Part shown: piece after piece, positions 1-44,695 of the stretch | Layout: each line of letters opens with the position of its first letter | How positions within the stretch are numbered: position 1 is the first letter of the stretch | NCBI GenBank assembly: GCA_017851655.1 | Contig: JAFMMH010000008.1 | Location: forward strand, 1-44,695 | Length of the DNA stretch: 44,695 bases | Direction of reading: 5' to 3' | Origin: Flavobacteriaceae bacterium | GTDB lineage: Bacteria; Bacteroidota; Bacteroidia; Flavobacteriales; Flavobacteriaceae | Position numbers and translations under genes: made by a program | Notes under the pieces: model-generated | What the model was told of the DNA's origin: nothing | The model's input: only the letters and a program-made list of their open reading frames with translations | The model's database searches: none

Positions 1-51
1 GGGACCAACTGATTATGAGTCAGCTACTCTAACCAACTGAGCTATAGGACC
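1..51 (-). tRNA. tRNA with CAU anticodon (tRNA-Met or tRNA-Ile2), truncated by the window start
   Basis: Reverse complement begins GGTCCTATAGCTCAGTTGGTTAGAGTAGCTGACTCATAATCAGT: acceptor strand, D-arm, and anticodon stem GCTGA/TCAGT with loop CTCATAA (anticodon CAT). The 3' part is outside the window. Confidence 0.85.
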
Positions 52-196
52 TTTTTTTAGTCTTTAAAGCTTGAGGGCTTTTAAAAACAAGACTGCAAAT
101 ATAGCACCTAAAATAACAAAAAAGAACAGAATATCTTAAAGAGTCGTGTGTTTGTATTCCCTAAGTTCTAAAAATTGCTGAAGAATAGATATCTCT

Positions 197-204
197 TATC
201 TTTG
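197..204 (+). promoter_or_regulatory. Bacteroidetes -7 promoter element TATCTTTG
   Basis: Match to TAnnTTTG, just upstream of the ORF at 211. Confidence 0.5.
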
Positions 205-210
205 TAAAAA

Positions 211-612
211 ATGAAAATGAAAAAAAAGAAGCCCGATGCGGTTGTTTGGGACGAGAACGAACAAAGCTATTTCGCCAAATTATTGCCTTATGCGAGTAGT
301 TTAAGTGGGCCAATTATCGAAGTGCCAAATATTGATGCTTTTAAAAAAAAGGGCGTAGATAAAGTGTCCAAACAGTTTCAAGCAGAACTTAATGATCTTC
401 AAGAAAAAATTAAAGCGTTTGTAACTATCGCTTCTGAAACTCAAAAAGTATATAGCGCACATTTTAAGTTTGAACCCATTGTAGGAGAAATTTACCATTT
501 ATATCAAGGAAATTCACAAACCTTTCTTTCGCTTGTAGAACCTACAGAATGGAACAAAGAGCACTTAGGAAGCTTCCGTTTAAATAGCGATTATAAGTGG
601 GAACGTCAATAA
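211..612 (+). CDS. DUF2452-like conserved hypothetical protein
   Basis: ORF of 133 aa; recognised family style (KKPDAVVWDENEQSYFAKLLPYASSLSGPII). Confidence 0.65.
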   Translation: MKMKKKKPDAVVWDENEQSYFAKLLPYASSLSGPIIEVPNIDAFKKKGVDKVSKQFQAELNDLQEKIKAFVTIASETQKVYSAHFKFEPIVGEIYHLYQGNSQTFLSLVEPTEWNKEHLGSFRLNSDYKWERQ

Positions 613-639
613 GCCCTTTTTTCTATGTAATTTTGTTCC

Positions 640-1041
640 ATGGATAAACAAGAAACTCCCCGCCAACAGAAAATTAATACGGTCTTACAACAAGAGGTTG
701 CTACCCTACTCCAACTTGCCATCCGAGCAGGCTCAGTAAAAAACTTATTGGTATCTGTCACTAAGGTTCACGTTACCTCTGACCTATCCATTGCCAAAAT
801 CTATTTAAGTATTTTTCCCGTCAAAGATGCCACACATTATGTAAGTACGCTTAAAGAAAACAGTTATCAGCTGCGTCATGATCTGGCTCAGCGCATGAAA
901 AACCAATTGCGTAGAATTCCTGATCTCCAGTTTTATCTTGACGATTCACTGGATTATATTGAAGGAATAGATCATGAATTAAAAAAAGGAACAAACCCAT
1001 TAACCCATCCTGAAATTCTTGCCTCTCGTCAAAAAAAATAA
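640..1041 (+). CDS. rbfA: Ribosome-binding factor A
   Basis: 133 aa ORF; RbfA-like pattern (INTVLQQEVATLLQLA...VTKVHVTSDLSIAKIYLSIFP). Confidence 0.88.
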   Translation: MDKQETPRQQKINTVLQQEVATLLQLAIRAGSVKNLLVSVTKVHVTSDLSIAKIYLSIFPVKDATHYVSTLKENSYQLRHDLAQRMKNQLRRIPDLQFYLDDSLDYIEGIDHELKKGTNPLTHPEILASRQKK

Positions 1042-1056
1042 GACAAAACCAAACTC

Positions 1057-2268
1057 ATGTTAGCTTATTCACTCAAAATCGCCTGGCGATACTTTTTTTC
1101 AAAAAGCTCTCAAACGGTGATTAATAGAATTAACGGTTTTGCCTTTTTTATGGTAGTCATTGCTACAGCTTCTTTATTTATCGTACTTAGTGCTTTTGGA
1201 GGTTTAAAAGCCTTTGGGCTCTCCTTCAGTGAATCTTTTGATCCTGACTACGAAATCAAACCCCTTCAAGGAAAATATTTTAATGTTTCCGATTCTCTCC
1301 TAAGTAAAATAGAATCGCTCCCTGAAATAATTGCCATTGCACCTCAGATTGAAGAAAAAGTTTTTCTTTCCTACGATCAAAAAAATCAAGTTGCATATTT
1401 AAAAGCCGTTCCTCCAAACTACACCAGTGTTGTAGCGATAGACTCTCTAATTGCATTAGGTGAATGGTTGTCATTTGATGGGTCTGATGTTGTTTTAGGG
1501 TTTAGTATTGCCGGAAACTTAAGTGTTGGTGTTTACGATTATACTTCTTTTTTAAACATTAAAGTTCCCAAAAAAAAGAAACAGACCCTATTGGATCAAA
1601 ACCCATTTAAACAAGTAAATGCACTCACCGTTGGGCTTTATCAAATCAATGAAGAGCTGGATAAAAAATACGTTTTTTCAAGGCTAGAGCTTGCTCAAAA
1701 TTTGTTAGACCTTCAGCCACAAGAATATACCTCTCTTGTTCTAAAAACCCAACCTACTCTTTCTAAAAGCGAGCTGGCTGAACTACTTAAGCCCCTGATA
1801 AAAAAGCCTATCCAACTAATTTCAAGAGCAGAACAAAATACAGCCCTATACAAAATGCTCAACATGGAACATCTCGCCATATATTTTATTTTCACCTTGG
1901 TTATGATTATTGCTTTGTTTAATGTCGTTGGCGCATTAATTATGATGATTATTGACAAAAAAGGGCAAATGAAAATCATTCAATCCATGGGTGCTACACC
2001 CAAAGGAATTTATCAAATCTTCTTTATACTTGGGCTTTTAATCTGCATTTTTGGAGGAAGCGTTGGTCTAGTATTCGGTGTTATAATTGTAATGCTTCAA
2101 AGCGCATTCCCTTTTATTTATGTCCCAGGAACTACCCTAGCTTATCCTGTAGTTTTTGAAGCGGAAAATCTTTTAATTGTAATTGGAACTCTTTTGGTCT
2201 TAGGAACTTTAAGCACTGCTTGGGCTACGCGTGGATTAGGAAAAGAGCTGAGAAATCAAACGATTTGA
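1057..2268 (+). CDS. ABC transporter permease, FtsX/LolC-LolE type
   Basis: 403 aa; N-terminal TM, large periplasmic domain, three C-terminal TMs (FNVVGALIMMIIDKKGQMKIIQSMGATPKGI). Confidence 0.85.
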   Translation: MLAYSLKIAWRYFFSKSSQTVINRINGFAFFMVVIATASLFIVLSAFGGLKAFGLSFSESFDPDYEIKPLQGKYFNVSDSLLSKIESLPEIIAIAPQIEEKVFLSYDQKNQVAYLKAVPPNYTSVVAIDSLIALGEWLSFDGSDVVLGFSIAGNLSVGVYDYTSFLNIKVPKKKKQTLLDQNPFKQVNALTVGLYQINEELDKKYVFSRLELAQNLLDLQPQEYTSLVLKTQPTLSKSELAELLKPLIKKPIQLISRAEQNTALYKMLNMEHLAIYFIFTLVMIIALFNVVGALIMMIIDKKGQMKIIQSMGATPKGIYQIFFILGLLICIFGGSVGLVFGVIIVMLQSAFPFIYVPGTTLAYPVVFEAENLLIVIGTLLVLGTLSTAWATRGLGKELRNQTI

Positions 2269-3251
2269 TCCTCTGTAAAAGCTTCCATTATTTCATCAAA
2301 GACCTCAAATACTTTTGCAGCTTCATCCGAAGTAACCATTCGAGTTCTAAAGGGCTTAAAGTTTGGAATACCCTTAAAATAATTTGTATAATGTCTTCGT
2401 GTTTCTAATACACCTAATGTTTCTCCTTTCCAGTCTATAGCCATTTCCAAATGTCTTCTCGCGGCAGCAACTTTTTGATCAATACTTGGGGGGTCAAGTT
2501 TTTTTCCTGTTTCCAAAAAATATTTGACTTCATTAAAAAACCATGGATTTCCGATACTGGCTCTTCCGATCATAGCTCCGTCAATTCCGAATTCGTCTCG
2601 CATTTTAAGTGCTTGTTCAGGAGTATTAACATCCCCGTTCCCAAAAACAGGAATATGCATTCGGGAGTTGTTCTTAACAGCTGCAATTTGAGTCCAATCA
2701 GCATCCCCTTTATACATTTGAGCACGTGTCCTGCCATGAATTGAAATAGCGGCACAGCCAACGTCTTGAAGGCGCTCTGCGACTTCTACAATATGAATAG
2801 AATCATGATCCCACCCCAATCGCGTTTTGACAGTTATAGGAAGGTTAGTATGTTTTACCATCGCTTCGGTCAGTTTTACCATCAATGGAATGTCTTTTAA
2901 TATTCCTGCCCCTGCCCCTTTGGAAACTACTTTTTTTACAGGACAGCCAAAATTAATGTCAATAATATCTGGCTTTGACGCCTCAACAATCTCAACAGAT
3001 CGAACCATAGATTCTAAGTTGGCACCAAAAATTTGTATACCAACTGGGCGTTCTTTTTCGTATATATCAAGTTTTTGAACACTCTTGGCAGCATCACGAA
3101 TAAGCCCCTCGCTTGATATAAATTCCGTGTAAACAACATCTGCACCATTTTCTTTACACAAGGCTCGAAAAGGAGGGTCGCTGACATCTTCCATTGGTGC
3201 AAGAAGCAAAGGGAAGTCATTTAACGCTATGTTACCTATTTTAACTGCCAT
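2256..3251 (-). CDS. dusB: tRNA-dihydrouridine synthase
   Basis: 331 aa; LAPMEDVSDPPFRALC, DINFGCPVKKV, ITVKTRLGW, GRTRAQMYKGDADW motifs. Confidence 0.9.
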   Translation of the reverse strand: MAVKIGNIALNDFPLLLAPMEDVSDPPFRALCKENGADVVYTEFISSEGLIRDAAKSVQKLDIYEKERPVGIQIFGANLESMVRSVEIVEASKPDIIDINFGCPVKKVVSKGAGAGILKDIPLMVKLTEAMVKHTNLPITVKTRLGWDHDSIHIVEVAERLQDVGCAAISIHGRTRAQMYKGDADWTQIAAVKNNSRMHIPVFGNGDVNTPEQALKMRDEFGIDGAMIGRASIGNPWFFNEVKYFLETGKKLDPPSIDQKVAAARRHLEMAIDWKGETLGVLETRRHYTNYFKGIPNFKPFRTRMVTSDEAAKVFEVFDEIMEAFTEDQIV

Positions 3252-3455
3252 ATAATGCGAACAAAATTAGTGTTTTTTCCCCTTTTATGAACAGGAACCA
3301 TTTTCCCGCCCTTCTTTTGCTTGAGATAAATCGCAGATTCGTTCTTCGCTTCTGAAAATTTTATGTTTTTACTCGAATCCCTTTATGATGTTTAATTATG
3401 CTCCTAATAAATTAAAATAGTTTCATACAACTCTATTTAACTCCATCTACAACAC

Positions 3456-3463
3456 TATCTTTG
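3456..3463 (+). promoter_or_regulatory. Bacteroidetes -7 promoter element TATCTTTG upstream of lepA
   Basis: TAnnTTTG match 20 nt upstream of the lepA start. Confidence 0.55.
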
Positions 3464-3482
3464 CAACTTTAAGAATGCCTCC

Positions 3483-5285
3483 TTGGCTATGAAAAACATT
3501 CGTAATTTTTGTATTATTGCCCATATAGATCACGGGAAAAGCACCTTGGCAGACCGTTTGTTGGATTTCACTGGTACAGTAACAGAACGTGAAAAACAAG
3601 ATCAATTACTTGATAATATGGACCTTGAGCGTGAACGCGGAATCACGATAAAGTCACATGCCATCCAAATGGAATACCAACACGAAGGGGAAACCTATGT
3701 CTTAAACTTAATCGATACTCCTGGCCACGTTGACTTTTCTTATGAAGTATCTCGATCCATTGCTGCCTGTGAAGGTGCTTTACTTATCGTAGATGCTGCG
3801 CAAAGTATTCAAGCACAAACGATTTCTAACCTCTATTTAGCTCTTGAAAATGATTTAGAAATTATCCCTGTTTTAAACAAAATAGACCTCCCTTCCGCAA
3901 ATCAAGAAGAAGTTACAGACGACATCGTAGATCTTTTAGGCTGTCTCCCTGAAGATGTTATTCCTGCCTCTGCCAAATCAGGTATTGGAATTAAAGAAAT
4001 TTTAACTGCCATCATTGACCGCATACCTCCGCCAGCAGGGAGTGTAGAAGAGCCCTTACAGGCGCTTATATTTGATTCCGTGTACAATCCTTTCAGAGGA
4101 GTTGAAACGTATTTTCGTGTACTAAATGGTAAAATAGAAAAGGGTCAAAAAATTCAGTTTATCGCTACACAAAAGACGTATTTCGCAGATGAAATTGGAA
4201 CACTTAAACTTAAACAAGAGCCTAAAAAACAAATATTAGCAGGAGATGTTGGCTATTTAATCACCGGTATAAAAGAAGCCAAAGAAGTTAAGGTTGGTGA
4301 TACAATTACAGATCCATTGAATCCAACTCAAAATGCAGTAGACGGATTTGAAGAAGTCAAGCCCATGGTCTTTGCAGGAATCTACCCTGTTGACACAGAA
4401 GAGTACGAAGAGCTCCGAGCCTCTATGGAAAAACTACAGCTCAATGATGCTTCATTGGTGTTTTTTCCTGAAAGTTCAGCAGCATTAGGTTTTGGATTTC
4501 GATGCGGTTTCCTAGGAATGCTCCATCTTGAAATTATCCAAGAGCGATTGGAAAGAGAATTTAATATGACGGTAATCACTACTGTGCCAAACGTTTCTTA
4601 CAAAGCTTATACTAAAAAAGACCCCGACAATTTTATTAGTGTCAATAATCCTTCAGACTTGCCAGACCCCTCTATGTTAGACCGTGTTGAAGAACCTTAT
4701 ATAAAAGCTTCTATTATCACTAAAGCAGACTTTGTGGGGAATGTGATGTCGCTTTGCATAGAAAAAAGAGGTGAGATTACAAACCAAACCTACCTTACCC
4801 CAGAACGTGTTGAGCTAAATTTTGATTTGCCATTAGCAGAAATCGTATTCGACTTTTATGACCGCCTCAAGACCGTTTCTAAAGGATATGCTTCATTCGA
4901 TTATTCGCCTATAGGAATGCGTGCCTCAAAATTAGTCAAAGTGGATATTTTGCTAAACTCCAATCAGGTAGATGCTCTTTCTGCTCTGATTCATACAGAT
5001 AACGCATATACTATTGGTAAAAAAATCTGTGAAAAGCTCCGTCAACTTATCCCTCGTCAGCAATTTGATATTCCTATACAGGCAGCCATAGGAGCAAAAA
5101 TCATTTCACGAGAAACAATTAAAGCCCTTCGAAAAGACGTTACCGCAAAATGTTATGGCGGTGACATAAGCCGAAAAAGAAAGCTTTTGGAAAAACAAAA
5201 GAAAGGGAAAAAGAAAATGCGACAGATTGGGAACGTAGAAATTCCTCAGCAGGCTTTTATGGCTGTACTTAAGCTCAACGATTAA
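3483..5285 (+). CDS. lepA: Elongation factor 4 (LepA)
   Basis: 600 aa GTPase; [32 protein letters not shown]-terminal [29 protein letters not shown]. Confidence 0.97.
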
Positions 5286-5369
5286 GGAACGCTATCTTAT
5301 TCCCACAAACATTGAATCCGTTTGCTTATTGGGTTTTTCCGTGTATATTTGAGGAAAACCAAGACATCA

Positions 5370-6233
5370 ATGGCATTCAACTCGTTTAAAAAACTTCTTT
5401 TTGGTTTTGCTTTTTCTCCCTCTTTGAAAGCAAATGTTTTTGAGGTTACACGACTAGCTTCATTTTTAGAAGCTTCTTTGGTTTTTGTTCATGTTGGGGA
5501 AAAAACAACAGAAAAAGAAACGCTTTTTAACGCCATCCTAGAGGAATGTCCTGATAAGCCAAAAAATGTTGAGCTTCATTGGAAAACAGGGAATCCTGTG
5601 GAAACTTTAATAAAAATTTGCCAAACATTTGAAATCGACTTGTTGCTTTTAGGTGCTCTAAAGCGCGAGAAAATGCTTAAATATTACCTTGGGTCTATTG
5701 CCCGTCAAATTACACGAAAAGCTCCCTGTTCCGTTTTGTTGATGCTTAATCCCTCTATCATAAGGCAACCGTGTAAATATATCGTAGTAAATGGTTTTGA
5801 TAGCCCTCAAACACAAGACACAATTGAAGCTGCCTTTGAAATGGGTCAGGCTTTAAAAGCTGAAAAATTGACATTGGTTGAAGAAATCAGCGAAGCCCGC
5901 GTTGCGATTGCAGTAAACGATGATCGAAGTTTAAGAAAAGCAACCTTACGCAAAGAAAAAATTAACCGAGAAGAAAAAATGCGGGTTCATGATGTTATTG
6001 ATAAAATTCCTGCACACAAACTAGAAGGAATGAACTGGTCTACCCAAAGTATTTTTGGACGGAGAGGGTACTCTATTGGCCACTATGCTCGTGTTGTTCG
6101 CGCAGACCTTTTAGTTATGAATGCTCAAGAAAAAACTTCTTTTTTTAGCCGTTTTTTTCCAAAAGATTTAGAGCATATTTTGGCCGAATTACCAACCGAT
6201 GTTCTTATCGTACTATCTAAAAATAATGGCTAA
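5370..6233 (+). CDS. Universal stress protein (UspA-like, probably tandem domains)
   Basis: ORF track starts at 5322, but the ATG at 5370 follows a TATATTTG promoter-like motif. GSIARQITRKAPCSVLLM is the USP C-terminal motif. Confidence 0.8.
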   Translation: MAFNSFKKLLFGFAFSPSLKANVFEVTRLASFLEASLVFVHVGEKTTEKETLFNAILEECPDKPKNVELHWKTGNPVETLIKICQTFEIDLLLLGALKREKMLKYYLGSIARQITRKAPCSVLLMLNPSIIRQPCKYIVVNGFDSPQTQDTIEAAFEMGQALKAEKLTLVEEISEARVAIAVNDDRSLRKATLRKEKINREEKMRVHDVIDKIPAHKLEGMNWSTQSIFGRRGYSIGHYARVVRADLLVMNAQEKTSFFSRFFPKDLEHILAELPTDVLIVLSKNNG

Positions 6234-8442
6234 AAAAACTGGATTTACCGAATCAATAAAGTCATTGCCTCAAAACATATTTTCAGGTTTTGTAGTGTCA
6301 TTGATTGCGCTACCCTTAGGCTTGGGTCTTGCAATAGCCTCAGAAGCCCCTCCACTAGCAGGGATTATTGCTGCTGTAGTTGGAGGTATTGTCGTTTCTG
6401 TTTTCGGAGGTTCTCATGTGACTATAGCAGGGCCGGGGAATGGTCTAGTAATTGTTTTACTAGCTTCTATCACGACCCTAGGAGAAGGAAATCTTTTTGA
6501 AGGGTATTTATTTACACTCGCTGCCATTATTATTTCTGGTGTTTTGCTTTTTCTTTTTGGTGTGTTTCGCCTTGGATCTATGAGTGAGTTTTTTCCTGCT
6601 ACTGCCCTTCAAGGGATGTTGGCCGCTATTGGTATTGGAATTTTAGCGAAGCAGTTTCATGTCATGCTAGGTATTCGAAGTGTAAGCGGAGGAACAATTG
6701 ATCTTCTAAAAGCAATTCCTGATTCAATACTTAACTTTATTGCTTTCCATCCTTTTTCGGGGATGTTGGGGTTTTTAAGCCTCATTTTCCTCTTTTTATA
6801 CAGTAGAATACACAACCCTTATTTTCACTTAATTCCTGCTCCTATGTGGGTTGTAGTGGGGTCTATTGGTGTAAGCTATTACTATAATTTAGTGCTCAAT
6901 CAAGTAGCTCCAATAGACCCTGGTCTGTTAATTAAAATTCCAGACCAACTCTTCTCTAATATCCCTCGACCTAACTTTAGTAAGTGGTTTGATATAAATT
7001 TTATTGGTGTAGTTATCTCCATCACTCTTATCGCCAACATAGAGTCCCTTTTAAGCATTAAAGCCGTTGACAAATTAGACCCTAAAAAAAGACGATCCAA
7101 TGTAAATAAAGACCTTCGAGCTCTTGGTTTGGCAAGTATAGCAAGTGGCTTTCTTGGTGGTTTAAATGTTGTTACAGTAATCGCCAGAAGCTCTGTAAAC
7201 GTAAATAATGGCGGAAGTAATCGGTCTGCAAACTTTTTTCATGCTCTATTTTTAATCCTCTTCGTAATCTTCTTAGGCGATCAAATTCAGCGGATTCCTT
7301 TAACGGTTTTAGCAGCAATTTTAGTCTATACAGGGTATCGTCTCGCTTCTCCACAAAACTTATTCAGCGTTTATAAAATTGGTCCAGAACAAGCGCTAAT
7401 ATTCATGGTAACACTCGTTACAACTCTTTACACTAGTTTAATTGTAGGGATCCTTATGGGGATTCTGTTCACTTTTATTGTTCATTTGGTGCTTAGTAAA
7501 AGCTTTTCGTTGTTTTCAATCAATATTTTTAAACCAAATGTGCTGATGTATCTGGAGGAACAAAGCGGAAACTATTACGTAAGTGTCAAAAACTTTTCTA
7601 GTTTTCTGAACTTTTTTAGACTAAAAATTCGACTCGATCAGATTCCCGAATCTGAACACGCTATCGTAGATTTCTCTCTGTGTGAATTTGTAGACCATAC
7701 AGTAATGGAAGGCTTGCATGAATATCAGCGTTCTTTTGCCCGTAAGGGAGGGGTGTTTGAGATCATCGGCTTGGATATTCACGCTGCGGAAACACAACAT
7801 CCTTTTGCTGTCAGAAAAAGCCTCCCAGTTCATCTGCTTCTAGGGCTTAATAGCTCTCTTACAAATCGGCAGAAAGACTTAAAAGCGTTTGCAAATCATT
7901 TAAAGTGGGAATACACTTCGGAAATAGAAAATGCTCCAGAAAAATTGGATACATTTTTGTTTTTTGAAACAAAAACGATCAATTATAGAATCAACCATTT
8001 ACAAAATACAAAAGGTACTTTTTCTATGTTTGATTTATCTTTTTCAGAAGGGGCCTTTATTACAAAAGAAGATTTAAAGGCCACCTTCCTCCTCTTTAAT
8101 GCTCCAACAAAACTCCCTGTTTTCGTTTTAGACAAAGAAGATTTTAAAACAACGCTTTATCAGTGGGCTGGTTTTGATGATATAAACTTTAAAGAATATC
8201 CTGATTTTTCCAAGCGGTTTCACCTGAGCGGTAACGATTCAAAGGCTATTCGAAAACTTTTTACTCCAGATCTTCTTTACTTTTTTGAAAGTCATCCTGT
8301 TTTCCATATTGAATCAAATGGGAAAGAAATCTTGATAAAAGGGAAAGATCGGTTGTCAAGCATTCAAGAAATTAAATTAATGCTCACTTTTGCTAAAGAC
8401 CTTGCAATACATTTGTCGATTGCTCCAAAAAATTCAAACTAA
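6226..8442 (+). CDS. SulP-family inorganic anion transporter with STAS domain and C-terminal extension
   Basis: Start at ATG 6226 overlaps the USP stop (ATGGCTAA). SulP core (SGFVVSLIALPLGLGLAIASEAPPLAGIIAAVVGG...GPGNGLVIVL), STAS-like VDFSLCEFVDHTVMEGL, then about 200 further residues. Confidence 0.9.
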   Translation: MAKKTGFTESIKSLPQNIFSGFVVSLIALPLGLGLAIASEAPPLAGIIAAVVGGIVVSVFGGSHVTIAGPGNGLVIVLLASITTLGEGNLFEGYLFTLAAIIISGVLLFLFGVFRLGSMSEFFPATALQGMLAAIGIGILAKQFHVMLGIRSVSGGTIDLLKAIPDSILNFIAFHPFSGMLGFLSLIFLFLYSRIHNPYFHLIPAPMWVVVGSIGVSYYYNLVLNQVAPIDPGLLIKIPDQLFSNIPRPNFSKWFDINFIGVVISITLIANIESLLSIKAVDKLDPKKRRSNVNKDLRALGLASIASGFLGGLNVVTVIARSSVNVNNGGSNRSANFFHALFLILFVIFLGDQIQRIPLTVLAAILVYTGYRLASPQNLFSVYKIGPEQALIFMVTLVTTLYTSLIVGILMGILFTFIVHLVLSKSFSLFSINIFKPNVLMYLEEQSGNYYVSVKNFSSFLNFFRLKIRLDQIPESEHAIVDFSLCEFVDHTVMEGLHEYQRSFARKGGVFEIIGLDIHAAETQHPFAVRKSLPVHLLLGLNSSLTNRQKDLKAFANHLKWEYTSEIENAPEKLDTFLFFETKTINYRINHLQNTKGTFSMFDLSFSEGAFITKEDLKATFLLFNAPTKLPVFVLDKEDFKTTLYQWAGFDDINFKEYPDFSKRFHLSGNDSKAIRKLFTPDLLYFFESHPVFHIESNGKEILIKGKDRLSSIQEIKLMLTFAKDLAIHLSIAPKNSN

Positions 8443-8485
8443 GCTTTCTCCATATTTTGTAACTTGTTTCAAAATACCTGCTCTT

Positions 8486-9466
8486 ATGAAATTAAAGCTC
8501 TTGTTAATACTGATTTGCAGCACTTTTGCTTTATCTGGACAACAGTCTATCGGATCTATTGAGGTTCTAGATCCTTTAATGGAAGAACTAATCTCCCCCT
8601 CTGAAAGAATGGAGATCTTAGCAGAGGGATTTAAATGGGCAGAAGGACCTTTATGGGTTCCTCAGCTCAACGGTTTACTGTTTACAGATGTTCCCGAAAA
8701 CAAAATATATTTATGGACAGAGAAAGAGGGACTCAAACTCTTTTTGTCTCCTAGTGGAATGACAAATCATGCGCCTCACAGCACTAATGAAGGGGCAAAT
8801 GGACTTGCTTTAGATTCGGACGGTAAATTAGTCCTCTGTCAGCATGGTAATCGCGCTGTAGCTCGATTAAAAGATTGGAATACAGACAAACCTGAATTTG
8901 AGTTTTTAATTGATCATTACGACGGAAAATGGTTAAACAGTCCTAACGATTTGGCTTTTGACAAATCTGGGAAGCTGTTTTTTACTGATCCTCCCTATGG
9001 GCTTGGTTCACAAGATGGAGACCCGATTAAAGAATTGGATTTTAATGGAATTTATAGCCTAACTAAAAGTGGTAATGTACAACTCCTAGATCGATCGCTA
9101 AAAAGACCCAATGGGATCGCTTTGTCTAAAGATGAAAAAACTCTTTATGTTGGAAATTCTGATGGACAAAACAGTATCGTTGCAGCATTTGATTTGAAAA
9201 ATGGAACGCTAGAAAATAAACGAGTGTTTTTCGATGGAAACGTATTGGGAAAGACCAGAAAAGGCTTGTTTGATGGCTTAAAAGTACATTCATCTGGAGT
9301 AATTTTTGCCACTGGACCTGGCGGTGTTTTGCTACTTGACAAAAATGGAAAACATCTCGGAACAATAATGCCTGGTAAAAGCACTGCAAACTGTGGCTTT
9401 GATCCTGATGAAAAATACTTATACCTAACCGCTACAAACGTTTTAGCACGTGTGAAACTGAAGTAA
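8486..9466 (+). CDS. SMP-30/gluconolactonase/LRE family protein, secreted
   Basis: Signal peptide MKLKLLLILICSTFALSG; FKWAEGPLWVPQLNGLLFTDVPENKIYLW, NSPNDLAFDKSGKLFFTDPPYGL, RPNGIALSKDEKTLYVGNSD. Confidence 0.9.
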   Translation: MKLKLLLILICSTFALSGQQSIGSIEVLDPLMEELISPSERMEILAEGFKWAEGPLWVPQLNGLLFTDVPENKIYLWTEKEGLKLFLSPSGMTNHAPHSTNEGANGLALDSDGKLVLCQHGNRAVARLKDWNTDKPEFEFLIDHYDGKWLNSPNDLAFDKSGKLFFTDPPYGLGSQDGDPIKELDFNGIYSLTKSGNVQLLDRSLKRPNGIALSKDEKTLYVGNSDGQNSIVAAFDLKNGTLENKRVFFDGNVLGKTRKGLFDGLKVHSSGVIFATGPGGVLLLDKNGKHLGTIMPGKSTANCGFDPDEKYLYLTATNVLARVKLK

Positions 9467-9467
9467 A

Positions 9468-10325
9468 ATGAAACTATACCCTATTGAGGCCGGTAACTTT
9501 AAGCTCGACGGTGGTGCCATGTTTGGTGTTGTTCCTAAAACACTCTGGGAACGAACCAATCCAGCAGATGAAAAAAATAGAATTGAAATGGCAACTCGTT
9601 CACTTCTTATTGAGGATGGGGAGCGTTTAATCCTTATCGATACAGGAATGGGAAATAAACAAGACGACTCTTTCTTTCAACACTATGGCTTATGGGGTGA
9701 TTTCAATCTCGAAAACTCACTAAAAAAAGTTGGGTTTCATCCTGATGAAATCACAGATGTGTTTTTTACACACCTTCATTTTGATCATTGTGGTGGGGCA
9801 ATTAAAAAATCTTCCTCTGGATTACTCGTTCCCGCTTTTAAAAATGCTTTGTTTTGGGTTCATAAAGAACATTGGAATTGGGCAACAAAGCCTAATCGTC
9901 GTGAAAAAGCTTCTTTTCTTCCCGACAACATTCTTCCAATAAAAGAAAGTGGACAATTGCGTTTTATAGAAGGGAAGGGTCCGCTTATCAAGGAAACCCC
10001 TTTTCCCTTTGAGATACAATTGATCAACGGACATACCGAAAAACAAATGCTTCCGCTTCTCAACTACAAAGGGGAAAAAATCCTTTATGCAGCAGATCTT
10101 ATCCCCACAGTAGGTCACTTACCTGTTCCCTATGTAATGGGCTACGATACGCGCCCATTATTAAGTCTTCAAGAAAAGGAAACAATATTAGAGAAGGCTT
10201 TTTCTGAAAACACCTTGCTTTTCTTACAGCATGATCCTTATCACGAATTAATTTCTTTACAAAGCACGAACAAAGGAATCCGTATGGAAAATCATTTTAA
10301 AATTAAATCTTACTTTGGCAAATAA
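9468..10325 (+). CDS. MBL-fold metallo-hydrolase
   Basis: 285 aa; THLHFDHCGG zinc-binding motif, LIDTGMGNK. Confidence 0.9.
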   Translation: MKLYPIEAGNFKLDGGAMFGVVPKTLWERTNPADEKNRIEMATRSLLIEDGERLILIDTGMGNKQDDSFFQHYGLWGDFNLENSLKKVGFHPDEITDVFFTHLHFDHCGGAIKKSSSGLLVPAFKNALFWVHKEHWNWATKPNRREKASFLPDNILPIKESGQLRFIEGKGPLIKETPFPFEIQLINGHTEKQMLPLLNYKGEKILYAADLIPTVGHLPVPYVMGYDTRPLLSLQEKETILEKAFSENTLLFLQHDPYHELISLQSTNKGIRMENHFKIKSYFGK

Positions 10326-10340
10326 TTTAAAACTCATCCT

Positions 10341-12164
10341 GTGAAATCATTACTTTTTACCCTTTTATCTTTATGTATTTGCACTCTATCAAGTGCACAG
10401 TACTGGCAACAACATGTAGATTATACGATGGAAGTATCACTCGAGACTGAATCTGCTCGTTATGAAGGCATCCAAAAGCTAGTCTATACCAATAATTCCC
10501 CCGAAACACTTCACAAAGTCTTTTATCATTTATACTTCAATGCTTTTCAGCCCGATAGTGAAATGGCCGTTAGATTAAAAAATGCAGGAGATAAAAACCG
10601 CCGTTTTAAAGTTGATCTAGATACGCTATCAATTGCTCAGCAAGGATTTTTAAAAGTTGCAAATCTAACTCAAAACGGAGCCGCGGTAAAAACCCAAGAA
10701 TCTGGGACCATTCTTGAAGTCCTCCTAAATGAACCTTTGAGTCCAGGTCAAAGCACTCTACTTGAATTAACATTTGAAGGTCAGGTTCCTGATGTAATAC
10801 GTAGAGCAGGTAAAAACTCTTCAGAAGGAGTTGCTTTTTCTATGGCACAATGGTATCCTAAGATGGCAGAATACGATGTTGAGGGGTGGAATACAGACCC
10901 TTATACGGGTAGAGAATTTCACGGTGTATGGGGAAATTTTGATGTTAAAATCAAACTAGATAAAGACTATACGGTCGCAGCGAGTGGGTATTTACAAAAT
11001 GCTGATGATATAGGAAAAGGATATTCGGACAGGAAAAAAGCTAAAGCCAAAAAAGGACTCATTACTTGGCATTTTATCGCTCCTGAAGTTCATGATTTTA
11101 CATGGGCAGCAGACAAAGATTATGTACATGACACTTATCCTGGACCTAATGATGTAACCTTACATTTTTTCTATAAGAATGATCCAGAAATCATTGAAAA
11201 TTGGAAAAAGTTACAACCACATACTGCAAAAATGATGGAATACTATAACACGAAATTAGGACCCTATCCATACAAACAATACAGTGTCGTGCAAGGGGGT
11301 GATGGAGGTATGGAATATGCCATGTTAACGCTGATCACAGGTGGACGTAATTACGGTTCTTTGTTTGGTGTAACCGCTCATGAATTGGCACACTCTTGGT
11401 TTCAACATGTTCTTGCTACCAATGAAACAAAACACGAGTGGATGGATGAAGGGTTTACTTCGTTTATCTCTGCTTTGGCATCAAATGAAATCTTAGAAGA
11501 AAACAAAGAATTTCCTCTCGAAGGATCATACAGAGGCTATTTTAACCTCGCTTCATCTGGAGTTGAAATGCCCCAAAGTACAAATGCAAACCGTTACGAA
11601 CACAACTATGCCTATGAAAGTACTGCTTACAATAAAGGAGCTGTTTTCTTGGGTCAATTAATCTATCTTGTTGGAAATGAAAATTTTTGGGAAATTTTAC
11701 AAACCTATTATAAAGAATGGCAGTTTAAACACCCACAGCCAAATGATTTTAGAAGAATAGCAGAGCGTATATCAGGATTACAATTACAATGGTATTTGAC
11801 AGACTGGACCCAAACAACAAATAAAATAGATTACTCAATAGAAAGTGTTGATTCTTTGAATGAAGGAAGTATAGTCCGGCTCGCAAGAAAAGAATTAATG
11901 CCGATGCCTTTGGAATTACTTGTGGTATATAAAGATGGTATTTCTGAGCTTCATTATATTCCAATTTCTCTAATGCGAGGAGAAAAAGAAAACCCTTATT
12001 CGATTGAATGGACGGTCCATAAAGATTGGACTTGGGCAAATCCGAAATATAATTTAGAGTTAAACCAGAAAAAAGAAAATATTGAGACCATAATTATCGA
12101 CCCTAGTGGACTTATGGCTGATATAGACAAGTCAAATAATTACTATGTCGCGCCAGAAGAATAA
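10341..12164 (+). CDS. M1-family metallopeptidase (aminopeptidase N-like), secreted, GTG start
   Basis: HELAHSWFQHVLATNETKHEWMDEGF (HEXXH...E) and GGMEYAM motif; signal peptide. Confidence 0.92.
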   Translation: MKSLLFTLLSLCICTLSSAQYWQQHVDYTMEVSLETESARYEGIQKLVYTNNSPETLHKVFYHLYFNAFQPDSEMAVRLKNAGDKNRRFKVDLDTLSIAQQGFLKVANLTQNGAAVKTQESGTILEVLLNEPLSPGQSTLLELTFEGQVPDVIRRAGKNSSEGVAFSMAQWYPKMAEYDVEGWNTDPYTGREFHGVWGNFDVKIKLDKDYTVAASGYLQNADDIGKGYSDRKKAKAKKGLITWHFIAPEVHDFTWAADKDYVHDTYPGPNDVTLHFFYKNDPEIIENWKKLQPHTAKMMEYYNTKLGPYPYKQYSVVQGGDGGMEYAMLTLITGGRNYGSLFGVTAHELAHSWFQHVLATNETKHEWMDEGFTSFISALASNEILEENKEFPLEGSYRGYFNLASSGVEMPQSTNANRYEHNYAYESTAYNKGAVFLGQLIYLVGNENFWEILQTYYKEWQFKHPQPNDFRRIAERISGLQLQWYLTDWTQTTNKIDYSIESVDSLNEGSIVRLARKELMPMPLELLVVYKDGISELHYIPISLMRGEKENPYSIEWTVHKDWTWANPKYNLELNQKKENIETIIIDPSGLMADIDKSNNYYVAPEE

Positions 12165-12504
12165 ACTTCCTGTCTTTCGATTAAAAGGAAAAACAACCGT
12201 TGATTTTCTCTTTGAAAACGGAACTCAGACCTATACAAAATCACTTAATCTTAAAACAGTTGTTGAGGAACAGATAAACAAACTTAATGTCGGGGTTTCC
12301 GTTCCTAAACGTTCTTTTAAAAAAGCAGTTGATAGAAACAAAATAAAACGCCAATTGAGAGAGGCCGTTCGTACTCTTCCTGAAAACCTTCTTTTTTCGG
12401 GATATGCAATGGTAATTTACAAGGGCAAAACGCTTCCTTCATCAGATGATTTGAATGCAAATGTTTTAAGCCTTTTTGAATCATTTAAAAATAAAACAAA
12501 ATAG
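12145..12504 (+). CDS. rnpA: Ribonuclease P protein component
   Basis: 119 aa; VGVSVPKRSFKKAVDRNKIKRQLREAVR is the RnpA RNR signature. Confidence 0.93.
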   Translation: MSRQKNKLPVFRLKGKTTVDFLFENGTQTYTKSLNLKTVVEEQINKLNVGVSVPKRSFKKAVDRNKIKRQLREAVRTLPENLLFSGYAMVIYKGKTLPSSDDLNANVLSLFESFKNKTK

Positions 12505-12506
12505 TA

Positions 12507-12527
12507 AAGCAAGTGTGCTTATTTTTT
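12507..12527. terminator. Possible terminator between convergent rnpA and GNAT genes
   Basis: AAGCA-AGTG-TGCTT hairpin followed by ATTTTTT. Confidence 0.4.
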
Positions 12528-12971
12528 CAATAACATGGCTATATGAGGAATTCCATCCTCTAAATACTCTTCACCTATAGATGTAAAACCATGCGTATTA
12601 TAAAATGGAACTAAATGAGATTGGGCAGAAATTTTTATTGTTTCTTTAGGATACAATTCTTCAGTCTTTTGAAGGCTAATATCTAAAAGCCTATGGCCTA
12701 TTTTTTTTCCTCTTGATTTGGGCGAAACAACTATTCTTCCTATCGCAGGGTATTCTAAATAAGCGTTTCCTTTTGCTAATATTCTAGAATAAGCAATTAT
12801 TTTTTTTTGATCATTAAATCCAATAATATGGATCGCTTCATGGTCTTTTCCATCAATATCCTGATAGACACAATTTTGTTCTACAACAAAAACTTCCGAG
12901 CGAAGTTCCATAATGTCGAGCAATTCTTTCGTTGTTAATTCATTAAATTTTTTAGATTTAAAAACGATCAT
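12519..12971 (-). CDS. GNAT-family N-acetyltransferase, ElaA-like
   Basis: 150 aa; LRSEVFVVEQNCVYQDIDGKD and IGRIVVSPKSRGKKIGHRLL. Confidence 0.85.
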   Translation of the reverse strand: MIVFKSKKFNELTTKELLDIMELRSEVFVVEQNCVYQDIDGKDHEAIHIIGFNDQKKIIAYSRILAKGNAYLEYPAIGRIVVSPKSRGKKIGHRLLDISLQKTEELYPKETIKISAQSHLVPFYNTHGFTSIGEEYLEDGIPHIAMLLKK

Positions 12972-13402
12972 TAACTACATGGTATTTTTTCTATTCTTCC
13001 TTGATGGCGTCCTCCCTCAAATTTGGTGTTTAAAAATGTTTCTACCATTGTTATTGCTTGAGGTATAGAAACAAAACGAGCAGGAATGCTCAAAATATTT
13101 GCATCGTTATGTGCTCTTGATAAAGCAACTATTTCTGAATTCCAACAGAGAGCGGCTCTAATTTTTTTGTGTTTATTTGCCGTCATGGCAGCACCATTAC
13201 CACTACCACAAATAATGATCCCAAGGTCTACGGTGTTATTAGACACATCATTTGCAACAGGATGAATAAAATCAGCATAATCTACACTATCTAAAGTGTC
13301 TGTTCCATGGTTATTTACCTTGTGCCCTTTCTCTTCTAAAAACCTTACAATTGCTTCTTTATATGCTGGTCCTGCATGATCATTTCCAATGCTAATTTTC
13401 AT
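12971..13402 (-). CDS. rpiB: Ribose-5-phosphate isomerase B
   Basis: 143 aa; ISIGNDHAGPAYKEAIV...GIIICGSGNGAAMTANKHKKIRAALCW. Confidence 0.93.
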   Translation of the reverse strand: MKISIGNDHAGPAYKEAIVRFLEEKGHKVNNHGTDTLDSVDYADFIHPVANDVSNNTVDLGIIICGSGNGAAMTANKHKKIRAALCWNSEIVALSRAHNDANILSIPARFVSIPQAITMVETFLNTKFEGGRHQGRIEKIPCS

Positions 13403-13905
13403 AATATTTTGTTTTTGTAAAAATAAGAAACCTTTTTACTGTGTTTATAAAGTGTCAACTACTTTATTCATTATTTGTTTACAAAAGGAAATAAAAATAG
13501 TTGTGTATGTTCTATATTTTTTATGATGGTCGAATATTATTAATATGGATTGTTTTTTAAGATTATTTATAAATCAAAAATTGACAATTAAAGTTTAGTT
13601 ATCAAATAAAAAAGGATATTAATTTCACACTAGTTATTTACAAAATAGGTTATAAACAAGAAATTAATAAAAGACCCAACTAGTTGATTTTAATAATATT
13701 GATTTGTTAATAGCGAATTATAAATTGTGTGTATTTCTTTATTTTGATAAATTCAAAATAGAATGAAAAATATATATAGACACTATTAACAAGCTATATA
13801 CATCATCATATTTTAAATTAAATAAAAATAAAAATAATTAAATATGTTTATAATGTTCATATGTAAGCGAAAACGAATATTGTACCTTTGACAGAAGTAA
13901 TATTT
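13403..13905. other. Candidate replication-origin-like AT-rich intergenic region between divergent rpiB and rnr
   Basis: No ORF in the track; hand count 75 G+C in 420 nt (13441-13860). TTATAAACA 9-mers at 13442-13450(-), 13650-13658(+), 13845-13853(-); variants TTATTTACA 13634-13642 and TTGTTTACA 13475-13483; 10-bp inverted repeat 13704/13783. Confidence 0.4.
13883..13890 (+). promoter_or_regulatory. Bacteroidetes -7 promoter element TACCTTTG upstream of rnr
   Basis: TAnnTTTG match 15 nt upstream of ATG 13906; it also argues against the upstream ORF start at 13888. Confidence 0.5.
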
Positions 13906-16062
13906 ATGTCTAATAAAAAAAAGAATCTCAAACGTTTAGAATCACAAATTCTCTCACTTTTTAGAAACAGTGTTTCCTCAGTTTTGAATTATAAGCAAAT
14001 TGCCTCTAAATTAGATATACGCGATACAAAAGGTAGAAACGATATTATTCGTTTACTCCACCAACTTCACAATAAGAAACAACTAATAGTAAAACAAAGG
14101 GGACAATATCAATATAATAAAATTAGTGTTCCAACCCAACGTGCTAAATTAACCATTATCCCATCTGGCAAAGGTGTCGTTAAAATTGAATCTCATGAGG
14201 ATGAAATTATTGTTCCAAAAAAGTTTTTAAACAAATCTTTGGATGGAGACCTAGTAGAAGTAAGTATTCATAAAGACGGTAAGTTTTTTGAAGCTCATGT
14301 TGATTCTATTGTAGAACGATCAACCAAAGAGTATGTTGGAGTTTTAGATAGACAAAAGGATTTTGGTTTTGTTGTATGTAAAGGCAGCAAAATTTACACT
14401 GATTTTTTTATTGAAAAGGAAGACTTAAAAGATTTTAAAGATGGTGAAAAAGTTGTGGTTGTTTTTAAAAGCTGGAAAGAAAGAAAAGAGGCACCTCATG
14501 CAACTATAGTCAAGAGTCTAGGTTTGCCAGGAGAATTAGACACTGAGCTTCATGGTATTCTTCATGAGTATGGTTTACCCTATGAATTCCCCTCAGCCGT
14601 ATTAGAAGAAGCAGCATTCTTTTCAGATCAGATCAGTTCTCAAGAATTAAAAAATAGAAAAGATTTTAGAAAAACGCTCACATTTACCATTGATCCAAAA
14701 ACAGCAAAAGACTTTGATGACGCAATTTCATTTAAAGATTTAGGAAACAATCGCTATGAAATAGGAATACATATTGCAGATGTTTCGCATTATGTAGAAC
14801 CAAAAACAGAATTAGATAGGGAGGCGTATGAAAGAGCCACATCTGTATATTTAGTAGATAGAGTTGTACCCATGTTACCTGAAGTTTTATCTAATGGCCT
14901 TTGTTCATTAAGACCTCAAGAAGAAAAATTAACTTTTTCTGCAGTTTTTGTATTAGATGACTCAGGAAAAATACATGATGAATGGTACGGAAGAACTGTC
15001 ATTTTTTCAGACTATCGTTTTGCCTATGACGAGGTTCAGAATATCATTGATCAAGATAAAGCAGAAGTTGAAGCGCAGTATTCTTTGACAGGAAAAAAAT
15101 ATGCTGTGCCAAATGAAGTATTTGGAGCTATAAAAAACTTGAACAAATTAGCTAAAACATTAAGATCAGACAGAATGAAAAAAGGAGCGATTTCCTTTGA
15201 TCGTGTAGAAGTAAGTTTTCTCTTAGACGAAGAGAACAAACCAGAATCTGTTTATTTTAAAAGTTCAAAAGATGCCCACAAATTAATAGAAGAGTTTATG
15301 CTGCTTGCCAACAGAAAAGTTGCTTCTTTTATTGGCAAACGCGCAAAAAAGCATGCATTCGTATATCGTATTCATGATGAACCAAACGAAGAAAAACTTG
15401 TCAACTTAAAACAAACAGTACGTTCTTTTGGTTATTCCTTTAATCTATCTGAAAAAAATATAAATAAAGAAATCAATGGTTTATTGTTAGCATGTAATGG
15501 CACAAAAGAGCAAAATTTAATTGACACTCTTACGCTTAGATGTATGTCTAAAGCCGTATATACTACACAAAACATAGGCCATTATGGTCTAGCCTTTTCT
15601 CATTATACACACTTCACTTCTCCTATACGCCGATATCCTGATGTTATGGTGCATCGTCTTTTACAAAAATATTTAGACGGAGAATCTTCAGTGTCTGAGA
15701 GTACTTTAGAAGAGGCATGTGAACATAGTTCACAAAGAGAACAATTAGCAACAAAGGCAGAAAGAGATTCCATCAAACACATGCAGATGGTATTTATGGA
15801 AGACAAGGTTGGAATGGAGTATGATGCTGTTATTTCGGGTGTAACAGATCGCGGTATTTATGTTGAAATTATAGAAAACAAATGTGAAGGAATGATCCGT
15901 ATTATGGACATTAAGGGCGATTATTTTCGTTTTGACATGGATAAGCATGCTCTTGTTGGAGAACGTACGAAAAAAACCTACCAGTTAGGAGATGAATTAC
16001 GAATTAAGGTTAAAAAAGTAAATGTAATTAAACGCTTTTTAGATTTTGTACCTTTAAATTAA
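13906..16062 (+). CDS. rnr: Ribonuclease R
   Basis: RNB domain FTIDPKTAKDFDDAISF, cold-shock and S1-like regions; start set at ATG 13906. Confidence 0.95.
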   Translation: MSNKKKNLKRLESQILSLFRNSVSSVLNYKQIASKLDIRDTKGRNDIIRLLHQLHNKKQLIVKQRGQYQYNKISVPTQRAKLTIIPSGKGVVKIESHEDEIIVPKKFLNKSLDGDLVEVSIHKDGKFFEAHVDSIVERSTKEYVGVLDRQKDFGFVVCKGSKIYTDFFIEKEDLKDFKDGEKVVVVFKSWKERKEAPHATIVKSLGLPGELDTELHGILHEYGLPYEFPSAVLEEAAFFSDQISSQELKNRKDFRKTLTFTIDPKTAKDFDDAISFKDLGNNRYEIGIHIADVSHYVEPKTELDREAYERATSVYLVDRVVPMLPEVLSNGLCSLRPQEEKLTFSAVFVLDDSGKIHDEWYGRTVIFSDYRFAYDEVQNIIDQDKAEVEAQYSLTGKKYAVPNEVFGAIKNLNKLAKTLRSDRMKKGAISFDRVEVSFLLDEENKPESVYFKSSKDAHKLIEEFMLLANRKVASFIGKRAKKHAFVYRIHDEPNEEKLVNLKQTVRSFGYSFNLSEKNINKEINGLLLACNGTKEQNLIDTLTLRCMSKAVYTTQNIGHYGLAFSHYTHFTSPIRRYPDVMVHRLLQKYLDGESSVSESTLEEACEHSSQREQLATKAERDSIKHMQMVFMEDKVGMEYDAVISGVTDRGIYVEIIENKCEGMIRIMDIKGDYFRFDMDKHALVGERTKKTYQLGDELRIKVKKVNVIKRFLDFVPLN

Positions 16063-16079
16063 AACTGCAATTCCAGCAT

Positions 16080-16772
16080 ATGCTTCAAAGAACGGTTTTT
16101 TCTGTTTTCTATTTATTCTTAGGTCTCTTAATTTCCTGGGCCCAAGATATTGAGAATAAAACACTGACAACTAGTGTTTTCAACGGTATCAAGATTTATT
16201 CAGGGCTTCATGTAAATTTAATTTCATCAGATGTAAACAAAGCAGTTGTTTCTGGAGCTCAATCTGATGATGTGATATTGTCTATTAAAGACAAAACACT
16301 TACAATCAAACTAGCAATTGGGAGTCTTACAGCATCAGAACCCACAAAAATAGATTTGTATCATAGTCGTAATCTTAATAAAATTCAAGCGTATAACAAG
16401 TCACTAATTAAATCTCAAGAAAAAATAAATCAAACCAGTATCATTATAGAATCTAAAAGCAATGCGCTTATTGATCTCCAAATAGAAACAGAACGGTTAG
16501 ACCTTTTAGCAAGTCTTGGTGGTAGAATAGCACTAGAAGGAAGCTCAACAGCACTTAATTTAAAGGTGAATTACGGCGGTAGTTGTGAAGTAGAACAGCT
16601 TAAAACAGATCAGATTAATGCTCAACTTATAGGAGGAGGCTACGCTTATGTTACTGTTCGTCAGTTAATAGACGCTGTTGTCATTGGAGGTAGTGTCTTA
16701 CGTGTGTATGGGGATCCAAACAAAAGGATTTACCAAAAAAAATTAGGAGGGAAAATTTTCTTTAAAGATTAA
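16080..16772 (+). CDS. Head GIN domain-containing protein (DUF2807)
   Basis: 230 aa with signal peptide; repetitive beta pattern (FNGIKIYSGLHVNLISSDVNKAVVSG...GGYAYVTVRQLIDAVVIGGSVLRVYGDP). Confidence 0.75.
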   Translation: MLQRTVFSVFYLFLGLLISWAQDIENKTLTTSVFNGIKIYSGLHVNLISSDVNKAVVSGAQSDDVILSIKDKTLTIKLAIGSLTASEPTKIDLYHSRNLNKIQAYNKSLIKSQEKINQTSIIIESKSNALIDLQIETERLDLLASLGGRIALEGSSTALNLKVNYGGSCEVEQLKTDQINAQLIGGGYAYVTVRQLIDAVVIGGSVLRVYGDPNKRIYQKKLGGKIFFKD

Positions 16773-16774
16773 AG

Positions 16775-16845
16775 AGGCATCGAGCGGATTCGAACCGCTG
16801 TACAAGCTTTTGCAGAGCTCTGCCTAGCCACTCGGCCACGATGCC
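16775..16845 (-). tRNA. tRNA-Cys (GCA)
   Basis: Reverse complement GGCATCGTGGCCGAGTGGCTAGGCAGAGCTCTGCAAAAGCTTGTACAGCGGTTCGAATCCGCTCGATGCCT: cloverleaf with anticodon GCA. Confidence 0.95.
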
Positions 16846-16866
16846 ATGGGTCAAAAGTACTAATTA

Positions 16867-17241
16867 TTAATCGAATTTTATAGCATCACGAGCTAGTTCT
16901 CTATTAATAGCAACTTCCTCCACATTTCCACCAATTGGAGGGTTTTTCTTTGCCACTTTAACTTTTGCAAATGTAACCGTTGTGTGTTCTTTTAAAATTC
17001 TTAAAAGAATTCGTGTTGCGACCTGTTCCAATAGTTTTGATCGTATTGCCATCTCATCTTTTACAATGGAATTCAGCGCTACATAATCCACAGTATCTTC
17101 CAAACGATCTGTTTTTGAAGAAAGAGAAAGATCGGTTTTTACCATGAGATTTACTACATAGTCACTTCCAATTTTTCCTTCTTCAACCATACAGCCATGA
17201 TTGGCATATACCCGGATGTTTTTTAAATAAATTTTTCCCAT
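16867..17241 (-). CDS. folB: Dihydroneopterin aldolase
   Basis: MGKIYLKNIRVYANHGCMVEEGKIGSDYVVNL; start set at the internal Met (17241) instead of 17313. Confidence 0.88.
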   Translation of the reverse strand: MGKIYLKNIRVYANHGCMVEEGKIGSDYVVNLMVKTDLSLSSKTDRLEDTVDYVALNSIVKDEMAIRSKLLEQVATRILLRILKEHTTVTFAKVKVAKKNPPIGGNVEEVAINRELARDAIKFD

Positions 17242-17295
17242 TTCGAATGCAAATATAAAGAGTGTTTCCGCTTTTATTTGCATGATTGCATTCAT

Positions 17296-17303
17296 TATAT
17301 TTG
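17296..17303 (+). promoter_or_regulatory. Bacteroidetes -7 promoter element TATATTTG upstream of glnS
   Basis: TAnnTTTG match 15 nt upstream of ATG 17319. Confidence 0.5.
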
Positions 17304-17318
17304 TCACAAACAAAAACG

Positions 17319-18986
17319 ATGGAGCGGTCCTTACATTTTATTGAACACATTATAGAGGAAGATTTAAAAAATGGTTATTCTGCAAATCAGCTACGCTTCC
17401 GTTTTCCTCCAGAACCAAATGGCTATCTTCACATAGGACACGTAAAAGCAATTTGCTTAAATTTCAATTTGGGAGAGCGCTATAATGCGCCTGTAAATCT
17501 TCGTTTTGACGATACAAACCCAGCAAAAGAAGAACAACAATATGTAGATGCGATCAAGGAAAACATAAAATGGCTAGGCTATGATTGGGAGAAAGAATGT
17601 TACGCTTCTGATTATTTTGATCAACTCTATTCATGGGCTTTAGATCTTATTGATAAAGGGTATGCATACATAGATTCACAATCTTCAGAAGAAATTGCCT
17701 CTCAAAAAGGAACACCAACGAAAGAAGGTACGGAAAGTCCCTTTAGAACAAGATCCATATCAGAAAACAGACGGCTTTTTGAAGAGATGAAAGCTGGATT
17801 GCATGCTGAAGGTACTCATGTGTTGAGAGCTAAAATCGATATGGCATCACCCAACATGCTTCTCCGCGACCCCGTTATGTATCGTATTTTGTATAAAACA
17901 CATCATCGTACAGGAGATCAATGGTGTATCTACCCTCTTTACGATTGGACTCATGGTCAGTCAGATTATATCGAACAAATTTCACATTCCCTTTGTTCGC
18001 TTGAGTTTAAGCCTCACAGAGATTTATATGAGTGGTTTTTAGAGGCTTTATCACCACTTTCAACCCTTCGTCCAAAACAAAGAGAATTCGCCAGGATGAA
18101 CCTTTCATTTACCGTTACAAGCAAGCGTAAATTAGCAGAGCTAATAGAAGGAGGTCATGTTTCAGGTTGGGATGATCCTAGAATGCCTACAATAGCAGGT
18201 TTGAGAAGAAGAGGATACACTCCCCTTTCGCTTAGAAATTTTGTTGATGCTGCTGGTGTCGCAAAAAGAGATAATGTGATTGATATGTCTTTACTAGAGC
18301 ATGCTATACGAGAAGACTTGAATAAAACAGCGCCACGTGTAATGGCCGTTTTAGACCCTGTTAAACTGACGATTGAAAACTATCCTGATGGGCAAACAGA
18401 AACCCTAGAGGGTGAGATTAATCCAGAACAACCTGAAGCTGGAAGTAGAACAATTCCATTTTCCAAGTTTTTATATATAGAACGAGAAGATTTTTTAGAG
18501 GTTGCAAACCGTAAATTTTTTAGGTTAACTCTGGGCAAAGAAGTGCGTTTAAAAAACGCTTACATTATTAAAGGGGAATCTGTGATCAAAGACGAAGCAG
18601 GAAACATCACTGAAATAATTTGCTCTTATGATCCTGATAGTAAAAGTGGAAGTGGCTCAGAAGCTAGCCAGCGTAAAGTTAAAGGCACCTTACACTGGGT
18701 TAGTATAGAACATGCACTTCCTATAGAAGTTCGTTTATACGACCGTTTGTTTCAGTCTGAATCACCTGATCAAGACAAAGAAATAGACTTTAAAACTTTT
18801 TTAAACCCAAATTCATTGACTAAACAACAGGCTTACGCAGAACCAGGATTAGAAAAGGCGAATCCAGGGGATCGATTTCAGTTTCAGCGGTTGGGTTATT
18901 TTGCTGTAGATCCTGACAGTACGTTAGAGAAAGTCGTTTTTAATAAAACCGTAGGTCTAAGAGACAATTGGTCTAAAAAAAATTAG
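17319..18986 (+). CDS. glnS: Glutaminyl-tRNA synthetase
   Basis: RFPPEPNGYLHIGHVKAICLNF and class I aaRS motifs; GlnRS C-terminal domain. Confidence 0.96.
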   Translation: MERSLHFIEHIIEEDLKNGYSANQLRFRFPPEPNGYLHIGHVKAICLNFNLGERYNAPVNLRFDDTNPAKEEQQYVDAIKENIKWLGYDWEKECYASDYFDQLYSWALDLIDKGYAYIDSQSSEEIASQKGTPTKEGTESPFRTRSISENRRLFEEMKAGLHAEGTHVLRAKIDMASPNMLLRDPVMYRILYKTHHRTGDQWCIYPLYDWTHGQSDYIEQISHSLCSLEFKPHRDLYEWFLEALSPLSTLRPKQREFARMNLSFTVTSKRKLAELIEGGHVSGWDDPRMPTIAGLRRRGYTPLSLRNFVDAAGVAKRDNVIDMSLLEHAIREDLNKTAPRVMAVLDPVKLTIENYPDGQTETLEGEINPEQPEAGSRTIPFSKFLYIEREDFLEVANRKFFRLTLGKEVRLKNAYIIKGESVIKDEAGNITEIICSYDPDSKSGSGSEASQRKVKGTLHWVSIEHALPIEVRLYDRLFQSESPDQDKEIDFKTFLNPNSLTKQQAYAEPGLEKANPGDRFQFQRLGYFAVDPDSTLEKVVFNKTVGLRDNWSKKN

Positions 18987-19912
18987 TCTTTTTGTTTGGT
19001 ATCGTTTTTTAGTGTTTGAGCCTTCATCGCTTCACCAATTTGATTACTTGCAGTAAATGATGCCACCATATTGTTTAGCATATCACTACCTGCTTGTGGA
19101 GAATTTGGAAGTAAGATCAAATTACTGTTTGTGCTTTCGCCTATAGATTGAAGCGTATCGTAATGTTGAGTAACAACGATAAGCGCAGAAGCCTCTTGAG
19201 AGTTAATACCAACTCCATTTAGGACATCTACCGACTCTTCGAGACCCCGAGCTATTTCTCGTCGTTGATCTGCGATACCCTGTCCCTGAAGACGCTTGCT
19301 TTCTGCCTCAGCCTTTGCTTTTTCTACGATTAAAATTCGTTCTGCATCACCATCGTATTGGGCAGCTACTTTCTTTCGCTCTGCAGCGTTGATTCTATTC
19401 ATTGCAGCTTTTACCTCAGCATCCGGATCAATATCAGTAACAAGGGCTTTGATGATATCGTATCCGTAATTTGTCATTGCATCATTAAGCTCGGTTTTTA
19501 CAGCAATTGCGATATCGTCTTTCTTTTCAAAGACATCGTCCAATTTCATTTTGGGGACTACCGCTCTGACAACATCAAAAACATAGGAAGTAATTTGATC
19601 TTGAGGAAAATCTAGCTTATAGAAGGCATCGTAAACTTTTTCTTGTACAACTTTATATTGAACAGAAACCTTAAGTTTTACAAAAACATCATCTTTTGTT
19701 TTCGTTTCTACAATCACATCTAGTTGCAAAATTCTCAGGCTAATACGACCCGCTATCTTGTCAACCAATGGAATTTTAAGATGCAGTCCAGACTGCCTAA
19801 TTACAATAAATTTTCCGAAACGTTCAACAACTGCTGCAGTTTGTTGTTTTACAACAAAAAGACCTGAGATTAATAGGAGTATTGCTAGTCCAATGATAAT
19901 GTAAGTGAGCAT
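18983..19912 (-). CDS. SPFH/Band 7 domain protein (stomatin-like)
   Basis: N-terminal TM, RFGKFIVIRQSGLHLKIPLVDKI, AAERKKVAAQYDGDAERILIVEKAKAEAESKRLQGQG. Confidence 0.92.
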   Translation of the reverse strand: MLTYIIIGLAILLLISGLFVVKQQTAAVVERFGKFIVIRQSGLHLKIPLVDKIAGRISLRILQLDVIVETKTKDDVFVKLKVSVQYKVVQEKVYDAFYKLDFPQDQITSYVFDVVRAVVPKMKLDDVFEKKDDIAIAVKTELNDAMTNYGYDIIKALVTDIDPDAEVKAAMNRINAAERKKVAAQYDGDAERILIVEKAKAEAESKRLQGQGIADQRREIARGLEESVDVLNGVGINSQEASALIVVTQHYDTLQSIGESTNSNLILLPNSPQAGSDMLNNMVASFTASNQIGEAMKAQTLKNDTKQKD

Positions 19913-19917
19913 AATGA

Positions 19918-21402
19918 TTAGTTTTTTAGGTTAAAATGAGAAATGGCACGTTCTATTCGATTTAAAGTTACATCTTTCCCTAATACAAGGCAAATTTGAA
20001 ATAAGTCTGGACCGGAAAGCTTGCCCACTAAGGCAATGCGTAAAGATTGCATCATGACTCCCATCGGTACCTCATTTGCTTTTGCCCAACCCATTAGTAT
20101 TTCTTTCAAATCATTTAGTTGTTCCGTTTCTTGAATAATTTTTGAAACCTCTTTTAGAATTTTTTGAGGGTCTTTAGATTGTAATTTAGAGGATGCTTTT
20201 TCATCATAAGGGGAGGTTTCTTTTACCCATGAAACTTCTTCCTCAAAGTCTTCTAATGTAAATAGTCGTTCCTTAAGCAAGTCAATGATTTCTATATGTT
20301 TCTCTGGATCTATTCCTTCTAACTTCTCACGAATACTTTCTTGTTCGTAAAGTTTAGCAGCACTCATTTGCTGAATATGTTGGTGATTTACCCATTTAGC
20401 TTTTTCATAATCAAAACGTGCACCTCCTTTCTGTACCCCTTTGATATTGAATAATGTTTCAAGTTCCTCTAGACTAAAAATTTCTTGTTCAGTCCCGCTA
20501 TTCCACCCTAATAAAGCCAGATAATTGATAAACCCTTCTGCAATAAAACCGTTTTCTTTAAAACCAGAACCGTTCTCTTCCCATTTCATAGGAAAGACAG
20601 GAAAGCCCTCTTTATCTCCATCTCTTTTTGAAAGTTTCCCCTTCCCAGAAGGTTTTAAAATCAGAGGCAAATGCATGAATTGGGGAGCGGTCCAGCCGAA
20701 AGCATCGTATAGAAGCTGATGTATTGGTAATGAAGGGAGCCATTCCTCTCCGCGAATTACACAACTTATTTTCATCAAATGATCGTCAACAACATTTGCA
20801 AAATGATATGTAGGCATGCCATCACTTTTCATTAAAATTTTATCATCCAGTAATCCTGAGTCTAAATGAATTGCTCCACGAATTTCGTCATATACAGAGA
20901 TTGTTTTTCCTGGATCGACCTTGAGGCGAACCACATAGTCCCTATTCATCTTTTCAGCAATTTCTTCTTTGTTTGATTGAAGACTATTATCAAAATTTAA
21001 TCGATTCTGAGCTCCATATAAAAAGGTTTTTCCGTTGCTTTCAGCTTTTGCTCTTTCTTTGGTCAAAGTATCTGCATCATCAAATGCATAATAAGCTCCG
21101 CCTTTTTGAATCAGTAAGTCGATATATTCTTTATAAATATCCTTTCTATCACTTTGTCTATATGGCCCATAATTTCCGCCATTTGAAGGCCCTTCATCGG
21201 GAATCATGCCTACCCACTCTAATGACTTTTGGATATATTCTTCACTCCCTTCAACGTATCGGTTTTGATCCGTATCTTCAACACGAAGAATAAAAGCCCC
21301 CTTATTTTTCTTTGCAAACAGATAGTTGAATAAGGCTGTTCTTAGCCCACCAATATGAAGAGGTCCGGTTGGACTAGGCGCAAAACGAACGCGTGTTTCC
21401 AT
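19918..21402 (-). CDS. gltX: Glutamyl-tRNA synthetase
   Basis: VRFAPSPTGPLHIGGLRTALFNYLFAKK...; KLSKRDGD; start taken at METRVRFAP (21402). Confidence 0.96.
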   Translation of the reverse strand: METRVRFAPSPTGPLHIGGLRTALFNYLFAKKNKGAFILRVEDTDQNRYVEGSEEYIQKSLEWVGMIPDEGPSNGGNYGPYRQSDRKDIYKEYIDLLIQKGGAYYAFDDADTLTKERAKAESNGKTFLYGAQNRLNFDNSLQSNKEEIAEKMNRDYVVRLKVDPGKTISVYDEIRGAIHLDSGLLDDKILMKSDGMPTYHFANVVDDHLMKISCVIRGEEWLPSLPIHQLLYDAFGWTAPQFMHLPLILKPSGKGKLSKRDGDKEGFPVFPMKWEENGSGFKENGFIAEGFINYLALLGWNSGTEQEIFSLEELETLFNIKGVQKGGARFDYEKAKWVNHQHIQQMSAAKLYEQESIREKLEGIDPEKHIEIIDLLKERLFTLEDFEEEVSWVKETSPYDEKASSKLQSKDPQKILKEVSKIIQETEQLNDLKEILMGWAKANEVPMGVMMQSLRIALVGKLSGPDLFQICLVLGKDVTLNRIERAISHFNLKN

Positions 21403-21463
21403 TTTTTTTCTGCAAAGATAGTAGCTTATCCTCATTTCCCACTCAAGAGCTTTACAAATACTT

Positions 21464-21471
21464 TATATTTG
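21464..21471 (+). promoter_or_regulatory. Bacteroidetes -7 promoter element TATATTTG upstream of ybeY
   Basis: TAnnTTTG match just upstream of conserved YbeY coding sequence. Confidence 0.45.
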
Positions 21472-21486
21472 CAAAAAACTATAGTC

Positions 21487-21912
21487 ATCATATATTATAA
21501 CGACATACCGGATTTTTTAAATGAAGATAAAATCACTTCTGTTCTCAAAGAATATATAACGCGCTTTGGTTTTTCTATTGACACCTTATCATATAACTTT
21601 GTTTCTAAAGACAAAATGCTTAGTCTTAATCAATCTTATTTAAATCACGATACCCACACTGATATTATTAGCTTTGATTACAGTTCTCGAGAATCGCTTA
21701 AAGCAGAATTTTTTATTTCCATGTGGGCTGTAGCACACTCAGCACAAACAGAGTCACAAACTATTGAAAATGAGACTCTTAGAGTCATTGTTCACGGTGT
21801 TTTACATTGTATTGGTTATCAAGACGACACAATTGATAAAAAAACTGAGATGCGACGTCTCGAAGATGAATTTATTCAAATGTTCCACGTGAAACAAAAA
21901 CCGCATGTTTGA
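21487..21912 (+). CDS. ybeY: rRNA maturation RNase YbeY (start codon uncertain)
   Basis: LNHDTHTDIISFDYS and HGVLHCIGYQDD metal-binding motif. ORF track starts at 21355 inside gltX; homology suggests initiation near 21481-21490, where there is no ATG/GTG/TTG. Confidence 0.85.
   Translation: MIYYNDIPDFLNEDKITSVLKEYITRFGFSIDTLSYNFVSKDKMLSLNQSYLNHDTHTDIISFDYSSRESLKAEFFISMWAVAHSAQTESQTIENETLRVIVHGVLHCIGYQDDTIDKKTEMRRLEDEFIQMFHVKQKPHV
21881..21896 (+). promoter_or_regulatory. parS: parS site 1 (ParB-binding centromere-like site)
   Basis: TGTTCCACGTGAAACA, exact match to the bacterial parS consensus TGTTNCACGTGAAACA; embedded in the 3' end of ybeY, 8 nt upstream of the mnmG ATG. Confidence 0.9.
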
Positions 21913-23776
21913 TTCTAAGTTTGATGTAATAGTAGTTGGTGCTGGTCATGCAGGATGTGAAGCTGCAGCAGCAGCTGCGAACCTTGGGTCTCGCACCCTT
22001 CTGATCACGATGAATTTGCAGAATGTTGCGCAAATGTCTTGTAATCCCGCGATGGGAGGAATTGCTAAAGGACAGATTGTCAGAGAGGTAGATGCTCTCG
22101 GAGGATATTCTGGCATTGTTTCAGATCGAAGTGCGATACAATTTAAGATGTTAAATCAGTCCAAAGGACCAGCAATGTGGAGTCCTAGGGTCCAATCTGA
22201 TAGAAGCCTTTTTACTCTCGAATGGAGATCCTTACTTGAAAAGACACCAAATCTTGATTTTTATCAAGATACTGTGGTGGATTTAATTGTAGAAAGCGAA
22301 CAAGTTATCGGTGTTGTTACTTCTCTTGGGCTCAAAATATATAGCACCACTGTAATTCTAACAAATGGAACCTTCTTAAACGGTTTAATCCATATAGGAG
22401 AGAAGAATTTTGGCGGTGGACGTGCCGGCGAAAAATCCTCTCTAGGATTAACCGCAGCCCTAGAATCATTAGGTTTCACCGCTGGTAGAATGAAAACGGG
22501 AACACCTCCACGAGTAGATGGAAGGTCTTTAGATTATTCAAAAATGGTAGAACAGCCTGGAGATCTAAACCCCTCTAAGTTCTCTTTTTCTGATCGTACA
22601 GTTCCATTAACAAAACAAGTGAGTTGTCACATCACTCATACCAATCAAGATGTACATGATCTTTTGCGCACAGGTTTCGATAGGTCACCAATGTTTAATG
22701 GTTCTATAAAAAGTACTGGCCCTAGATATTGTCCGTCTATTGAAGATAAGATCAATCGTTTTAGTGATAAATCTCAGCATCAAATTTTTGTAGAACCTGA
22801 AGGCTGGAATACCGTTGAAGTATATGTTAATGGCTTTTCTACTTCGTTGCCTGACGACATACAATTCAAAGCCTTAAAACAAGTGCGTGGTTTTGAAAAT
22901 GTTAAATTCTTTAGACCAGGCTATGCTATAGAATATGATTACTTCCAGCCCACACAATTGTTTCACAGTTTAGAAACAAAGGGAGTCCAAAATCTTTTCT
23001 TTGCAGGCCAAATAAACGGAACAACGGGCTATGAAGAGGCTGCAGCTCAGGGCATAATGGCAGGAATCAACGCTCATCTTAAATGTAAAGATGAAACCCC
23101 TTTTGTCCTTGGTAGAGACGAAGCCTATATTGGTGTTCTGATAGATGACTTGATTTTAAAGGGCACAGAAGAACCTTATAGAATGTTTACCTCTAGAGCA
23201 GAATATCGCACCTTATTACGTCAGGATAACGCTGACCAAAGGCTTACGCCTAAAGCCCATGCTCTTGGATTGGTATCAGATAAGCGGCTTAAACAAGTTG
23301 AGCGTAAACAGCATTTAGGAGCGTTAACAGTTTCACACTTAATGAAAACCAGTTATGATTTGGAAATCGCAAATCAACTCCTTAAAACGAAAGATGATGT
23401 TACAGTCACTCAGACAGATAAATTTTCAAAATTATTGAGCAGACCAAATATCAAACGACAGGATTTGCATCAATTTGAATCTGTGACAAAGTTTCTTTCC
23501 GAGAATAAAATAGACGACACGATTTTTGAGCAAGCTGAAATTCAAATCAAATATGCAGGCTATATTGAAAAGGAAAAGCGAAATGCGGATAAATTGAATC
23601 GTTTAGAAAACATCAAAATCCCCTCAGCTTTTGATTACGATAGGCTTGCTTCATTATCCCACGAAGCAAAGGAAAAACTAAGCAAACTAAAGCCAAGCAC
23701 TTTGGGTCAAGCATCAAGAATTAGCGGCATAAACCCAAGCGACATCAGTGTTCTCTTGGTCTCTATGGGACGTTAA
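21905..23776 (+). CDS. mnmG: tRNA uridine-5-carboxymethylaminomethyl modification enzyme MnmG/GidA
   Basis: VIVVGAGHAGCEAAAAAANLG, CNPAMGGIAKGQIVREVDALGG, C-terminal ASRISGINPSDISVLL. Confidence 0.97.
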   Translation: MFDSKFDVIVVGAGHAGCEAAAAAANLGSRTLLITMNLQNVAQMSCNPAMGGIAKGQIVREVDALGGYSGIVSDRSAIQFKMLNQSKGPAMWSPRVQSDRSLFTLEWRSLLEKTPNLDFYQDTVVDLIVESEQVIGVVTSLGLKIYSTTVILTNGTFLNGLIHIGEKNFGGGRAGEKSSLGLTAALESLGFTAGRMKTGTPPRVDGRSLDYSKMVEQPGDLNPSKFSFSDRTVPLTKQVSCHITHTNQDVHDLLRTGFDRSPMFNGSIKSTGPRYCPSIEDKINRFSDKSQHQIFVEPEGWNTVEVYVNGFSTSLPDDIQFKALKQVRGFENVKFFRPGYAIEYDYFQPTQLFHSLETKGVQNLFFAGQINGTTGYEEAAAQGIMAGINAHLKCKDETPFVLGRDEAYIGVLIDDLILKGTEEPYRMFTSRAEYRTLLRQDNADQRLTPKAHALGLVSDKRLKQVERKQHLGALTVSHLMKTSYDLEIANQLLKTKDDVTVTQTDKFSKLLSRPNIKRQDLHQFESVTKFLSENKIDDTIFEQAEIQIKYAGYIEKEKRNADKLNRLENIKIPSAFDYDRLASLSHEAKEKLSKLKPSTLGQASRISGINPSDISVLLVSMGR

Positions 23777-23782
23777 TCAAAA

Positions 23783-23798
23783 TGTTTCACGTGAAACA
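23783..23798 (+). promoter_or_regulatory. parS: parS site 2 (ParB-binding centromere-like site)
   Basis: TGTTTCACGTGAAACA, perfect 16-bp palindrome matching the parS consensus; lies in the 25-nt gap between the mnmG stop and the methyltransferase ATG. Confidence 0.93.
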
Positions 23799-23801
23799 TC
23801 T

Positions 23802-24644
23802 ATGAAGACAATTCAAAAAAAAATTACCGTTAAAGATCATCTTGTTTCTGGAGAATCATTTGAAATTTTGTGGGATTCCGAAAAGGCCTACGCTCAGACG
23901 AAGGTAAACCCCAATATTAATTTAGACCAGTATTATCCTCCTGAGAATTACGCATCACATGTAACCAAACGAACCAATCCAATCGCGTTTATATACTCTT
24001 TTGTAAAGTCGTTTATGCTTCAATACAAAACACGCCTTATTAAATCTAATTGTAAAGGGAATAGTTTGCTTGACATTGGAGGAGGAATAGGAAGTTTTGC
24101 TGCACATATAAAAAAGAAGGGATTTAAAGTTGCCGTTGTCGAACCTAATCTCAAGGCAAAACAATTCTGCGAATCAAAAGGCTTAAGCTGTTTTTCTAAG
24201 ATGGATGAAATTGAAGAACACACGAAGTTTTCCATTGTAACTCTTTGGCATGCATTAGAGCACATTGCTGATCAGGAAGCTTTTTTTAAAAAGCTTTCCG
24301 AGTTGCTTACATACAATGGGTATGTAATAATTGCCGTCCCAAGTTACAGCAGTTATGACGCACAATATTATGCAGAAAATTGGGCAGCTCTTGATGTACC
24401 AAGACATTTGTGGCATTTTACCCCAGAAGGACTTATAAATAAATTAAAGGCGTATAATTTCTCCTTGGTAAAACAATCACCTCTTTGGTTCGACGCCTTA
24501 TATATCTCTTATTTATCTGAAAAGTACAGGGGTAGTAAAATGCCATTTATAAGAGGTATTCTTATTGGAATATTCTCGAATACAGTAGCGCTTTTTAGCA
24601 ATAATTATTCTTCAAATATTTTCGTTTTCAAAAAAATGAGCTAG
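23802..24644 (+). CDS. Class I SAM-dependent methyltransferase
   Basis: LLDIGGGIGSFAAHIKKKGFKVAVVEPN; start at ATG 23802 after parS 2. Confidence 0.88.
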   Translation: MKTIQKKITVKDHLVSGESFEILWDSEKAYAQTKVNPNINLDQYYPPENYASHVTKRTNPIAFIYSFVKSFMLQYKTRLIKSNCKGNSLLDIGGGIGSFAAHIKKKGFKVAVVEPNLKAKQFCESKGLSCFSKMDEIEEHTKFSIVTLWHALEHIADQEAFFKKLSELLTYNGYVIIAVPSYSSYDAQYYAENWAALDVPRHLWHFTPEGLINKLKAYNFSLVKQSPLWFDALYISYLSEKYRGSKMPFIRGILIGIFSNTVALFSNNYSSNIFVFKKMS

Positions 24645-25756
24645 CTATTGGGCTGATTTATTAACCTTGTAAGTTGAAGTGCCATTTCCGCAAAAAGCAT
24701 TTTTGCATTGGCATTTCGCTGAATAAAATAATAATGTTCTTCAAATAGATTAATTAGTGGTATTACATTTGAACTATGAACATATGGAGCGAGTTTTTCA
24801 ATTTTAAACCCACTTCCAGATTGATAATGAACCAAGTTTGATGTATTGTAATTGGTTAAAAATGCATCTCTAAAGAGTTGAATACCAAAACTTAAAAAAG
24901 ATTTTTGCTTCTCTCTACCCAAAACCGCAATATCGCCGGACCATTTCATTAGATCTACAACAACAGCCTTATTTCCTTTTGCTTTAAAAGCATAGCGTAA
25001 TCCTTCTAAAAGAAGTGTCTCATACTCTTTCTCTTCCTCATTTCCCATAAGTTTATAAAGCTTTCTTAAGCTTCCATTCGCTTGAATGAGTAATTGTCTT
25101 TTGCTGGGATTGGTATCTGAAATTTCCTTTGCTAAAGCCGCTTCCTCAATGGGTCCTAAACTAATTTCCTGACATCTAGACAATACAGTGGGGAGCACGT
25201 TTTCTATAGATTCCGCAAGTAATATAAAATAGGTGTTTTGAGGAGGCTCTTCTAGCAACTTCAGAAAGGCATTTGAAGCTGATGCATTCATTTTCTCTAA
25301 ACCCCAAAGAACACAAATTTTGTTTCCTCCACTAAATGTTTTCAAGTAAAGTGTATGATGTAATTTTTCAATCTCTGAAACTCCGATCATACCTTGTTTG
25401 TTTCCAACGTCAATAAGGTCAAACCAATCTGTATAATTTCCGTAGGGTTGCTGATCCAAAAATGCGGTCCACTCACGAGCATAATCTTGAGAGGTTGTAA
25501 TCTTTTCAGATCCTCTTTTTACGACTGGATAAACAAAATGTAGGTCAGGATGTTGAGCGGATTTACCGAGCTTAATTTGTTGATCAGGATTGATATCAGT
25601 TTCTAATAATCCTAAACAAAATTCAATAGCAAGTGGTAGGCCTCCAAATCCAGAAGGAGATATAAAGAGCTGTGCATGAGGAACTTGACTCGATGAAATT
25701 AGGTATTCCAGATGTTTTTTCGTGTGTTCTTGCCCGACAACGTGTTTCCAAACCAT
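24641..25756 (-). CDS. holB: DNA polymerase III subunit delta'
   Basis: MVWKHVVGQEHTKKHLEYLI; EKMNASASNAFLKLLEEPPQNTYFILLAESIENVLPTVLSRCQ. Confidence 0.9.
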   Translation of the reverse strand: MVWKHVVGQEHTKKHLEYLISSSQVPHAQLFISPSGFGGLPLAIEFCLGLLETDINPDQQIKLGKSAQHPDLHFVYPVVKRGSEKITTSQDYAREWTAFLDQQPYGNYTDWFDLIDVGNKQGMIGVSEIEKLHHTLYLKTFSGGNKICVLWGLEKMNASASNAFLKLLEEPPQNTYFILLAESIENVLPTVLSRCQEISLGPIEEAALAKEISDTNPSKRQLLIQANGSLRKLYKLMGNEEEKEYETLLLEGLRYAFKAKGNKAVVVDLMKWSGDIAVLGREKQKSFLSFGIQLFRDAFLTNYNTSNLVHYQSGSGFKIEKLAPYVHSSNVIPLINLFEEHYYFIQRNANAKMLFAEMALQLTRLINQPNS

Positions 25757-25840
25757 GAGTAAAGATACACTTACTCTTTTGTTTTTTAAAAACGTATTTA
25801 AGTTCTTTCAAAATTCTAGTAGCAAGCATTGGCAATATTG

Positions 25841-25848
25841 TATTTTTG
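25841..25848 (+). promoter_or_regulatory. Bacteroidetes -7 promoter element TATTTTTG upstream of pgk
   Basis: TAnnTTTG match 16 nt upstream of the ATG. Confidence 0.5.
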
Positions 25849-25864
25849 TAAAAAATTTTAACCA

Positions 25865-27052
25865 ATGCGCCTTTTACAACATATAAATTTTCAAAATCAA
25901 AGAGCAATTATTCGTGTGGATTTTAATGTTCCCTTGAATGATAATCTTGAAGTAACAGACAAAACCCGAATTGAAGCGGCAAAACCAACAATAGACTATA
26001 TCCTATCCCAAGGCGGTAGCTGTGTACTTCTATCTCATCTTGGTCGTCCGAAAGGAAACGACCCCCGCTTGTCTTTAAAAAACATTGTTTCAGATGTTTC
26101 TCAGATTTTGGGAGTCCCAGTAGAATTCAGCGAAACAGTAGTAGGAGCTGAAGCAGAAGCCAAGGCAAACGCATTACAACCAGGACAAGTGCTGCTTATG
26201 GAAAACTTGAGATACCATGAAGAAGAAACTGCTGGTGATGTCTCTTTCTCCAAACAACTAGCACAATTAGGCACTATTTATGTCAATGATGCTTTTGGAA
26301 CAGCACATCGTGCGCACGCGTCGACTACGATTATGGCACAATATTTTAACGAAAACAAATGTTTTGGAGCACTTTTAGCCAAGGAAGTCGAAGCGATTGA
26401 TAAGGTTATGAAAGATGGAGAATCCCCAATTGTTGCAATTCTTGGAGGCGCTAAAGTATCTTCAAAAATTACAATCATTGAAACTCTTTTAGATAAAGTA
26501 GACCATTTGATCATTGGAGGAGGGATGGTCTATACTTTTACAAAAGCACTTGGTGGAACAGTGGGAAATTCTATTTGTGAACCAGATTATTGTGACTATG
26601 CATTGGAATTATTAGAGAAAGCAAAACAGAAAGGAGTTACGATTCATTTACCAGTTGATGTTGTAGCAGGAAATGATTTTAGCAATGATGCAGCACAACA
26701 AATTTTTGATAGTAATGCTATTCCCGAGGGATGGGAAGGACTTGATGCAGGTCCAAAAAGTAGAGAGCAGTTTAATGAATTGATTTTAAAATGCAGAACG
26801 ATACTTTGGAATGGTCCTTTGGGGGTATTTGAATTCCCTAACTTTTCAAAAGGGACTATTGCAATAGGAGATTCTATCGGTGCAGCGACCAAGTTAGGTG
26901 CTTTTTCTCTTGTTGGAGGAGGGGATTCCGTAGCAGCAGTAAAGCAATTTGGATTGGCCTCTAAAATGAGCTACATTAGTACTGGAGGAGGCGCAATGCT
27001 TGAAAGCTTAGAGGGGAAAACTCTTCCCGGAATTGCGGCACTGAATGTTTAA
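25865..27052 (+). CDS. pgk: Phosphoglycerate kinase
   Basis: IIRVDFNVPLNDN; LLSHLGRPKG; STGGGAMLESLEGKTLPGI. Confidence 0.97.
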   Translation: MRLLQHINFQNQRAIIRVDFNVPLNDNLEVTDKTRIEAAKPTIDYILSQGGSCVLLSHLGRPKGNDPRLSLKNIVSDVSQILGVPVEFSETVVGAEAEAKANALQPGQVLLMENLRYHEEETAGDVSFSKQLAQLGTIYVNDAFGTAHRAHASTTIMAQYFNENKCFGALLAKEVEAIDKVMKDGESPIVAILGGAKVSSKITIIETLLDKVDHLIIGGGMVYTFTKALGGTVGNSICEPDYCDYALELLEKAKQKGVTIHLPVDVVAGNDFSNDAAQQIFDSNAIPEGWEGLDAGPKSREQFNELILKCRTILWNGPLGVFEFPNFSKGTIAIGDSIGAATKLGAFSLVGGGDSVAAVKQFGLASKMSYISTGGGAMLESLEGKTLPGIAALNV

Positions 27053-27083
27053 ATGGAACCATTAGTACAAAAAAAGATCTATT

Positions 27084-28061
27084 ATGAATAAGATGTTTAC
27101 TCTTATAGCATTCGTTTTTTTGTTTTGGAATTGTCAAAATGAGGCAAACCAAAAAGACGCTTATGTGCCTGAATCTAGTGGTAAATTAAATCACGTCAAT
27201 GTCGTGATGCCAGAGAAAGACTGGAATTCAAATTTGGGGAATTCGGTACGGGAAACGTTACAGCAAATTTATGAAGGACTTCCTATAGACGAACCGCAAT
27301 TTTCAGTGAATTATTTAAATCCCAAAACCTTTACTGGTTTTGCTCGCCAAGGAAGAAATGTGGTTTGGTTTCAGAAAGATTCAACAGCTCGATTTCAATT
27401 GGCTCAGAATCAATTTGCACGGCCACAAATTTTAGCTCAAATTACTGGCGAGGATACTGAAATTCAGCAGTTTTACTTTGAGGAAAATGCATCATTATTA
27501 ATTCGATCATTTAATGAAAATGAGCGGAAAGAAAAACTGAGAAGAATTAGTAAATCCTTAACGACAGAAAAAACATTACTGAATCGTTTTGGAGTTGAAA
27601 TGGACTATCCATCCGCATATGAAACAGTTAAGGATACTACAAACTTTGTATGGATACAAAAACCCGTTCAGAAAGGACATTTAAACATTATAGCCTACAC
27701 TCTAGGGCAGAGCGCATTAGAAGGAAAGTATTCAGAACGGATTTTAGACATTCGGGATTCTATTGGAAAACTATTTGTTCCTGGACGTTTGAAAGGAAGT
27801 TATTTCATTACTGAAAGAGCATTTTTGCCCTATTTTTATAAAACGGAACTAGACCAGAAAAAAGCGTTTTTAACGAAAGGGACTTGGGAAGTTGCAAATG
27901 ATTTTATGGCAGGACCATTTGTAAACTATGCAGTTCAAGACACAATCAGAAAAAGATGGATTGTAGTAGAAGGATTTGCTTTTGCCCCTTCAGCAAACAA
28001 AAGAGAGTACATGTTTGAATTAAACACAATACTTTCTACGCTAAAGCATAAGGAGAATTAA
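27084..28061 (+). CDS. DUF4837-family lipoprotein
   Basis: 325 aa with lipobox FLFWNC; Flavobacteriia DUF4837 pattern. Confidence 0.7.
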
Positions 28062-28255
28062 TCCTTATTTTTTTCCTCTACTTTAGGCTTTTCTTCCTCT
28101 TCTTTGGTGGCATTCTTAAATTCTTTTATTCCGCTACCTAAACCCTTCATGAGCTCAGGAATTTTACGTCCTCCGAAAAGCAGAAGCACCACTGCGATAA
28201 TTAATATAATTTGTGGACCACCGATCATACCTAAAAATGTTAAAGACAACATCAT
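28058..28255 (-). CDS. tatA: Twin-arginine translocase subunit TatA/TatE
   Basis: [42 protein letters not shown]; start trimmed to about 28255. Confidence 0.9.
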
Positions 28256-28345
28256 TGAATTGTTATTTGAAACAAATGTACAGAAATATTTAGTTTCATA
28301 TACATGAAATTTTAAAGACAAATATTGACCAGATAAAGGATTCCG

Positions 28346-28353
28346 TATCTTTG
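28346..28353 (+). promoter_or_regulatory. Bacteroidetes -7 element TATCTTTG with upstream TTG at 28325
   Basis: TAnnTTTG match 8 nt upstream of ATG 28362, with a TTG about 18 bp further upstream. Confidence 0.55.
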
Positions 28354-28361
28354 TTTTGATT

Positions 28362-29240
28362 ATGGATAAAAAAGAGAATAAAAAAAAGAAATTATACAAA
28401 CGATTAATAAGCCCATACCGTATGGTCATTATTAATGAAGAAACGTTTGAAGAACGAATGCAGTTTCGGGTTTCTAAGTTATCATTACTTCTTTTATCGA
28501 CTTTTTCCCTGATTTTTTTAGCGGCAATGTTTTTTATATCTATAGCCTACTCTCCACTTAAAGAATTTATTCCTGGTTATGACTCTTCTGAGTTAAGGAA
28601 AAAAGCGGTTCAAAATCTTTTTATCACAGATTCTTTGATCACTTTATACAACCAAAACATTCAATATTTAAATGCTGTTAAAGCTGTTTTAAATGAAGAG
28701 GTGCGTTTTCAAGACCCAGAATTTTCTTCAGATGGATTATCAACAGAAGATCCAGAACCCCCCACATTTTTTTCTTCTATCCCTGAAGACTCATTGCTTC
28801 GTGCTTTTGTATCACAACAAGACAAATACAATCCAGACTCAACAAATGGAGAAATTCCAATAGAAACGCTTCTTTTACCGCCTGCATTTGGACCAATTTC
28901 CCAAGAATATTTACCCCAAGAAGAGCACTATGCCGTTGATATTGTTTTGGAAGAAAATACTCCTATAAAAGCTATTTCAGACGGACGTGTTATTTTCGCT
29001 GAATGGACAGCAGAAACCGGATATGTGATTATTCTAGATCACAATAAGGGGATTTTATCTGTGTACAAGCACAATGCAGCATTGAGCAAAAGTCAAGGAG
29101 ATATAGTGCAAGGAGGAGAAGTAATTGCACTAGCTGGAAACACCGGAGAGTACACTACAGGATTTCATTTACACTTTGAATTATGGATTGAAGGTTATCC
29201 AATGAATCCCATGAATTTTTTTAATTTTTCGGGGGAATGA
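28362..29240 (+). CDS. M23-family peptidase (LytM domain), membrane-anchored
   Basis: N-terminal [26 protein letters not shown]...[12 protein letters not shown]. Confidence 0.88.
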
Positions 29241-30751
29241 TCAAAGAATTAGGGGCAAAAGTCTTCGCGGCTATCATACATAAAAAAAACAAAAAGTGGA
29301 TTCGAGCTCCATTTAAAGCCCAACAAAAAGTCTTTAAGGAGTTAATTCAAAAGGGGAGAGTTACTCAGTTTGGTAAAGAACATCATTTCGAAAAAATCAA
29401 TTCTATAGAAATGTTTAGAGCTCAAGTCCCAATTCGTGATTATGAGGATCTTCGGCCGTATATAGAATCTGTAATCGATGGGAAGCCAGATGTTTTATGG
29501 CCAGGCAGACCCCTTTATTACGCTAAATCGAGTGGGACAACCTCTGGAGCAAAATATATCCCCATTACTGCCGACTCTATGCCACAACATATTCGTGCAG
29601 CAAGAGAAGCGTTATTAAATTATATGCATCAAACAGGAAAGACATCTGCTTTAAAAGGCAGGCATATTTTTTTACAGGGCAGCCCTGTTTTGGAAGATAA
29701 AAACGGAGTAGCATTAGGACGCTTGTCTGGAATTGTAGCGCACTATGTTCCTTCTTATCTTCAAAAAAACAGATTACCAAGTTGGGAAACCAATTGCATT
29801 GAAGACTGGGAAACGAAAGTAGATGCAGTTGTAAATGAAACAATGGAGGAGAACATGACCATTATTGGCGGAATTCCCTCTTGGGTTCAAATGTATTTCG
29901 AACGCCTAATTCATAAATCAGGAAAATCAGTCGGTGAACTTTTCCCTAACTTTTCTCTATTTGTGTACGGTGGAGTTAATTTTGAGCCTTACAGGGGTGT
30001 GTTTAAAAAACTCATTGGGAGAGTTCCAGATAGCATAGAGTTTTATCCCGCCTCCGAAGGGTTTTTTGCATATCAGGATGCACAAGACGACCGAGGCTTA
30101 TTGTTATTGCTGAACCACGGTATATTTTATGAATTTGTCTCAGCAGATACTTTTTTTGAGAAAGAACCTAAATTGTATTCGCTTGAGGAGGTTGAGCTGG
30201 GAATAAATTATGTAATGATTATTTCTACAACTGCTGGATTATGGCGTTACAATATAGGTGACACGATTCAATTCACCAGCTTAGCTCCGTATAAGGTCAT
30301 TGTAAGCGGTAGAATTAAACATTTTATTTCGGCTTTTGGCGAACATGTGATTGTGAGTGAAGTAGAGCAAGCGCTCCAAGAAGCAGTAGCTGCAGATGAA
30401 GCAGATGTGATCATCAGAGAATTTACAGTTGCGCCTCAAGTAAAACCCGAAACAGGACTCCCTTATCATGAATGGTTTATTGAATTTGATCAGGTCCCAA
30501 AAGATATGGAAGCATTTTCTTTGAGGACTGACAAGGCGATGCAACAAAAAAACATTTATTACAATGACCTAATTACAGGGAAGGTACTCCGCCCTCTTGT
30601 AATACGGAAGGTATTCAAAGACGGTTTTAAAAATTACATGAAAAGTATTGGAAAATTGGGAGGCCAAAATAAAGTTCCAAGGGTTTCAGACAATCGCAAA
30701 ATTGCGAATGCCTTAAGTTCCTTTCTAGAGCCCAAAAATGATTTCAAATGA
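29237..30751 (+). CDS. GH3 auxin-responsive promoter family protein (acyl-adenylate-forming)
   Basis: YYAKSSGTTSGAKYIPITADSM; GLWRYNIGDTIQFTSLAPYKVIVSGRIKHFISAFGEHVI. Confidence 0.9.
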   Translation: MIKELGAKVFAAIIHKKNKKWIRAPFKAQQKVFKELIQKGRVTQFGKEHHFEKINSIEMFRAQVPIRDYEDLRPYIESVIDGKPDVLWPGRPLYYAKSSGTTSGAKYIPITADSMPQHIRAAREALLNYMHQTGKTSALKGRHIFLQGSPVLEDKNGVALGRLSGIVAHYVPSYLQKNRLPSWETNCIEDWETKVDAVVNETMEENMTIIGGIPSWVQMYFERLIHKSGKSVGELFPNFSLFVYGGVNFEPYRGVFKKLIGRVPDSIEFYPASEGFFAYQDAQDDRGLLLLLNHGIFYEFVSADTFFEKEPKLYSLEEVELGINYVMIISTTAGLWRYNIGDTIQFTSLAPYKVIVSGRIKHFISAFGEHVIVSEVEQALQEAVAADEADVIIREFTVAPQVKPETGLPYHEWFIEFDQVPKDMEAFSLRTDKAMQQKNIYYNDLITGKVLRPLVIRKVFKDGFKNYMKSIGKLGGQNKVPRVSDNRKIANALSSFLEPKNDFK

Positions 30752-31809
30752 ATGCTGAGAAAATAACCTTGGTATACAGTTTAAAAAACACTTTTGTTTT
30801 AAAAGATATCGCTTTATTAGAAGAAATGGGTTATCGCGTTTTGACCCTACAATCAAGACCTTATAAGGGAATTCTTGGATTTTTTTGGAACAGAATTAGA
30901 GAATTTTTTATTGGATTTTTTCTGGTCTATCAATCTCAAGTAGTATTCAGTTGGTTTAATGACTACCATACGACAGCCCCTTTGTTTTGGGCAAAAATAT
31001 TTAGAAAACCTTTTTGTATAATTGTAGGCGGATATGATGCTGTTTCATCAAGATCGTTGGCATATGGTATTTTTTTGAAGAAAAATATAAGGCAAGCCTT
31101 AGCCAGATGGAATTATCAACAAGCAGATCAAATATGGGTAGTTCATAAAAGTTTGGCAAAAGGGTGTCCTCAGGCCAGAACTCAGGACGGGACAATTTCT
31201 GGGATACAAATGTTTATACCAAATTTAGAAACGACTATTCTAGAAATCCCAACAGCTTATAATCCAAGTTTTTGGAAAAAAAAGTCGGTCAAAAAACCTA
31301 AAACCATTCTCACGGTTGCTAATATTTCTGATCAAAGAACCTTTGATAGAAAAGGAATCCCTTTATTTTTAAGTTTGGCCAGGGAATTACCTGATTATCA
31401 TTTTACGATTGCAGGAATAAAAAGTGTAGCACAGTCTGATGAATACCCCGAAAATGTGAACTTAATTGGAACGATAGACGCTTCAGCTTTAGTAACCCTT
31501 TATAGTCAACATCAATTTTACTTTCAAGGGTCTAAAATTGAAGGATTACCCAATGTGTTATGTGAAGCAATGCTATGTGAATGTATTCCAATTGGGTCTA
31601 ATGTCTTTGGAATTCCAGACGCAATCGGATCAACAGGCTTCGTTTTTGAAGGATTTAATGGGCTTCACACTATAGCTTCTTTTTTAGAAGGTTTTGATTT
31701 AAATTCAAAAGTAGGTGAAAAGGCCCGTAAAAGAATCAAAAATAAGTATAGTGTAGAGAAAAGAAAAAACGCTTTCAAAACGTTTATCAATCAAGGAATC
31801 AATGTTTAA
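30748..31809 (+). CDS. Glycosyltransferase family 4-like
   Basis: SKIEGLPNVLCEAMLCECIPIGSNVFGIPDAIGSTGFVFE GT-B C-terminal motif. Confidence 0.82.
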   Translation: MNAEKITLVYSLKNTFVLKDIALLEEMGYRVLTLQSRPYKGILGFFWNRIREFFIGFFLVYQSQVVFSWFNDYHTTAPLFWAKIFRKPFCIIVGGYDAVSSRSLAYGIFLKKNIRQALARWNYQQADQIWVVHKSLAKGCPQARTQDGTISGIQMFIPNLETTILEIPTAYNPSFWKKKSVKKPKTILTVANISDQRTFDRKGIPLFLSLARELPDYHFTIAGIKSVAQSDEYPENVNLIGTIDASALVTLYSQHQFYFQGSKIEGLPNVLCEAMLCECIPIGSNVFGIPDAIGSTGFVFEGFNGLHTIASFLEGFDLNSKVGEKARKRIKNKYSVEKRKNAFKTFINQGINV

Positions 31810-32761
31810 AAAAACAGCTGTTTTAGCTTATCCAAGATCGAATAATTTGGGAGATTTTATTCAAAGCATTGCTGCATCTCATTGGATAAAAGACGGTCAG
31901 CCTTTCTATTTAGACAGGGATCAACTTCATCGCTACAATGGTGAAAAAGTAAAGCTGATAATGAACGGATGGTTTATGGAAGCTCCTACACATTGGCCTC
32001 CTTCTAAGAACATTGAGCCCCTCTTTATTTCTTTTCATTTGAACCCAACTGCCGAAAAAGGCATGTTGACTCCTGAGGGGATAGCTTATATAAAACAATA
32101 CCAACCCATTGGGTGTCGGGATTTTTATACACAAAGAACACTTGAAAAGCACGGAATTAAAACCTATTTTTCAGGCTGTTTGACGCTGAGTCTTAAACGA
32201 GAAGCATTTTTAAAAAAGGACATAGAACGGACAGGAATTTTAGTCATTAGTCCATTGGAAAGACTTCTCCCTCAGGGAAAAAATCAAGATTCAAATCTTT
32301 TGAAACGTCAGTTTCTAAATGGGGTACGACAAATTAAGCAACCGTTTAAAAATCAAAGATATAAGCAAGCGACAAAACGCTTGAATGATTTTTTAATACA
32401 GTTAGATGAAGAGATTCAATACCATTCCCAATTACTCGATCCGCAGAGATACTCTGAAACGGAACGAATTCAAGCTGCCGAAGAGCAATTAATGAGAATT
32501 GGGTCAGCCAAAATGGTGATCACCTCAAGAATTCATTCTGCACTTCCAGCGGTAGCATTTGGCACACCGGTACTTTTTCTTTCAGATGGACTCGAACATC
32601 CTAACCAAAAAAGCAGACTGGAAGGGTTGGAATCTTTTTTTAGGATATTAAATACTGAAGCGTTGGTTAAGGAGTCAAATCATATTCCAAATCCAACAAC
32701 AATTCCGGTTGCTATAAAGGAAAGGTTTGAAAAGGAGATTCGCCAGTTTTTAAAAGAGTAA
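31802..32761 (+). CDS. Polysaccharide pyruvyl transferase family protein
   Basis: SNNLGDFIQSIAASHWI; PIGCRDFYTQRTLEKHGIKTYFSGCLTLSL; ITSRIHSALPAVAFGTPVLFL. Confidence 0.83.
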   Translation: MFKKTAVLAYPRSNNLGDFIQSIAASHWIKDGQPFYLDRDQLHRYNGEKVKLIMNGWFMEAPTHWPPSKNIEPLFISFHLNPTAEKGMLTPEGIAYIKQYQPIGCRDFYTQRTLEKHGIKTYFSGCLTLSLKREAFLKKDIERTGILVISPLERLLPQGKNQDSNLLKRQFLNGVRQIKQPFKNQRYKQATKRLNDFLIQLDEEIQYHSQLLDPQRYSETERIQAAEEQLMRIGSAKMVITSRIHSALPAVAFGTPVLFLSDGLEHPNQKSRLEGLESFFRILNTEALVKESNHIPNPTTIPVAIKERFEKEIRQFLKE

Positions 32762-32792
32762 TAAACGGATAAAGAGAATGGACATTAGTCAT

Positions 32793-32800
32793 TACCTTTG
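32793..32800 (+). promoter_or_regulatory. Bacteroidetes -7 promoter element TACCTTTG upstream of purD
   Basis: TAnnTTTG match 15 nt upstream of the purD ATG. Confidence 0.55.
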
Positions 32801-32815
32801 CAAAAATAAATCGAA

Positions 32816-34081
32816 ATGAATGTACTGGTTATCGGAGCAGGAGGGAGAGAGCATACACTGTGTTGGAAATTAAAACAAAGTTCTAAATGTGGAAGACTTT
32901 ATGCCGCTCCAGGGAACGCAGGAACAGCATCATGTGCTACAAACCTTTCTATTAAAGTAAATGATTTTGAAGGAATTAAAAAGGCAGTAATTGAACATGA
33001 GATTAAATTGGTTGTTGTTGGTCCAGAAGAACCCTTGGTCAATGGTATTCACGACTTTTTTCTGGAAGATCCAGAATTGGCCTCAGTTGGGATCATAGGC
33101 CCAGAAAAAGCTGCAGCTACTTTGGAAGGCAGTAAAGCTTTTGCCAAAGAGTTTATGATAAGACACCAGATTCCAACAGCTGCCTATGCAGAATTTACCG
33201 CAGGGACTGTTTCTGATGGAGAACGTTATTTGGAGTTGAGTAAACCGCCATATGTTTTAAAAGCAGATGGTTTAGCTGCTGGAAAGGGAGTTTTGATCTT
33301 GGAAGATTTGGAAGAAGCAAAAGCAGAATTGCGAAGAATGCTTTTGGAAAAAAAATTCGGAAATGCATCTAGCAAGGTTGTCATTGAGGAATTTTTATCT
33401 GGAATAGAGTTATCATGCTTTGTCCTTACTGATGGCAAATCTTACCTTACATTACCTATGGCGAAAGATTATAAACGCATAGGAGAAGGTGATACTGGAT
33501 TGAATACTGGTGGAATGGGAGCAATATCACCAGTTCCTTTTGTTACAGCAGCATTTAAAGAAAAAATAGATAAGGAAATTGTAAAACCAACCGTAGAAGG
33601 GCTTCAAAAAGACGGGATGCCTTACAAGGGTTTTATTTTTATTGGTTTAATCAAAGTTGGTGATGATGCTAAGGTCATTGAGTATAATGTGAGATTAGGG
33701 GATCCAGAAACAGAAGTTGTGATTCCAAGATTGAAATCGGATCTATTGTCTCTATTCATTGCAGTACATGAAGAACGATTAGGGGAATTTATATTAGACG
33801 TTGAGCCACAAACTGCAGCTACTGTGATGGCTGTTTCAGGAGGTTATCCAGAAGCTTATCAGAATGGGAAAACTATTTTAGGTTTAAATGAAAATGAAAT
33901 GATTTTTCATGCTGGGACATTAGATTCTGGATCAGAAATCGTCACAAATGGAGGGCGTGTTCTGGCCGCTACTTCTTTTGGAGAAGATTTTAAAGCTGCG
34001 GTGGAAAGGTCTTATCTTACCTTAGAAAAAATCAGCTTTGAGGGAATGTACTATCGAAAAGATATTGGATTCGATTTATAA
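32816..34081 (+). CDS. purD: Phosphoribosylamine-glycine ligase
   Basis: MNVLVIGAGGREHTLCWKL; ADGLAAGKGV; NVRLGDPETEVV. Confidence 0.97.
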   Translation: MNVLVIGAGGREHTLCWKLKQSSKCGRLYAAPGNAGTASCATNLSIKVNDFEGIKKAVIEHEIKLVVVGPEEPLVNGIHDFFLEDPELASVGIIGPEKAAATLEGSKAFAKEFMIRHQIPTAAYAEFTAGTVSDGERYLELSKPPYVLKADGLAAGKGVLILEDLEEAKAELRRMLLEKKFGNASSKVVIEEFLSGIELSCFVLTDGKSYLTLPMAKDYKRIGEGDTGLNTGGMGAISPVPFVTAAFKEKIDKEIVKPTVEGLQKDGMPYKGFIFIGLIKVGDDAKVIEYNVRLGDPETEVVIPRLKSDLLSLFIAVHEERLGEFILDVEPQTAATVMAVSGGYPEAYQNGKTILGLNENEMIFHAGTLDSGSEIVTNGGRVLAATSFGEDFKAAVERSYLTLEKISFEGMYYRKDIGFDL

Positions 34082-34303
34082 AAAAGAATGGGCAGAAGGA
34101 TCTTTGTCTTCTTCTCCATTTTTATCAAACAAGTTGAGTTGGAGAACCCAATAAATCAAGGCTGAAAAGCCAATAATTAGAAAAATCCAGTTAACACTAT
34201 TTGCCAATAGCCAAGAAGTTTGCTCTAACTCTCGTAATATATTATAAGGGAGGAATAAAATTTCTTCAAATAACCAGGCGATTCCTTCAAAAAAAGCTTT
34301 CAT
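34076..34303 (-). CDS. DUF6341-like small membrane protein
   Basis: 75 aa with one or two TMs; position next to purD and a DUF6427-like gene. Confidence 0.6.
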   Translation of the reverse strand: MKAFFEGIAWLFEEILFLPYNILRELEQTSWLLANSVNWIFLIIGFSALIYWVLQLNLFDKNGEEDKDPSAHSFL

Positions 34304-34320
34304 AAAATTGATATCTTAGT

Positions 34321-35283
34321 ATGATTTATAAATTCATGATTACAAAGATATTTAAAAGGCTTTCGATTTTCTCTTATATCGTCTCTTTTTTTTTGACCCT
34401 AGCCGTTAATCTTTTTGATTTGTACAGTAGAAATGCTGCTGAGATTTATCCAGGACTATTTCAGCGAGCACTTACAATTAGTTCAGGGCTAATAATCATA
34501 ATTGTAATGGTTTCCTTATCTGCCACCAAGAAAATCAACACAAAATTTGGGGCAGAACACCTTTTGTCTTTTCCAGTCTGCCTTTTATTGTTTTACCAAG
34601 ATGCAGGGCTGAATTATCAGAAATTTTTTTTAGGAATCATATTAGTGATTGCACTGAATATTTTTTCAAAAGATTGGAGTAAAGGAAATTCCAATAAAGC
34701 TCTTTTTTCCCTTGGATGCTTATTTACGATTACAAGCTTTATAAACAGTTATTTTTCTATTTTTTTCATTTCAACACTCTTAATCATCATCCGATTAAAT
34801 AATAAAAGAAGTGCGATATTTTCTCTCTTGATAGGTGTATTTATGACGCTTCAATCATTAGCCATAGTCACCTATTTATTAACAGGAAAGTTTTTATACG
34901 CACCTCCTGCTAAATTTTTGGAGAGTATTCCCTTAAATAGGATAATAAATGGGACAGAATTGGTTTGGATTATAATGGTCATTTTGGCTTTTATTTCGGC
35001 ATTTTATTTAAAAAGGGTCAAGAGAAGAGGATCTCACTTCATTCGTTTTGAGGGAGGAGATAATTTTATGCTTTTTTGGTTGGTAACAAGTGTGGTTTTT
35101 AGAATCTTTAACCTATATGTGGGAGGTGGAATTTGGCTACTTAGCTTTATTCCAACTGCCTTTTTTATTGGTAAAGCATATAAAACAATAAAAAAGGACG
35201 CTATTAAAGAGGTTTTGGTTTTGTTACTTGTTTGTTTTGGGATTGTTTTTAAACTCTATGAAAATGGAGTATTTATAAACTAA
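34321..35283 (+). CDS. DUF6427-like polytopic membrane protein
   Basis: 320 aa, multiple TMs; typical flavobacterial context. Confidence 0.6.
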   Translation: MIYKFMITKIFKRLSIFSYIVSFFLTLAVNLFDLYSRNAAEIYPGLFQRALTISSGLIIIIVMVSLSATKKINTKFGAEHLLSFPVCLLLFYQDAGLNYQKFFLGIILVIALNIFSKDWSKGNSNKALFSLGCLFTITSFINSYFSIFFISTLLIIIRLNNKRSAIFSLLIGVFMTLQSLAIVTYLLTGKFLYAPPAKFLESIPLNRIINGTELVWIIMVILAFISAFYLKRVKRRGSHFIRFEGGDNFMLFWLVTSVVFRIFNLYVGGGIWLLSFIPTAFFIGKAYKTIKKDAIKEVLVLLLVCFGIVFKLYENGVFIN

Positions 35284-35284
35284 C

Positions 35285-36325
35285 CTATACTTCATCAAAA
35301 TCCAAATGAATTTGATCCGTCTGGGCGATAGCTTGACAACTTAAAACCAGTCCTTCTTCAACTTCTGAATCGGTAAGAATTTGATTTGTAATCATACTTG
35401 CCTTTCCGGTCTTAACTTTGGCAATACAACTGCTACAAACCCCACCTTGACAAGAATAAGGAACTTCTAATTTTGCACTTAAAGCGATGTCTAAAAGGGT
35501 TTTCCCTGACACTAATTCTAATTCATGAGTCACTTCATCGCAAGTCAAAGTGAAGCTTCCTTTTTCAACTTGATTCTCGATCTCTTTTTTGTCGGTACTG
35601 GAGGTAAAGAGTTCAAAATGGATATTCTCTTTAGAAATATTTTGCTCTATTAATAGCTCTTTTGATGCAAGAATAAGAGGCTCAGGCCCGCACAGATAAA
35701 AATGTTCTGGTAATTGGTTTTTTTGTTTGAGTGCAAAATTTAGAACGGACGCATCAATTCTTCCAAAAAGAGCTCCTTCATGCGAAGATTGACTAAAGAC
35801 CCAATGAATTTTAAAATGATCGGGATGGTTTTTCTCTAATTCAATTAATTCCTTGTAAAACATTGTCTGTTCAGGCGATTTATTTCCATAAACCAATACA
35901 AAGGAGCCGTCCCTTTTTTTATTTAAAAAGTCATTTATGATAGAATAAATGGGGGTGATTCCACTTCCTGCAGCAATGGCCATTATGGATCCGTTTTGTT
36001 GGGCGGTATCAAAAACAAACCGTCCTTCAGGCTCACTTACATTTAACTTTTGGCCAACGTTCAAATTTCGATTTATATAAGTTGAAAACGTTCCATTTGG
36101 CACCTCTTTTATTCCTACACGGAGGGTATCTTCAAGAGGGGAAGAACACAGAGAATACGAACGGCGTATCGCGGCACCTTCAATTTCTGTCTCTAGGGTT
36201 ACGTATTGTCCTGGAATAAATAAGTAATTTCTTTTAAGAGCATTGGGAATCTCTAATGAAACGACAACAGAATCAGAATTGAGTCGCTCAATAGCAATGA
36301 CTTTAAGAATATGGAATGAAGGCAT
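35285..36325 (-). CDS. Ferredoxin-NADP reductase / PaaE-like 2Fe-2S oxidoreductase
   Basis: RRSYSLCSSP flavin motif and YSCQGGVCSSCIAKVKTGKASM 2Fe-2S motif; start set at 36325. Confidence 0.88.
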   Translation of the reverse strand: MPSFHILKVIAIERLNSDSVVVSLEIPNALKRNYLFIPGQYVTLETEIEGAAIRRSYSLCSSPLEDTLRVGIKEVPNGTFSTYINRNLNVGQKLNVSEPEGRFVFDTAQQNGSIMAIAAGSGITPIYSIINDFLNKKRDGSFVLVYGNKSPEQTMFYKELIELEKNHPDHFKIHWVFSQSSHEGALFGRIDASVLNFALKQKNQLPEHFYLCGPEPLILASKELLIEQNISKENIHFELFTSSTDKKEIENQVEKGSFTLTCDEVTHELELVSGKTLLDIALSAKLEVPYSCQGGVCSSCIAKVKTGKASMITNQILTDSEVEEGLVLSCQAIAQTDQIHLDFDEV

Positions 36326-36390
36326 TTTTTTTTGCAAAGGTAGAAAATAAGTCTTTACTTGACAGTCCCAATTATTCAATTACATTTAAA

Positions 36391-37869
36391 ATGAATTTTT
36401 TTAGACTTCTGGACTATTATAGACTTGCAAAAAAAAATTTTTTTAGAGCTCCTCAATGGGAATTGAAATTGGCTATTCAGATTTTATTGGGTTTTCTCGT
36501 GCTTTATTTTTTAGCGGTATTTTTATTTTTAGGAATAGGGATTTACTTTCTTATTAAAAAAACAGATCCTACAGCAAATGCTATTTTATTTTTGAATCAA
36601 TACATGATATATTATTTTAGCGCCGATCTTTTGGTACGTTATTTTTTTCAAACGCTCCCCGTCACAGACATTAAACCTTTGATGACCCAACCCATTCAAA
36701 AAAAAACTATTGTTAGAGGAGTTTTGTGGCGTTCGTTACTTTCAGTTTTTAACGCTTTCCCTCTAGTTATTCTTTTACCTTTCTGCATTGTATACAGCTT
36801 ACAAGAAGGAATAGACCTCTCTGTTTGGGTTTGGTTTATTGGAATTTTATTTTTGTGCATTGGATCTAACTTTCTGATATTTTTAGTCAATAAGAGCAAA
36901 AAGTTTACAATTCTTTTTGTGGGGATTTTTGGTATTTGCTATGCTTTAGAAAAAGTCATTGAGTTTCCGATACTCTCCTTTTTTGGGAAAGGATTTGATG
37001 CTCTATACCAAGAATCATATTGGATATTTGTTCCCATACTTTTTCTAGTATTCATTATCCGCTATGCATCAATTTATTTGAAACAACAATTGTATTTGGA
37101 CAAGGGATTGGGCAAAGAAAAAGGAAGGATGCTTGGAGAAAATCTAAACGTATTTGATCGTTGGGAAGAGATGGGTTTTTTCCTCAAAAATGATATTCGT
37201 TTAATTCTAAGGAACATCCGCCCAAGGCAGATGGTTTTGGTGGGGAGTTTGTTTTTATTTTACGGTGTAATTTTCTTTACTCAGGAGCAATATGCTGAGA
37301 TGCCTACCATACTTGTGTTTTCAGGATTGTTCATTTCTGGAGGTTTTATGCTCACTTTTGGACAATATGTTCCCGCCTGGGATAGTGAATATTTTAGTTT
37401 TTTGATGTGTCAAAACTTGCCCTATAAAAAGTATCTGAAATCAAAACTATATTTGATGATGTTCTCTGTAGTTTTGAGCTCAATCTTATCCCTTCCTTAT
37501 TTGTTTTTCGGTTTGAATGTAATGCTCATAATCTGGGCAGCATCCTTATTTAATTTTGGTTTTGGAGGAATGATAACATTATTTTCAGGCGCATATAATA
37601 CGACCCCTCTTAAACTGAATATTAAAGCAAAAGCTTTTGAAAACACACAGAATTTTAGTTTTACCCAAATGCTTTTTATTCTTCCCAAACTGATTTTGCC
37701 GTTAGTTGTTTTTTATGTGCCTTACCGTTTTTTTGGTTTTAATGGGGGACTTACTGGGCTTGCATTGACAGGTGTCTTTGGATTATTTTTCCAAAACCGA
37801 TTATTAAACCTTATAGTAAAAATCTACAGAAATAAAAAACATCAAACCATTAGCGCTTTTAATAAATAA
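36391..37869 (+). CDS. DUF5687-like ABC exporter permease
   Basis: About 490 aa polytopic membrane protein immediately upstream of an ABC ATPase; start at ATG 36391. Confidence 0.7.
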   Translation: MNFFRLLDYYRLAKKNFFRAPQWELKLAIQILLGFLVLYFLAVFLFLGIGIYFLIKKTDPTANAILFLNQYMIYYFSADLLVRYFFQTLPVTDIKPLMTQPIQKKTIVRGVLWRSLLSVFNAFPLVILLPFCIVYSLQEGIDLSVWVWFIGILFLCIGSNFLIFLVNKSKKFTILFVGIFGICYALEKVIEFPILSFFGKGFDALYQESYWIFVPILFLVFIIRYASIYLKQQLYLDKGLGKEKGRMLGENLNVFDRWEEMGFFLKNDIRLILRNIRPRQMVLVGSLFLFYGVIFFTQEQYAEMPTILVFSGLFISGGFMLTFGQYVPAWDSEYFSFLMCQNLPYKKYLKSKLYLMMFSVVLSSILSLPYLFFGLNVMLIIWAASLFNFGFGGMITLFSGAYNTTPLKLNIKAKAFENTQNFSFTQMLFILPKLILPLVVFYVPYRFFGFNGGLTGLALTGVFGLFFQNRLLNLIVKIYRNKKHQTISAFNK

Positions 37870-37874
37870 AAATT

Positions 37875-38570
37875 ATGATTTCAGTTCAAGACCTTTCTAA
37901 AAAATATGCAGGACAACTTGTTTTGGACATTCCAAAATTGGATATTCCAAAAGGCCAGCGTTTTGGGCTGGTAGGAAATAATGGCGCAGGGAAGACCACA
38001 TTTTTTCACCTGATATTAGACCTTATTGAAGCGAGTAGTGGTAGTGTAAGTATAAACGACATTGATGTTCAAAAAAGCGAGAATTGGAAGACCATTACGG
38101 CAGCTTTTATAGACGAGAGTTATCTCATAGGATATTTAACCACAGAGGAATATTATCATTTTATAGGAAATTTAAGAGGAATTTCTAAAGCTGAAATCAA
38201 TAGTTGGGTTCAGACATTTGAGCCATTTTTTAATGGAGAGATTTTAGGCCAAAAAAAATATTTAAGAGACTTTTCTAAAGGAAACCAAAAAAAGGTGGGA
38301 ATTGTAGGTTCTCTCATAGGTAATCCTGAAGTTGTCCTTTTGGATGAACCGTTTGCAAACCTTGATCCAACTACACAAATAAGACTTAAAAGCTTGATCA
38401 AGCTGGAAGCTGAAAAAAACGGGACTACATTTTTGATTTCTAGTCATGATTTAACCCACGTGACCGAGGTTTGTGATAGAATTGTATTATTGGAAAAAGG
38501 CAAAATGATTCAAGACATTGAAACAACGTCAAAAACTTTAAAAGAACTGGAGCAGTATTTCTCTAATTAA
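37875..38570 (+). CDS. ABC transporter ATP-binding protein
   Basis: GLVGNNGAGKTTFFHLI Walker A; FSKGNQKKVGIVGSLIGNPEVVLLDEPFANLDP signature/Walker B. Confidence 0.93.
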   Translation: MISVQDLSKKYAGQLVLDIPKLDIPKGQRFGLVGNNGAGKTTFFHLILDLIEASSGSVSINDIDVQKSENWKTITAAFIDESYLIGYLTTEEYYHFIGNLRGISKAEINSWVQTFEPFFNGEILGQKKYLRDFSKGNQKKVGIVGSLIGNPEVVLLDEPFANLDPTTQIRLKSLIKLEAEKNGTTFLISSHDLTHVTEVCDRIVLLEKGKMIQDIETTSKTLKELEQYFSN

Positions 38571-38584
38571 TGCCACGCATTATA

Positions 38585-38604
38585 CTAAAAAAGCGGTTTT
38601 TTAG
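38585..38604. terminator. Possible weak hairpin downstream of the ABC ATPase
   Basis: CTAAAAAA-GCGG-TTTTTTAG inverted repeat in the ABC-sprE gap. Confidence 0.35.
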
Positions 38605-38627
38605 TTATTAACCTACAGTATTTAAGG

Positions 38628-41114
38628 ATGTTTAAAAACGCAAGTTCAATTTGGTTTCTGGTCATTTTTATAGGGCTTCAGTTTTCGTGTAGTACCACCA
38701 AGAATCGTTTCTTCAATAAAGAATACCACACCTTGACCACAAAATACAATGTTTTGTTTAATGGAAAGGAGGCCTATTCTATAGGAGAGTCAATTCTCAA
38801 TAAAGCATTTGATGAAAATTTTTATGAATTTTTACCCGTAGAACCAATAAGTTTACGTGGCGAAAATTTTGACGAAACAACAATAGTACCTGGCTTTGAT
38901 AGAGCAGAAGAGAAAGCGGTAAAGGCAATCCAAAAACATTCTATAAAAATTGATGATCAGCAATACAATCGTCAGATAGACGAAGCTTATCTCCTATTGG
39001 GTAAAGCGCGTTATTTTGACAGAAGGTTCTTTCCCGCATTAGAAGCATTTAACTTTTTATTAGAGAGCGGGGCAAATCCAAGGGTTTATACCGAAGGGAA
39101 AATATGGAGAGAAAAAACGAACATTCGTTTGAAGAGCATAGAACTTGCAATTGAAAATTTGGAACCCTTAGCCCGGTCATTATCTCCAGAAAACAGGTTT
39201 TATCCGCTTGCAAATGCCACCTTAGCAGATGCCTTTATACAATTAAAAGAGATCGATTCTGCTGCAGTTTATATTCAAAGGGCAGCTGCGCAAGAACCCA
39301 AACGCAAAAACAAGGCGCGTTATCTATTTATAACAGGACAGTTGCTGGAAGCTCTTGAACTCAGGGATAGTGCAAGAGGCATCTATAAAGAAATTGGGGC
39401 ACTCAAACGAAAGACTCCTAGAAATATTTTGATTCAGGCAAAAATTAAAGAAACTATTTTAGAAGCTTCCCTTGCTTTTGAAGACCAAATAGACCAATTA
39501 GAAGACTTGCTCAAAAATTATGAAAACCAAGCTTTTGAACACCATATTGAACGTGCTTTAGCTAAAGTTTATTTGCAAAAAGAACAAGACAGTTTAGCAC
39601 TTGCCTCTTTTGATCGTTCTCTTGAGTCTTCTTTTTTGGATTCCTATACTGAAATCCAAAACTATGAAGATTTAGCAGCATATTATTTCGATATTGGATC
39701 GTATCTGAAAACAGGAATTTATTTAGATAAATTGCTCCCCTTTTTTGATGAATCAACAACAAGATTCAAAAGACTTAAAAGAGAAAGAGAGAATTTATCA
39801 GATGTCATAAAATATGAAGAAACCGTTCAGCAAACGGACAGTATATTGGCTCTTCTAGCCCTTTCAAAAACGGAACAATTAAATTATTTCGAATTATTTA
39901 TTGAAGAAAAACAAAATCAAGCCAAAAAAGAATTAGATGCATTAACTGAAAAAAAGCGGTTTCAGATATTAAGCAGATCAGAAACATCGTTTTATTTTTA
40001 TAATCCCCAACTTGTGCTTCAAGGAAGACAAAATTATTTAGCTAAGTGGGGGAACCGTCCAAATGTAGATAATTGGCGAAGTGCTCAGGCAATAGAGAGC
40101 ATTAATCAAGAGGTGACAGCCCTAACAACTGAAGCAAATCAAACAAACACAATTCTTCAGGAAACTCCTGAAAGCTTCGTTGGAGCATTACCCAAAACGA
40201 TAGGTGCCCGAGACAGCATCATGAAATTGAATCATAAAGCCTATTTGCAATTAGGAATGATATATAAAGAGAAATTTAACAACTTCTCTTTGGCTCGCGA
40301 AAGATTAAAACATCTTATTCTTCAAGATGCCGAACCAGAGTTAAAAGTTCAGGCGGTTTATCATTTATATCGGATGGCTGAATTGGAAAATGAATCCATG
40401 GCTGAACAGTACAAAAAGGAATTATTAGAGGACTATCCAGAAACTCCTTTTGCAAGGCTAGTCGCTGATTCAGAAAACTTTGATAATTCTCAATTAATAA
40501 CCCCAGAAGTGCTTTATGCAAAAACATTGAAATTATATCAAAATCAAGAGTTTGCTGAATCTTTGGCCTCTATAGAGCCTTTGCTTGTTTTAGCCAGTGG
40601 AAGTAGAATAGAACCCAAGGCAGCCTTATTGAAAGCACATATAATAGGAAGGCTCAATGGAGTAGCAGAATGGAAAATAGCATTAGCAGAGGTAGCTTCA
40701 AATTATTCTGCTGTAGAAGAGGGAATAAATGCAAAGTCCCTACTAGAAGAAATCGAGACCTATGACAATTTAGAAGAAACAGGATTAGTCTATAAAAATT
40801 ATAAATGGATTTTTCCTTTTGCTTCAAAAGAGAAAGAACGGATCACAGCTTTTTTTGAAAACATGAAACAAATTCTGAACACATCAAAGCGAAACTGGAC
40901 AGTAAGCATTGATCCATTTAATGAGACTCACACCTTTGTTGTTATTCATGGTATTCGGGATGTAGAGGAAACTCAAAATCAGAAAGCAAATCTGGGAATA
41001 TTGGCACTAGTTGAAGAAAACAAAGAGAATTTTGTAGCTTTAGCCTCCAGATATCGATCGATTATTAAAAACAAGAATTGGAAAAATATTCAAGATGAAA
41101 GGAACAGATACTAG
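38628..41114 (+). CDS. sprE: Gliding motility / type IX secretion TPR lipoprotein SprE (PorW)
   Basis: Lipobox LQFSCS; KEYHTLTTKYNVLFNGKEAYSIGESILNKAFDENFYEFLPVEPI; TPR-like repeats; size consistent with SprE. Confidence 0.8.
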   Translation: MFKNASSIWFLVIFIGLQFSCSTTKNRFFNKEYHTLTTKYNVLFNGKEAYSIGESILNKAFDENFYEFLPVEPISLRGENFDETTIVPGFDRAEEKAVKAIQKHSIKIDDQQYNRQIDEAYLLLGKARYFDRRFFPALEAFNFLLESGANPRVYTEGKIWREKTNIRLKSIELAIENLEPLARSLSPENRFYPLANATLADAFIQLKEIDSAAVYIQRAAAQEPKRKNKARYLFITGQLLEALELRDSARGIYKEIGALKRKTPRNILIQAKIKETILEASLAFEDQIDQLEDLLKNYENQAFEHHIERALAKVYLQKEQDSLALASFDRSLESSFLDSYTEIQNYEDLAAYYFDIGSYLKTGIYLDKLLPFFDESTTRFKRLKRERENLSDVIKYEETVQQTDSILALLALSKTEQLNYFELFIEEKQNQAKKELDALTEKKRFQILSRSETSFYFYNPQLVLQGRQNYLAKWGNRPNVDNWRSAQAIESINQEVTALTTEANQTNTILQETPESFVGALPKTIGARDSIMKLNHKAYLQLGMIYKEKFNNFSLARERLKHLILQDAEPELKVQAVYHLYRMAELENESMAEQYKKELLEDYPETPFARLVADSENFDNSQLITPEVLYAKTLKLYQNQEFAESLASIEPLLVLASGSRIEPKAALLKAHIIGRLNGVAEWKIALAEVASNYSAVEEGINAKSLLEEIETYDNLEETGLVYKNYKWIFPFASKEKERITAFFENMKQILNTSKRNWTVSIDPFNETHTFVVIHGIRDVEETQNQKANLGILALVEENKENFVALASRYRSIIKNKNWKNIQDERNRY

Positions 41115-41478
41115 TGGTCAATACAGTAAAATTGACCAAAACACATCCTTAAACGGTACAATTAAAGCGAAAACCGACATTAGAGTAGATGGTAAGGTTG
41201 AAGGAAAAGTTGAGACAACAGGCAAAGTTATTTTAGGAAAAGAAGCTAAAGTATTGGGAGAGATCCGTTGTGTCAATGCAGATATTGAAGGTATTTTTAA
41301 AGGTAAACTTATGGTTTCAGGGATTCTAAACTTAAAGTCAACAGCGAACGTTGAAGGAGAGGTATTGACTCAAAAGCTTATCGTTGAGGCTGGAGCTACA
41401 TTTAATGCTCAGTGTAAAATGCATTCGGCAGAAGAAGGAGTCAAAAAACTAACCGAAACACATGAAAAAACAGCCTAA
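41095..41478 (+). CDS. Bactofilin (polymer-forming cytoskeletal protein)
   Basis: SLNGTIKAKTDIRVDGKVEGKVETTGKVILGKEAKVLGEIRCVNADIEGIFKGKLMVSGILNLKSTANVEGEV. Confidence 0.93.
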   Translation: MKGTDTSGQYSKIDQNTSLNGTIKAKTDIRVDGKVEGKVETTGKVILGKEAKVLGEIRCVNADIEGIFKGKLMVSGILNLKSTANVEGEVLTQKLIVEAGATFNAQCKMHSAEEGVKKLTETHEKTA

Positions 41479-41674
41479 TAAGTGGCTTATTTTTTCAAGT
41501 TTGGCGATTCAAATCGCAATTATAATGTATGCAGCGGTCAAAATAGGAGCGCTTATTGATTCTTATTATAGCTTTTCTCATCACACAGGATCTCTTATAT
41601 TATCTGGACTAGGTTTGGTCATGATTCTATGGTTAATTTATAATCAAAGCAAAAAATTTTGGGACAGCGAATAA
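41462..41674 (+). CDS. AtpZ/AtpI-family F0F1 assembly protein
   Basis: 70 aa, two TMs, directly upstream of the atp operon (WLIFSSLAIQIAIIMYAAVKIGALID). Confidence 0.8.
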   Translation: MKKQPNKWLIFSSLAIQIAIIMYAAVKIGALIDSYYSFSHHTGSLILSGLGLVMILWLIYNQSKKFWDSE

Positions 41675-42030
41675 AAACTATAACCCGTTTTCTGATTCCC
41701 CTTTTTGTTCTTATGGGACTGGGGTATATCATTCAGGTCCAATTCAATCTCGGAGCTAAAAACTTTCTGCAACAGAGTTATGCTATCAATTCTTTATTAG
41801 CACTTGCTGCATTGCTCTTATTGGAGTGGGGTATTCATAAGAAAAAAGATAATATTGCGGTTTTGTATCTCATTACAGTAGCCTTAAAGTTTATCACTTA
41901 TTTTCTTTTTTTTCACCCGAGGTTTTATTTGGATGGGGTTTTAAATCGACAAGAATTTTTTATTTTTTTTGCGCCCTATGCAATTGGTCTTATTTTAGAA
42001 ATAGTTCTTTTGGCACGCCGTTATAGATAG
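41659..42030 (+). CDS. DUF6168-like membrane protein (TTG start in the track; start uncertain)
   Basis: Four-TM small protein between atpZ and atpB, a flavobacterial context. Confidence 0.6.
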   Translation: MGQRIKTITRFLIPLFVLMGLGYIIQVQFNLGAKNFLQQSYAINSLLALAALLLLEWGIHKKKDNIAVLYLITVALKFITYFLFFHPRFYLDGVLNRQEFFIFFAPYAIGLILEIVLLARRYR

Positions 42031-42144
42031 GTTTAAGGGAAGCAATCCTATTTGAATAAAGTCTTTTTTTGATCCCAAATCGAAGAAGTAAATAAAAGAA
42101 ATTCAAAAAAGCCCATAATTGTTTCTTTATTTATTCGAAAGCCT

Positions 42145-42152
42145 TACATTTG
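42145..42152 (+). promoter_or_regulatory. Bacteroidetes -7 promoter element TACATTTG upstream of atpB
   Basis: TAnnTTTG match about 34 nt upstream of the atpB ATG. Confidence 0.5.
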
Positions 42153-42185
42153 CAGCGCTAAAAACACCTTTACTAAATTCGTTTT

Positions 42186-43286
42186 ATGCCGTCTGTGCTG
42201 AATAAATTTCTTTTATTATTTGTCTTATTGACAACAATCTTTTCAGCACACAACACTCTGTATGCAAAGGAAACGGATTCTTCAAAAGACTTAAAAACAG
42301 AAATTAAAGATTACATTTCTCATCACCTAGAGGATGCTTATGACTTTAGTTTGTTTTCATATACAAACGATGATGGAAAACATGTTTATATAGGAATTCC
42401 ATTACCTGTAATTTTATGGGACGGTGGACTTCAAGTTTTTTCCTCATCCAAACTACATCACGGTGAATCAGTAGCCCATGTAGGAGACAACTATTATAAG
42501 TTAGACCACGGAAAAATTTATAAAACAGATGCCCAAGGAACAATTACGTATGATGAAACAAATCATGCCACGAATATTGCTCCTCTTGATATTTCCATTA
42601 CCAAAGGAGTTGCTAGTATGATACTTATTGCACTTTTGATGTTTTGGATTTTTAGATCTCTTGCTAAATCCTATGTCGAAAACAAAGGAGTTCCCGCAGG
42701 AATTGGACGCTTTTTTGAACCTATTGTGCTGTACATCCGAGACGACATTGCTCGCCCTAATATTGGAGATAAAAAACACGGCAAATACATGAGTTTCCTC
42801 CTAACGGTGTTTTTCTTTATTTGGTTTCTAAATCTTGTCGGATTAACTCCTTTAGGGGTTAATGTTACAGGAAATATTGCCGTAACTTTTGGATTAGCAC
42901 TACTGACTTTTGTCATCACTAATTTTACAGGAACCAAAGATTATTGGCTTCATATTTTTGATCCTTTAGGCTCCTCCATGAAGTGGTATGCTAAAATTCC
43001 ATTGTACATTATTTTAATTCCCATTGAAGTTTTGGGAATCTTTATCAAGCCATTTTCACTTCTGATTCGTTTGTATGCTAACATGCAAGCTGGACATATA
43101 GTATTGATGAGTTTAATTGGGTTGATGTTTATTTTTAAAAGTTGGTTGGGAAGCCCTTTATCCTTTGGATTAGCTTTTGCAATCTCCCTTATAGAATTGT
43201 TAGTGGCTTTATTACAAGCCTATATTTTCACGATGCTTTCAGCGCTTTATTTCGGTTTTGCTGCAGAGGAACATGAGCATCATTAA
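42186..43286 (+). CDS. atpB: F0F1 ATP synthase subunit a
   Basis: NLVGLTPLGVNVTGNIAVTFGLAL; LLIRLYANMQAGHIVL; Bacteroidetes-type N-terminal extension with signal peptide. Confidence 0.95.
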   Translation: MPSVLNKFLLLFVLLTTIFSAHNTLYAKETDSSKDLKTEIKDYISHHLEDAYDFSLFSYTNDDGKHVYIGIPLPVILWDGGLQVFSSSKLHHGESVAHVGDNYYKLDHGKIYKTDAQGTITYDETNHATNIAPLDISITKGVASMILIALLMFWIFRSLAKSYVENKGVPAGIGRFFEPIVLYIRDDIARPNIGDKKHGKYMSFLLTVFFFIWFLNLVGLTPLGVNVTGNIAVTFGLALLTFVITNFTGTKDYWLHIFDPLGSSMKWYAKIPLYIILIPIEVLGIFIKPFSLLIRLYANMQAGHIVLMSLIGLMFIFKSWLGSPLSFGLAFAISLIELLVALLQAYIFTMLSALYFGFAAEEHEHH

Positions 43287-43338
43287 AAGAAAACACAATA
43301 ATGTGTAGAAGAAGAATGTTTAATTTAAATTTATAACT

Positions 43339-43530
43339 ATGGAAATTCCAGTAATGGTAGGTGCCGGTTTAGTAGTAATCGGTGTAGGTATGGGTATCGG
43401 TAGAATCGGTGGTTCTGCAATGGAGGCTATTGGTCGTCAACCTGATGCTTACGGTAAAATTCAAACAGCGATGTTAATTGCTGCAGCCCTTGTAGAGGGA
43501 ATTGGTTTTGCTGCTTTATTTGCAGTTTAA
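43339..43530 (+). CDS. atpE: F0F1 ATP synthase subunit c
   Basis: 63 aa; GIGRIGGSAMEAIGRQPDAYGKIQTAMLIAAALVEGIGFAALF. Confidence 0.96.
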   Translation: MEIPVMVGAGLVVIGVGMGIGRIGGSAMEAIGRQPDAYGKIQTAMLIAAALVEGIGFAALFAV

Positions 43531-43574
43531 ACAAATACCGCCTTTCGAGGTACTTTAACGTAAAGTTTTAAAAG

Positions 43575-44075
43575 ATGGAAAAATTAATTAGTGAATTTTC
43601 TATAGGCTTGTTTTTTTGGCAATCAATGATTTTCATTGGGTTGCTTCTCCTTTTGCGTAAATACGCATGGGGGCCTATTTTGAATGCTGTCAATGAACGT
43701 GAAACGTCTATAAAAGACGCGCTTGCTTCAGCAGAAGCTGCTCGTACTGAAATGGAAAATTTACATTCAGATAATCAGCGGATTCTAAAAGAAGCCCGAG
43801 CGGAAAAAGAAGCCCTTTTAAAAGAGGCGCAGAGCACTCGTGCTCAATTGATTTCTGCAGCCAAAGAAGAAGCACAAACAGAAGCACAAAAAATTCTTTC
43901 ACAAGCACAAGAAGCCATCCAAAACGAAAAACGTGCTGCAATCAATGAGTTGAGAGAGCAAGTAGGCTCTATTGCCATGGATATTGCTGAGAAAGTACTA
44001 AAGAAAGAATTGGAAAGCAAAGACAAACAAGTACAATTGATCAATCAATTGCTTCAAGACTCTGATCTTAAATAA
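43575..44075 (+). CDS. atpF: F0F1 ATP synthase subunit b
   Basis: N-terminal TM plus long charged helix; position between atpE and atpH. Confidence 0.95.
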   Translation: MEKLISEFSIGLFFWQSMIFIGLLLLLRKYAWGPILNAVNERETSIKDALASAEAARTEMENLHSDNQRILKEARAEKEALLKEAQSTRAQLISAAKEEAQTEAQKILSQAQEAIQNEKRAAINELREQVGSIAMDIAEKVLKKELESKDKQVQLINQLLQDSDLK

Positions 44076-44620
44076 TGAAAGGAACTCGAGCATCACTTCG
44101 TTACGCCAAAGCCACTTTAGCATATGCTCAAGAAGCTAAGGCAGCACAATTAGTAGCTGATGATTTTACATCATTAGCTCACTTGTTAAGTGAAAATGAA
44201 GAATTGTATTCGGCCCTGGAAAATAGGATGTTGCCAGCCAGCAAAAAAGAGGAAATATTGAAGCAACTGCTTCCTGAAGCATCTGAACAAACGCAACAGT
44301 TTTTTAAATTGTTAGTTCAGAATAACAGAATGGAATTATTGATTCCAACTTGTGAAAGCTACCTTCTATTATATGCAGACTACCAAGGAGAGGTAAAAGC
44401 AACGGTAACTTCTGCAGTCGTTTTATCTCCAGAACTTGAAGAAAAAGTTTTGTTAGAAGCAAAAAAGCTTTCTGATAAAAAAGCGATTCTTGAAAATATA
44501 ATTGACCCTTCCATTATTGGAGGATATATCCTAAAGATTGGTGATATGCAATATGATGCCAGTATAGCGCAGCAGTTGAAATCAATCAAAACAACATTAA
44601 CAAAAACGAATTCGATTTAA
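44075..44620 (+). CDS. atpH: F0F1 ATP synthase subunit delta
   Basis: RYAKATLAYAQE; C-terminal DPSIIGGYILKIGDMQYDASIAQQLKSIK. Confidence 0.95.
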   Translation: MKGTRASLRYAKATLAYAQEAKAAQLVADDFTSLAHLLSENEELYSALENRMLPASKKEEILKQLLPEASEQTQQFFKLLVQNNRMELLIPTCESYLLLYADYQGEVKATVTSAVVLSPELEEKVLLEAKKLSDKKAILENIIDPSIIGGYILKIGDMQYDASIAQQLKSIKTTLTKTNSI

Positions 44621-44632
44621 AGACTAACCATC

Positions 44633-44695
44633 ATGGCAGACGTAAATCCCGCTGAAGTTTCAGCAATATTAAAAAAGCAATTAGCCGGTTACAGT
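44633..44695 (+). CDS. atpA: F0F1 ATP synthase subunit alpha, N-terminal fragment (truncated by the window end)
   Basis: ATG at 44633 encodes MADVNPAEVSAILKKQLAGYS; position after atpH. Confidence 0.9.
   Translation, partial: MADVNPAEVSAILKKQLAGYS

Follow-up and report, generated by a model that had tools for sequence, protein, structure and literature searches.

In the Bacteroidetes, the chromosomal origin of replication (oriC) is commonly distant from dnaA (PMC4755523). Ori-Finder reports place oriC next to mnmG in Mariniflexile and Algorimicrobium, and in Mariniflexile this mnmG-side position fits the GC skew whereas the position of dnaA does not (PMC11278836, PMC12843772). The word read by the initiator also differs between clades: the box change in Epsilonproteobacteria has been proposed to accompany changes in domain IV of DnaA (PMC10225481, PMC5043019), and positions 435 and 438-439 of the protein have been proposed to account for clade-specific box reading (PMC5043019).

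The locus described here lies in a window of 44,695 nucleotides, one entire contig (C73) of a Flavobacteriaceae MAG of 130 contigs and 1.85 Mb. An earlier note on this DNA had put forward the divergent intergenic gap between rpiB and rnr as a candidate oriC, and comparison with relatives supports that proposal through conserved boxes, the place and length of the gap, skew and parS sites. From the sequence we infer DnaA binding and initiation in the gap, and we consider it very likely to be the chromosomal oriC of the source genome. It is very probably an origin of the ordinary type, its peculiarities being a box specific to the lineage and a change in DnaA that plausibly matches this box. The site is common to the family, with the altered initiator word TTATNAACA in place of TTATNCACA, and the change in the DnaA helix probably matches it.

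Table 1. Features of the proposed origin region and its surroundings, with positions in the window.
Feature	Position	Strand	Basis
rnpA	12145..12504	+	Identity from reading the protein
rpiB, left neighbour	12971..13402	-	ORF; adjoins the gap in relatives too
Proposed oriC region, the gap between divergent rpiB and rnr	13403..13905		Gap kept in relatives; box enrichment
DnaA-box candidate TTATAAACA	13442..13450	-	9-mer search; class enriched in relatives
Weak box candidate TTATTTACA	13634..13642	+	Alignment; T6 not enriched overall
DnaA-box candidate TTATAAACA	13650..13658	+	9-mer search; class enriched in relatives
DnaA-box candidate CTATTAACA	13705..13713	-	YTATNAACA search
Core DnaA-box candidate CTATTAACA, the gap's most conserved box	13783..13791	+	Alignment of relatives
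AGCT spacer of 4 bp (NNCT as family consensus, its C in 95%)	13792..13795	+	Core alignment
Five 3-bp repeats ATA TAC ATC ATC ATA, DnaA-trio-like	13796..13810	+	Family: ATM ATA AYC AYC ATT
33-bp G/C-free stretch, proposed DNA-unwinding element	13811..13843		G+C count
DnaA-box candidate TTATAAACA facing the AT run	13845..13853	-	9-mer search and alignment
Second, weaker tandem box ATATGAACA	13854..13862	-	Sequence and alignment
TACCTTTG, probable -7 element of the rnr promoter	13882..13889	+	Sequence match; TTTG end conserved in alignment
rnr (RNase R), right neighbour	13906..16062	+	ORF
parS-like site, one mismatch	21882..21895		Motif search
mnmG (gidA)	21905..23776	+	ORF; between the two parS-like sites
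parS-like site, perfect GTTTCACGTGAAAC	23784..23797		Motif search

By direct count the gap measures 503 bp and contains 94 G+C (19%), and the stretch 13801-13860 holds exactly 6 G+C, the figure given before. A scan of the whole window showed that its most AT-rich 60-mer lies beside copies of TTATAAACA and has no equal in AT content beyond the gap region. The gap thus has what is looked for in an oriC, an AT-rich candidate unwinding element beside boxes, and the AT run is also kept in relatives. To the right, an alternative TTG start of rnr at 13888 is likewise open. The consensus of the Bacteroidetes -7 promoter element is TAnnTTTG, and TACCTTTG is probably part of the rnr promoter. The left side of the gap also has rnpA close by, a gene frequently found near oriC in other bacteria. 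An Rfam search of the window returned tRNAs only, with no match inside the gap: one gene at 16775-16845 on the minus strand and one at 1-51 that is cut off by the contig start.

The earlier proposal had started from three copies of the 9-mer TTATAAACA and two near variants, TTATTTACA and TTGTTTACA, all of which are present where they had been placed; the fourth and last copy of TTATAAACA in the window is at 34739. The rarity claimed for this 9-mer holds in part. Three copies of TTATAAACA in the gap have a P of about 0.0005 in 4000 dinucleotide shuffles, but some 9-mer reaches three copies in 13% of the shuffles, and the triple by itself, chosen post hoc, is only modestly unusual. The wider word YTATNAACA (hereafter the A-box) has five copies in the gap where about 0.3 would be expected, a count that none of the 4000 shuffles reaches; because this word was chosen after the alignment had been seen, the relatives and not the shuffle P value are its test. 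The gap contains 5 of the window's 11 A-boxes. No canonical DnaA box of the TTATNCACA or TTATCCACA form occurs within the gap of the window, an absence remarked on before and explained by the lineage-specific box TTATNAACA. At 13475-13483, TTGTTTACA, a word with T6, is shared by the window and its six nearest aligned relatives, and at the place of 13634 several of the nearest relatives align a box-like word with a variable position 6; these words are perhaps a third box form in the source subclade. The tandem place at 13854-13862 is occupied by TTATGAACA or a similar word in several relatives.

A scan based on rnr yielded 80 loci, and in 59 of them, the window included, rpiB is divergent to rnr. 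Among the 20 nearest loci with both genes and a short gap, the gap is 486-508 bp long with 15-28% G+C (one of these gaps carries a run of N), and rnr identity, the window itself excepted, ranges from 48 to 81%. Alignment of the gap, which had been suggested as a check, thus shows its place and length to be kept. Conservation of the 9-mers, on which the proposal had been allowed to fail, is seen across the family at the level of the class. Over the 59 gaps, YTATNAACA was observed 217 times against 19 expected, YTATNCACA (the C-box) 37 times against 4.6, YTATNGACA 13 times against 3.2 and YTATNTACA, near chance, 21 times against 16; the gaps share a common ancestry, so these totals are not 59 independent tests. 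Position 6 of the family box, as read from these counts, is A and sometimes C, the C version being the usual DnaA box, and several family gaps hold some C-boxes alongside A-boxes. With five A-boxes in 503 bp and an 11-fold enrichment in the 59 gaps, the locus has the cluster of candidate DnaA boxes, recognized by sequence, that an oriC should have. Five relatives were sampled outside the gap, and the stretches covered held no more than three boxes per 500 bp; the gap itself has six in A. forsetii and four in G060. A record titled as a Bdellovibrio sp. ZAP7 MAG (L080, CALPKO020000131.1) contains an rpiB-rnr gap of flavobacterial type, six A-boxes included, and is probably a mislabelled or mixed bin.

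An alignment of 42 non-redundant sequences, anchored on the best-conserved box, revealed a core module that the earlier note had missed: the CTATTAACA box at 13783 and the periodic repeat that follows it, both of which strengthen the case for oriC. The order in the 42 sequences is CTATTAACA, NNCT, ATM ATA AYC AYC ATT and then runs of T and of A, with an opposite-facing box TGTTNATAA 50-60 bp further on. Position 6 of the core box is A in 81% and C in 19%; A7, C8, A9, A14 and T15 of the module are invariant, and C12 is found in 95%. The 3-bp period begins 4 bp past the box, with T as the middle base at frequencies of 1.00,.83,.43,.57 and.81, while in the remaining registers the middle-base frequency is at most.17, the CTA next to the box set aside. 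When up to three mismatches were allowed, a 26-bp core pattern had matches in 42 out of 50 further genomes of the Flavobacteriaceae, compared with 2 of 50 for the reversed control. Outside the Flavobacteriaceae it gave matches at chance level only. Some genera without a match have a recognizable, more diverged core at the same place. The core is adjoined by rpiB in all 25 family loci that were fetched, and rnr was seen in 21 of these 25 within the 3 kb examined. The 1.5 kb upstream of rpiB was also examined in some other families of the order; most of these stretches had few boxes and no close match to the core, the exceptions being in f3 and f7.

These elements suggest a mechanism in which DnaA, encoded on another contig, would bind several 9-bp YTATNAACA boxes. 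The core box at 13783 points into the 3-bp repeats and the 33-bp G/C-free stretch, and one or two opposite boxes would close the far side. Bound on both sides of the AT run, DnaA would extend from the core box over the 3-bp repeats, a step paralleled in B. subtilis, where DnaA extends over DnaA-trios (PMC8287927). The resulting assembly would melt 13811-13843 and lead to helicase loading. Position 6 of the box would have gone from C to A along with a change of DnaA residue 435 to Ala.

As the source genome is a MAG of 130 contigs, GC skew was sampled in relatives. Two relatives with large contigs show a minus-to-plus turn across the gap: in G006 the turn lies in the interval 177-218 kb and the core is at 196 kb; in G010 the interval is 524-638 kb and the core position 593 kb. 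In G002 the skew is noisy and flips about 60-145 kb beyond the core; on the closed 2.03-Mb chromosome of A. forsetii the gap is at 180 kb, about 45-60 kb from the cumulative minimum (about 224-240 kb); and in G060 (3.47 Mb) a coarse minimum, sampled about every 175 kb, is 172 kb from the gap. The skew change that the earlier note had seen near the gap is present in the window, though weak and spread over 4-26 kb; of the five relatives, two have it at the gap to within the resolution of the sampling, and in the other three the distance is 45-170 kb. The two parS sites reported 8-10 kb away were found again, and no other parS-like site with one mismatch or none occurs in the 1.85 Mb of the MAG, so that the gap has parS nearby as an oriC should; A. 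forsetii has a like pair 8-10 kb from its gap. The pair sits just outside both ends of mnmG, and the A. forsetii pair (169711 and 171605) has the same 1.9-kb spacing. The dnaA gene of the source MAG is on another contig and is also far from the core in G091, G107, G121, G136 and G150; its absence from the window, previously counted against the proposal, is correct as stated and expected, since oriC is often far from dnaA in Bacteroidetes (PMC4755523).

The source DnaA is complete, and its recognition helix reads RDHATVLHAC, compared with RDHTTVIHA in B. subtilis. We take the changed residue to be 435 in E. coli numbering. Among the 30 Flavobacteriaceae DnaAs that we read, 28 have DHAT and two have DHST, the latter in a single genus (G051 and G250). 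The rpiB-side gap of these two genomes keeps the core and the repeat and holds six YTATNCACA each and no A-box, the words being TTATCCACA, TTATACACA and one CTATCCACA. Five DHAT genomes were compared likewise: four contain four A-boxes each with no more than one C-box, and the fifth contains one box of each type. The pairing of C-type boxes with DHST and of A-boxes with DHAT ties the boxes to DnaA and suggests a joint change of box and helix; the family provides a single contrast for this, from one genus. The mixture of C-boxes and A-boxes in some family gaps implies that DHAT may read both. We see about an even chance that the Flavobacteriaceae carry a lineage-wide rewired initiator-origin pair, in which residue 435 went from Thr/Ser to Ala with box position 6 from C to A and the Ser435 genus keeps TTATCCACA/TTATACACA in the orthologous origin. 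In both genomes of this genus (L308 and L309) the DnaA motif is DHSTVLHSC, and the boxes upstream of rpiB are mostly spaced alike. The DnaA of Weeksellaceae-like genomes is mostly of the DHST type, and boxes resembling TTATCCACA have been described for an Elizabethkingia oriC (PMC8994065), as would fit a covariation of helix and box. When Weeksellaceae-like DHST genomes were scanned for canonical clusters by listing TTATNCACA, one group was found: three TTATCCACA within 263 bp (G256:C1:261502-261764), a candidate oriC that is not near rpiB. As a DnaA box with a plausible matching change in DnaA, TTATNAACA is likely to be new; no report of it was found in the literature searched.

The origin might lie nearby but elsewhere, for example at mnmG and the parS sites, with the rpiB-rnr gap merely a neighbour. 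The Ori-Finder reports, which name mnmG as adjacent to oriC in Flavobacteriaceae, would agree with this, as would the skew minima 45-170 kb off in three relatives. However, mnmG is only 8 kb from the gap, so "adjacent" is compatible with an origin in the gap; moreover, the densest 500 bp of YTATNAACA in the window is the gap, and the core module is found there throughout the family. We regard an origin outside the gap as improbable.

It seems very unlikely that the gap is simply a pair of divergent promoters in AT-rich DNA, with the 9-mers serving as transcription-factor sites for rpiB and rnr. AT-rich divergent gaps are common, two divergent promoters could also conserve such a gap, TACCTTTG is a promoter-like element ahead of rnr, and the original 9-mer was picked post hoc, a triple of any 9-mer having a P of about 0.13. 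Against this, the same gap in the DHST genus has six canonical DnaA boxes of the TTATCCACA/TTATACACA type, several relatives have their skew turn at the gap or close to it, parS and mnmG lie nearby, and the succession of box, spacer, repeat and AT run resembles an unwinding site and not an operator. A cluster of boxes for DnaA titration or regulation, like datA or DARS, with the origin elsewhere, would account for the boxes too, as loci of this type also hold clustered DnaA boxes. Yet it would leave aside the AT run at the core box, the nearby skew switch, the proximity of parS and the family-wide conservation of place, and the stretches sampled in relatives contained no denser box cluster; we give this explanation very little credence.

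An oriC in the rpiB-rnr gap would provide a short, conserved and testable origin for a large and ecologically important family in which origins are usually named by a nearby gene only. The altered box is a possible reason for the failure of E. coli-box searches to detect flavobacterial origins. If the covariation of helix and box is true, it would be a natural case of an essential protein-DNA pair with changed specificity, for which two proteins and two oligonucleotides (the A-box TTATTAACA and TTATCCACA) suffice for testing. A defined oriC would also be useful for metagenome growth-rate estimates and for plasmid building.

The locus shares with bacterial oriC in general a box cluster, a putative AT-rich unwinding stretch, a skew switch at or near it in some relatives, nearby parS sites and an intergenic position; it differs in that its boxes are YTATNAACA, with A6, and not TTATNCACA, that dnaA is distant and that rpiB and rnr flank it. 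Compared with the Ori-Finder predictions beside mnmG (PMC11278836, PMC12843772), it lies in the same chromosomal neighbourhood, but those reports give an indicator gene only, whereas the present analysis puts the element itself in the rpiB-rnr interval, about 8 kb from mnmG, and names its boxes. With the basal unwinding system of the B. subtilis type (PMC6669920, PMC8287927) it has in common a box, a spacer of about 4 bp and consecutive 3-bp repeats leading into an AT run. Unlike DnaA-trios, the repeats read ATM ATA AYC AYC ATT, the middle A of the complementary strand being weak in repeats 3 and 4, and the one CTA (3'-GAT-5') stands 2 bp after the core box in another register. The 3'-GAT-5' trio consensus is not found in the gap repeats, whose top strand has ATA/ATC and AYC. 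Measured against the definition of at least three 3'-NAN-5' within 16 bp of a box, the five repeats have middle-base frequencies of.43-1.00 and repeat 2 of the window is TAC, although NAN runs arise easily by chance in AT-rich DNA. Finally, the altered 9-mer has counterparts in other clade-specific boxes, TTTTCCACA in cyanobacteria and the TTCAC core in Epsilonproteobacteria (PMC10225481, PMC5043019); those variants keep C6, whereas the flavobacterial change is at position 6 itself, from C to A.
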